Shown here piece after piece: positions 1-40,654 of a DNA stretch of 40,654 nucleotides. The notes beneath the pieces are model-generated. The model did not search any database. It saw nothing but the letters and a program-made list of their open reading frames with translations, and had not been told where the DNA came from. Each line of letters starts with the position of its first letter. Position 1 is the first letter of the stretch. Origin of the DNA: an uncultured Bacteroidota bacterium (lineage in GTDB: Bacteria; Bacteroidota; Bacteroidia; Flavobacteriales_D; Sanyastnellaceae); the NCBI GenBank assembly GCA_903932685.1, contig CAIZGX010000074.1, positions 1 to 40,654 of the forward strand. The letters are read 5' to 3'. A program made the translations under genes and the position numbers.

Positions 1-859
1 AGCCTTTTACAAGGATTATGATTTAGAAACCGACAAGAAAAGATTTGTTGCGATGTCGTCTATGTTTGAGCAATTCACAAAAGGTGTTATTCATTTCGAA
101 CATTCAAAACTCTCTCGTGAAGCTGCAGCAGACCTGTGGTTCAAACAATCTGTGGTTTCAGACAGCGCTGAGTTCTTGGGAATGATTCGTTCATTTTCGA
201 AAGACACTTTCGTGTCTATGAGCGGTAAATCGAAGAAATACGCAAAGCGATTAGAGAAAGAATATCTGTACGCACAAGCTTTGGCTTTAAGTAATTATTA
301 CATGAATACATTGGTTCCCGCTAAACGTGAATTCAATGCGAAGCATGATCAGCTCATGGAGCAATATGTTTTCTTGTTGGAAGAAATGCGCGGTAAGAAA
401 GAGAAGTGGTGCGATGCGAACTCTACCCTTCGATTAACCTATGGCAGAGTGGAAGGAAGCTCTCCGGTAGATGGAATGGCATATACACCTTTCACCACAG
501 GACAAGGAATTTTAGACAAGAACAGCACGGGCAATCCAGATTTTGAAATCAACGACCGTTTGAAAATGTTGTTAAAAAACAAAGAATTCGGAAGTTATGG
601 CGTGAATGGATCCTTGCCTGTTTGCTTTACAGGAAGTAATCACACAACAGGAGGAAACTCAGGGTCACCAGCTTTAAACGGCAATGGCGAATGGATAGGA
701 ATAAACTTTGATAGAACTTGGGAAAGCACTATGAGTGACCTCTATTTCAATTCTGAAATTTGCCGAAACGTAATGACAGACGCGAGATACGTGCTGTGGG
801 TAATTGACATCTACGCCGGAGCTGGCCATCTCTTGAAAGAGATGACCATTCGACGCTAA
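1..859 (+). CDS. S46 family dipeptidyl-peptidase (DPP7/DPP11-like), 3' part
   Basis: This is the C-terminal end of a serine peptidase of family S46, periplasmic or surface enzymes that release dipeptides from peptide N-termini in Bacteroidota. The frame is already open at base 2, so the true start lies left of the window and about 285 residues are visible. The diagnostic sequence is GGNSGSPALNGNG around 650-690, which carries the nucleophilic Ser of the chymotrypsin-like fold. It is followed by the family-typical stretches IGINFDRTWE and RYVLWVIDIYAGA near the end. The protein stops normally in LLKEMTIRR with no C-terminal sorting domain, as expected for S46 enzymes. Whether it is DPP7 or DPP11 depends on a substrate-pocket residue that cannot be assigned with confidence from this fragment. 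The gene converges with the micropeptide gene at 864-1001, with 4 nt between the stops. Confidence 0.93.
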   Translation, partial: AFYKDYDLETDKKRFVAMSSMFEQFTKGVIHFEHSKLSREAAADLWFKQSVVSDSAEFLGMIRSFSKDTFVSMSGKSKKYAKRLEKEYLYAQALALSNYYMNTLVPAKREFNAKHDQLMEQYVFLLEEMRGKKEKWCDANSTLRLTYGRVEGSSPVDGMAYTPFTTGQGILDKNSTGNPDFEINDRLKMLLKNKEFGSYGVNGSLPVCFTGSNHTTGGNSGSPALNGNGEWIGINFDRTWESTMSDLYFNSEICRNVMTDARYVLWVIDIYAGAGHLLKEMTIRR

Positions 860-863
860 TGAT

Positions 864-1001
864 TTATGACCACTGAATAAGGAAATAGATTACCCCAACA
901 ACAAGTGCAAAAAGGGTTACTGCGAAAATTACTGGTCCGCCTATTTCGTTCTGTTCAGCTTCGTGTGGAATGTGTCCGTGATCGTCGTGTGAATGTCCCA
1001 T
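864..1001 (-). CDS. Small His-rich single-pass membrane protein (45 aa), unknown function
   Basis: The minus strand carries an ATG at 1001 and a TAA at 864-866, giving 45 residues. The N-terminus MGHSHDDHGHIPHEAE has five His and several Asp/Glu residues. It is followed by a polar linker and one strongly hydrophobic helix (about residues 22-42, from PVIFAVTL to VIYFLIQW). The gene sits behind a good Bacteroidota promoter at 1016-1046. That promoter, the codon-by-codon fit to a membrane peptide and the absence of any other gene in this gap support it as real. The His/Asp-rich head suggests metal binding or a tiny subunit of a membrane complex, but no family is recognised and the function is unknown. 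The S46 gene ends 4 nt away on the other strand. Confidence 0.68.
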   Translation of the reverse strand: MGHSHDDHGHIPHEAEQNEIGGPVIFAVTLFALVVGVIYFLIQWS

Positions 1002-1015
1002 GGTTTAATTTTTCA

Positions 1016-1046
1016 CAAATATAATTTCATTGTTGAAACACCCAAA
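1016..1046 (-). promoter_or_regulatory. Promoter of the 45-aa membrane peptide gene
   Basis: On the minus strand, TTTG (1046-1043) is followed after exactly 19 nt by TATATTTG (1023-1016). This matches the Bacteroidota -33/-7 consensus TTTG, N19, TAnnTTTG. The start codon at 1001 lies 14 nt beyond the -7 box. Confidence 0.65.
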
Positions 1047-1053
1047 TAAAAAT

Positions 1054-1085
1054 GGCTAACACTTCAAGGTTAGCCTTTTCTTTTT
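1054..1085 (+). terminator. Rho-independent terminator
   Basis: GGCTAAC (1054-1060), an 8-nt loop and GTTAGCC (1069-1075) form a 7-bp stem followed by TTTTCTTTTT. On the plus strand the only gene upstream is the S46 peptidase. If this is its terminator, the peptidase mRNA runs antisense through the whole 45-codon gene. The A-rich left flank could also support some termination on the minus strand. Confidence 0.7.
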
Positions 1086-1155
1086 CCTGAAAGACTTTTA
1101 GTGCAACCTATTGTTTCGTATTATTGTCTTAACATAGGAAACCATACTGAAACCA

Positions 1156-4100
1156 ATGATTTTAAACATACTAAAAAGAACCGCTGTCATTTTCTTGGCC
1201 TTGACAGCTTCTTTTGCGGCCTCTTCGCAAGTGGTCATCAATGAATTCTGCTTTGCTAATTATTCCGACTACGCAGTAGGCGGGGAGTTCGAAGACTGGG
1301 TTGAGTTCTACAATCCAACAGGTGCGGCCATAAATATCGGCGGCTATTGGCTGAGTGACAATGTACTCAATCCGCAGAAATATCAGATTCCTGCTGCGGT
1401 AAGTGTTCCGGCGAACGGATATAAGCTCATATTAGTAAGTGGTGTCGGAGCTTACGACCCAGGATTTTTAGGCCAGACCAATACGAGTTTCAAAGTTTCT
1501 CAATCAAACGGAGAAGAATTGGTTTTCTCAAGCCCAGCAGGTGTGATTTTGGAAAGTTATGACTTTGATGTAATCAGTCCGAATCAACGAAATCAGTCAT
1601 ATGGACGTGTGCCCAACGGAACAGGTAGTATGGTTATTCAAACCAATCCTTCTCAAGGAGCCGTTAATGCAGGAGCAACTGCAACAGGTTATGCAGCCCG
1701 TCCCACCATGGATCTTCAAGCGGGTTACTATGCCTCACCAATTAGTGTTACTCTCTCAACAACTGAGGTTGGTGGAACAATATATTACACGACAAACGGA
1801 GCTCAACCTTCCAACACGAGCACTTTGTATACGGGGCCTATTAGCCTCAACACAACAACTGTTGTTCGCGCAATTGTATACTCGCCTGCAGCGACTACCC
1901 TTCCTTCATTTACAGAAACCAATACGTATTTCTTCGGAAACGATAATCATACGATACCCGTGGTATCTATTTCGGGTACTACACTAGATGGCGGTTGGAA
2001 TGGAAATGAGTTAACACATCTCGAGTTTTTTCAAAATGGAACCTTTACAGTAGAATCTTCAGGTGATAGCAACGAACACGGAAATGATTCCAATGCCTAC
2101 GGTCAAAGAGGTTTCGACTATATAACTCGAGATGCATTAGGCTACAACCATGAGTTGGAGTATCCAATGCTTCACACAAGTGACCGTCAGTCATACCAAC
2201 GTTTGATTTTTAAAGCAGCGGCTAATGATAATTATCCTTTCTCGAACGGAGGAGCTCACATTCGTGATGCCTATGTTTGTGAACTTTCTCTGCTTGGAGA
2301 TTTACACCTTGATGAGAGAAAAACACGAAACTGTATCGTATACATCAACGGTCAATATTGGGGCGTTTATGAAATTCGTGAGAAAGTAGACGATACCGAT
2401 TATACAGATTATTACTTTGATCAACCGGCTGGAAATGTTGACTTTCTAAAAACATGGGGAGGAACATGGACCGAATATGCGGCTGCTCCAACATTCAATC
2501 CGCAGACTCAGTGGAACACGTTTGTGAACTTCACAACGACCAACAGCATGGCCAATCAGACGAACTACGATTATGTAGTTTCACAGTTCAATACCATGAG
2601 TTTAATTGACTATTTCATTTTGAATGGTTACACCGTTTGTACGGATTGGTTAAACTGGAATACGGCTTGGTGGCGCGGGACAAATCCGCTTGGTGACGGA
2701 AGACGCTGGAGATATGCCCTTTGGGATAATGACAACACATTTGGTCACGGTGCTAATTACACAGGAGTTGGCAGTACACAGCCAACTTCAGACCCATGTC
2801 AGGTAGAAGGGCAGGGAGATGTCGGAGGACAAGGGCACATTCCTGTTCTAAACGCCTTATTTGACAATCCTGATTTCTTTGCAGATTACATTCAACGCTA
2901 TGCTGAATTGTCGAATACCATATTCTCTTGCGAGCGAATGATTGAGGTGTTAGACAGTATGATTGTTGTAATTGAGCCCGAGATGCCTCGACAAATACAA
3001 CGTTGGGGCGGTAACGTGACAACTTGGAACAACAATGTTCAGGACGTTCGTGATTTCATCTTGGCAAGATGCAACAATGAAATTATTGGCGGTATTGCCG
3101 ACTGTTACGACGTTGTTCCTTACAATGTAACTTTTCAAATGGATGGAGTTGGGGAAATTGTAGTTGGAGAAACGCATTTCAATCAAAATGAATTACCATT
3201 TACAGGTACATACTTCGGTGATTTAGAAATTGATTTAGAAGCAATAATCGATACAATCGTCGGACCATGTAGCTCCTTCCAAGGTTGGGAAATTATTAGT
3301 GGGACGGGAATAATTGCCGACCCAAATGCGCCAATCACCACGTTAATTGTTCAATCAGATGTAACGTTGCAAGCCATATTTGGAATTCCGGCTTCTGGCC
3401 CAGTTACGATTTTAAGTGATGTTGTGCCAGCTGGAGCTGGAAATATTGTATTCAACGGAACAGCACAAGGCACTTATCCTAGCACGTTCACAGTGAATGC
3501 CGGAGATTCAACTTCGGTAAGCGTTACGGCTAATCCGTGGTTCACGTTCAATCACTGGGAGTCTACCAACGCAACACTATTCCCGAATAGTATAGCAACT
3601 TCCATATATATGAATCCTTGTGCAGCCGATACGCTAGTTGCTATTTTCGATGAGACTCCGCATGCCATTTTACAAGTAGATGTTATGCCAGCAGGAGCAG
3701 GAACAGTTACCATGGACGGAACCGTTCTCGCAGCTTATCCTTGGAGCAACGAAATACAGGCCGACATTGACTATTCTTTTAACGCTAACGAAATTCCTGG
3801 TGTAACCTTATTCGACCACTGGGAAATCAACAACCATCCGTTGAGTCCGAATACACTCACTGCAGATGTAATTCTTCATTTAATGGTAAGCGATACGCTT
3901 GTGGCGGTATTCACTATTATCGATGAATTCCCATTAACTGTAGATGTTATGCCAGTAGGAGCAGGAACCGTTACCATGAATGGAACTCCATGGACGCCTC
4001 TGCCTTCAACACAAATCTTTGCCGAGAATACATTCATGAATTTCGTGGCTTCGCCTGCGGATTCATGGACGACCTTCAACCATTGGGAAATCAATAACCA

Positions 4101-4743
4101 CGTCTTGGCTCCGAATATTTTGAGTTCGAATGTGAATTTCAACTTCACAGAAGAGGACACGTTGGTAGCAGTATTCGACGTAACGCCGCACCATCCGCTA
4201 ACTGTTATGGTGAATCCACCAACAGCTGGAACCGTCTTGTTCGATACAGGAAATGCTACAACAACCTCATTGACTATTGAAAACGAAGACAACATTCCGG
4301 TAAACTTCACAGCTCTTCCGGAAGCGTATTGGTTGTTCACAGGTTGGCAGTCTGTTGCAGGAACTCCTATTAGTCCAAACCTAACAGCTGGTCAGGTTTC
4401 AGCTACATTCACTGGAACGGATACCATTATTGCAAACTTTGAGAAAGAGCCTTTCTTGCATTATGTTCCGAATACGTTCTCTCCGAATGATGATAATTTA
4501 AATGAAGTTTTTATACCTGTTCTTAACGCTTATGATCCGAAGGATTACTATTTCGCTATCTATGATCGTTGGGGTATTATGATCTTTGAAACTAACGACA
4601 CGGCTAAAGGTTGGAACGGCACTTACAAAGGAAATGGAACTCACTACGTAGCAAATGATGCATACGTTTGGAAGCTTCGTGTTAAGCCAATAGGCGGAAG
4701 CGAAGTTTTAGAATTAATGGGTACAGTGGTTCTATTCAGATAA
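1156..4743 (+). CDS. CotH-family surface protein with LTD, chitobiase-like and repeat domains, T9SS type B
   Basis: A 1195-residue secreted protein. Residues 1-24 look like a signal peptide ending ASSQ. Residues about 25-115 are a lamin-tail domain (VVINEFCFANY, EDWVEFYNP, GYWLSDN). About 180-255 resembles the chitobiase/hexosaminidase C-terminal repeat (GTIYYTTNG, PSNTSTLYTGP). About 265-620 is a CotH kinase-like domain (YQRLIFKAAANDN, WGVYEIREKVDD, ALWDNDNTFG). About 750-1095 holds four tandem InlB-B-like repeats of 87-88 residues (VMPAGAGTV, HWEINNH, LVAVF). The last 85 residues are a gliding-motility/CHU type B sorting domain (YVPNTFSPNDDNLNEVF, YDRWG). CotH proteins are atypical kinases in spore coats, but the substrate here is unknown. 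It is probably anchored on the cell surface by T9SS. It has no clear partner next door; mutA starts 24 nt downstream. Confidence 0.9.
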   Translation: MILNILKRTAVIFLALTASFAASSQVVINEFCFANYSDYAVGGEFEDWVEFYNPTGAAINIGGYWLSDNVLNPQKYQIPAAVSVPANGYKLILVSGVGAYDPGFLGQTNTSFKVSQSNGEELVFSSPAGVILESYDFDVISPNQRNQSYGRVPNGTGSMVIQTNPSQGAVNAGATATGYAARPTMDLQAGYYASPISVTLSTTEVGGTIYYTTNGAQPSNTSTLYTGPISLNTTTVVRAIVYSPAATTLPSFTETNTYFFGNDNHTIPVVSISGTTLDGGWNGNELTHLEFFQNGTFTVESSGDSNEHGNDSNAYGQRGFDYITRDALGYNHELEYPMLHTSDRQSYQRLIFKAAANDNYPFSNGGAHIRDAYVCELSLLGDLHLDERKTRNCIVYINGQYWGVYEIREKVDDTDYTDYYFDQPAGNVDFLKTWGGTWTEYAAAPTFNPQTQWNTFVNFTTTNSMANQTNYDYVVSQFNTMSLIDYFILNGYTVCTDWLNWNTAWWRGTNPLGDGRRWRYALWDNDNTFGHGANYTGVGSTQPTSDPCQVEGQGDVGGQGHIPVLNALFDNPDFFADYIQRYAELSNTIFSCERMIEVLDSMIVVIEPEMPRQIQRWGGNVTTWNNNVQDVRDFILARCNNEIIGGIADCYDVVPYNVTFQMDGVGEIVVGETHFNQNELPFTGTYFGDLEIDLEAIIDTIVGPCSSFQGWEIISGTGIIADPNAPITTLIVQSDVTLQAIFGIPASGPVTILSDVVPAGAGNIVFNGTAQGTYPSTFTVNAGDSTSVSVTANPWFTFNHWESTNATLFPNSIATSIYMNPCAADTLVAIFDETPHAILQVDVMPAGAGTVTMDGTVLAAYPWSNEIQADIDYSFNANEIPGVTLFDHWEINNHPLSPNTLTADVILHLMVSDTLVAVFTIIDEFPLTVDVMPVGAGTVTMNGTPWTPLPSTQIFAENTFMNFVASPADSWTTFNHWEINNHVLAPNILSSNVNFNFTEEDTLVAVFDVTPHHPLTVMVNPPTAGTVLFDTGNATTTSLTIENEDNIPVNFTALPEAYWLFTGWQSVAGTPISPNLTAGQVSATFTGTDTIIANFEKEPFLHYVPNTFSPNDDNLNEVFIPVLNAYDPKDYYFAIYDRWGIMIFETNDTAKGWNGTYKGNGTHYVANDAYVWKLRVKPIGGSEVLELMGTVVLFR
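3406..4440 (+). repeat. Four in-frame tandem repeats (InlB-B-like) in the CotH protein gene
   Basis: Equivalent points recur at about 3415, 3676, 3940 and 4204, a period of 261-264 bp (87-88 codons). Copies 2 and 3 are nearly identical over about 45 bp from 3676 and 3940, which points to recent duplication or gene conversion. Each copy has a PxGAGxV turn, an FxHWE core and a final DTLVAVF strand. Confidence 0.8.
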
Positions 4744-4767
4744 GTATTTTCGAATTAACTTCGTTGC

Positions 4768-5889
4768 ATGAATATTCGGAACGAAGTTTTTTCAAATCAA
4801 TCACTTCAAGACTGGCAAAAGCTAGCCGAGAAAGAATTAAAAGGAAAATCCCTCGACTCTTTGGTTCGCCAAAAAGAAGAAGGGATTTTTTTATTTCCCT
4901 ATTCAACAGAAGCGAAATCTTCTGAAGAGCCGACTTTTCGCGCAGCTCCTTCGTGGCAGTTGCACCAATCCTTTATGACGACCGATCCACTTCAATGGAA
5001 TGGTCTGGCTTTGGAAGCATTGAATGGCGGAGTAAACAGCTTGACCATTCCTGCTTCTTTCAACGCGAGTGAAATGAAGGTGGCGTTGAAAGATATCTTC
5101 GTCGGCTTCATCAACTGGGAATTGGAAGCACATGCCGAGCAAGCCGACGATCAGATAGACGCCATTAAACAAGCGTACGAGCAACAAGACCGCGCGGGAA
5201 TATTGCCGCTGATTCATTCCAAACATATTCACTCAAATCAAGTATTTGCATCTCATGCGACGGCTTCAGAGCAAATTGCATTTGCTGTTTTAGCTGGAAT
5301 TGAATTCATTGAAAATACACATCTAACAATCGACGACGCATCCGCACAAATTCTTTTTCATTTTTCGGTTGGAAGTGAATTGTATGTTGAAATAGCCAAG
5401 CTGCGTGCTTTCCGCGCTGTGTGGTCGCACGTGATGAAATCAGGTTCTCCTGAGCACGCGTGTTCGAATCATGCCTTCGTGAAAGTGCAAACCGATGGAT
5501 ACTTTCAAGCGAAAACTGACACCGACAACAACCTTATTCGTTCTACCATTCAAGCATTGGCAGCAAGTGTTGGCGGAGCAAATCGCATGGAAGTTCTTCC
5601 CATGGAATTCGCAAAGGAAACCGATGTTAGCGACCATCTTCGTTGGGCACGAAACATTCAGCACTTATTAATTGAAGAGTCTTACTTCGATCAATATTCA
5701 GATTTAGCGAAAGGAAGTTTTTCGTTAGAAAAACTCACGGAAGACCTGTCAGTAAAGGCTTTCGATATCATGAAGAATTTCGAAACGTCTGATAAGTTGT
5801 TCAACTTCATTCAAAACAAAAAAGAGGAAAGAAGCCTTCAACATGCACAACGTGTAGTAGTGGGTGAAAACAAATACGTGCAGTCATGA
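4768..5889 (+). CDS. mutA: Methylmalonyl-CoA mutase small (beta) subunit
   Basis: The 373-residue protein is homologous to the TIM-barrel part of methylmalonyl-CoA mutase and forms the structural, non-catalytic partner of MutB. Recognisable stretches are [11 protein letters not shown] at the N-terminus, [11 protein letters not shown] (equivalent to the MutB segment KMRAARVLW) and [13 protein letters not shown] near the end of the barrel (residues about 285-310). It stops soon after the barrel, so it lacks the degenerate B12-binding domain found on longer MutA proteins. Its TGA overlaps the ATG of mutB (ATGA), so the two are translationally coupled. A TAACTTCG box at 4756-4763 ends 4 nt before the ATG and could be a -7 element. 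The complex interconverts methylmalonyl-CoA and succinyl-CoA in propionate metabolism. Confidence 0.88.
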
Positions 5890-7937
5890 GTAAATTGAAT
5901 TGGAAAGAAGTTCCCTTCAACTTCAACGAAGAAGTGAAGGCTGCAACGTGGGGAGCAGGGACAGCGCCGTTTTTACGCGGTCCGTATGCAAGCATGTACA
6001 CCGTGCGTCCGTGGACCATTCGTCAATATGCCGGATTCAGTACCGCTGAAGAATCGAATGCATTCTACAAACGCAACTTGGCCATGGGACAAAAAGGTTT
6101 GTCTGTTGCCTTCGATTTGGCCACCCATCGCGGATACGACAGCGATCACGAGCGTGTGAAAGGAGACGTTGGAAAGGCAGGCGTAGCGATAGATTCAGTG
6201 GAAGACATGAAAGTTTTATTTCATGAAATTCCCTTAAACGAAATGTCGGTAAGCATGACCATGAACGGTGCGGTTCTACCTATTCTTTCTTTTTACATTG
6301 TCGCTGCAGAAGAGCAAGGCGTTCGTCCAGAAGAACTCACCGGAACCATTCAGAACGATATTCTGAAAGAGTTCATGGTTCGAAATACATACATCTATCC
6401 GCCTACGCCAAGCATGCGCATTGTTTCAGACATCTTCGAATTCTGTTCGAAGGAAATGCCGAAGTTCAATCCGATTTCTATTTCGGGTTATCACATGCAA
6501 GAGGCTGGAGCCACACAAGAAATTGAGTTGGCTTATACCTTGGCAGACGGATTGGAATACGTTCGCGCAGGCTTGAAAGCCGGAATGAGCATCGACGATT
6601 TCGCTCCGCGATTGTCGTTCTTTTGGGCCGTTGGCATGGACACTGTGACTGAAATTGCAAAGATGCGCGCAGCCCGCGTGCTGTGGGCTCAACTCATCAA
6701 GTCCTTCAACCCGAAAAATGAAAAATCAATGGCGTTAAGAACCCACTGCCAAACCAGTGGTTGGAGCCTTACGCGTCAAGATCCATACAACAACGTTGCT
6801 CGCACCTGCATAGAAGCACTAGGCGCTGCATGGGGTGGAACGCAGAGCTTGCATACCAACGCGCTCGATGAAGCCATTGCTTTGCCAACAGACAACAGCG
6901 CGCGTATTGCAAGAAACACGCAATTGATTATTCAAGAAGAAACGGGTTTGTGTGAAGTTGTAGATGTTTGGGGAGGAAGTGAGGTTATTGAAAAGCGCAC
7001 GCAAGACATAATGGATGCCGCTTGGAAATTAATTGAAGAGGTGGAAGAGATGGGAGGAATGACCAAGGCCATTGAAGCCGGTATTCCAAAGTTGCGCATT
7101 GAAGAAGCAGCAGCGCGGAAACAAGCGCGTATAGATAGCGGAAGAGACAAGATTATTGGTGTGAATATTTTCCAGTTGGAAGAAGAAAGCGCCATGGATA
7201 TTTTGCAAGTAGACAACGACGCTGTACGTATTTCACAAATTGAAAGATTAGTAAAAACGAAAGCAGAGCGCAAAGAAGAGGCTTGCCAAGATGCACTGAA
7301 AGCCTTAACAGAAGCGGCACAGAATGGAAGTGGAAATCTTTTAGCCTTATCGGTTGAAGCTGCTCGCTTGCGCGCAACGTTAGGTGAAATTTCAAGCGCA
7401 CTCGAAGTGGTGTACGGAAGGTATTCCGCGCAGATCAGAAGTATTTCAGGTGTTTACTCTAATGAATCAGCAATGGACAAAGACTTTATTGAAGCTCGCA
7501 GACGTTCCGATGAATTCGCAGAATTGGCCGGAAGAAGACCGCGCATCTTGGTTGCGAAAATGGGACAAGACGGACACGATCGCGGAGCGAAAGTGATAGC
7601 CACATCGTTTGCAGATATCGGATTCGATGTAGACATGGGACCGTTGTTCCAGACTCCTGCGGAAGTTGCGAAGCAAGCAGCGGAGAACGACGTTCACATG
7701 GTGGGTGTGTCATCTTTAGCAGCAGGACATAAGACGTTAATTCCGGAATTAATTTCCGAATTGAAAAAGTTGGGAAGAGACGACATAGGTGTTATTGCAG
7801 GCGGAGTAATTCCCGAGCAAGACTATAACTTTTTATTTGAAGCGGGATGCGTTGGAATTTTCGGTCCAGGGACGAAGATTGCCACAGCGGCGCAAGAAAT
7901 TTTAACATTAATGATTGAAGCACTTCAAGGCGAATGA
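5886..7937 (+). CDS. mutB: Methylmalonyl-CoA mutase large (alpha) subunit, catalytic
   Basis: The 683-residue catalytic, adenosylcobalamin-binding subunit. The N-terminal barrel holds the substrate-binding [18 protein letters not shown] (residues about 36-53) and the conserved [21 protein letters not shown] and [10 protein letters not shown]. The C-terminal cobalamin domain (from about residue 550) has [13 protein letters not shown], in which His564 of the DxHxxG motif is the expected lower axial ligand to cobalt, then GVSSLAAGH and GGVIPEQDY. It is coupled to mutA upstream and mazG downstream by 4-nt ATGA overlaps. It is slightly shorter than typical (about 710-740 residues), mainly at the N-terminus. 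No MeaB/ArgK chaperone gene or cobalamin riboswitch is visible in the window. Confidence 0.97.
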
Positions 7938-8710
7938 ACACAGTAGAGCAGAAGAAAGAGGCATTCGAGCGCTTGTTAACCATCATGGACGAGCTTCGCG
8001 AGAAGTGCCCGTGGGACATGAAGCAGACGCTAGAGAGTCTTCGTCATTTATCCATAGAGGAAGTCTATGAATTGGGCGATGCCATTCTCGATGGTGATAT
8101 GGATGAAGTGAAGAAAGAGTTGGGCGACGTGTTTTTGCATTTGGTTTTTTATTCGCGCATCGCGAGCGAGACCGAAGCATTCGACATTGCCGATGTGTTG
8201 AATTCGATTTGCGAAAAATTAATTTCAAGACATCCGCATATCTACGGAGATACTGTTGTGAAAGACGAAGCGGAAGTTCTTTCCAATTGGGAAAAATTAA
8301 AATTGAAGGAAGGGAAGAAGAGTGTGTTGGAAGGCGTTCCTCGTTCGTTACCTGCAATGGTGAAGGCGCAGCGTATTCAAGACAAAGCGAAAGGAGTGGG
8401 GTTCGATTGGGACAATGCCGATCAGGTTTGGGAAAAGGTTTTGGAAGAATTGAATGAATTCAAAGAAGCGAAAACGAAAGAGGATCAAGAAGAGGAATTC
8501 GGCGATTTACTTTTTTCACTCATCAACTACGCGCGTTTTAAGGGAATACATCCGGAAGATGCATTAGAAAAGACCAACAAGAAATTCATTTATCGTTTTC
8601 AGTATTTGGAAACGGAAAGCGCGAAAGACGGGAAGCAAATGGGGGAGATGACTTTGAATGAAATGGACGAATATTGGAATCGTGCGAAGGAATTAAAAAG
8701 GAAATCATAG
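7934..8710 (+). CDS. mazG: Nucleoside triphosphate pyrophosphohydrolase MazG
   Basis: The 258-residue MazG hydrolyses (d)NTPs to NMP and pyrophosphate and acts as a cytosolic house-cleaning enzyme. Two MazG-fold halves are visible. The first (about residues 8-115) has [11 protein letters not shown], the metal-binding [10 protein letters not shown] and [11 protein letters not shown]. The second (about 135-235) has [24 protein letters not shown] and [16 protein letters not shown]. Length and order match E. coli-type MazG. The start codon overlaps the mutB stop (ATGA), and the next gene begins 1 nt after its TAG, so it belongs to the mut operon. A functional link to methylmalonyl-CoA mutase is not obvious. 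Confidence 0.95.
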
Positions 8711-8711
8711 A

Positions 8712-9650
8712 ATGAAAAACTACGTTTGGATTTTCGGTTTGCTCATTTCAGCAAGCAGTTGTGTCGCTCCGAGAGCCATTACGAATTCAGGGAAAGTCAC
8801 TCCGAAAGGAAATTGGGTTGTTGCAACCAATCAGACATACAACATCGCTACTGCTCCAGCTGGAAAAGTTGCAAGCGCATTAGATATTAATCTCGAGAAT
8901 TTAACTAATGGCTCGCTAGATACCGTTTCATTGGCTCAATCGAATGCTGTAGCAACCGATTGGCAGAAAGTAGGCGAGGCTCTTATTGCGAATAACTTCG
9001 ATCCCATTGGTGGTGGATTTGAATTTGCGGTTCGTTACGGAATTGCTGAACGTTTCGATGTTGGATTTAAGAGAGTTGGAAGAGCCAAAGCAATAGATAT
9101 TCAATTTCAGTTTTTAGGATCATTAGGAAACGTTGACGACTTTACAGAATCGGTCACGGGTAAGTGGTACGGTAGTATAGGTCTTCAGTATTCGAGTCAA
9201 GATTTATCGTTACCCTTTTGGGCAAAGCCTCTAACCACGAAGTTGGAATACGATTTCAGTAGGAAGGACATATTGATTCCCTTGATCTTTAGTTACGGAT
9301 TAGGCAATGAAGAGTCTATTGGCGCTATATCGTTTGGATTATCCTACAACTACACGAATATGCGTTATTCAACCACTCCGTTTACCTATGCGCGTATTCA
9401 GGATGTGAACGGAGTTGTAACGGCATTGAACACAGCGGCCATCACAGAAACCAAGAATATCAGTAGTTTCGGTGCTTTTGCCAATATGAAGATTGGATAT
9501 CGTCGCTTCTATTTCCTTCCGGCCCTTTCTGTTTACTACCAGAATTACGGCACGCTTCAAAACTTCGTTGGCGAGTCTTTCCAGATGAAAGGACTTACGA
9601 TTGTTCCTTCGTTGGGGTTAAGGTTGCGATTGGGGAAGTCGAAAGCATAA
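8712..9650 (+). CDS. Predicted lipid-anchored or outer-membrane beta-barrel-like protein, unknown function
   Basis: A 312-residue protein with a short signal sequence and lipobox-like ASSC at residues about 14-17, so it may be a lipoprotein. The rest alternates hydrophobic and polar residues with many aromatic and Gly positions (FEFAVRYGIAERFDVGF, GLSYNYTNMRYS, GLRLRLGKSKA at the end), which resembles a small outer-membrane barrel. No family is recognised. It follows mazG by 1 nt and is the last gene of the mutA-mutB-mazG run, ahead of the terminator at 9649-9682. A barrel that also carries a lipobox would be unusual, so one of the two readings may be wrong. Confidence 0.75.
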   Translation: MKNYVWIFGLLISASSCVAPRAITNSGKVTPKGNWVVATNQTYNIATAPAGKVASALDINLENLTNGSLDTVSLAQSNAVATDWQKVGEALIANNFDPIGGGFEFAVRYGIAERFDVGFKRVGRAKAIDIQFQFLGSLGNVDDFTESVTGKWYGSIGLQYSSQDLSLPFWAKPLTTKLEYDFSRKDILIPLIFSYGLGNEESIGAISFGLSYNYTNMRYSTTPFTYARIQDVNGVVTALNTAAITETKNISSFGAFANMKIGYRRFYFLPALSVYYQNYGTLQNFVGESFQMKGLTIVPSLGLRLRLGKSKA

Positions 9651-9682
9651 AAAAAGCCTCCTGAAACTCAAGAGGCTTTTTT
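9649..9682. terminator. Bidirectional terminator between the mut operon and tRNA-Asp
   Basis: A7 then GCCTC (9656-9660), an 11-nt loop and GAGGC (9672-9676), then T6. The A and T tracts extend the stem and make it work in both directions. It ends the plus-strand mutA-to-9650 operon and the minus-strand tRNA-Asp transcript. Confidence 0.9.
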
Positions 9683-9691
9683 CTTTGTTAG

Positions 9692-9765
9692 CGGTCGGGA
9701 CGGGACTCGAACCCGCGACCCCGTGCGTGACAGGCACGTATTCTAACCAACTGAACTACCCGACC
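9692..9765 (-). tRNA. tRNA-Asp (GTC anticodon)
   Basis: Read on the minus strand, the 74-nt gene folds as a cloverleaf. The acceptor GGTCGGG pairs with CCCGACC, with discriminator G. The D arm is GTTCAGTTGGTTAGAAT and the T arm is CGGGTTCGAGTCCCG. The anticodon stem-loop carries CTGTCAC, giving anticodon GTC (Asp). The CCA end is not encoded. Confidence 0.97.
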
Positions 9766-9782
9766 GTTGCCGTAAAGCGATG

Positions 9783-9813
9783 CAAAAGTAATGTCAATTT
9801 CCAATTACACAAA
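9783..9813 (-). promoter_or_regulatory. Promoter of tRNA-Asp
   Basis: On the minus strand, TTTG (9813-9810), a 19-nt spacer and TACTTTTG (9790-9783) match the Bacteroidota consensus exactly, 17 nt upstream of the mature tRNA 5' end. This site validates the promoter pattern used elsewhere in this annotation. Confidence 0.85.
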
Positions 9814-9959
9814 CTTTTTCATGTAATTTTTACTCTATCAGCCACATGCATTTTATTTATTCGTTATGCCCTTCGACTTTGTAAAAAAAAAAAGACAAAA
9901 GACGACGATTTTTGATTTTATACTATATCTTGGTCAAACCTTAACTAAAAATAAACTCT

Positions 9960-12164
9960 ATGGAAATGAATTTAATCCTAGGTGTGCTCGGGCTATATGC
10001 CATAAGCCGCCTCTATTCCAGTGTTACTGGAAAAACTCCAAGTAGCCGATTTAACTTGGCTGAACTCAAAGAAGCATTTCAGAAAAACAGTGGTGTATGG
10101 TGGTTTATGGTTCCTATTTCAGGAGCCCTTATTCTGTTTTTTGAAGCGGTAGTTTCTGTTTTATGGTTCCTTGGAGAAATTCTTCACCTTGGAACAGCGA
10201 TAATCAGACTTGTAATAACCATTGTAAAGTGGATATACAATGAAGTTGTACTTGGCGGATTTTATTTCCTTTGGAAATTGATCTGGCATTACCTCATCTG
10301 TATTCCGTGGAAATGGTTTCTTGAAGCTTTCCGTTTGCTCGGAGCAGCTTCGAAATGGTCGAGCTATAGAATTGCAACAGTCGGAATATTCGCAAGCCTT
10401 ATCGTTGCTTTTATAGGACGTTACATCAATTCCTTTATGGGAACTGAGCACATGGCAATTCAATCCTTTATTCAACACGCTACTACTTTACTGTCAATCA
10501 TTCCAATCGGAATGGCGGCTAGTATGATTGCATTCAACCGCAAGAATGGCAATGCCACATGGAAATCTCAAGGAATGAACTATGCAAAAATTGCAACGGC
10601 TATTCTGGTTCCTATGATTGCCCTTATTGGCACTGAATACTTATTAATAAATCTGGGCTCACGCACGTCGTTCCAATTTTCTCTTTCTACTTTATTAGCT
10701 GGCGGAAGTTTATTTGCTTCATTGCTTATTCTAATCAATTCAATCCTAATCATTTTTGTAATAAGCGCATTGCCTTCTTTCGCAAATGATTATTCTGGAG
10801 ATCTTAAAGGAGTATATCGCGCGTTCTTAAGTCACCTCTATTACGGATGGGTATCTTATTTACTTGCAATCCCAGCGATTATTATTCCAGCTTTCATTCT
10901 GTCTATCATTCCGGGTCTCATTACTCAAGGAATGACCTATTTCACGCAGAAGGCAACGGACTACGTTTATGAGCAGCGAATTGCAAGCATTACCGAAGAT
11001 GCTAAAGAGAACATGATTCCATACTCTGATTGGTGCAATGCAGATTCAATTTCGAGCGACTCATTGAACAAGCTTATGGAAGCCGATATGAGAATGCTTT
11101 CAGTGCGTGTTGCAATGAATGGAGTAGGACGCGGACAAGCCTACTTAGACTCGTCTTATTCTTCTTTTGCAAATAGAAACGGCGCAGTTACAGTTGGAGT
11201 GTTAGCCTACATGTATAACAGCTACGCCGACATGGTAAGTGAAAATCTTAAAGCGCAGCCCATGAATACTGAAGCAAACAACGATTCTTCGTTTGCTGCT
11301 GAGGCCAAAGGGTTCCAAGGACAAGTGTCGGAAATGGATTCAACAGTTGTAACAAACAACAAGAGCATAGCTTCATGGCAAGAAGAAAAAGCTATGGTAT
11401 GTTCAATAGCTCCAATTACTGAAGAACCTGCTCCTTTGCCGGCGGAACCAGTAATTGTTGAAGAACCAATGGCTGAGGTTATTGTTGATGGCTGCGAAGC
11501 TGAGCGTCAGCGCATCGATGGAATCATCTCCGACATCCAAGCAGATAACGAGCATATAAAGAAAATGAAAGAGCGCAAGCTTGCAGTAATTGCACATTTG
11601 AATAAAATGCAAGAAGATGCAAACGGAATGGTAGGCAATGAAAAAGTTGCGAAACATTTGGGATACTTCTTCATGAGTATCTGGATGTGCGCTTTAGCCG
11701 CCATAGCGATGGGATTTGTTCTTAGTATTTATGCGCACTTGAATAATGTGGTTTATAATTCAATCGATAATTCAGATTGGTTAATCACAAATCAAGTTCG
11801 CGATGCGCAAAGCGCAAATAAGAATCAACCTGTTCTCGGATTGCTTTTAACTTTTGTCGCTTCACTCATGATTTTCGGAATGGTATCCAGCATGGATTTA
11901 ACTGCTCCTAAGGCCATTTGGGAAAAGGCAAAGTCAAAAGGAATGGAGATGTATAAACAAATTCCAATATTGAATGCAGCAGCTCCAGCACCTAGTGCAG
12001 CAGCCAATCCAGTGGTTGAAGAAATTCAAGCTGAAAAGGAGCAAGTCGAAGAGGTTGTTATTGAGCAACCAGCTCCTATTGATTCTATGCAGCAGATTGA
12101 TGTCTACCAAGAATTTCCAGAAGGTTATCCAGATTATTCAGGAGAATTTGGAAATTACGAATAA
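9960..12164 (+). CDS. Polytopic membrane protein with cytoplasmic coiled-coil segment, unknown function
   Basis: A 734-residue protein of no recognised family. About eight hydrophobic segments crowd the first 325 residues (including WWFMVPISGALILFF, a Trp-rich stretch about 100-125, and LAIPAIIIPAFILSIIPG). A soluble region of about 240 residues follows, with a Pro/Glu-rich part (EEPAPLPAEPVIVEEP) and a predicted coiled coil at about 518-558 (RQRIDGIISDI, MKERKLAVIAHL). Two more membrane spans come at about 565-590 and 625-645. It ends in a Glu/Pro/Ala-rich acidic tail. The ATG at 9960 follows AACTAAAAATAAACTCT, an A-rich leader usual in this phylum. The gene is alone between tRNA-Asp (divergent) and a strong terminator. 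The fold suggests a scaffold or transport-associated membrane protein, but no function can be assigned. Confidence 0.85.
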   Translation: MEMNLILGVLGLYAISRLYSSVTGKTPSSRFNLAELKEAFQKNSGVWWFMVPISGALILFFEAVVSVLWFLGEILHLGTAIIRLVITIVKWIYNEVVLGGFYFLWKLIWHYLICIPWKWFLEAFRLLGAASKWSSYRIATVGIFASLIVAFIGRYINSFMGTEHMAIQSFIQHATTLLSIIPIGMAASMIAFNRKNGNATWKSQGMNYAKIATAILVPMIALIGTEYLLINLGSRTSFQFSLSTLLAGGSLFASLLILINSILIIFVISALPSFANDYSGDLKGVYRAFLSHLYYGWVSYLLAIPAIIIPAFILSIIPGLITQGMTYFTQKATDYVYEQRIASITEDAKENMIPYSDWCNADSISSDSLNKLMEADMRMLSVRVAMNGVGRGQAYLDSSYSSFANRNGAVTVGVLAYMYNSYADMVSENLKAQPMNTEANNDSSFAAEAKGFQGQVSEMDSTVVTNNKSIASWQEEKAMVCSIAPITEEPAPLPAEPVIVEEPMAEVIVDGCEAERQRIDGIISDIQADNEHIKKMKERKLAVIAHLNKMQEDANGMVGNEKVAKHLGYFFMSIWMCALAAIAMGFVLSIYAHLNNVVYNSIDNSDWLITNQVRDAQSANKNQPVLGLLLTFVASLMIFGMVSSMDLTAPKAIWEKAKSKGMEMYKQIPILNAAAPAPSAAANPVVEEIQAEKEQVEEVVIEQPAPIDSMQQIDVYQEFPEGYPDYSGEFGNYE

Positions 12165-12185
12165 AACTTATTCTCATTGAAAGGG

Positions 12186-12211
12186 AAAGAGCCGCACACG
12201 CGGCTCTTTTT
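12186..12211 (+). terminator. Rho-independent terminator
   Basis: AAAGAGCCGC (12186-12195), loop ACAC, GCGGCTCTTTT (12200-12210) and further T form a GC-rich hairpin with a T tract, right after the 734-aa membrane protein gene. The next gene starts only 16 nt later. Confidence 0.92.
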
Positions 12212-12226
12212 CGTTTCTTTGCACTC

Positions 12227-14410
12227 GTGTCGAAACCACTGCTCATAATACCTCCGCTCACTCAACTGAATACTCCGTATCCAGCCACCGCTTATTTAAC
12301 CGGATTCTTGAAACAGCAAGGTTTTGATTCAAGACAAAAGGACTTGGGATTAGACATGGTGTTGGAAGTGTTTTCGAAAAAGGGATTCGAACTATTATTC
12401 AATGCCATTGAGAATTCCGACTTCAACTTAAACAACCAACTCGATGCCTTAGTCCAGAACAGAAAGGCCTACGAGAATACTGTAGATGCTGTCATCTCCT
12501 TCCTTCAAAATAAAAATTACACACTCGGATACCGGATTGCTTCAGGCGCTTATTTACCCGAAGGTTCTCGATTTCAACAAATAAAAGACCTCGAATGGTT
12601 CTTCGGAAACATTGGTGTGCAAGACAAAGCGCGATACAAGTGCACCATGTACCTCGAAGACATTTCAGATCTCATTCAAGCTACCGTGGGTCCGCATTTC
12701 GGTTTTTCGAAATACGCAGAACGCATCTCGCGAACCGCCGTTTCCTTCAGTCCCATTCTTGAAGAGCTGAACAAGCCAAACAATTATCTCGATGATATTT
12801 TGGTTGAAAGGGTGAAGACTTACTTTCAAGATGAAGTTCCTTCAATGGTTGGTTTCACTGTTCCTTTTGGAGGAAATTTATATGGCGCTTTCAAAGCTGG
12901 ACAATGGATCAAAACTCATTATCCGGAAGTGAAAATCGCAATGGGTGGGGGGTACCCGAATACAGAACTGCGCGAACTCGCTGACCCGCGCGTTTTCGAC
13001 TTCGTCGATTACATTACCCTCGACGATGGGGAAGGGCCATTCCTAGCGCTGTTGAAGCATCTCGAAGATGCGGAAGTTTACTCGGAATTGAAAAGAACGT
13101 TCCGCAGAAATTCAAACTATGAAGTTGAATTCATTGACAATAAAGTGGGCGGAGATTTCCTTCACGCCCAAAAGCCCGCTCCAAGTTATACGGGTCTTCG
13201 TTTCAACGAATACCTTTCTGTGATAGACATGCCCAATCGCATGCATCGCTTGTGGAACGACGGGCGTTGGAATAAGATGACCGTGGCTCACGGATGTTAT
13301 TGGAAGAAATGCAGCTTCTGCGACATAACCCTTGATTACATTGGAAGATACGACCAAGCGAGCGCAACGCATTTGGTTGATCAGATGGAAGCGCTCATTG
13401 CGGAGACCGGTGAAACCGGATTTCACTTCGTAGATGAAGCCGCGCCTCCAGCAGCATTGCGCGATTTAGCCATAGAGATTCTTCGTAGAGGCTTGCAAGT
13501 CTCTTGGTGGACCAACATACGTTTTGAAAAAACATTCTCTCCCGATCTCTGTAAAATTCTAGCAGCCTCCGGATGCATTGCCGTAACTGGCGGTTTAGAA
13601 GTGGCGAGCCCAAGAATTTTAGAGTTGATCGACAAAGGAATTTCCATTGATCAAGTAGCCAAGGTTTGCAAAGGTTTTCGCGATGCTGGAATTTTAGTCC
13701 ATGCCTACTTAATGTTCGGTTTCCCTACGCAAACCGAACAAGAAACCATCGATTCGCTTGAGGTAGTTCGACAATTATTCGAAAACCAATTGCTTCATTC
13801 CGGACATTGGCACCAGTTCGCCATGACCGTTCATAGCCCTGTAGGGAAAGACCCTGAGAAATTTGGAGTTGTTCGGACAGGCCCTGTTTTCCAGGGTTTC
13901 GCGAACAATGACTTGTATCACGAAGATCCGAAAGGGGCCAATCACGAACAATATTCAGAAGGATTGAAGAAGGCTTTGTACAACTACATGCACGGTATAG
14001 GCTTCGAATTTCCATTGAAGAAGTTCTTCAAATTCCCCGTAGTAAATCCTTTGGTTCCAAGAACCATGATTGAAAAAGCCGTGAAGAAACTTCCAGAAGA
14101 TGAAGTGGAATTGAAAGGCATGGTGCTATTCCTTCATCATACATCTTTGAAATCTTTGAAGAAGATTGGCCCGAATAAAGAACTGCTCTTCGTGCATAAA
14201 TCGGGATACCAGAAAATAGATTTTCCTTCAGCAGTAGCCGATTTCCTCATAGAAAATGAAACGAAGTTGAATCTATTTCAAGAAGAAAAAATAAACTACC
14301 AAGAGGTTCTCACGAACTTTTCCAACCAACTCAAATGCACGCCTGAAGAGCTAGTGAAATTCAGTTGGTGGAAACAAATGCGTGAATACGTTTGGATGGT
14401 CCGCGTTTAA
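12227..14410 (+). CDS. Radical SAM protein with B12-binding-like N-terminal domain
   Basis: 727 residues. The start is a GTG at 12227, and no other in-frame start lies between it and the terminator 16 nt upstream. The N-terminus ([17 protein letters not shown]) and a Rossmann-like region at about 205-275 ([29 protein letters not shown]) match cobalamin-binding-domain radical SAM proteins, although no DxHxxG motif is seen. The radical SAM core at about 345-560 has [11 protein letters not shown], with Cys357, Cys362 and Cys365 as probable 4Fe-4S ligands. The spacing is CX4CX2C rather than the usual CX3CX2C. Later motifs include [32 protein letters not shown] and [14 protein letters not shown]. 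The substrate is unknown and no peptide precursor or biosynthetic partner sits nearby. Its stop overlaps the converging helicase gene by 4 nt. Confidence 0.88.
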
Positions 14411-15747
14411 GACGGTCTTCTTTTTGAATCTGGATTTCCAGAAAAGCGAGGCTTAAAACCACCACCGCTGCCGGTTTTCGGTCTGTTTCCTCCACCACCA
14501 TTTCCACTTCCTCCGCTTGGGCCACTTCCACGATGTGTTTTACCGCCTCCAGATCTTGAAAATGGTTTCTTTCCTTGTGGCTTTTGCGCAACACCTGGCG
14601 CAGGTTTGTTCAATGCAGGATATGGATGCTCGTTCACAACAGGAATTTCCAATCCAATCAACTTTTGAATGTCGCGTAAGTATTCGCGCTCTTCAATATC
14701 GCAGAATGAAATAGCTTTTCCAGATGCACCCGCGCGACCTGTTCTTCCAATGCGGTGAACATACGTCTCAGGGATATTCGGAATTTCGAAGTTCACCACG
14801 AAAGCCAATTCATCAATGTCAATACCACGCGCTGCAATGTCTGTAGCGACAAGCACGCGTGTGATTCCGCCTTTGAAATTGCTTAACGCACGCTGACGGT
14901 GATTCTGAGATTTGTTTCCGTGAATGGCTTCGGCCTTAAAGCTAAACTTTTGTAAAAGCTTAACTACTTTATCGGCTCCGTGCTTGGTACGTGTGAAAAC
15001 CAAAGCAGATCGTATTGATTTATCTTGAAGGACATGCATCAACAAATCGTTCTTATTCGCTTGATCAACGAAGTAAATGCCTTGCTCAATTTTTTCAACG
15101 GTAGAAGAAACAGGAGTTACTTCAACTTTTTTCGGAGTCGTTAAAATTGAATTCGCCAATTCTTGAATCGTCTTCGGCATGGTCGCCGAAAAGAACAAAG
15201 ACTGTCTTTTTTCAGGAATTAATTTTATGATTCGCTTCACATCGTTCACGAATCCCATGTCTAACATACGATCTGCTTCATCCAAAACAAACATTTGAAT
15301 TTGTCCAAGATTCACATGACGCTGCTGCACCAAGTCTAACAATCGTCCTGGCGTACAAATAAGAATATCTACTCCAGCTTTCAATGCGTTCACTTGAGAG
15401 AACTGATTCACGCCGCCGAAAATAACGGTGTGACGAAGATTCAAGTTTCTGCCGTAGCTCGTGAAGCTTTCTCCAATTTGAATAGCCAACTCACGCGTTG
15501 GAGTAACAATTAAAGAACGAATAGCACGCTTGCTTCCGGTGTGTCCGGTATTCTGAGTAAGTAATTGTAGAATTGGAATGGCGAAGGCCGCTGTTTTTCC
15601 TGTTCCCGTTTGGGCACAACCTAACAAATCATTTCCTTCCAGCAAAATTGGAATGGCTTGTTCTTGAATAGGAGTGGGAGTGGTGTAACCTTCTTTTTTT
15701 AGAGCGCTAAGAATAGGCTCAATTAAGTTTAAATTTTCAAATGACAT
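14407..15747 (-). CDS. rhlE: DEAD-box RNA helicase, RhlE type
   Basis: A 446-residue ATP-dependent RNA helicase, probably acting on ribosome assembly or RNA turnover. I chose the ATG at 15747 ([11 protein letters not shown]), which follows the promoter box at 15817-15824; the 24 codons upstream in frame are leader. Motifs in order: Q motif [10 protein letters not shown], Walker A AQTGTGKT (45-52), [51 protein letters not shown] and [10 protein letters not shown]. The last 65 residues are a basic Gly/Ser/Arg-rich tail ([17 protein letters not shown]), typical of RhlE-like proteins and likely RNA-binding. The stop codon shares the palindrome TTAA with the stop of the radical SAM gene on the other strand. 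Confidence 0.95.
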
Positions 15748-15816
15748 AAAATACGTGGTCGCCAAATTCCCAATCGTATTTCTAAGTTGAACTGCCAACG
15801 GAACTTGTTGCGGGCG

Positions 15817-15824
15817 CAAAGATA
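15817..15824 (-). promoter_or_regulatory. -7 box upstream of the DEAD-box helicase gene
   Basis: TATCTTTG on the minus strand matches TAnnTTTG perfectly and lies 2 nt beyond the stop of the upstream methyltransferase gene. It would give a leader of about 65 nt before the ATG at 15747. No clear TTG is seen at the -33 distance. Confidence 0.5.
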
Positions 15825-15826
15825 GT

Positions 15827-16471
15827 CTACTTTTTGACCCGAATCATCATTAATCCGTCGCGAAGCGGCAAAAGCACCTTCTCGCATCGACTGTCTTTCG
15901 CCACTAAATCATTCAACTCTTGAAGAACTTGCGTATCGAAATCCTTTTCGGTAGCGGGCTCCAGAACCTTTCCACTCCAGAGGACATTGTCTATTAGAAT
16001 TACTGATCCGGCATGAACGTGCTTAAGGGTCCAATTCCAATAATGAAGATAATTCCGCTTGTCTGCATCAATAAAGACCAAGTCGAATGTTCCATCCAAA
16101 TCTTCAAATGCGTTCAAGGCTGCTTTATAAATAGGTTTTATTTGCGATCCTTTTTTATGTTGAAGGAAATACTTATCGTGCAACCAGCTCAGTTCATCGT
16201 TCTCATCAATGGTAATTAATTCGCCATCATCTTTAAGTCCATCGGCTAAGCACAAAGCACTATAACCCGTAAAAGTTCCAATTTCTAAAATGCGCTTGGG
16301 TTGAATCAACTGTGAAAGCAGGCTTAAAAATCGTCCTTGCAAATGTCCACTTAGCATACGCGGATTTATCACCTTTTGCCAGGTCTCAGCCGAAAGCGCC
16401 TTTAACAAATCAGACTCGTCGTCTGAATGCTTCTCGCAATAGTCTAATAAAGTAGATGAGATAAAATCCAT
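15827..16471 (-). CDS. O-methyltransferase, caffeoyl-CoA OMT-like (methyltransferase family 3)
   Basis: A 214-residue class I SAM-dependent methyltransferase. The SAM-binding motif I is [14 protein letters not shown] (residues about 55-68). The acidic ribose-binding [10 protein letters not shown] follows at about 80-90. [12 protein letters not shown] carries the metal-binding Asp of this metal-dependent family, and [13 protein letters not shown] is also typical. Bacterial members methylate catechol-like or tRNA hydroxyl groups (TrmR-like), so the substrate is open. The ATG at 16471 is 32 nt from the divergently transcribed protease gene, and the helicase gene follows with its own promoter box. 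Confidence 0.9.
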
Positions 16472-16498
16472 TGCGCGAAGTTACAAAGCTTACCTTTG
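16471..16498 (+). promoter_or_regulatory. Promoter of the CPBP-yciH-rlmL operon
   Basis: TTG (16471-16473), a 17-nt spacer and TACCTTTG (16491-16498) match the -33/-7 consensus. The -33 triplet coincides with the initiator codon region of the divergent methyltransferase gene. The -7 box ends 5 nt before the ATG at 16504, so the transcript is probably leaderless. Confidence 0.65.
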
Positions 16499-16503
16499 CA
16501 TTT

Positions 16504-17118
16504 ATGAAACCGAGTCGGGAATTGTTTATGCGCATGGGTTTACTTACGCTGCTCGTTCCTTTGGTAATCGTTTCCATTCTTTATTATTTCAACACAACGG
16601 AATTTATGATTCCCGTCATTGTAGGGAAAATGAATATATGGTGGCAGCTGTTATTGGGTGTTGCAGGCGGATTTGCGTTAAGTGGAATGACTTGGCTCAT
16701 GGGGCAATGGAAATACCTCGATGATGTTAATTTCGACTACACGCTTCGGTTAGGAATATTTAATTTCAGTGTTCAAGAGATCTTGTTTTTGAGTTTTTGT
16801 GCGGGTGTTGGAGAAGAGATTGTGTTTCGTGGAATGATTCAGCCTTGGTTGGGAATTTTAACTACGTCGTTTATGTTTATTGCGCTTCACGGATACTTGA
16901 GTTATAGTTCATGGCCGAAAGTCATATTCGGACTCATTTTATTTGCGGTGGGAACAGTGCTGGGAATTTTAGGCGCATACGTAGGATTGCTTGCAGCCAT
17001 TGTAGCGCATATACTTTATGACATTGTAGCGTTTCTGCGTATTCAATCGGAATACGAAGAATTGAAAAAGAAATCAATTATTCCAATTGCACATGAGCAA
17101 GAAGAACATCAAGAGTGA
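16504..17118 (+). CDS. CPBP family intramembrane glutamic protease
   Basis: A 204-residue polytopic membrane protein of the CPBP/Abi family (Rce1-like proteases). The active-site motifs are all present: GVGEEIVFRG (Glu104, Glu105, Arg109), FMFIALHG (His129) and AHILYD (His169, Asp173). Hydrophobic segments lie at about 10-30, 33-65, 88-103, 115-130, 138-160 and 160-180. I start it at the ATG at 16504 rather than an in-frame TTG at 16471, because a good -7 box (TACCTTTG, 16491-16498) lies between them. The 3' end overlaps the next gene by 26 nt, so it is the first gene of an operon with the eIF1-like factor and the rRNA methyltransferase. The substrate is unknown. Confidence 0.9.
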   Translation: MKPSRELFMRMGLLTLLVPLVIVSILYYFNTTEFMIPVIVGKMNIWWQLLLGVAGGFALSGMTWLMGQWKYLDDVNFDYTLRLGIFNFSVQEILFLSFCAGVGEEIVFRGMIQPWLGILTTSFMFIALHGYLSYSSWPKVIFGLILFAVGTVLGILGAYVGLLAAIVAHILYDIVAFLRIQSEYEELKKKSIIPIAHEQEEHQE

Positions 17119-17437
17119 AGGCGGTTTTGTATTCAGTACGAATCCTAACTTCAACATAGAAAATGAAAACGAGGCGACAGTGACGCTTCCACCCAACGAA
17201 CAGAAATTAAAAGTTTGGTTGGAAAAAAATCACCGCGGTGGAAAAACGGCCTCAGTTATTAAGGACTTCATTGGCAACGAAGAAGATTTAGAACAGTTAG
17301 CGAAAGTGCTAAAGAATAAATGCGGTACCGGTGGAAGCGCGAAAGATGGCGAGATCATTATTCAAGGCGACCACAGAGAAAAGATTATTAAACTGTTGCA
17401 GGACATGGGTTATGCAGCTAAAAAAGCAGGAGGATAA
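17093..17437 (+). CDS. eIF1/SUI1-family translation factor (YciH-like)
   Basis: A 114-residue protein ending in a SUI1 fold. The recognisable SUI1 stretches are HRGGKTASVIKDF (about residues 45-57), LKNKCGTGGSAKDGEIIIQGDH (about 74-95, read in two parts) and the C-terminal KIIKLLQDMGY. Homologues bind the small ribosomal subunit. In E. coli, YciH is thought to affect initiation fidelity or act as a stress inhibitor. The ATG at 17093 lies inside the end of the CPBP gene (26-nt overlap), and the next gene begins 1 nt after its TAA, so translation is probably coupled across all three. Confidence 0.93.
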   Translation: MSKKNIKSEGGFVFSTNPNFNIENENEATVTLPPNEQKLKVWLEKNHRGGKTASVIKDFIGNEEDLEQLAKVLKNKCGTGGSAKDGEIIIQGDHREKIIKLLQDMGYAAKKAGG

Positions 17438-17438
17438 A

Positions 17439-18650
17439 ATGGAGAAAATATTTCCAATCGTAGTGAAGACCATGCAAAGTCTTGAGCCCTTGTTGGCGCA
17501 AGAAATGATTGCATTAGGAGCAACAGAAGTTGAAGAGGGTAGAAGAGTGGTTCGCGCGAATTGCGACCTTGAAACACTTTACAAAATAAACTACCGTGCG
17601 CGTCTTGCGTTGCGCGTGCTTTGTCCGTTGCATTCATTTCAAATTCGAAAGGCCGACGATTTATACAACAAGGCTTATGAAATGCCTTGGGAAGAATATT
17701 TGCATGCAGACACTACGTTTGCCATTGATCCGCAAATATCTTCTTCCATGTTCACGCACTCGCATTTTCCTTCGCTACGCGTGAAAGATGCGATTGCAGA
17801 CCGATTGAAGAAAGTCTACGGTTCTCGTCCAGATGTGAATCCGGAAAGTCCAGATGTGCAAATACATTTGCTCATCGATCAAGAAAAAGTTCAGATTTCA
17901 TTAGACAGTTCAGGTCGTTCATTGAATCAACGCGGTTACCGTGTGAATGGAGGAGAGGCTCCCATGAATGAAGTATTGGCTGCAGGTATTATTGCCATTA
18001 CTGGATGGAAGGGAGAGACTCCTTTGTACAATCCGTTTTGTGGTTCGGGCACTATTGCCTTCGAAGCAGCGTATGCCGCTTTGAATATTCCGGCGCAAAA
18101 GGCTTATCCAAAATTCAATTTTCAAACATGGTTGAATTTCGACGATGCGCTATGGATGACGGTTCACGGCGATGCAAATGCATTGATTGAAAATAAAGAG
18201 TTAACCATTGTGGCTTCTGATATCGATTACGATCAGTTAAATGTAGCGCGTAAGAACGGAAAGAACCTTCCGTTCAACGATGCCATTCGATTTGAAAAAT
18301 CAGATTTCTTTAGTGAAGACAGTGTTCCGGAAGTTCCGGGGTTGGTGGTTTTGAATCCACCTTACGGCGAACGGATGGAGATTGAAGAACTGGAAAAAAT
18401 CTATTCTGAAATTGGTTCCGTTTTCAAACACCGCTATTCAGGCTCAACGGCTTGGATCATATCTTCAGATCTGCAAGCATTGCATGCTATTGGCCTTCGC
18501 CAGAAGCGCAAAGTAAAATTGATGAATGGAAAGTTGGAATGCGAGCTTCGCGGAATAGATTTATTCAGAGGAAAACGCAACGAGCGCTTTGAGATTAAGC
18601 CGACAGATTCCGAAAATTTATCACCGGATTCGCATACATCTGAAGCATAA
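17439..18650 (+). CDS. THUMP-domain class I SAM-dependent rRNA methyltransferase (RlmL N-terminal-like)
   Basis: A 403-residue putative 23S rRNA guanine-N2 methyltransferase of the RlmL/YpsC group. The start is the ATG at 17439, preceded by AGGAGG at 17429-17434, the clearest Shine-Dalgarno-like sequence in the window and placed inside the previous gene. Domains: THUMP at about 45-155, then a Rossmann methyltransferase with NPFCGSGTIAFEAA (motif I, residues about 195-208), VASDIDYDQL (SAM ribose) and the catalytic VVLNPPYGERM. It is as long as the N-terminal half of E. coli RlmL and lacks the RlmK half. The last 56 nt overlap the converging acyltransferase gene. Confidence 0.92.
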   Translation: MEKIFPIVVKTMQSLEPLLAQEMIALGATEVEEGRRVVRANCDLETLYKINYRARLALRVLCPLHSFQIRKADDLYNKAYEMPWEEYLHADTTFAIDPQISSSMFTHSHFPSLRVKDAIADRLKKVYGSRPDVNPESPDVQIHLLIDQEKVQISLDSSGRSLNQRGYRVNGGEAPMNEVLAAGIIAITGWKGETPLYNPFCGSGTIAFEAAYAALNIPAQKAYPKFNFQTWLNFDDALWMTVHGDANALIENKELTIVASDIDYDQLNVARKNGKNLPFNDAIRFEKSDFFSEDSVPEVPGLVVLNPPYGERMEIEELEKIYSEIGSVFKHRYSGSTAWIISSDLQALHAIGLRQKRKVKLMNGKLECELRGIDLFRGKRNERFEIKPTDSENLSPDSHTSEA

Positions 18651-19779
18651 TGTCACGCGCTATCTGCGTGAAATTCTCTTTCGGAAGAGGAGTGTGTTTT
18701 CTGTGAAGGCTTAACTTGAACGTATTACCTCGAATGTAATTGCTGAAAGCAATTTTCTGAATTTGCGAATAGTGATCTTTGTACTCTTTCGTGCCATTCA
18801 ATAAATCGTAAGCAATGTAATTCGTCGGCCAAAGATGAAAAATACGATGCATCTCGTTGTCTATGGCATGCGTTAAGTAACGATACTTCTCATTTTTATT
18901 TTGAATAGAACGCATATGTTCAATGTGCTCATTCATTGAGTTTCCCATCGAGATATTTACACGTCCCTTGTGTCCGGTAATTCCTTTCAACATGGAAAGA
19001 AAATCCTCTCCTGATTTCTTTTCGTAAGAACCAAGGAGTTTCAAATGCATGAGCTCGTTCGTTTTCATCATATCACAAGGATCATATTCATAGCTAACAG
19101 CCATAGGAATCATACTCAATGCCTGCAATCCATCTTCAATATTGTCGGCACTCATGGCAAACATCTTCAACAATCCAGTCGCTGTTCTATCGTCGCCATC
19201 TTTGCTTCTTCCTTCGCGTTGGGCTATCCAAATTGAGGTGTGATCTTGAGTTAAGGTATGACGAATGTAGTTGGAAAGGCGAAGGCTGTAATAGAACATT
19301 TCCTTCGCGTTCACATTCCGATTCACAATGAAATTCTTGTTGGAACGAACGATGTCTTCAACCACTTTCTGACGAAGCAGGTTGTCGCCAATAGCGATTT
19401 GCGTAGTCTTGTGTCCCTGTTCGAGCAAACTCACATTCAGAATAGCACTGTCGAGAATAATGTCGCGGTGATTGCTCAAAAAGAGATAAGGCTTTGTCTT
19501 ATCTAATGATTCGAAGTTGGTGAAAGACAATCCACTGGTAGTGGTCTGAATCGCCATCTTGAAAGCAGGCCCTGATATTTCCGATTGAAATTCATCAACA
19601 GTAGTCACTTGACGAAGCATTTTTTGAATAGCTGTCCGACTTAATCCAGGAAATACCCACTTGAGCATTTTATAAAATTCAGGGACTTCCAAAATGCGCT
19701 CGATAGCAGCTTTTAATTCTTCGTCGTTATACGGACGAATGGGATCGAAATTAAAAACGTCTATTTGGGATTCTTCCAT
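18595..19779 (-). CDS. Glycerol-phosphate/lysophosphatidate acyltransferase family protein (PlsB/PlsC-like)
   Basis: A 394-residue predicted acyltransferase of phospholipid synthesis. The catalytic block is LFLSNHRDIILD (residues about 99-110). Its His104 is followed by Asp106 and Asp110, not by the classical HX4D spacing. Later blocks include FIVNRN (about 158), SIWIAQREGRSKDGDD (block III, substrate phosphate binding) and LSMIPMAVSYEYDP (block IV). The position of the motif after a 100-residue N-terminal helical region recalls PlsB more than the shorter PlsC. No membrane span is clear. TACTTTTG ends 5 nt before the ATG at 19779. The 3' end runs 56 nt into the rRNA methyltransferase gene on the other strand. 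Confidence 0.85.
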   Translation of the reverse strand: MEESQIDVFNFDPIRPYNDEELKAAIERILEVPEFYKMLKWVFPGLSRTAIQKMLRQVTTVDEFQSEISGPAFKMAIQTTTSGLSFTNFESLDKTKPYLFLSNHRDIILDSAILNVSLLEQGHKTTQIAIGDNLLRQKVVEDIVRSNKNFIVNRNVNAKEMFYYSLRLSNYIRHTLTQDHTSIWIAQREGRSKDGDDRTATGLLKMFAMSADNIEDGLQALSMIPMAVSYEYDPCDMMKTNELMHLKLLGSYEKKSGEDFLSMLKGITGHKGRVNISMGNSMNEHIEHMRSIQNKNEKYRYLTHAIDNEMHRIFHLWPTNYIAYDLLNGTKEYKDHYSQIQKIAFSNYIRGNTFKLSLHRKHTPLPKENFTQIARDIMLQMYANPVINFRNLSA

Positions 19780-19784
19780 GGTTA

Positions 19785-19792
19785 CAAAAGTA
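19785..19792 (-). promoter_or_regulatory. -7 box directly before the acyltransferase start
   Basis: TACTTTTG on the minus strand is a perfect TAnnTTTG. It ends 5 nt before the ATG at 19779, so the mRNA would have almost no leader. No TTG is found at the -33 distance. Confidence 0.5.
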
Positions 19793-19823
19793 AGAAATAC
19801 ATAAGTTTTGAGCGTTTAAAGTC

Positions 19824-19854
19824 TTGGCGGAAATATGAACAATGTCTACTTTTG
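19824..19854 (+). promoter_or_regulatory. Promoter of the 302-aa lipoprotein gene
   Basis: TTG (19824-19826), a 20-nt spacer and TACTTTTG (19847-19854) form a full -33/-7 promoter. The -7 box ends 4 nt before the ATG at 19859, which implies a leaderless or near-leaderless transcript, or a start at the ATG at 19868 with a very short leader. Confidence 0.65.
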
Positions 19855-19858
19855 GCAT

Positions 19859-20767
19859 ATGAATAAAATGAAAGGATTGCTTTTTGCCAGTGCTATTGTA
19901 TTGGCGTTAAGCTCATGTGAGGAGAAGAAAGTTACGGTGCCTTCAAGAAGCCTTGAGTTAATTGGTGATTTCGATGATACGCTTTGGAATCAGAATTCTG
20001 GCACCATCTATTCCTTGGCTTTGTATGCCGACAGCAGTTTTTACCTTCGCACCAGAGTCATTGGAGGAGAAGCGAAAACCTATTTAGGAAATTACAATCC
20101 AAACGAGAACTGGGATGTTTTGAATTTGAAATGTGCTGATAGCACGAACACATTTGCTATTCAAATTAAATCAGCTGATTTATTGGAAATGAATGTAGAA
20201 GGAGGAGTGACTTACATGAATCGTTCAACAAAAGTGGTGAGCACTTCCGGCTCTGCAATATTGAAGAATCGTGTTAAAATATGGTCGTCGAAGAAGTCAA
20301 TTGTTTATCAATTGGTAAATGCGAATGAACTCATCATAGATCAGCTTTTTGTTAATACACTCACTCCTGAATACAAAGCTTTGCTTAGCTACTACTCAGG
20401 GAAATATGAGGCTCCTGAGTTGGTGAAATCTCTTAATTTCAGTCAAGAAGAAATTGTGAAATTGCAGGAGTTATATTTTCCAATTCCTATTGCACCGAAG
20501 ACGGACGGAAAAGACGCCCCTCCCATTGAAGATAAGATGCCTATGAAATCGTTGTTTTTCTTCAACAACGGAGGAAAAGTTGAAGTTCAATTGGTTGCTT
20601 TAAGTTCCAAGGGGAATGATTATGCGAAAATAGATTCTTGGGAATTGAATGCGGAGGGATGGAAGTTATTGGGTTCTGAGTTTTCAAGAGTAAGCTCTGA
20701 AGTCGTGTACGACAATCCAAATCAGGTTGAACTTCCGAAGGGAAATATTATTATCAATAAGCGATAA
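19859..20767 (+). CDS. Predicted lipoprotein, unknown function
   Basis: A 302-residue protein with a signal sequence (MKGLLFASAIVLALSSC) whose lipobox LSSC gives Cys20 as the lipidation site. I start at 19859 (MNKMKGLLF); the ATG at 19868 is equally possible. The frame opens further upstream at an ATG at 19835, but a promoter box lies between. Residues about 35-130 look like an extracellular beta-rich domain of the kind that compares a measured quantity to a baseline (LELIGDFDDTLWNQNSG, YADSSFYLRTRV). The second half includes FFFNNGGKVEVQLV. No family is recognised. It is divergent from the acyltransferase and precedes the VCBS protein by 75 nt. Confidence 0.75.
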   Translation: MNKMKGLLFASAIVLALSSCEEKKVTVPSRSLELIGDFDDTLWNQNSGTIYSLALYADSSFYLRTRVIGGEAKTYLGNYNPNENWDVLNLKCADSTNTFAIQIKSADLLEMNVEGGVTYMNRSTKVVSTSGSAILKNRVKIWSSKKSIVYQLVNANELIIDQLFVNTLTPEYKALLSYYSGKYEAPELVKSLNFSQEEIVKLQELYFPIPIAPKTDGKDAPPIEDKMPMKSLFFFNNGGKVEVQLVALSSKGNDYAKIDSWELNAEGWKLLGSEFSRVSSEVVYDNPNQVELPKGNIIINKR

Positions 20768-20810
20768 TCTAAGATGTCGGCTTTTTCATAGGCAACTGAG
20801 CATACTTCTT

Positions 20811-20842
20811 TTCGTCTTTTAGTTACCTTAATTAAAGACGAA
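20811..20842 (+). promoter_or_regulatory. Inverted repeat abutting the start codon of the VCBS/ASPIC protein
   Basis: TTCGTCTTT (20811-20819) and AAAGACGAA (20834-20842) are perfect 9-bp arms around a 14-nt loop. The right arm ends immediately before the ATG at 20843, so the RNA hairpin would bury the ribosome-binding region. It may instead be a DNA operator. No T tract follows, so it is not a terminator. Confidence 0.45.
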
Positions 20843-23548
20843 ATGCCCCGTACTTACATTGCGGCTGTTATATTATTTCTGAGCCATTTTTTTTGCGATG
20901 CTCAATTTGAGAACTTCAGTGAGGAATGGAATATACCCACGGGATCATACGATGCATTTTTTGGCAACGGAGTAAGTGTTTTCGATTATGATGGTGATAA
21001 TATTGATAATGTCACAATTGCCCACCCTTACATAGGGATTTACGGTTATCAGGTTTCTCAAGACCAATTGATTTCAGATTTTTTCGTTCCATTGCCCTTG
21101 AACATTAAACAGCTCATTTGGGCTGATTTCAATAATGATGGCGATAAGGAGCTTTTTGTTACGGCATATGGTGGTGGTCTTTTTTTGTTTGATTATTCAA
21201 ATGGAGTTTTAACTCTGATTGAGAATTCCTTCAGTTCTGTGATATTTGGATTTCATTACGGTGCCTCGGCTGCAGATTATGACAACGATGGCGATCTCGA
21301 TCTATTTGTAACACAATATTGGAATTATAATTATGATGCGCCTTTTGAGAATTTACTTTTTAGAAACGAAGGTGATTTTGTATTCACAGAGGTTGGTGAG
21401 AATCTCGGTGTCAATGCTGCTACAAATAATTCTTTCCAATCGGTTTGGGTAGATTTTGATAGGGATGGGTGGCAAGATTTATATGTGGTAAATGACAAGA
21501 ATATTCCAAATTTGTTTTATCGGAATAATTCAGGACTCTCATTTATTGAGGTTTCAACAGAAAATAACACGAACATAGCCATGTCATGCATGAGTAATTC
21601 AATTTCAGATTATAATAGAGATGGCTATTTTGATATTTTCATTACGGATGGTGCAACTCCCGTGCTGTTAGAGGGAGATACTTCGGGTATTTATACGCAA
21701 GTGGCATATGATGTTGGATTTAATGATTTTCAAACAGGATGGGGTGCTTTATGGATAGATGATGATTTTGATGGATGGGAGGATATTCACATTTGTCAGG
21801 GAGGTACAGCCCTAGGCGCATTTCCAAATCAGTATTACCATAACGATAACGGATATTTTACGATGACTAATTCCTTTGATTTATTTAACAAAGCTTCTTT
21901 TGTTAATGCTAAGGGAGATTTTGATGGTGATTGTTACCCAGATTTTTTAGTTATGAACGCGTCTCCAATTTCGTATGATGTTTGGAAAGGGCAACCCAAT
22001 GATAACAATTTTTTGAAGATAAAGCTCGAAGGCACTATTTCCAACAAAGATGCAGCAGGAGCTATTGTGGAGGTCTATTCAAATTCAGAATTGAATATGA
22101 AGGTGGTGCTTTATGGTGATAATTATATCTCACAGAGTAGCAATAGCCTTTTGTTTGGAATGGGCAATTATGGGGTCATTGATTCCCTATGCATCTATTG
22201 GCCTAGAGGCTTAGTTGAAAAATTCTACAATGTGGAAGTTAATCAGTCTTATTCTGTTACTGAGGGTATGTCTGAGATTATCAATACCAATCTTATAACT
22301 TTCAATCAGAATTATTGTTACAGCGCTTCAGGTTTTGAAGTTTCACCAAGTGCAGAATGGGTCCATTGGCAATGGCAAGACGGCAGTGCAGATAATTCTG
22401 TAGTTGTATTTTCAGACACCACATTGCAGGCAACTGCTTGGAATAGCGAAAACATAAGTTTTAACTTAATGTATAACATCACGATATCCTCACCACGGCC
22501 AGAGTTGTCGATTAGTTTGTCGGAGTGTATGAATACGTCACACATAATTTCAGTCCAAAATAAATCAGATTGGGGAGTAACTTATAATGGGATTCAACTC
22601 AATGCAGATTCGATCTATGTTTCGGCTGGAGATCACTTTTTAAATTTCGTAAGTGATTCTGGATGCGTGGCGGATACATTGATTCAAATAACAGCTGTTA
22701 CGCCACTTCAAATAGAAAAGAGTTTTCAGCCAGCTTGTCCAGGTGAACCGGTAGCATATTCAATAGATGCAGTGAACTCTGAAATCTTGAATTTGAATTT
22801 AGTGGGGTTGGAATATTGGAATGGTTTTTTACCTGGTGGTACTTATCCATTTTCAATTATTGATGAAACAACTAATTGTGAGTATACTGACACTTTGTTC
22901 ATAGAACAGAGAGCTTTCCCAAGTATCTCAATTTTGAATGATTCAATTTGTGAGGATATGATGGGCACCTGGGAAATCGCAATTAATGACACATCATTTA
23001 GTGAGTGGTTCATAATTGGTACTGACTATCTATCTCAAGATAGCGCATTGTCAATCACTGTTGAAGATGATATTGGGTGTATTTATACTGAAAATGTAAA
23101 CTTATTCGTATCAAGCAACATTTCAGTATTTCCGCAAGAACAATTAGTAGATAGCCAAAATATTCTCTTACTTAATCCGGTTGGAGGAGTTTCACCATAC
23201 ACCATTCAGTGGGGCGATTTATCAATTGGAGAATCGTTTGTTCTCTCTTTGAATGGTTGGGTAAACTACGAAATTACGGATCAATTAGGCTGCACTTTTT
23301 CCGGCAGCTATTATTACCAATCGGGTAATGGAGTAAATGAAATTGATAGAGATTGCTACGTGTACCTGGATAAAGACAGACTTTTTTGCACAGATTGTCA
23401 AAATTGTAATTATCGAATTACAACTCTAAACGGAAGCCTAATTCAAAGAGGTTTTGTTGAAAACGACATTGTTAATGTAGAAAATCTAGCAGGAGGATTT
23501 TATTTAATTCAAATTGAGGACAAGGTTTTTAAAATTGTGAAGTATTAA
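20843..23548 (+). CDS. VCBS/FG-GAP repeat protein with ASPIC/UnbV domain, T9SS type A
   Basis: A 901-residue secreted protein with a signal peptide ending CDAQ (about residues 1-21). Seven Ca-binding-type DxDxDG loops recur across about 40-380 (DYDGDNIDN, DFNNDGDKE, DYDNDGDLD, DFDRDGWQD, DYNRDGYFD, DDDFDGWED, DFDGDCYPD), as in an FG-GAP beta-propeller. About 395-475 is an ASPIC/UnbV domain (ISQSSNSLLFGMGNYG, LCIYWPRG). The middle has low-complexity Ig-like segments. The last 65 residues, ending GGFYLIQIEDKVFKIVKY, are a type A T9SS sorting domain. The protein is probably a surface or secreted adhesin-like protein of unknown ligand. The gene looks more AT-rich by eye than its neighbours. A 9-bp inverted repeat abuts the start. 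Confidence 0.9.
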   Translation: MPRTYIAAVILFLSHFFCDAQFENFSEEWNIPTGSYDAFFGNGVSVFDYDGDNIDNVTIAHPYIGIYGYQVSQDQLISDFFVPLPLNIKQLIWADFNNDGDKELFVTAYGGGLFLFDYSNGVLTLIENSFSSVIFGFHYGASAADYDNDGDLDLFVTQYWNYNYDAPFENLLFRNEGDFVFTEVGENLGVNAATNNSFQSVWVDFDRDGWQDLYVVNDKNIPNLFYRNNSGLSFIEVSTENNTNIAMSCMSNSISDYNRDGYFDIFITDGATPVLLEGDTSGIYTQVAYDVGFNDFQTGWGALWIDDDFDGWEDIHICQGGTALGAFPNQYYHNDNGYFTMTNSFDLFNKASFVNAKGDFDGDCYPDFLVMNASPISYDVWKGQPNDNNFLKIKLEGTISNKDAAGAIVEVYSNSELNMKVVLYGDNYISQSSNSLLFGMGNYGVIDSLCIYWPRGLVEKFYNVEVNQSYSVTEGMSEIINTNLITFNQNYCYSASGFEVSPSAEWVHWQWQDGSADNSVVVFSDTTLQATAWNSENISFNLMYNITISSPRPELSISLSECMNTSHIISVQNKSDWGVTYNGIQLNADSIYVSAGDHFLNFVSDSGCVADTLIQITAVTPLQIEKSFQPACPGEPVAYSIDAVNSEILNLNLVGLEYWNGFLPGGTYPFSIIDETTNCEYTDTLFIEQRAFPSISILNDSICEDMMGTWEIAINDTSFSEWFIIGTDYLSQDSALSITVEDDIGCIYTENVNLFVSSNISVFPQEQLVDSQNILLLNPVGGVSPYTIQWGDLSIGESFVLSLNGWVNYEITDQLGCTFSGSYYYQSGNGVNEIDRDCYVYLDKDRLFCTDCQNCNYRITTLNGSLIQRGFVENDIVNVENLAGGFYLIQIEDKVFKIVKY

Positions 23549-23550
23549 AA

Positions 23551-23580
23551 AAAAAAAGGGTCTCGAAAGAGACCCTTAAC
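23551..23580. terminator. Bidirectional terminator
   Basis: GGGTCTC (23558-23564), loop GAAA, GAGACCC (23569-23575). On the minus strand it is followed by a run of T (the A run at 23546-23557), so it ends the small lipoprotein gene. On the plus strand it lies 9 nt after the VCBS protein stop, with a weak T tract. Confidence 0.85.
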
Positions 23581-23600
23581 TTTTAGAATAATAGGGGAAA

Positions 23601-23885
23601 TTAGTTTCCGCCCATCGCAGCCTTCATTGCTTCTTCCATACATGGTTTTACAAGAGCTTCCAATTCTTTTTCTTCTTCGCTTCCTTTTGGATATTTCTTT
23701 TGCAAGTCGTCTATTTGAGGCTCATACTCTTTTTGAATAGCTTCAATTTTAGCTGTGTCGTTCGCCTTTTGAGCTTCAACCATTTTGTTCATCATATCAC
23801 AGATAGTCTTTGCGTCAGACTTTACACCACCGCAAGATGCCATGAACATTGCAAGAGCAACTGCTGGGATCATTAATTTTTTCAT
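23601..23885 (-). CDS. Small lipoprotein, helical, unknown function
   Basis: A 94-residue protein with a signal sequence and lipobox FMASC (Cys18). The mature part is charged and helical (MMNKMVEAQKANDTAKIEAIQ, read as about 30-50, then QKKYPKGSEEEKELEALVKP), with Cys29 and Cys82. I use the ATG at 23885; the same frame stays open further upstream, but that extension reads as untranslated leader containing a promoter. It is a common kind of small secreted lipoprotein in this phylum, with no known function. It is divergent from the FAD oxidase gene. Confidence 0.82.
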   Translation of the reverse strand: MKKLMIPAVALAMFMASCGGVKSDAKTICDMMNKMVEAQKANDTAKIEAIQKEYEPQIDDLQKKYPKGSEEEKELEALVKPCMEEAMKAAMGGN

Positions 23886-23905
23886 AAGAATAATTTTTGT
23901 TTCGA

Positions 23906-23933
23906 CCAATATAAAAACATTTGTTTCTCTCAA
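23906..23933 (-). promoter_or_regulatory. Promoter of the 94-aa lipoprotein gene
   Basis: On the minus strand TTG (23933-23931), a 17-nt spacer and TATATTGG (23913-23906) resemble the -33/-7 pair, with one mismatch in the -7 box. The start codon follows after a 20-nt leader. Confidence 0.5.
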
Positions 23934-24056
23934 AAGCAAAATTAGCACAATAATATGTGTATTGTTAAAAAGTGAATTACTTTGTTGAAAGACCATTGTA
24001 TATTTTCGTGATGAAAGGTTAGTATTTACTGAGATTTGTGAAATAAAGTAAAGAAA

Positions 24057-25448
24057 ATGATAACTCGTTCTGATATAGATTTTTTTGAATTGACTATTGG
24101 TCAAGAGCACGTTTTTACGGACGAAGAGACGCGTTTGAAATACGGCAAGGACGAAACGGAGAATTTGAGCTTTCCTTCCGACGTGGTTCTGAAACCTGCT
24201 AATAGAGAGGAGGTCGCGCATATATTAAAATATTGTAACACACAACTGATTCCGGTCACTGCCATTGGTGCTCAAACTGGATTGAGCGGAGGAGCCTTAT
24301 GCGTTCGAAAAGGTGTTGCACTTTCAATGGAGCGTTTCAATAAAATTTTGAAGATAGATATTGATAACGGGCAGGTGCATACAGAGCCAGCAGTCATTAC
24401 GCAGGTGCTTCAAGAAGAATGTGCGAAGCAAGGTCTTTACTACGCGCCAGATCCGGCAAGTAGAGGAAGCTGTTGGATAGGCGGAAACTTAGCTGAGAAT
24501 AGCGGCGGTCCTCACGCTGTGAAATACGGAGTAACAAAAGATTTCGTTTTAAATCTTGAAGTGGTATTGGCGAACGGCGACATCATTTGGACAGGCGCGA
24601 ACACTTTAAAGAATTCAACAGGATATAACCTCACTCAACTCATGGTTGGAAGTGAAGGCACACTTGGAATTATTACGAAAGCAGTTCTGAAATTACTTCC
24701 CCTTCCAAAACACAATTTGCTTTTGTTGGCGCCATTCGCCTCTGCAGAGAAGGCCTGTGAAGCTGTAAGTGCGGTGTTTCGTTCAGGCATTACACCAAGC
24801 GCTATGGAATTCATGGAACGCGAAGCAATTGAATATACGCTTCAGCATGTACCAGATGCACACGTGAATTTAGACGGTGTAGAAGCACATTTACTGATTG
24901 AAGTAGACGGTTCAAATGTTGAATCACTTATGCTCGATTGTGAAACCATTTCAAACGTTCTCATGGAACATGAATGCGGAGAAATACTCTTCGCAGAAGA
25001 CCACAATCAGAAAGAAGTTCTGTGGAAGATTAGAAGAAAAGTAGGTGAAGCCGTGAAGTCACATTCCATATACAAGGAAGAGGACACCGTTGTTCCTCGC
25101 TTCGAACTTCCGAATTTACTTCGAGAAGTAAAAGCCATTGGAAAACGCTACGGATTCCGCTCCGTTTGCTACGGGCATGCCGGAGATGGAAACCTTCATA
25201 TTAATATTCTGAAAGATGAAATGTCAGATGAACAATGGGACAAAACACTTCCAAAAGCCATTCGTGAGATTTTCGAATTAACGGTTTCTCTCGGTGGAAC
25301 CCTCAGCGGTGAGCACGGAATAGGGTGGGTGCAAAAGAACTACATGGACATTGCCTTCAACGAAGTTCAACTGAATCTCATGAAGAAAATTAAAGAAGTC
25401 TTTGATCCAAACGGAATTTTAAATCCAGGAAAAATATTTCCAGACTAA
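24057..25448 (+). CDS. FAD-binding oxidase/dehydrogenase, GlcD (glycolate/D-lactate) type
   Basis: A 463-residue flavoprotein of the PCMH/GlcD family, which oxidises 2-hydroxy acids such as D-lactate, glycolate or 2-hydroxyglutarate. The FAD-binding domain (about 40-220) shows VTAIGAQTGLSGGALC, APDPASRGSCWIGGNLAENSGG (read as two parts) and GSEGTLGIITKAVLKLLPLP. The C-terminal domain has VCYGHAGDGNLHINIL and SLGGTLSGEHGIGWVQKNYM with conserved catalytic His residues, and ends NPGKIFPD. The substrate cannot be told from sequence. A TATTTTCG sequence at 24001-24008 may be its -7 box. Its stop is 6 nt from the stop of the converging choice-of-anchor-B gene. Confidence 0.93.
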   Translation: MITRSDIDFFELTIGQEHVFTDEETRLKYGKDETENLSFPSDVVLKPANREEVAHILKYCNTQLIPVTAIGAQTGLSGGALCVRKGVALSMERFNKILKIDIDNGQVHTEPAVITQVLQEECAKQGLYYAPDPASRGSCWIGGNLAENSGGPHAVKYGVTKDFVLNLEVVLANGDIIWTGANTLKNSTGYNLTQLMVGSEGTLGIITKAVLKLLPLPKHNLLLLAPFASAEKACEAVSAVFRSGITPSAMEFMEREAIEYTLQHVPDAHVNLDGVEAHLLIEVDGSNVESLMLDCETISNVLMEHECGEILFAEDHNQKEVLWKIRRKVGEAVKSHSIYKEEDTVVPRFELPNLLREVKAIGKRYGFRSVCYGHAGDGNLHINILKDEMSDEQWDKTLPKAIREIFELTVSLGGTLSGEHGIGWVQKNYMDIAFNEVQLNLMKKIKEVFDPNGILNPGKIFPD

Positions 25449-25454
25449 TTTCAA

Positions 25455-27449
25455 TTATTTAATCAATAAACGCTTCGTAATACTTCCAACTTGAATCGTG
25501 TAAATTCCTGAAGATAGGTCTCCAACAGATAGTGTATGAACACCAGGCTGATTGAATGTTGAAGTCAAAACCAATTGTCCGGTTGCATTGTAAACCGACA
25601 CCAAACTTTTTCCCGTTTGGAAGTTCTGAATAAACACCTCGCTCTCTGCCGGATTCGGATAAACAATGAATTCACGTTCTGCAATTTCATTTACGCTTGC
25701 AGGAATCCATTGGAAATCTTCGGATTCTGAAGCTGCAGATGATCCACAAAGGTTAATGGCTGTAACTCTCCAGGAATACGTTTTACCTTCACCAAATGCA
25801 AAATCGAATGGCAGTGTTGCGAAGTTTCCTAATTCAGTTGAACTATAGACAATGTTTCCAAATGTTGCATCATTCTCTGAAATTTCAAAATGATAAGAAG
25901 TGGCTCCGGGCACTGCACTCCAATTGAAGGTGTAATTGAGACCGTTGTATTGAATGGTTGAAGGAACCGACAACAAGGTTGGAGCGGCTGGTGGTGAACC
26001 TGTTGTAATGCTAAAGAATAAATCGTACGATTCTCCGAAGGTAGTTAGTAATTGAAGCGTACAGTTAAACGTTCCTGTTGGAACAGTTCCCAAATCAGAA
26101 ATTACAATGTTGTAATTGCCAGTGCCTGTAATATTCACGCCTGTGAAAACGGGAAATCCGGGAATTCCTGTAATGTTTGCGGTTAATGGGAATTGTAAAT
26201 CAGCGTTAATCTTCAGCTGAAGCGTGTCAGCCGATTGTCCGCAAGCATTCAAATTGTTGTTTTGCAAATAGAGTAGGGTTGGACGAAGCACGAAGAAGCC
26301 ATCGTACATGCTTGTTGCCAAGTTCACCCCACTTGGTAAGAATGGGTAATTGCTCCAAGTGCCACTAAATTGAGGTAGATCATTGGCCGGAAACAAATCG
26401 AAATATCCAACTTCATTCAATACACCTGTGCTCACGCGAGAGGCATCGAGAATACGAACTCCGCTGCGATAATTACTCTCATAAACGAATTGATCCTTTA
26501 CATATAAATTGTGGTCAATAGAAGTAAGTGTACTTGAGTAGTAATTCATATAACCGATATTATCTAAATCGGAAAAATCGAAAATATGTGTGCGCGTCGT
26601 TGTTCCCAAATTTTGTTCATCCAACTCGTCGTCTACTAAATAATGAGTCATGTCCTTTGTGAACCATCCTTGGTGAGTATATCCGGTTTCTGGATAATTG
26701 TAATTATCTAAAAAGATTATATCTGTAGGATCTGTAACATTTAAAGTAACTACACCATAACCACTACTGCCGTTGCATGCCACAACAATAACATCTCCTT
26801 GGTGATTGACATCTGGACCATTGTATGTAAGAATATTACCATCATGTGTATATCCAGCATCCTGGTAACCGCCAACGAGAATGGGCTGAAGAGGATTTGA
26901 AATATCTACTAAATGAGGCCCCCCATTGAAAGTACTTGAACCCATCGCCATCAAAATTTTGCTAACAGGATCAAGAGCTATGGTATGCGAATTCCCAAAA
27001 CCACCATAATAAGCCGATTCAATGAACGAAGTAGGAGTAGTCACATTATCTAGTTGCAACATATCAAAAACTTGAAGTCCATGGCCGCTTGCCTCACTTC
27101 CAACGAAACAATAATGATCCATTGTCTCAACGTCTCTCCATAAACTATTGCCCGTATGTGAAGGAAGCATTCCTAAATAAACGGGAGCTTCAGGAACAGA
27201 AATATCGACGAAAGCTAATCCGTTTGAAACGGCAACTAATGCATATTCCTTTCCTGTAATTGGACTCACCCATCCCCAAATGTCACTTGTATTGTCATTG
27301 TTCGGATTGGCTCCAATTTCTGCAAGTGACATGTAAGACAAAAGATCCACGTTGTCACACGGATAAATTCCGGCCATTCCACCAATACATGGCTGAGCTA
27401 GGGTGGCAATTGACGAAAAGATAAATAGAGAAAGGAACAGGTTCTTCAT
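25455..27449 (-). CDS. Choice-of-anchor B family protein, T9SS type A
   Basis: A 664-residue secreted protein. The start is taken at the ATG at 27449 (MKNLFLSLFIF), giving a signal peptide that ends ATLAQ. Residues about 40-390 match the choice-of-anchor B repeat protein architecture (SDIWGWVSPITGKEYALV, GLAFVDISVPEAPVYLG, GNSHTIALDPVSKILMAMG, YTHQGWFTKDMTHYLVDDE), LVIVD-type propeller repeats. About 395-500 is beta-rich. About 490-575 is a fibronectin-III-like module (TSYHFEISE, YSWRVTAINLCGSS). The last 75 residues are the type A sorting domain (EFIVYPNPAESEVFIQ, SGIYTIQVG, KRLLIK). The anchor and ligand are unknown. Its gene follows the glycosyltransferase terminator. Confidence 0.9.
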   Translation of the reverse strand: MKNLFLSLFIFSSIATLAQPCIGGMAGIYPCDNVDLLSYMSLAEIGANPNNDNTSDIWGWVSPITGKEYALVAVSNGLAFVDISVPEAPVYLGMLPSHTGNSLWRDVETMDHYCFVGSEASGHGLQVFDMLQLDNVTTPTSFIESAYYGGFGNSHTIALDPVSKILMAMGSSTFNGGPHLVDISNPLQPILVGGYQDAGYTHDGNILTYNGPDVNHQGDVIVVACNGSSGYGVVTLNVTDPTDIIFLDNYNYPETGYTHQGWFTKDMTHYLVDDELDEQNLGTTTRTHIFDFSDLDNIGYMNYYSSTLTSIDHNLYVKDQFVYESNYRSGVRILDASRVSTGVLNEVGYFDLFPANDLPQFSGTWSNYPFLPSGVNLATSMYDGFFVLRPTLLYLQNNNLNACGQSADTLQLKINADLQFPLTANITGIPGFPVFTGVNITGTGNYNIVISDLGTVPTGTFNCTLQLLTTFGESYDLFFSITTGSPPAAPTLLSVPSTIQYNGLNYTFNWSAVPGATSYHFEISENDATFGNIVYSSTELGNFATLPFDFAFGEGKTYSWRVTAINLCGSSAASESEDFQWIPASVNEIAEREFIVYPNPAESEVFIQNFQTGKSLVSVYNATGQLVLTSTFNQPGVHTLSVGDLSSGIYTIQVGSITKRLLIK

Positions 27450-27480
27450 AGTCGTATTTGTTGATTGCAAGATAAAAACA

Positions 27481-27506
27481 AAAAGCTCGGCATGTGCCGA
27501 GCTTTT
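27481..27506 (-). terminator. Terminator after the glycosyltransferase gene
   Basis: AAAAGCTCGGCA and TGCCGAGCTTTT (27481-27492 and 27495-27506) form a long palindromic hairpin. On the minus strand it is followed by a TTTTTG-TTTTT tract. It lies 28 nt downstream of the family 2 glycosyltransferase stop at 27535. Confidence 0.88.
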
Positions 27507-27534
27507 AAATATAATTACTGTTCAAAGGGGATTT

Positions 27535-29079
27535 CTAATTCGTTCTTGCGTGCTTAACACTGTAGTAGGTCACATAGAAATATCCAATAGTCAACATCAA
27601 ATGAAATGGCATTAATCCGAAATCTGTCAATCTTGTTGCACCGTCTTTTTCAGAGAATCTCAAAATAAAAGGCCAAACCAAACCACTTGCGAAATACAAC
27701 AACATGATGAATTCAAGAATGGTCAATGGTGAAATCTTTGGAGCACGATATTTCTTATCTGTCCAAGTTCCTTTTTTACCTGTACTAATCGCAAATTTAG
27801 GAGTGCGAACGAAAGCCGATTTCTTACCTGTTAGTCCTTCAATAACTGCGACAGCGTTATGCAATGAAAGCCCCATAGAAACAGCAAGGAACAATGGAAA
27901 GTCAATTACAAAACGTCCAAACTTTTGGAAGAATGGCATTGGCGGTCGCGATACCCAGTAGAAGAATCCTAAAATGAAGAAACTCACCAGGAATGCTGAA
28001 GCCACCGCGAAATAAACCGAATAATCATTCAACAACTCTCCGTTGAAATAGTGCCATCCATCGAAATAATGCTTAATGAATAACATTGGCATACTTAAGA
28101 TAGAAGTTCCTAAAATACTCAAGAAAACCACTGAGTTCATCAAGTGAAAACTTGCATGCACCTTATGAGCAAAGCCCATGTCTTTCGCACGTAATACTTT
28201 TCCTAAATTTTTCCGTGTACATTCTGCTGCACCTTTCGTCCAACGGAATTGCTGTGCCTTCAATGCGTTCATTTCAGCGGGCAACTCAGACGGAGAACCT
28301 ATAGCAGGAAGATAAATGAAATTCCAACCGCACAATTGTGCTCTGTAACTTAAATCCAAGTCTTCAGTAATGGTATCACTTTGCCATCCACCCGCATCAT
28401 AAATTGCCTCTTTTCTCCATACACCGGCAGTACCGTTGAAGTTGATGTAATGACTTGAATAGTTACGACCAATTTGCTCTACCGTGAAGTGTGCATCCAA
28501 TCCGAAAGCTTGCAAACGTGTGAGCAAAGAATAATCCTCATTCAAGTGTTCCCAACGCGTTTGAACAACCGCAATCTTTTCTCCTGCATAGAAGAATGGA
28601 ATGGTTTGACGTAAAAAGTCTTTTCTCGGAACGAAGTCAGCATCAAAGATGGCTGTGAATTCTCCTTTAGAAATATCTAAACCGTAAGATAATGCACCGG
28701 CTTTAAAACCTTGACGATCTGTTCTTCGAATGTGTTGAATGTCAATTCCTAGTTTTTGCTTTTCAGCAATTAACTTGGCAGCGATCTCAACAGACTCATC
28801 GTTTCCGTCATCCAATACTTGTATCTCTAATCTGTTCTTCGGATAATCGAATTCACAAACAGCATTGATTAAACGCTCAATAACGTACATTTCGTTAAAA
28901 ACGGGCAGCTGCACAGTGACGTATGGCAAATCGTCTTCAGCGATAACAGGCATTTCGCGTTTACGCTTATTCTTTTTCACGAATTGAATAGCTAGATTCA
29001 ATTGAACCAAAGAGTAGAAGAATATGAATAATAAAAAGAAACCGTAAAGACAAATTGCGGTAAATGCAAGTGTATTCAA
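27535..29079 (-). CDS. Family 2 glycosyltransferase, membrane-bound, processive type
   Basis: A 514-residue inner-membrane glycosyltransferase resembling cellulose-synthase-type and mannan/beta-glucan synthases. The first codon is TTG at 29079, since no in-frame ATG occurs before residue 43. N-terminal membrane span at about 7-30. GT2 motifs: VTVQLPVFNE (about 55-63), VLDDGNDES (90-96), AIFDADFVPR (about 145-154), SDTITEDLDLS (the TED acid) and AQQFRWTKG (the QxxRW motif). Membrane segments follow in the C-terminal third (VVFLSILGTSILSMPMLFI, VASAFLVSFFILGFFYW, IMLLYFASGLVWPFIL). The product is unknown. There is no obvious partner for polymer export beside it. Confidence 0.88.
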   Translation of the reverse strand: MNTLAFTAICLYGFFLLFIFFYSLVQLNLAIQFVKKNKRKREMPVIAEDDLPYVTVQLPVFNEMYVIERLINAVCEFDYPKNRLEIQVLDDGNDESVEIAAKLIAEKQKLGIDIQHIRRTDRQGFKAGALSYGLDISKGEFTAIFDADFVPRKDFLRQTIPFFYAGEKIAVVQTRWEHLNEDYSLLTRLQAFGLDAHFTVEQIGRNYSSHYINFNGTAGVWRKEAIYDAGGWQSDTITEDLDLSYRAQLCGWNFIYLPAIGSPSELPAEMNALKAQQFRWTKGAAECTRKNLGKVLRAKDMGFAHKVHASFHLMNSVVFLSILGTSILSMPMLFIKHYFDGWHYFNGELLNDYSVYFAVASAFLVSFFILGFFYWVSRPPMPFFQKFGRFVIDFPLFLAVSMGLSLHNAVAVIEGLTGKKSAFVRTPKFAISTGKKGTWTDKKYRAPKISPLTILEFIMLLYFASGLVWPFILRFSEKDGATRLTDFGLMPFHLMLTIGYFYVTYYSVKHARTN

Positions 29080-29165
29080 TGTAATGAGGGTTTAGTTAGA
29101 CGGCGAAAATACGGCTAAAGATATATTTCTTAAAAAGTTTTCTGAAATAGATAAACATTTCAATG

Positions 29166-29912
29166 TTAATCTATCTCAAAATTCAGCTGCATGGTAATCG
29201 ACGCCGTCTTTCTTCTAGAAGAAGTATTGAACGCCCCGCCCCATGAATAATCTTCATCGCTATTCTGACCAACAATTTGAAAGATACCCATCTCTGCGCT
29301 TTGAAGGTCACCTAAATCGCCTCCTGATGATTGAGCAATTTTTTCAGCGCGTAAACGAGCGTCTGAAGTTGCTTCAGACACCATTTCAATCTTCAACTCT
29401 GCTAATTTGGTATAATAGAACTCCGGACTTTCAGAATAAAACTCAACACCAGAGGCTATGAGTTCTGTTACTTCACGAGAGATTTGTTCCACTTTCGAAA
29501 CTTCAGAAGATTCAATGGTCACCATTTGAGATAGGCTATATCCAGTTAGAACAGATCCAATAATGTCACCGTCTGAATTTCTAACATCGTCGTAGTTCTT
29601 ATTTATTTCCATTGCAGAGAAAACAATTTCATTTTCTTGAATTCCTTTTCCTGTCAAATAATTTTTAATGGTGTTGCGGTCAGATTCTAACGCAGCAGAG
29701 GCCGCAGCCAAATCGATACTTGTTTTGGAAAATGAACCGCGCCAAACGATTAAATCTGAATCGAAATTGCGACTTCCCATTCCCGTTACATGAATAACAT
29801 TCTCTTTTCCATTGCGATTGCCATAACCCTTCATAAAAACATAAGCAGAAAGGATTACGCAAATTCCGATAGCAAAGGATGCAAATACACGATCGTTTAA
29901 TATATTTTTCAT
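29166..29912 (-). CDS. SIMPL-domain (DUF541) periplasmic protein
   Basis: A 248-residue protein with a signal anchor at about residues 10-30 (VFASFAIGICVILSAYVFM) and a SIMPL domain. Characteristic stretches are VIHVTGMGSRNFDSDL (about 42-57), IVFSAMEINKNYDD, SQMVTIESS and SDARLRAEKIAQSSGGDLG. The domain is found in oxidative-stress and outer-membrane-linked proteins of poorly known function. I start at the ATG at 29912; the frame continues 14 codons upstream into the terminator hairpin. TACATTCG ends 4 nt before the start. Gap to the glycosyltransferase start is 86 nt. Confidence 0.88.
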   Translation of the reverse strand: MKNILNDRVFASFAIGICVILSAYVFMKGYGNRNGKENVIHVTGMGSRNFDSDLIVWRGSFSKTSIDLAAASAALESDRNTIKNYLTGKGIQENEIVFSAMEINKNYDDVRNSDGDIIGSVLTGYSLSQMVTIESSEVSKVEQISREVTELIASGVEFYSESPEFYYTKLAELKIEMVSEATSDARLRAEKIAQSSGGDLGDLQSAEMGIFQIVGQNSDEDYSWGGAFNTSSRRKTASITMQLNFEID

Positions 29913-29930
29913 AATTCGAATGTAATCAAA

Positions 29931-29962
29931 AAAAAGAGGTGAAATCTCTTTCACCTCTTTTT
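29931..29962 (-). terminator. Terminator at the end of the starch-utilisation locus
   Basis: AAAAAGAGGTGAAA (29931-29944), loop TCTC, TTTCACCTCTTTTT (29949-29962) form a 14-bp perfect stem. On the minus strand it is followed by a T run, 15 nt downstream of the last gene of the locus. Confidence 0.92.
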
Positions 29963-29977
29963 AATAGTACAAGATTT

Positions 29978-30805
29978 TTACTCACAATTAAGTGGATAGT
30001 AATACTGGTAGGGTGGTGGGTTCGGTGTATAACCGACCTTAACGATAACAAAACCGATTTTAGTTATAGTAGATCCTGCAGGAATGGGTAAGAAGTCTTC
30101 TGGGATGAACGTCTTTCTGAATTTTCCTGGAGCCACTTCCGTTAACTTCAAAGAGGCAGTAGACGCAGCGCTTGCAAGAGGCGCAACATCGAAGAATGTG
30201 AAGTTTCCAGTGAATGCACGAAGGAAAATATAACACTCATCTGCTCCTAAGTTTTGAAGATTTACATCTGTCTCTTGTGTATTATCATAGGTAATGCTGA
30301 AATAGTCATCTTGCTTCGCTGCCTCTGGGAAGAAGCAAATACGATCTGCACAAAGGGCAGGAACAATGTCAACATGCAAGTCTTCAGTCTTCGCTTCACC
30401 AACTCCCTCTGAACCGTATGCATTACCGTTTTTCAACTTAGCTAAACAAGATATGCCATTCTGAAACAACTGCAATGGAGTACAAGCATAATAAGTTGTT
30501 GGAACGAAAGTCATTTTATACAACAAACCACTCACGTGGGTTAGACGCATGCAGCTGTTAGAGTTCCCCCATTCACCGTTTCCACAAGAAGGCCCTGCCG
30601 GCTGCCATGTCCACATGTAAACAGAGTCAATTTCTTCCGGATGATTTCCCAAAAGGGTTTTAAGTCCACCTGTGGTTTGAGCTACATCAATGTACAAATC
30701 CATTGTTGCATTGGCATTGGTAGGCGAGGGGAATACGAATGCTGCTTGTGAAAATCCGACAACAGAAATTGCGAAAGCAGCGAGAGTAAATAATATCTTT
30801 TTCAT
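29978..30805 (-). CDS. Secreted two-module carbohydrate-binding-like protein of the starch locus
   Basis: 275 residues with a signal peptide ending VGFSQ. Two related modules follow. Module 1 (about 22-160) has MDLYIDVAQTTGGL, YMWTWQPAG, GEWGNSNSC and YKMTFVPTTYY. Module 2 (about 165-270) has YFSITYDNTQETDVNL, IFLRAFTG, RKTFIPEDF and ITKIGFVIVKVG. Module 1 aligns by eye with the N-terminal module of the amylase encoded at 35987-38818 (ITVFYDATTGNGDL, IYAHTGV, KIVITPSTFYNL). I infer a starch/glucan-binding role like SusE/SusF, though it lacks a lipobox and a T9SS tail. Six or so Cys residues suggest disulphides. It starts 2 nt after the DUF5004-like gene, in the same operon. Confidence 0.72.
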   Translation of the reverse strand: MKKILFTLAAFAISVVGFSQAAFVFPSPTNANATMDLYIDVAQTTGGLKTLLGNHPEEIDSVYMWTWQPAGPSCGNGEWGNSNSCMRLTHVSGLLYKMTFVPTTYYACTPLQLFQNGISCLAKLKNGNAYGSEGVGEAKTEDLHVDIVPALCADRICFFPEAAKQDDYFSITYDNTQETDVNLQNLGADECYIFLRAFTGNFTFFDVAPLASAASTASLKLTEVAPGKFRKTFIPEDFLPIPAGSTITKIGFVIVKVGYTPNPPPYQYYYPLNCE

Positions 30806-30807
30806 GA

Positions 30808-31293
30808 TTAAATGCGTTGGAAGTTAAACTTGTAGATAACATTCTTGAATCCATCTGAACACGATCTGTGGTATTGCAACCCCATGTTACTGCTTGTTGG
30901 AAGAACCATATTGCCAAGGAACAACTCAAGTGTGTCATTAGCGTTCATTAGCGTGATGGAAGATGGAGCCAAGTTGTCGTCTAATGACCAAGTTCCTGTC
31001 TCACCGAAGAAATTCTTTCCTTCAGTGATGGTCACCGAGTAAGTTTGAGTTGCAACATCGAGCGTAATACGCATAGGTTCAATCCCAGACACAATATAGA
31101 ACTCGCTTAAGTCACGTTCTTCTAGAACAGGATTGTTCGGATCTTGCTGAATGAAATTGGTCAGCTCCCAAGTGCCACCCATTCCTTGCAACTTATCTGA
31201 GGGCTCTCCCAACTCACCGGTTGTTTCTGGCTTACAACCAGCGAACAAACCTGCAGTCAAGGCTATCATCAAAAATAGTTTTACTGATTTCAT
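30808..31293 (-). CDS. Lipocalin-like (DUF5004-type) lipoprotein of the starch locus
   Basis: A 161-residue lipoprotein with signal sequence and lipobox LFAGC (Cys19). The mature domain is a small beta-barrel-like fold with GGTWELTNFIQQDPNN (residues about 39-54), MRITLDVATQTYSVTI and GTWSLDD, similar to lipocalin-like/DUF5004 proteins that often accompany SusC/SusD. It is probably a surface glucan-binding accessory in the position SusE/SusF hold elsewhere. The assignment to DUF5004 is by pattern only. It lies 74 nt after susD and 2 nt before the two-module gene. Confidence 0.7.
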   Translation of the reverse strand: MKSVKLFLMIALTAGLFAGCKPETTGELGEPSDKLQGMGGTWELTNFIQQDPNNPVLEERDLSEFYIVSGIEPMRITLDVATQTYSVTITEGKNFFGETGTWSLDDNLAPSSITLMNANDTLELFLGNMVLPTSSNMGLQYHRSCSDGFKNVIYKFNFQRI

Positions 31294-31367
31294 TTGATGT
31301 TTATTTGATTTTTAATTTCTAGTTTCTCTTTAATTTTAATTCTAATCTTCCCCTCTCTTATCTTCTC

Positions 31368-32750
31368 TTAGTTACATCCTCCTTCCGGATTGCCAACAAA
31401 TAGGGCAGAAGTGAATTCGCTGTTCGGGAATTGAAGAGCCATACCTGGACAGTTCCAAGGTGCATTGCGAACGTAAACGCTTTCGCCTTTTGCTCCAATA
31501 CGCTTCAATTGGTTAATCCACTTTCCTTCTCCCATAGTCTCAATACGGTATTCTCTTCTTGCTGCAGCAATAACTTGCGCTGCGGTAGAAGATGCCGACA
31601 GGTCGTTCAGCCCTGCGCCAAAAGCGCGATCACGAATGGAATTGATATCAGCAATTGCAACGGAAAGATCGCCACCCATTTCGCCCAAACATTCGGCACG
31701 AATCAATTTCAATTCAGTCAAATAGATAATTGGAATGTTGAAGAATAACTTGTCTTCGAAACGACGGTTTTTGTATTTCCCGCCGCTAGATTGCATCCAA
31801 CCCAAACGATCATCTGCACTGTTCAAGTTGGTGAACTGATACAATTCATTTGAGAACATCAAGTTCGGAGGAAGAACTCCGCCAGCGTTGTAGTTACCAA
31901 TGAAATTATCTGTACGTTGATCAACGTGATTTGCACCAGGGTTTGAACTTACGATTCCGAAAACCGTTTCAGGATTCATTTCAGGTGTTGCAGGAAAACG
32001 ATCCAAAGTATCGCTCATGGAGTATGCACCAGAGTTTATTACCAAAGACGCATACTGCTCTGCTTGAATGTAATTGTTCATTTGGAAATAAACCATCGAC
32101 AATAATCCTGCGGCAGCATCTTTAGTGGCATAGTTGCCATTCGACTCTGGAAGGTTCGCGTATGCATATTCCAAATCTTCAATAATGAAAGAGTATGATT
32201 CGCCAACAGTGCTTCTTGACAATGGCTCGTTGCTCGCTTCTCTTCTTAATATAATTCCCAGATGAGAATTTGAAGGCGAAGAACCATAAGGCTGTGCCCA
32301 TATTTTCACAACATTAAAATGACAGAATGCACGAATGAATTTCGCTTCTGCTTCCATTCTGTTGCGATCGTCATCTGATAAACCGTCAATTAAATCAAAG
32401 TTTTTCACCAACGAATTACAACGGTAAATGGCGTAATAGAAATCGCCATATGTACCATTGGTTGTAGGAGTGAAAAAGTTCGTTTCGCGATTGTAAACGG
32501 CATTGAAATCTAAACCATTTGGTTCAGCCATGTTATCACTCATCAATTCGCAAATGTTCTGATACTTGCCATCAAACAAATTCCCAATAACATCGTAGCA
32601 GCTGTTTAATAAACGCTGAGCGTCGTCGGGTGTGTTCAACGCATCTTCAGCGAGAATTGCACCTTCCGGAGGATATTCTAACATTTTTTCACAAGAGGCA
32701 ATTCCAAAAGCGAATCCAATAGCTAAAATGAAGTATGATATCTTTTTCAT
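31368..32750 (-). CDS. susD: RagB/SusD family nutrient-binding outer-membrane lipoprotein
   Basis: A 460-residue surface lipoprotein that captures oligosaccharides and caps the SusC barrel. Signal sequence and lipobox FGIASC (Cys20), followed by the family-typical LEYPPEGAI and DALNTPDDAQRLLNSCYDVI. TPR-like helical region: AEAKFIRAFCHFNVVKIW (about 130-148), YAYANLPE and AAAGLLSMVYFQM. C-terminal signature: LTELKLIRAECLGEMG, AIADINSIRDRAFG and RREYRIETMGEGKWINQLKR, the usual AxxDIxxIRxR and RxxEF-type motifs. It is 11 nt downstream of susC. The substrate is inferred as alpha-glucan from the neighbouring GH13. Confidence 0.95.
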   Translation of the reverse strand: MKKISYFILAIGFAFGIASCEKMLEYPPEGAILAEDALNTPDDAQRLLNSCYDVIGNLFDGKYQNICELMSDNMAEPNGLDFNAVYNRETNFFTPTTNGTYGDFYYAIYRCNSLVKNFDLIDGLSDDDRNRMEAEAKFIRAFCHFNVVKIWAQPYGSSPSNSHLGIILRREASNEPLSRSTVGESYSFIIEDLEYAYANLPESNGNYATKDAAAGLLSMVYFQMNNYIQAEQYASLVINSGAYSMSDTLDRFPATPEMNPETVFGIVSSNPGANHVDQRTDNFIGNYNAGGVLPPNLMFSNELYQFTNLNSADDRLGWMQSSGGKYKNRRFEDKLFFNIPIIYLTELKLIRAECLGEMGGDLSVAIADINSIRDRAFGAGLNDLSASSTAAQVIAAARREYRIETMGEGKWINQLKRIGAKGESVYVRNAPWNCPGMALQFPNSEFTSALFVGNPEGGCN

Positions 32751-32761
32751 GTTCGTTCGAA

Positions 32762-35700
32762 TTAGAAGTTAGCGTTTAAGCGAATGTTGAAACTGCGCTC
32801 TTGCATGGGCGTTAAGTAAGTCACGTTTGGACTTAAGTTTCGGTCTTGGGCGTTTTCAAAGTCACGAACCACTTCCGGATCTAATCCAGGGAAGTTCGTA
32901 ATGGTGAACAAATTGGTAACACTTACACCAATATTCAATCCTGTCATATTCATTCTCTTTGTAACCTCGTTAGGGAAGGTGTAATCCAAAGACAAGTTTC
33001 TCAAACGCATATAGTTTGCTTTGTACATGAACAAGGAAGTATTCCACCAAGGGAAACCATCAGGCAATCCATAAGTCGTTTCATCCAATGTCAATCTTCC
33101 GAAGGTCGACTGATCTCCAGGAGCAGTCCAACGATCTAAGATCTCTTCGCGCATGTTCCAACTTGAAACCACACCCAATTGACGCTTCGCGCTTGAATCG
33201 AAAATGCGAGCACCGAGACTGTATGTGAATAAGGCTGATAAGCTGAAGTTCTTCCAACCAAATGTTTGAGTTAATCCACCCATCATTTTCGGCAATCCAT
33301 TTCCAACATAGTTACGAATGCTGTTGTCGTAATCGGTTGTGTAGTTTCCGTCAGGTGTGATGTATACTGGCAATCCAGACTGAGCATCAATGTGATCAAA
33401 CGAAACGAGATAGAATGAACCAATTGGTTTTCCAACCAAAACACGAGAATCATTGGTTCCGCCAGATACCGCATCAGGAGTGTAGTCACCGATACTAACT
33501 AATTCATTATAGTTGTAGGAGAAGTTTGCACTTGTGCGAGCTGTAAATTTGGTACTCTTCGTCCAATTCACAACGGTAGTTAATTCAATTCCTTGATTCA
33601 TAACCTCTGCAACGTTATCCCAGAAGTTAGTGAATCCGGTACTTGCAGGAAGACTAACATTCATGAGTACATCACGGCTGTATTTTCGATATCCTTCAAG
33701 AATAACAGTCATGCGATCTTGCCAGAAGCCCGTCTCTAAAGCAACTGAGAAGTTGTTCGTGGTTTCCCACTTCAAATTCTCATTTCCTGCTTGAGTAGGG
33801 TAAAGAATTGGGTTTTGGTTGTAATACGTTCCATTATTCACGGCGCTATACAATGCGTATTGTGCGTTAGCAGGAATATCTGAGTTTCCAGTTAAACCAT
33901 AACTCGCGCGTAGCTTCATGTAGTTAATGGTTTTATTGTCCTTTAAAAATCCTTCTTCCGAAATAATCCAACCTAAAGATGCTGAAGGGAAATTTCCGAA
34001 TTTGTTGTTTACCCCGAAACGTGAGCTTCCATCGCGACGAACACTCGCTTCGAAGAAGTACTTCGATTTGTAGTTCATGTTGTACTTCGCGAAGAAACCT
34101 AAGAAGCTAAACTGATTAGGATTTCCAACGGTGCGAACTCTAGTGTCAGGACTGTTTTGAACGTCTGAAAATTCAGAAACTGTTCCGTCTAAGTTCGGGA
34201 TATAATCGTTAATGTAATTTGTCTTTGAATGCTGTAACTCATGTCCTATAAGTAAAGAAGCATTCAAGTCAGGTTTGATCTCTTTGCTGTATTCTGCAGT
34301 AATGTTATAACTGTAGTTTCTAACTAAACGCTGATCGTTGCTGTAGCTTCCTTGTCCGTTCGATAAATCGAATGTTGATGGTGTAAGTCTATTTTCACCA
34401 ATATGCATCCAATCCATGCCGCCTGTAGCAATAATGAATAAGTTCTTCTTCGGCATATAAATTAAACGACCGGTATTGATCACACGATCTTCAACAGTTG
34501 TCCAACGCAATTGCTCTCTGTAGGCAACAGGATTCTTTACGTTTCCGAACTCATCTCTCCAATAGAAATAATCACCTGGCTTGTTAACCACATCACCCGC
34601 TGCGTTGAAAGTTGTGTCGGTGTGATAGACAGGGTAGTAAGGTAATGCGTTAGACATGGCATCTCCTAGTCCACCGGACCATGCTGCATCTACGCGTTTG
34701 TTCAAACCACGAGTTCCAGAAAGTGATAAGTTCAACCTCAATTTGTCACCTAGGCGGAATTCAGGATTCACTCGAGCAGAGATACGCTTGTAGCTGTTTC
34801 CCAATAAGAAACTTTGATTGTCGTCATATCCCACCGAGAAGTATACGCTATGTTTCTTCCCACCATAACGTGCAGAGAAGTTTGTGCCATATTTATTTCC
34901 ACGTCCCACTGTCTGATCTACCCAATCTGTATCGGTTTGTCCAGCCTTTAAATAAGCTGCTTTTCGCGTAGCAGCATCATCTGTTGCCGAAGTCATATTC
35001 GGTAACCAGACGTATCCTGTACCACCGTCATTTTCCCAAGCTTCTTGACGAATCCTTAAATACTGGTCGGTGTTCAACATATTCGGACGCGAAGCAGGAG
35101 TAGAGATACCAGCATTCATTCCGTAATCGAATTTCCAACCTTTTTCTTTTGCACGTTTCGTAGTAATAATGATTACACCATTCGCAGCGCGAGAGCCGTA
35201 TTCACCCGCAGCCGCTGCATCTTTACGAACTTCAACCTTTTCAATATCATTCGGATTGATTGTAGCAAGAGGGTTGTTATTTAACGCTCCACTGTTTCCA
35301 CGCAAGAAATAATCTTGGGTCATTGGAATACCATCGATGATATACAAGGGATCACCTCCAGCAGATACAGAAGCTGTTCCGCGAATACGAATCAAGGAAC
35401 CTGCACCTGCGATACCAGAACCTTGTGAAACCTGCAGACCTGCAGCTTGACCTTGGAGGGCAGCTTCAAAACTAGGTGTGCGTATCGCGCTAATGTCTTT
35501 ACCGCTAATTTTTGCAATAGATCCCGTACTTGGCCTGTTGCGTTCAACACCATATCCGATAATTTCAACATTATCTAGAGTTAGTGTACCTGAGTTTAAT
35601 TTGAAGTTTTGCTTAACATCCGAAGCTCCAACAGTGATGGTTTTCAATTTAGTTTCAAAATTTAAGGCCTTCACTTCAATTTCAAATGTTCCAACACCTG

Positions 35701-35890
35701 TTGTTAAGGAATAATTCCCTACTTGGTCGCTGGCGGTTCCATTTGAAGTTCCCTTAACAAGAACAAAGGCTCCGGGAATGGGACGATTCTCTTCATCTGT
35801 AATGATACCGCTTATAGTCTGTCCCCATGAAATCATGGAAAGCATTGCTATAAACGTTGTAAGAATACTCGTTCTATAGAATTTAGACAT
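32762..35890 (-). CDS. susC: SusC/RagA family TonB-dependent outer-membrane transporter
   Basis: 1042 residues: signal peptide (ending SWGQ), a carboxypeptidase-like beta-sandwich domain (about 24-110, TISGIITDEENRPIPGAFV), a plug domain (about 115-240, with GQAAGLQVSQGSG, SLIRIRGTASV and GDPLYIIDGIPM), then the barrel to the C-terminal FNIRLNANF. The plug has VRKDAAAAGEYGSRAANGVI, a SusC hallmark. It imports oligosaccharides bound by SusD across the outer membrane, powered by TonB/ExbBD (not encoded here). It is about 96 nt downstream of the amylase gene and has its own likely promoter at 35924-35954. Confidence 0.96.
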   Translation of the reverse strand: MSKFYRTSILTTFIAMLSMISWGQTISGIITDEENRPIPGAFVLVKGTSNGTASDQVGNYSLTTGVGTFEIEVKALNFETKLKTITVGASDVKQNFKLNSGTLTLDNVEIIGYGVERNRPSTGSIAKISGKDISAIRTPSFEAALQGQAAGLQVSQGSGIAGAGSLIRIRGTASVSAGGDPLYIIDGIPMTQDYFLRGNSGALNNNPLATINPNDIEKVEVRKDAAAAGEYGSRAANGVIIITTKRAKEKGWKFDYGMNAGISTPASRPNMLNTDQYLRIRQEAWENDGGTGYVWLPNMTSATDDAATRKAAYLKAGQTDTDWVDQTVGRGNKYGTNFSARYGGKKHSVYFSVGYDDNQSFLLGNSYKRISARVNPEFRLGDKLRLNLSLSGTRGLNKRVDAAWSGGLGDAMSNALPYYPVYHTDTTFNAAGDVVNKPGDYFYWRDEFGNVKNPVAYREQLRWTTVEDRVINTGRLIYMPKKNLFIIATGGMDWMHIGENRLTPSTFDLSNGQGSYSNDQRLVRNYSYNITAEYSKEIKPDLNASLLIGHELQHSKTNYINDYIPNLDGTVSEFSDVQNSPDTRVRTVGNPNQFSFLGFFAKYNMNYKSKYFFEASVRRDGSSRFGVNNKFGNFPSASLGWIISEEGFLKDNKTINYMKLRASYGLTGNSDIPANAQYALYSAVNNGTYYNQNPILYPTQAGNENLKWETTNNFSVALETGFWQDRMTVILEGYRKYSRDVLMNVSLPASTGFTNFWDNVAEVMNQGIELTTVVNWTKSTKFTARTSANFSYNYNELVSIGDYTPDAVSGGTNDSRVLVGKPIGSFYLVSFDHIDAQSGLPVYITPDGNYTTDYDNSIRNYVGNGLPKMMGGLTQTFGWKNFSLSALFTYSLGARIFDSSAKRQLGVVSSWNMREEILDRWTAPGDQSTFGRLTLDETTYGLPDGFPWWNTSLFMYKANYMRLRNLSLDYTFPNEVTKRMNMTGLNIGVSVTNLFTITNFPGLDPEVVRDFENAQDRNLSPNVTYLTPMQERSFNIRLNANF

Positions 35891-35923
35891 ATTAAAAATG
35901 AATTTGTTTTGGTTTAAGTAGCG

Positions 35924-35954
35924 CTAATATAATTCGTTTTCACTTCGTGTCCAA
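35924..35954 (-). promoter_or_regulatory. Putative promoter of susC with partial GTGT-N7-ACAC element
   Basis: On the minus strand TTG (35954-35952), a 20-nt spacer and TATATTAG (35931-35924) give a -33/-7 pair with one mismatch. Overlapping its -33 element is GTGT(7 nt)ACAC at 35947-35961, which has the same length and outer arms as the perfect palindrome in the amylase promoter (10 of 15 positions agree). A 6-bp hairpin (35960-35980) lies between the amylase stop and this promoter but has no T tract. Confidence 0.45.
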
Positions 35955-35986
35955 CATACACTTACTTGTTGTTGGTAAGTCATAAA

Positions 35987-38818
35987 TTATGGATTCCAAA
36001 TGAATGGTGCCGATTCTCTTCTGCCTTCAGTTTCAATTGAAATGATATAGGAACCAGCTGAAATGTTTTCTCCTGTCAAGTTCCATTCAGATTGATTTAT
36101 TCCAGAAACACCTTGTGTGTTGAAGGAAGTCACCACTCGTCCTGTTAAGTCGCGCAGAACGATTTGCACCTTTGCGGCTTGACTCATGCTGTATGCAAGA
36201 TTCACATTGCGATTTGATGGATTCGGCCAAATCATAAAAGTTGATTTTGCAAAAGACATGACTTCAGAAAGAGATGTATTCAAGTCCGGAACTGCCAATT
36301 GATAGTCAGTATACACATGGTATTCACCAGGCTCAAAAAAGAAGGTGGCTCCTAAATCGTTCACTTGAAATGAGTTTCCAGTGAAGTAGTCATACCAAGT
36401 TCCTGTATGCTGAAATCCAGGTATCATATTCAATGAAGTTGTTTGGAAATTTCCAACTACAACAGCATTGTTTGTTCCATTCAAATGAATACGCTTACCA
36501 AATCCGCCCAAGTCAATATTGAAGTTAGTAGTTGAGAAAACAGGCTCAGTTTTCTTCAAATTGTTCAAAGCAGCTGTTACTTTATAAAGATGCTTTCTAT
36601 TTTGATTGTCCCAATAATCCCATCTTACAGGCTTCGCAGAAGTTCTGCAATCGGTATTAATTGTAACACCATCTGAACAAGTATTTATGCTGTAATCATA
36701 ACCCAATTCACCAAACTGCCAGATCATCTTAGGTCCTGGTATTGGAAGCAATAAGCAATGAGCCAATTCTTGTCTTTTCAGCGCTGTATTTAAATTGGTA
36801 ATGTTGTATGTACCGTTGCTCGCTCCGTAAAGTAGATTCTTATACATCATGCGCTCTTCGTCATGACTCTCTGCATAAGTAATCAAATGAGCATTGTTCC
36901 AACCTCTGTTCTGATAACTTCCCCAAGAGAAGTTAGAGGCGTAACCCATTGAACCTTCCATATATTCATGATTCAAATTTCCCCACAACATCATACCGTT
37001 ATTACTTAAAACAGTTTCCTCGCTGTTATCTGCAAAGTGCTCCATTATTCCATATGAGCCTGGTTCAACCGTTTGCATGTGGTTGTAATAGTCTGTTAAA
37101 ATATTTATTCGACTCTGATCATATGCACCCCATGCACCAATATTTCCGAGGGTGTAATTCTGTGTAAAGCCTTTCGATAAATCGAAGCGATAACCATCGA
37201 TGTGATAATTCTGCATCCAATGGGCCAAAACGCGTTTAGTGAAATTCTTCGTTTGAAGACTTTCGTGGTTGAAATCGTATCCAACATTGAAGTCGTGCTT
37301 TGGAGTTGGATTGAACCAAGGATTACTTGCAGTTGGCTGCCCATATTGTCCAGCACTTGCATCGAAGTACATACGCACCATTGGATTCTGACCGAAACTG
37401 TGATTCAAAGCAATATCCATGATTACCGCGATTCCGCGATTGTGCGCTTCATTTACAAAAGTTTTCAAAGCTTCAGCACTTCCATAGGCTTTATCCGGAG
37501 CAAAATAGAAAGATGGGTTATAACCCCAGCTGTCGTTTCCTTCAAACTCATTAATTGGCATCAACTGAATAGCTGTCACACCAAGGGTTTCAAGATAATC
37601 CAAAGAATCAGTTAATGAAGTATAAGTTCTGTCTTCCAGAAAATCACGAACCAACAATTCATAAACGACTAATTTGGTTTTTGCAGGACGAATAAAGCTT
37701 TGATCTGTCCAGTTAAATACCGGAGGATCTGTTCTGAAAACTGAAACAGGCTCTGAGGTTAATCCTGCTGGATAGTCAATTAAATTCGGATAAGTGGTTT
37801 CCGGAATCCAACCGTCATTCCAACCATCCAATATTTTATCTGCATAGACATCGGCCACACGCATTCCCTCCATATTTATATAGTACTGGAAACGATACTC
37901 GGTACCCGGAGATAAATTTGGAATATCTATCCAATAGGTATTTCCATCAGGCGTGCGGTTCATTAAATAACTTAAGTCCAATTGCCAGTTGTTGAAATCG
38001 CCAATGACAAAAACAAAACTCTTATTCGGAGCGTACAATTGTAAGCGCACGCCAGAGTTTGAAGTGATATTTATTCCATCAATTGTCCCAGCAGGCGCTG
38101 CAGCTACATTTATTGCGGGAAGAATAATTACAACCTTTTCATCAGTAATGGTTGTTCCTCCGTTTACAGCAGACATGGTAATCAAGTATTCACCTGCAGC
38201 GGCTTGGCTGAAGTTATAATTCAATGATGTAACTCCTGACCCAGATGCAACCTGACTTCCATTTACAGAAATAGTGATGTCTGATGCTAGGGAAGAATTT
38301 GCAGTTACAGGAACAACTTGATTGGCATTCACAATCTGAGATTCCATTGAAGGCAAAGAGAAAGAAGCATTGAATCCAGCTGCATACACATTTAAGTATA
38401 TATCACTTCCGTCAGCGTTTCTGCCGACTACAGTTCCAGCAGCATTGCGGAAAACAAACGTCATTTTGGAAACTGTTTCTCCCACATTCAAATTATAAAA
38501 TGTGGAAGGAGTAATAACAATCTTGTGAATGTTATTTCCCATCGGCGTCATAAGTACCGAAGCGTCCGCAGTTCCCCAGTTTCCTACTGTGTGCTGCCAG
38601 TCGTTTGGACCAATACTATTGTTTGTTATAACTCCAGTGTGAGCATAAATAGGAGTGTAACCCGTAAGGTCACCATTTCCAGTTGTGGCATCATAGAAGA
38701 CAGTAATCTGATCTGTTTGAGTTGGAAAAGCTGGCGTTGATGTAAGAATCTGTGCATTTACGCTTAAAGTGAAAAATGAAAATAATAAGACGGGAAATAA
38801 TAGTCTTTTTTGATTCAT
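35987..38818 (-). CDS. GH13 alpha-amylase family enzyme with N-terminal starch-binding-like domains, T9SS type A
   Basis: 943 residues. Signal peptide ends NAQ (about 1-22). Residues about 24-150 are a beta-sandwich module like those of the two-module protein of this locus. About 155-250 is a further beta-rich region. About 250-350 is a CBM48/E-set-like domain (NKSFVFVIGDFNNWQ). The GH13 barrel holds the four conserved regions: DIALNHSFG (Asp468, His473), GYRFDLSKGF (Arg544, nucleophile Asp546), GIMEHFAD (acid/base Glu593) and YAESHDEERM (His652, Asp653). About 870-943 is a T9SS type A sorting domain (FMIWPNPSNRNVNLAYS, AGSYIISIET). It is exported by T9SS rather than as a lipoprotein. It probably cleaves starch or glycogen outside the cell. 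Its promoter carries a palindrome. Confidence 0.94.
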   Translation of the reverse strand: MNQKRLLFPVLLFSFFTLSVNAQILTSTPAFPTQTDQITVFYDATTGNGDLTGYTPIYAHTGVITNNSIGPNDWQHTVGNWGTADASVLMTPMGNNIHKIVITPSTFYNLNVGETVSKMTFVFRNAAGTVVGRNADGSDIYLNVYAAGFNASFSLPSMESQIVNANQVVPVTANSSLASDITISVNGSQVASGSGVTSLNYNFSQAAAGEYLITMSAVNGGTTITDEKVVIILPAINVAAAPAGTIDGINITSNSGVRLQLYAPNKSFVFVIGDFNNWQLDLSYLMNRTPDGNTYWIDIPNLSPGTEYRFQYYINMEGMRVADVYADKILDGWNDGWIPETTYPNLIDYPAGLTSEPVSVFRTDPPVFNWTDQSFIRPAKTKLVVYELLVRDFLEDRTYTSLTDSLDYLETLGVTAIQLMPINEFEGNDSWGYNPSFYFAPDKAYGSAEALKTFVNEAHNRGIAVIMDIALNHSFGQNPMVRMYFDASAGQYGQPTASNPWFNPTPKHDFNVGYDFNHESLQTKNFTKRVLAHWMQNYHIDGYRFDLSKGFTQNYTLGNIGAWGAYDQSRINILTDYYNHMQTVEPGSYGIMEHFADNSEETVLSNNGMMLWGNLNHEYMEGSMGYASNFSWGSYQNRGWNNAHLITYAESHDEERMMYKNLLYGASNGTYNITNLNTALKRQELAHCLLLPIPGPKMIWQFGELGYDYSINTCSDGVTINTDCRTSAKPVRWDYWDNQNRKHLYKVTAALNNLKKTEPVFSTTNFNIDLGGFGKRIHLNGTNNAVVVGNFQTTSLNMIPGFQHTGTWYDYFTGNSFQVNDLGATFFFEPGEYHVYTDYQLAVPDLNTSLSEVMSFAKSTFMIWPNPSNRNVNLAYSMSQAAKVQIVLRDLTGRVVTSFNTQGVSGINQSEWNLTGENISAGSYIISIETEGRRESAPFIWNP

Positions 38819-38838
38819 AAATGAGGTAGTTAGTTCCT

Positions 38839-38868
38839 CAAATATAGGAAAGTGTACTTAGTACACAA
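38839..38868 (-). promoter_or_regulatory. Promoter and putative palindromic operator of the GH13 amylase gene
   Basis: On the minus strand TTG (38868-38866), a spacer of exactly 19 nt and TATATTTG (38846-38839) match the Bacteroidota consensus perfectly. The spacer is almost filled by the perfect palindrome GTGTACTTAGTACAC (38852-38866; 6-bp arms, 3-nt centre). A dimeric repressor or activator bound there would control the promoter. No regulator gene is in the window. Confidence 0.65.
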
Positions 38869-38926
38869 CTGATATTGGTAATTTTCAGTGAAATTGATGT
38901 TACTTTGTTTTTTCAAACCACGATAT

Positions 38927-39808
38927 ATGCAACTTCTAGACGGATTAGCACTTTCCAAAACCATTAAATCAGAGATAAAGCAAATTGTCTCGGACATAAC
39001 AGCTTTGGGATTTAAGCGCCCGCATTTGGCAGCTGTTTTAATCGGAGAAAATGGCGCGAGTGTTACATATGTCAACGCTAAAGTGAAGTCTTGTGAAGAG
39101 GTTGGTTTCGATTCAACCTTGGTTCAATTGAACGATAATTGTTCAGAAGAAGAAGTTTTACAAACTATAATTTCTCTGAATGAAAACGATGCGGTAGACG
39201 GGTACATCATTCAACTTCCTTTGCCGAAACACATCAATGAAAAGAAGGTCTTGATGGCTGTAGCACCGAATAAAGATGTAGACGGATTTCATCCTGAATC
39301 AGTTGGAAAAATGATGTTGAATCTTCCAACTTTTCTCCCCGCCACCCCAATGGGTATTATTACTTTGTTGGAAAGAAATAACGTTGCTACTTCAGGGAAG
39401 CATGCAGTTGTTTTAGGAAGATCTCATATCGTGGGACTTCCAGTTTCGGTTCTACTTCAGCGCAATCATCCTTTTGGAAACTGTACCGTAACTCTCTGCC
39501 ACAGTAAGACAGCAAACATAGAGGTAATTTGTCAATCTGCAGATATCATTATCGCTGCAATTGGAAAACCTGAATTCTTAAAAGGAAATATGGTGAAAGA
39601 AGGAGCAGTGGTTGTAGATGTTGGAATTACACGAGTAGTAGACGCTTCAAAGAAAAGCGGATTTAAGCTTTTGGGTGATGTCGCATTTGAAGAGGTTGCT
39701 CCGAAATGTAGCTTCATCACACCTGTTCCAGGTGGAGTAGGACCAATGACCATTGTGTCCTTGATGCAAAACACGTTATTGGCCGCGGAAGGTAAGCGCG
39801 CTATATAA
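38927..39808 (+). CDS. folD: Bifunctional methylenetetrahydrofolate dehydrogenase/cyclohydrolase
   Basis: A 293-residue FolD, which converts 5,10-methylene-THF to 10-formyl-THF through methenyl-THF using NADP+. I start at the ATG at 38927 (MQLLDGLALS); the frame is open 13 codons further but without homology. Motifs: SVTYVNAKVK with Tyr48 and catalytic Lys52, the substrate-binding DGYIIQLPLPKHI, DVDGFHPESVG, TPMGIITLLERN, the Rossmann GRSHIVGLPV and the C-terminal PVPGGVGPMTI. A possible promoter is TTG, 22 nt, TTACTTTG upstream. Its last 33 nt overlap the 3' end of folP on the other strand, and both act in folate metabolism. Confidence 0.96.
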   Translation: MQLLDGLALSKTIKSEIKQIVSDITALGFKRPHLAAVLIGENGASVTYVNAKVKSCEEVGFDSTLVQLNDNCSEEEVLQTIISLNENDAVDGYIIQLPLPKHINEKKVLMAVAPNKDVDGFHPESVGKMMLNLPTFLPATPMGIITLLERNNVATSGKHAVVLGRSHIVGLPVSVLLQRNHPFGNCTVTLCHSKTANIEVICQSADIIIAAIGKPEFLKGNMVKEGAVVVDVGITRVVDASKKSGFKLLGDVAFEEVAPKCSFITPVPGGVGPMTIVSLMQNTLLAAEGKRAI

Positions 39809-40588
39809 TTCCACCGCTTGTTTTGCTTCCAGAACGTCGTGCACCCGCAGAATAGATGCGCCTCGATCCAATGCGAAGGCATGAAGGACAGTAGATCCAT
39901 TCAAACTTTCTTCAGCCGTCGTATTCAATGTTTGTTGAATCATCTTTTTTCTTGAAACTCCCGCCAATACCGGATACCCGAATTTTGTAAATCGATCCAA
40001 GTTTTGAAGTAAATCGAAATTATGCTCCTTATTTTTCGCGAAACCGAAACCTAGATCTAACACGATTTTAAAAATTCCAAGCTGATTTAATTCTTCAATT
40101 TCCATTTTGAAATAGGCATAGACTTCTTCCACAACGTTTTCATAGTTGGCCAATGTTTTCATGTTGGAAGAATCACCGCGCGAATGCATGAGCACATACG
40201 TGCATTGGGCTTCAGCAGCCACATTCCATAATTTTGAATCCATTCTTCCACCTGAAACATCGTTTATCCATTGCGCTCCTTCACGAAGACAGGCAGCAGC
40301 CACTTCACTATAAAACGTGTCAATACTTATCGTTAAAGAAGGAAATTCATTTCGAATAGCGCGCAACACCGGTAAGACACGATTCAACTCTTCTTCCGCA
40401 GAAATATAAATGGCACCCGGACGCGTCGATTGTCCGCCCAAATCCAAAATATCCACTCCTTCGGAAATCATTTTTTCAACGCGAAGCAAAATATCTTTTT
40501 TAGAATTAGAGCGACTTCCAGCATAAAAAGAATCTGGAGTAACATTCAAAATTCCCATAACCAAGGGAAGTGTGCGAGTAGAATTCAT
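39776..40588 (-). CDS. folP: Dihydropteroate synthase
   Basis: A 270-residue DHPS that condenses p-aminobenzoate with dihydropterin pyrophosphate in folate biosynthesis and is the sulfonamide target. Motifs: MGILNVTPDSFYAG (residues about 11-24), the loop DILDLGGQSTRPGA (about 47-60), SIDTFYSEVA, INDVSGG, LDLGFGFAKN and VLAGVSRKKMI, with HDVLEAKQAV near the C-terminus. Size and order are normal. The start is the ATG at 40588, with a -7-like CATCTTTG at 40611-40618 upstream. It converges on folD, overlapping it by 33 nt at the 3' end. Upstream, a possible divergent gene starts only 27 nt away. Confidence 0.96.
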   Translation of the reverse strand: MNSTRTLPLVMGILNVTPDSFYAGSRSNSKKDILLRVEKMISEGVDILDLGGQSTRPGAIYISAEEELNRVLPVLRAIRNEFPSLTISIDTFYSEVAAACLREGAQWINDVSGGRMDSKLWNVAAEAQCTYVLMHSRGDSSNMKTLANYENVVEEVYAYFKMEIEELNQLGIFKIVLDLGFGFAKNKEHNFDLLQNLDRFTKFGYPVLAGVSRKKMIQQTLNTTAEESLNGSTVLHAFALDRGASILRVHDVLEAKQAVELYSALTFRGQ

Positions 40589-40597
40589 TTCAAGATG

Positions 40598-40618
40598 TAT
40601 CTTTGAAACGCAAAGATG
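40598..40618. promoter_or_regulatory. Face-to-face -7 boxes between folP and the next gene
   Basis: The plus strand has TATCTTTG (40598-40605) and the minus strand has CATCTTTG (40618-40611). Together they form the inverted repeat ATCTTTG, 5 nt, CAAAGAT (40599-40618 region). The plus box matches TAnnTTTG exactly and the minus box has one mismatch. No clear -33 element was found for either. Confidence 0.4.
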
Positions 40619-40654
40619 AGCATTTTCATCGCATTTGTATTTCGAATCATGAGC
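40616..40654 (+). CDS. Possible start of a membrane-protein gene running off the window
   Basis: An ATG at 40616 opens a frame that stays open for all 13 codons to the right edge and reads MSIFIAFVFRIMS, a hydrophobic N-terminus. A perfect -7-type box (TATCTTTG) lies 10 nt upstream. In many Bacteroidota a membrane-bound diadenylate cyclase gene (cdaA) sits next to folP, which would fit, but 13 codons cannot prove it. Confidence 0.35.
   Translation, partial: MSIFIAFVFRIMS

Follow-up and report, generated by a model that had tools for sequence, protein, structure and literature searches.

A conserved B12-type radical SAM enzyme of Bacteroidota with a CX4CX2C cluster motif and, by model, an RRE-like C-terminal domain

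The locus

The window, by which we mean the entire stretch of 40,654 nucleotides from an uncultured Bacteroidota bacterium that was analyzed here, carries a gene for a 727-residue radical SAM protein, flanked by the gene for a 734-aa protein without a Pfam match and by a gene for a DEAD-box helicase. A tRNA-Asp(gtc) lies just upstream of the gene for the 734-aa protein, at 9691-9765 on the minus strand. The radical SAM gene and the parts of its product are as follows.

12227..14410, plus strand: coding sequence, with stop codon, for the 727-aa B12-type radical SAM protein; starts with GTG (open reading frame and domains)
12227..12346, plus strand: cobalamin-type Rossmann domain, part 1, spanning residues 1-40; its loop PPxTQxNTPYP falls in columns that are invariant over 77 rows (alignment; model strands 5-8 and 36-39)
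12347..12838, plus strand: helical insertion splitting the B12-type domain (about residues 41-204; model secondary structure, with borders of our own reading)
12839..13066, plus strand: B12-type domain, part 2 (about residues 205-280); the loops PFxGN, GGGxxNTELR and DDGE are conserved (Pfam B12-binding at 194-275, alignment, model)
13268..13996, plus strand: radical SAM core (about residues 348-590; Pfam at 353-512, model, fold matches)
13295..13321, plus strand: cluster motif CYWKKCSFC, Cys357/362/365, CX4CX2C (translation of the open reading frame, relatives)
13421..13450, plus strand: near-invariant family signature of 10 residues, 399-408 (alignments of relatives)
14042..14407, plus strand: C-terminal domain (residues 606-727), with an RRE/PqqD-like winged-helix fold by model; absent from many relatives

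The site of the start codon agrees with that in relatives of the protein. Pfam Radical_SAM matches residues 353-512 with 50.2 bits against a cut-off of 29.5, and this match, together with the three-cysteine motif, places the protein in the radical SAM superfamily.

The cluster motif and the spread of the family

An earlier note on this DNA had singled the gene out for its cluster motif, read as CYWKKCSFC at Cys357, Cys362 and Cys365 and therefore as CX4CX2C, with a first gap one residue longer than that of CX3CX2C, and the translation of the open reading frame confirms this reading. The remaining cysteines of the protein lie only at positions 139, 442, 450, 481 and 704, so that no canonical CX3CX2C motif, a possibility that the note had raised, is hidden elsewhere. 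The three cluster cysteines are invariant in an alignment of 77 rows, and the spacing recurs wherever we looked for it. A search of the nearest 60 genomes gave a match at E 1e-3 in 43, the weakest of which belong to other radical SAM families, and the window and 24 relatives from that search all have CX4CX2C (25/25 loci). In a scan of named genomes at least 588 of at least 595 candidate stretches encode a relative, where one gene may yield more than one stretch, and the best 80 of these relatives all read CYWxxC[ST]FC (80/80). The family is widespread: in a sample of the phylum this protein occurs in 68 of 392 genomes at E 1e-100, and the loci fetched from 20 of these 68 carry CX4CX2C without exception (20/20). 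The same holds for four copies from plasmid-labeled records, of which two, in Ideonella and Vitreoscilla, are betaproteobacterial. These sets partly overlap, L012 and L030 being identical and the pairs L074/L139 and L094/L137 nearly so. Given 25/25, 80/80, 20/20 and 4/4 copies, the motif is not a product of chance.

The same consistency bears on what the motif can tell us. PMC4340712 documents Cx4Cx2C in two cobalamin-dependent methyltransferases, GenD1 and GenK, and in Sis14. Characterized enzymes with this spacing, which the earlier note had listed among its grounds for refutation, therefore exist in the wider B12-type group, although we found none within the family studied here. In an alignment at E 0.16, queuine lyase has this cysteine spacing as well. 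The idea that the expanded motif marks specialized chemistry therefore falls: being family-wide, and published in characterized enzymes, the spacing is no evidence of new chemistry. As an exotic feature in its own right CX4CX2C is ruled out, since it is present in every member that we read.

There is usually one locus per genome, with two in G457; in the phylum sample and in a second sample, of the class, two or three candidates were scored per genome. Within the genus of the window the enzyme is found in 8 of 9 genomes. The four plasmid records annotate the gene merely as 'radical SAM protein'. In family f17 of the phylum sample the enzyme occurs in all 25 genomes of genus g45 against a single one of the 20 genomes from its other genera, a useful contrast for finding a substrate. 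Four loci (L026, L028, L040, L066) come from metagenome-assembled genomes whose titles (Chryseobacterium gleum, Bifidobacterium breve) clash with their positions in the tree, and which look misnamed.

Family placement

No NCBIfam model reaches its cut-off on the 727-aa protein. The top match is TIGR04479, the PhpK P-methyltransferases, with 83.9 bits over residues 196-549 against a cut-off of 600, and the second is TIGR03975, rSAM_ocin_1, with 80.8 bits over residues 193-553 against a cut-off of 281.85; lesser matches, likewise below threshold, are to the HpnJ, ladderane-type and BchE families. The same two models come first, in either order, in all six other members scanned, where rSAM_ocin_1 scores 70.8-94.7 bits and so stays below its cut-off. 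Both of these best-matching families are named as methyltransferases, and this is our main ground for proposing methyl transfer. We found no naming of this radical SAM family in the titles and abstract openings of the literature searched, and the protein has no match in the anti-phage library. It is, in short, a conserved, uncharacterized B12-type radical SAM enzyme.

The cobalamin-type domain and overall fold

An AlphaFold2 model built on 77 sequences (mean pLDDT 91.1, pTM 0.91) has OxsB as its best solved fold match, with Z 25.1 over 400 residues at 3.1 A, followed by TsrM (Z 21.8, 415 residues), TokK (20.6), AprD4 (20.2, 407 residues), CysS (19.5) and MgmA (18.7); the next enzyme below these B12-type matches is RimO, at Z 15.8. 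Over residues 1-606 the model matches OxsB, TsrM, TokK and CysS, and we thus assign a B12-type domain to the protein. At the level of sequence, a profile search of PDB sequences gave no match at E 0.1, and a search with the single sequence matched TsrM at 2.9e-4. Pfam B12-binding matches residues 194-275 with 22.8 bits, under its cut-off of 32.1; a partial match of this kind would be explained by an insertion of about 160 residues, a set of helices between the strand at 36-39 and the strand at 207-211, that splits the domain in two. The strand-end loops on either side of the insertion (PPxTQxNTPYP, PFxGN, GGGxxNTELR, DDGE) are invariant in the 77 rows, as would be expected of a working cofactor site. 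AprD4 has the same fold as the model and is not known to use cobalamin, so that the fold does not by itself prove cobalamin use by the enzyme of the window.

The DxHxxG motif occurs nowhere in the protein, and none of the 77 aligned members, the window included, has it within its first 330 residues. The earlier note's picture of a B12-binding-like N-terminal domain that lacks this motif is thus borne out by the Pfam match, the model and the alignment. Its absence is ordinary within the B12-type radical SAM group: PMC8992657 describes TsrM as binding cobalamin base-off and His-off, and PMC8828468 describes Mmp10 as having neither DXHXXG nor SXL. Two B12-binding domains score above the Pfam cut-off in the genome of the window, one of them in a methylmalonyl-CoA mutase encoded in the window, which argues that B12 enzymes are in use in this organism.

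The C-terminal domain

What first drew attention to this gene is for the most part ordinary. More interesting is a separate C-terminal domain which, like the helical insertion in the B12 domain, the earlier note overlooked. The fold alignments with solved enzymes reach only to about residue 606 and leave this tail uncovered. Aligned separately, residues 606-727 give 77 rows with a mean column identity of 29%, and folded alone the tail is predicted with a mean pLDDT of 92.7 as four strands, three main helices together with short ones, and a last strand.

Compared by VIA-align with 998 chains, the tail finds its best 12 of 50 rows exclusively among RiPP-pathway proteins, at Z 4.7-6.6: ThcOx (6.6 and 6.3), TbtB (6.4), the PbtF RRE (5.9), MibB (5.6), TbiB1 (5.6), three heterocyclase entries (5.6, 5.2, 5.1), TruD (5.3), TigE (4.8) and PqqD (4.7), which amount to nine different proteins, supposing that the three 'heterocyclase' titles denote a single one. 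Row 13 follows at Z 4.0 over 49 residues, and the two wider rows after it, which include the JmjC protein NO66, reach 3.8. The entry title says 'RRE' for PbtF only; the aligned regions of the other RiPP-pathway matches we take to be their RRE/PqqD regions. All of these scores fall under 8, a range in which, as the tool itself warns, Z can reflect a common arrangement. Foldseek places TbtB first at E 0.038. Of the 22 Pfam families (E up to 0.12) and the 20 NCBIfam families (E up to 0.15) matched by any of the 77 members, none is of the PqqD or RRE kind, and an hhalign comparison of the tail with five PqqD proteins was negative, at a probability of 0.9%.

In PMC12710340 the RRE is strictly defined as a winged helix of N-to-C order bbb-aaa, fold searches for RREs are said to have a high false-positive rate, and RREs fused to enzymes without RiPP precedent are reported. 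In light of the low Z scores, the Foldseek E of 0.038, the lack of any sequence-level match, the strict definition and the warning about false positives, we call the tail RRE-like and do not call it an RRE: as modeled, it resembles one. The link to RiPP maturation that the earlier note had entertained thus gains weak support from the best fold matches of the tail, but no precursor and no sequence-level RRE match came to light.

Other proteins touch on this subject. A distant relative in Rhizobium (L111) has GCQYAQCLFC, which is also CX4CX2C, and its tail matches PqqD proteins by hhalign at E 1.9e-4 in a single comparison, with a probability of 48%. A second distant relative, on Sinorhizobium meliloti plasmid pAK76 (L110), has 24.5% identity and the motif CYWNRCTFCD; its gene adjoins those for a flavoprotein and a 2OG-Fe(II) oxygenase, in a neighborhood that looks biosynthetic. 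PqqD-family genes are present in the window's genus at L116-L119, the one at L119 lying, by eye, beside HPr-kinase-like and signal-peptidase-like genes; the window's own genome has a sub-threshold PqqD match only.

The tail is far from universal. In the class sample it is absent in 12 of 57 positive genomes, from 7 families, where a stop closes the match no later than residue 650, and in all nine positive genomes of family f35 in the phylum sample the protein ends by residue 645. Open frames of 621-643 residues encode the enzyme in G046, G049 and G052, and three of the four plasmid-record copies have no tail. A tree of 101 members contains 8 that are tail-less and needs three changes, two of them forced by well supported branches, in a set that shares the bias of the 80 best-scoring loci toward tailed members. 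Since the tail is missing in many lineages, the enzyme can do without it.

Neighborhood and the search for a partner

The 734-aa protein and the helicase stand beside the gene in the window's genus only (among loci L001-L031). When genes of at least 70 aa within six places of the enzyme were grouped over the 80 loci and part of the window, no widely shared neighbor emerged, the largest group besides the enzyme itself covering 12 loci; 15 of 20 further loci (without L129-L133) and the four plasmid records yielded no additional group. In a survey of the 80 loci and the window, 5768 small open reading frames (20-130 aa) lying no more than 3 kb from the gene were compared by blastp. It gave 119 groups with at least three loci, all confined to one genus or family except VF530 (4 of 80 loci), and it found no precursor peptide gene near the enzyme, where a very divergent one could escape blastp. 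The earlier note's statement that neither a precursor nor a biosynthetic cluster adjoins the gene therefore stands over both surveys.

VF530 (PF09905), a family of small proteins of about 75 aa, was the one recurrent candidate. Across several lineages that are not closely related, it adjoins the enzyme: at L055 (10211-10441), L068 (10546-10764) and L096 (5224-5442), in the betaproteobacterial Ideonella locus L106 (11946-12203) and at G353:C23:46778-46966, and it lies within 5 kb in L074/G330 and L134/G121. In the phylum sample it occurs in 58 of 68 enzyme-positive versus 69 of 324 enzyme-negative genomes, counts that are unadjusted for kinship. Because the lead was found post hoc, we tested it on genomes not seen before: in the class sample VF530 is present in 23 of 34 unseen positive genomes, and linkage to the enzyme within 30 kb on one contig was found in 0 of these 23, many of whose contigs are short. 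It is also absent from the window's genus (0 of 9 genomes). We reject VF530 as a general partner or substrate on both counts, and the description of this enzyme as having no known partner holds.

The only other pattern is confined to one family. Among eight loci scanned with Rfam, five have a cobalamin riboswitch a few genes upstream of the enzyme, with other genes between; all five are from Hymenobacteraceae, and the three without one are from Reichenbachiella, Spirosoma and Chitinophaga. The riboswitch loci also hold genes for a B12-receptor-like TonB protein and for a DUF5074 protein (identified by Pfam/NCBIfam on three, with homologues in the other two), and the DUF5074 and TonB groups of the neighbor survey are those of Hymenobacteraceae. 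This arrangement hints at a B12 link within that one family. The window itself contains no cobalamin riboswitch, and such riboswitches occur in 375 of the 392 genomes of the phylum sample, so that their co-occurrence with the enzyme across the phylum is uninformative.

Separately, a locus that recurs in the window's order (L112-L115) holds between two and four radical SAM genes whose motifs are canonically spaced (CPYTCKWC, CPYKCNWC, CPFTCSFC and others). By eye, these are interleaved with methyltransferase-like genes, and a carbamoyltransferase-like gene and small membrane proteins lie alongside in L112 and L113.

Discussion

Overall, we prefer, at a probability of roughly 0.4, to read the protein as a radical SAM enzyme of the cobalamin type that most likely methylates, or else alters by some other radical reaction, an unactivated carbon in a peptide or protein whose gene lies elsewhere. 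The motif, its conservation, the predicted fold and the lack of widely shared neighbors are what the analysis shows; cobalamin use, methyl transfer, a peptide or protein substrate and RRE function are all steps that we infer. We had put these odds at 0.45 and lowered them to 0.40 because the tail is not universal. Consider how such an enzyme would work. Cys357, Cys362 and Cys365 would hold a [4Fe-4S] cluster, and this cluster would cleave SAM to give the 5'-deoxyadenosyl radical. The methyl group would be carried by cobalamin, held base-off/His-off in the N-terminal Rossmann domain that the insertion splits. The RRE-like C-terminal winged helix, in those members that have it, might then grip the substrate by a short sequence. 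The gene for the substrate would lie elsewhere in the genome, which would account for the lack of a precursor or a cluster beside the enzyme gene.

A nearly equal rival is a B12-dependent radical SAM enzyme that methylates, cyclizes or rearranges a small molecule, be it a lipid, a tetrapyrrole, a cofactor or a secondary metabolite; the tail would then be a winged helix with a structural or regulatory role and no part in peptide binding. OxsB, TokK, CysS and AprD4 among the top fold matches, and the sub-threshold profile matches to the HpnJ, ladderane-type and BchE families, point in this direction, as does the absence of the tail from many lineages, and a gene outside any cluster that is usually present once per genome would suit housekeeping metabolism. 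The best-scoring profiles, however, are those of PhpK and of RiPP C-methyltransferases, the fold matches of the tail point to RRE domains, and no metabolic gene travels widely with the enzyme. We think it quite improbable that the protein keeps a B12-type fold and has lost the use of cobalamin, like AprD4: the close match to AprD4 and the low Pfam score would fit such a loss, but the strand-end loops of the domain have stayed invariant over 77 rows, true cobalamin radical SAM enzymes also do without DxHxxG (PMC8828468, PMC8992657), and riboswitch-linked uptake genes lie nearby in Hymenobacteraceae. An ordinary RiPP maturase with an overlooked adjacent precursor, which the RRE-like tail and the kinship with rSAM_ocin_1 would suit, is largely refuted, since the only small-frame group to cross family lines in the blastp survey within 3 kb, VF530, is missing from the window's genus and no larger neighbor is conserved.

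Returning to an enzyme of peptides or proteins, a bolder version can be built by analogy with the methylation of methyl-coenzyme M reductase in methanogens. The family would then be a widespread, cluster-free group of B12 radical SAM enzymes, often with a fused peptide-recognition domain, that makes an undescribed post-translational modification on a Bacteroidota peptide or conserved protein encoded elsewhere. We regard this version as unlikely.

If the tail is a working RRE, then RRE-guided radical chemistry would take place outside gene clusters, where it is invisible to cluster-based mining, and the family would offer a specific target for deletion and, in the tail, a bait. If the tail is not an RRE, the case shows that CX4CX2C alone is no sign of new chemistry.

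Comparison with known systems

Among solved enzymes, OxsB and TsrM have the overall fold in common with the protein over residues 1-606, at 15-19% identity, and their alignments end before the tail. GenD1 and GenK are of the same cobalamin-dependent radical SAM type with the same CX4CX2C spacing, according to PMC4340712, and are C-methyltransferases of the gentamicin cluster that act on aminoglycosides; the gene of the window, by contrast, stands without a cluster and encodes an extra C-terminal domain. The PhpK P-methyltransferases (TIGR04479) are the best profile match, far below their cut-off, and rSAM_ocin_1 (TIGR03975), the C-methyltransferases of RiPP maturation, is the second best, likewise far below, and differs in that the gene of the window has no adjacent precursor.

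The RRE/PqqD domains of ThcOx, TbtB, PbtF, MibB, TruD, TbiB1, TigE and PqqD share with the tail, as modeled, an order of strands followed by three main helices, whereas the tail has an extra strand at each end, Z scores of at most 6.6, no sequence-level match and no known precursor. Mmp10 and MgmA are methanogen enzymes of other sequence families, of which MgmA matches the model in fold at Z 18.7 and Mmp10, with another B12 domain, matches it over the radical SAM core only (Z 10.2, 207 residues). Both nonetheless belong to the B12 radical SAM enzymes, and methyl-coenzyme M reductase, which they methylate, provides the precedent for a large protein as substrate.
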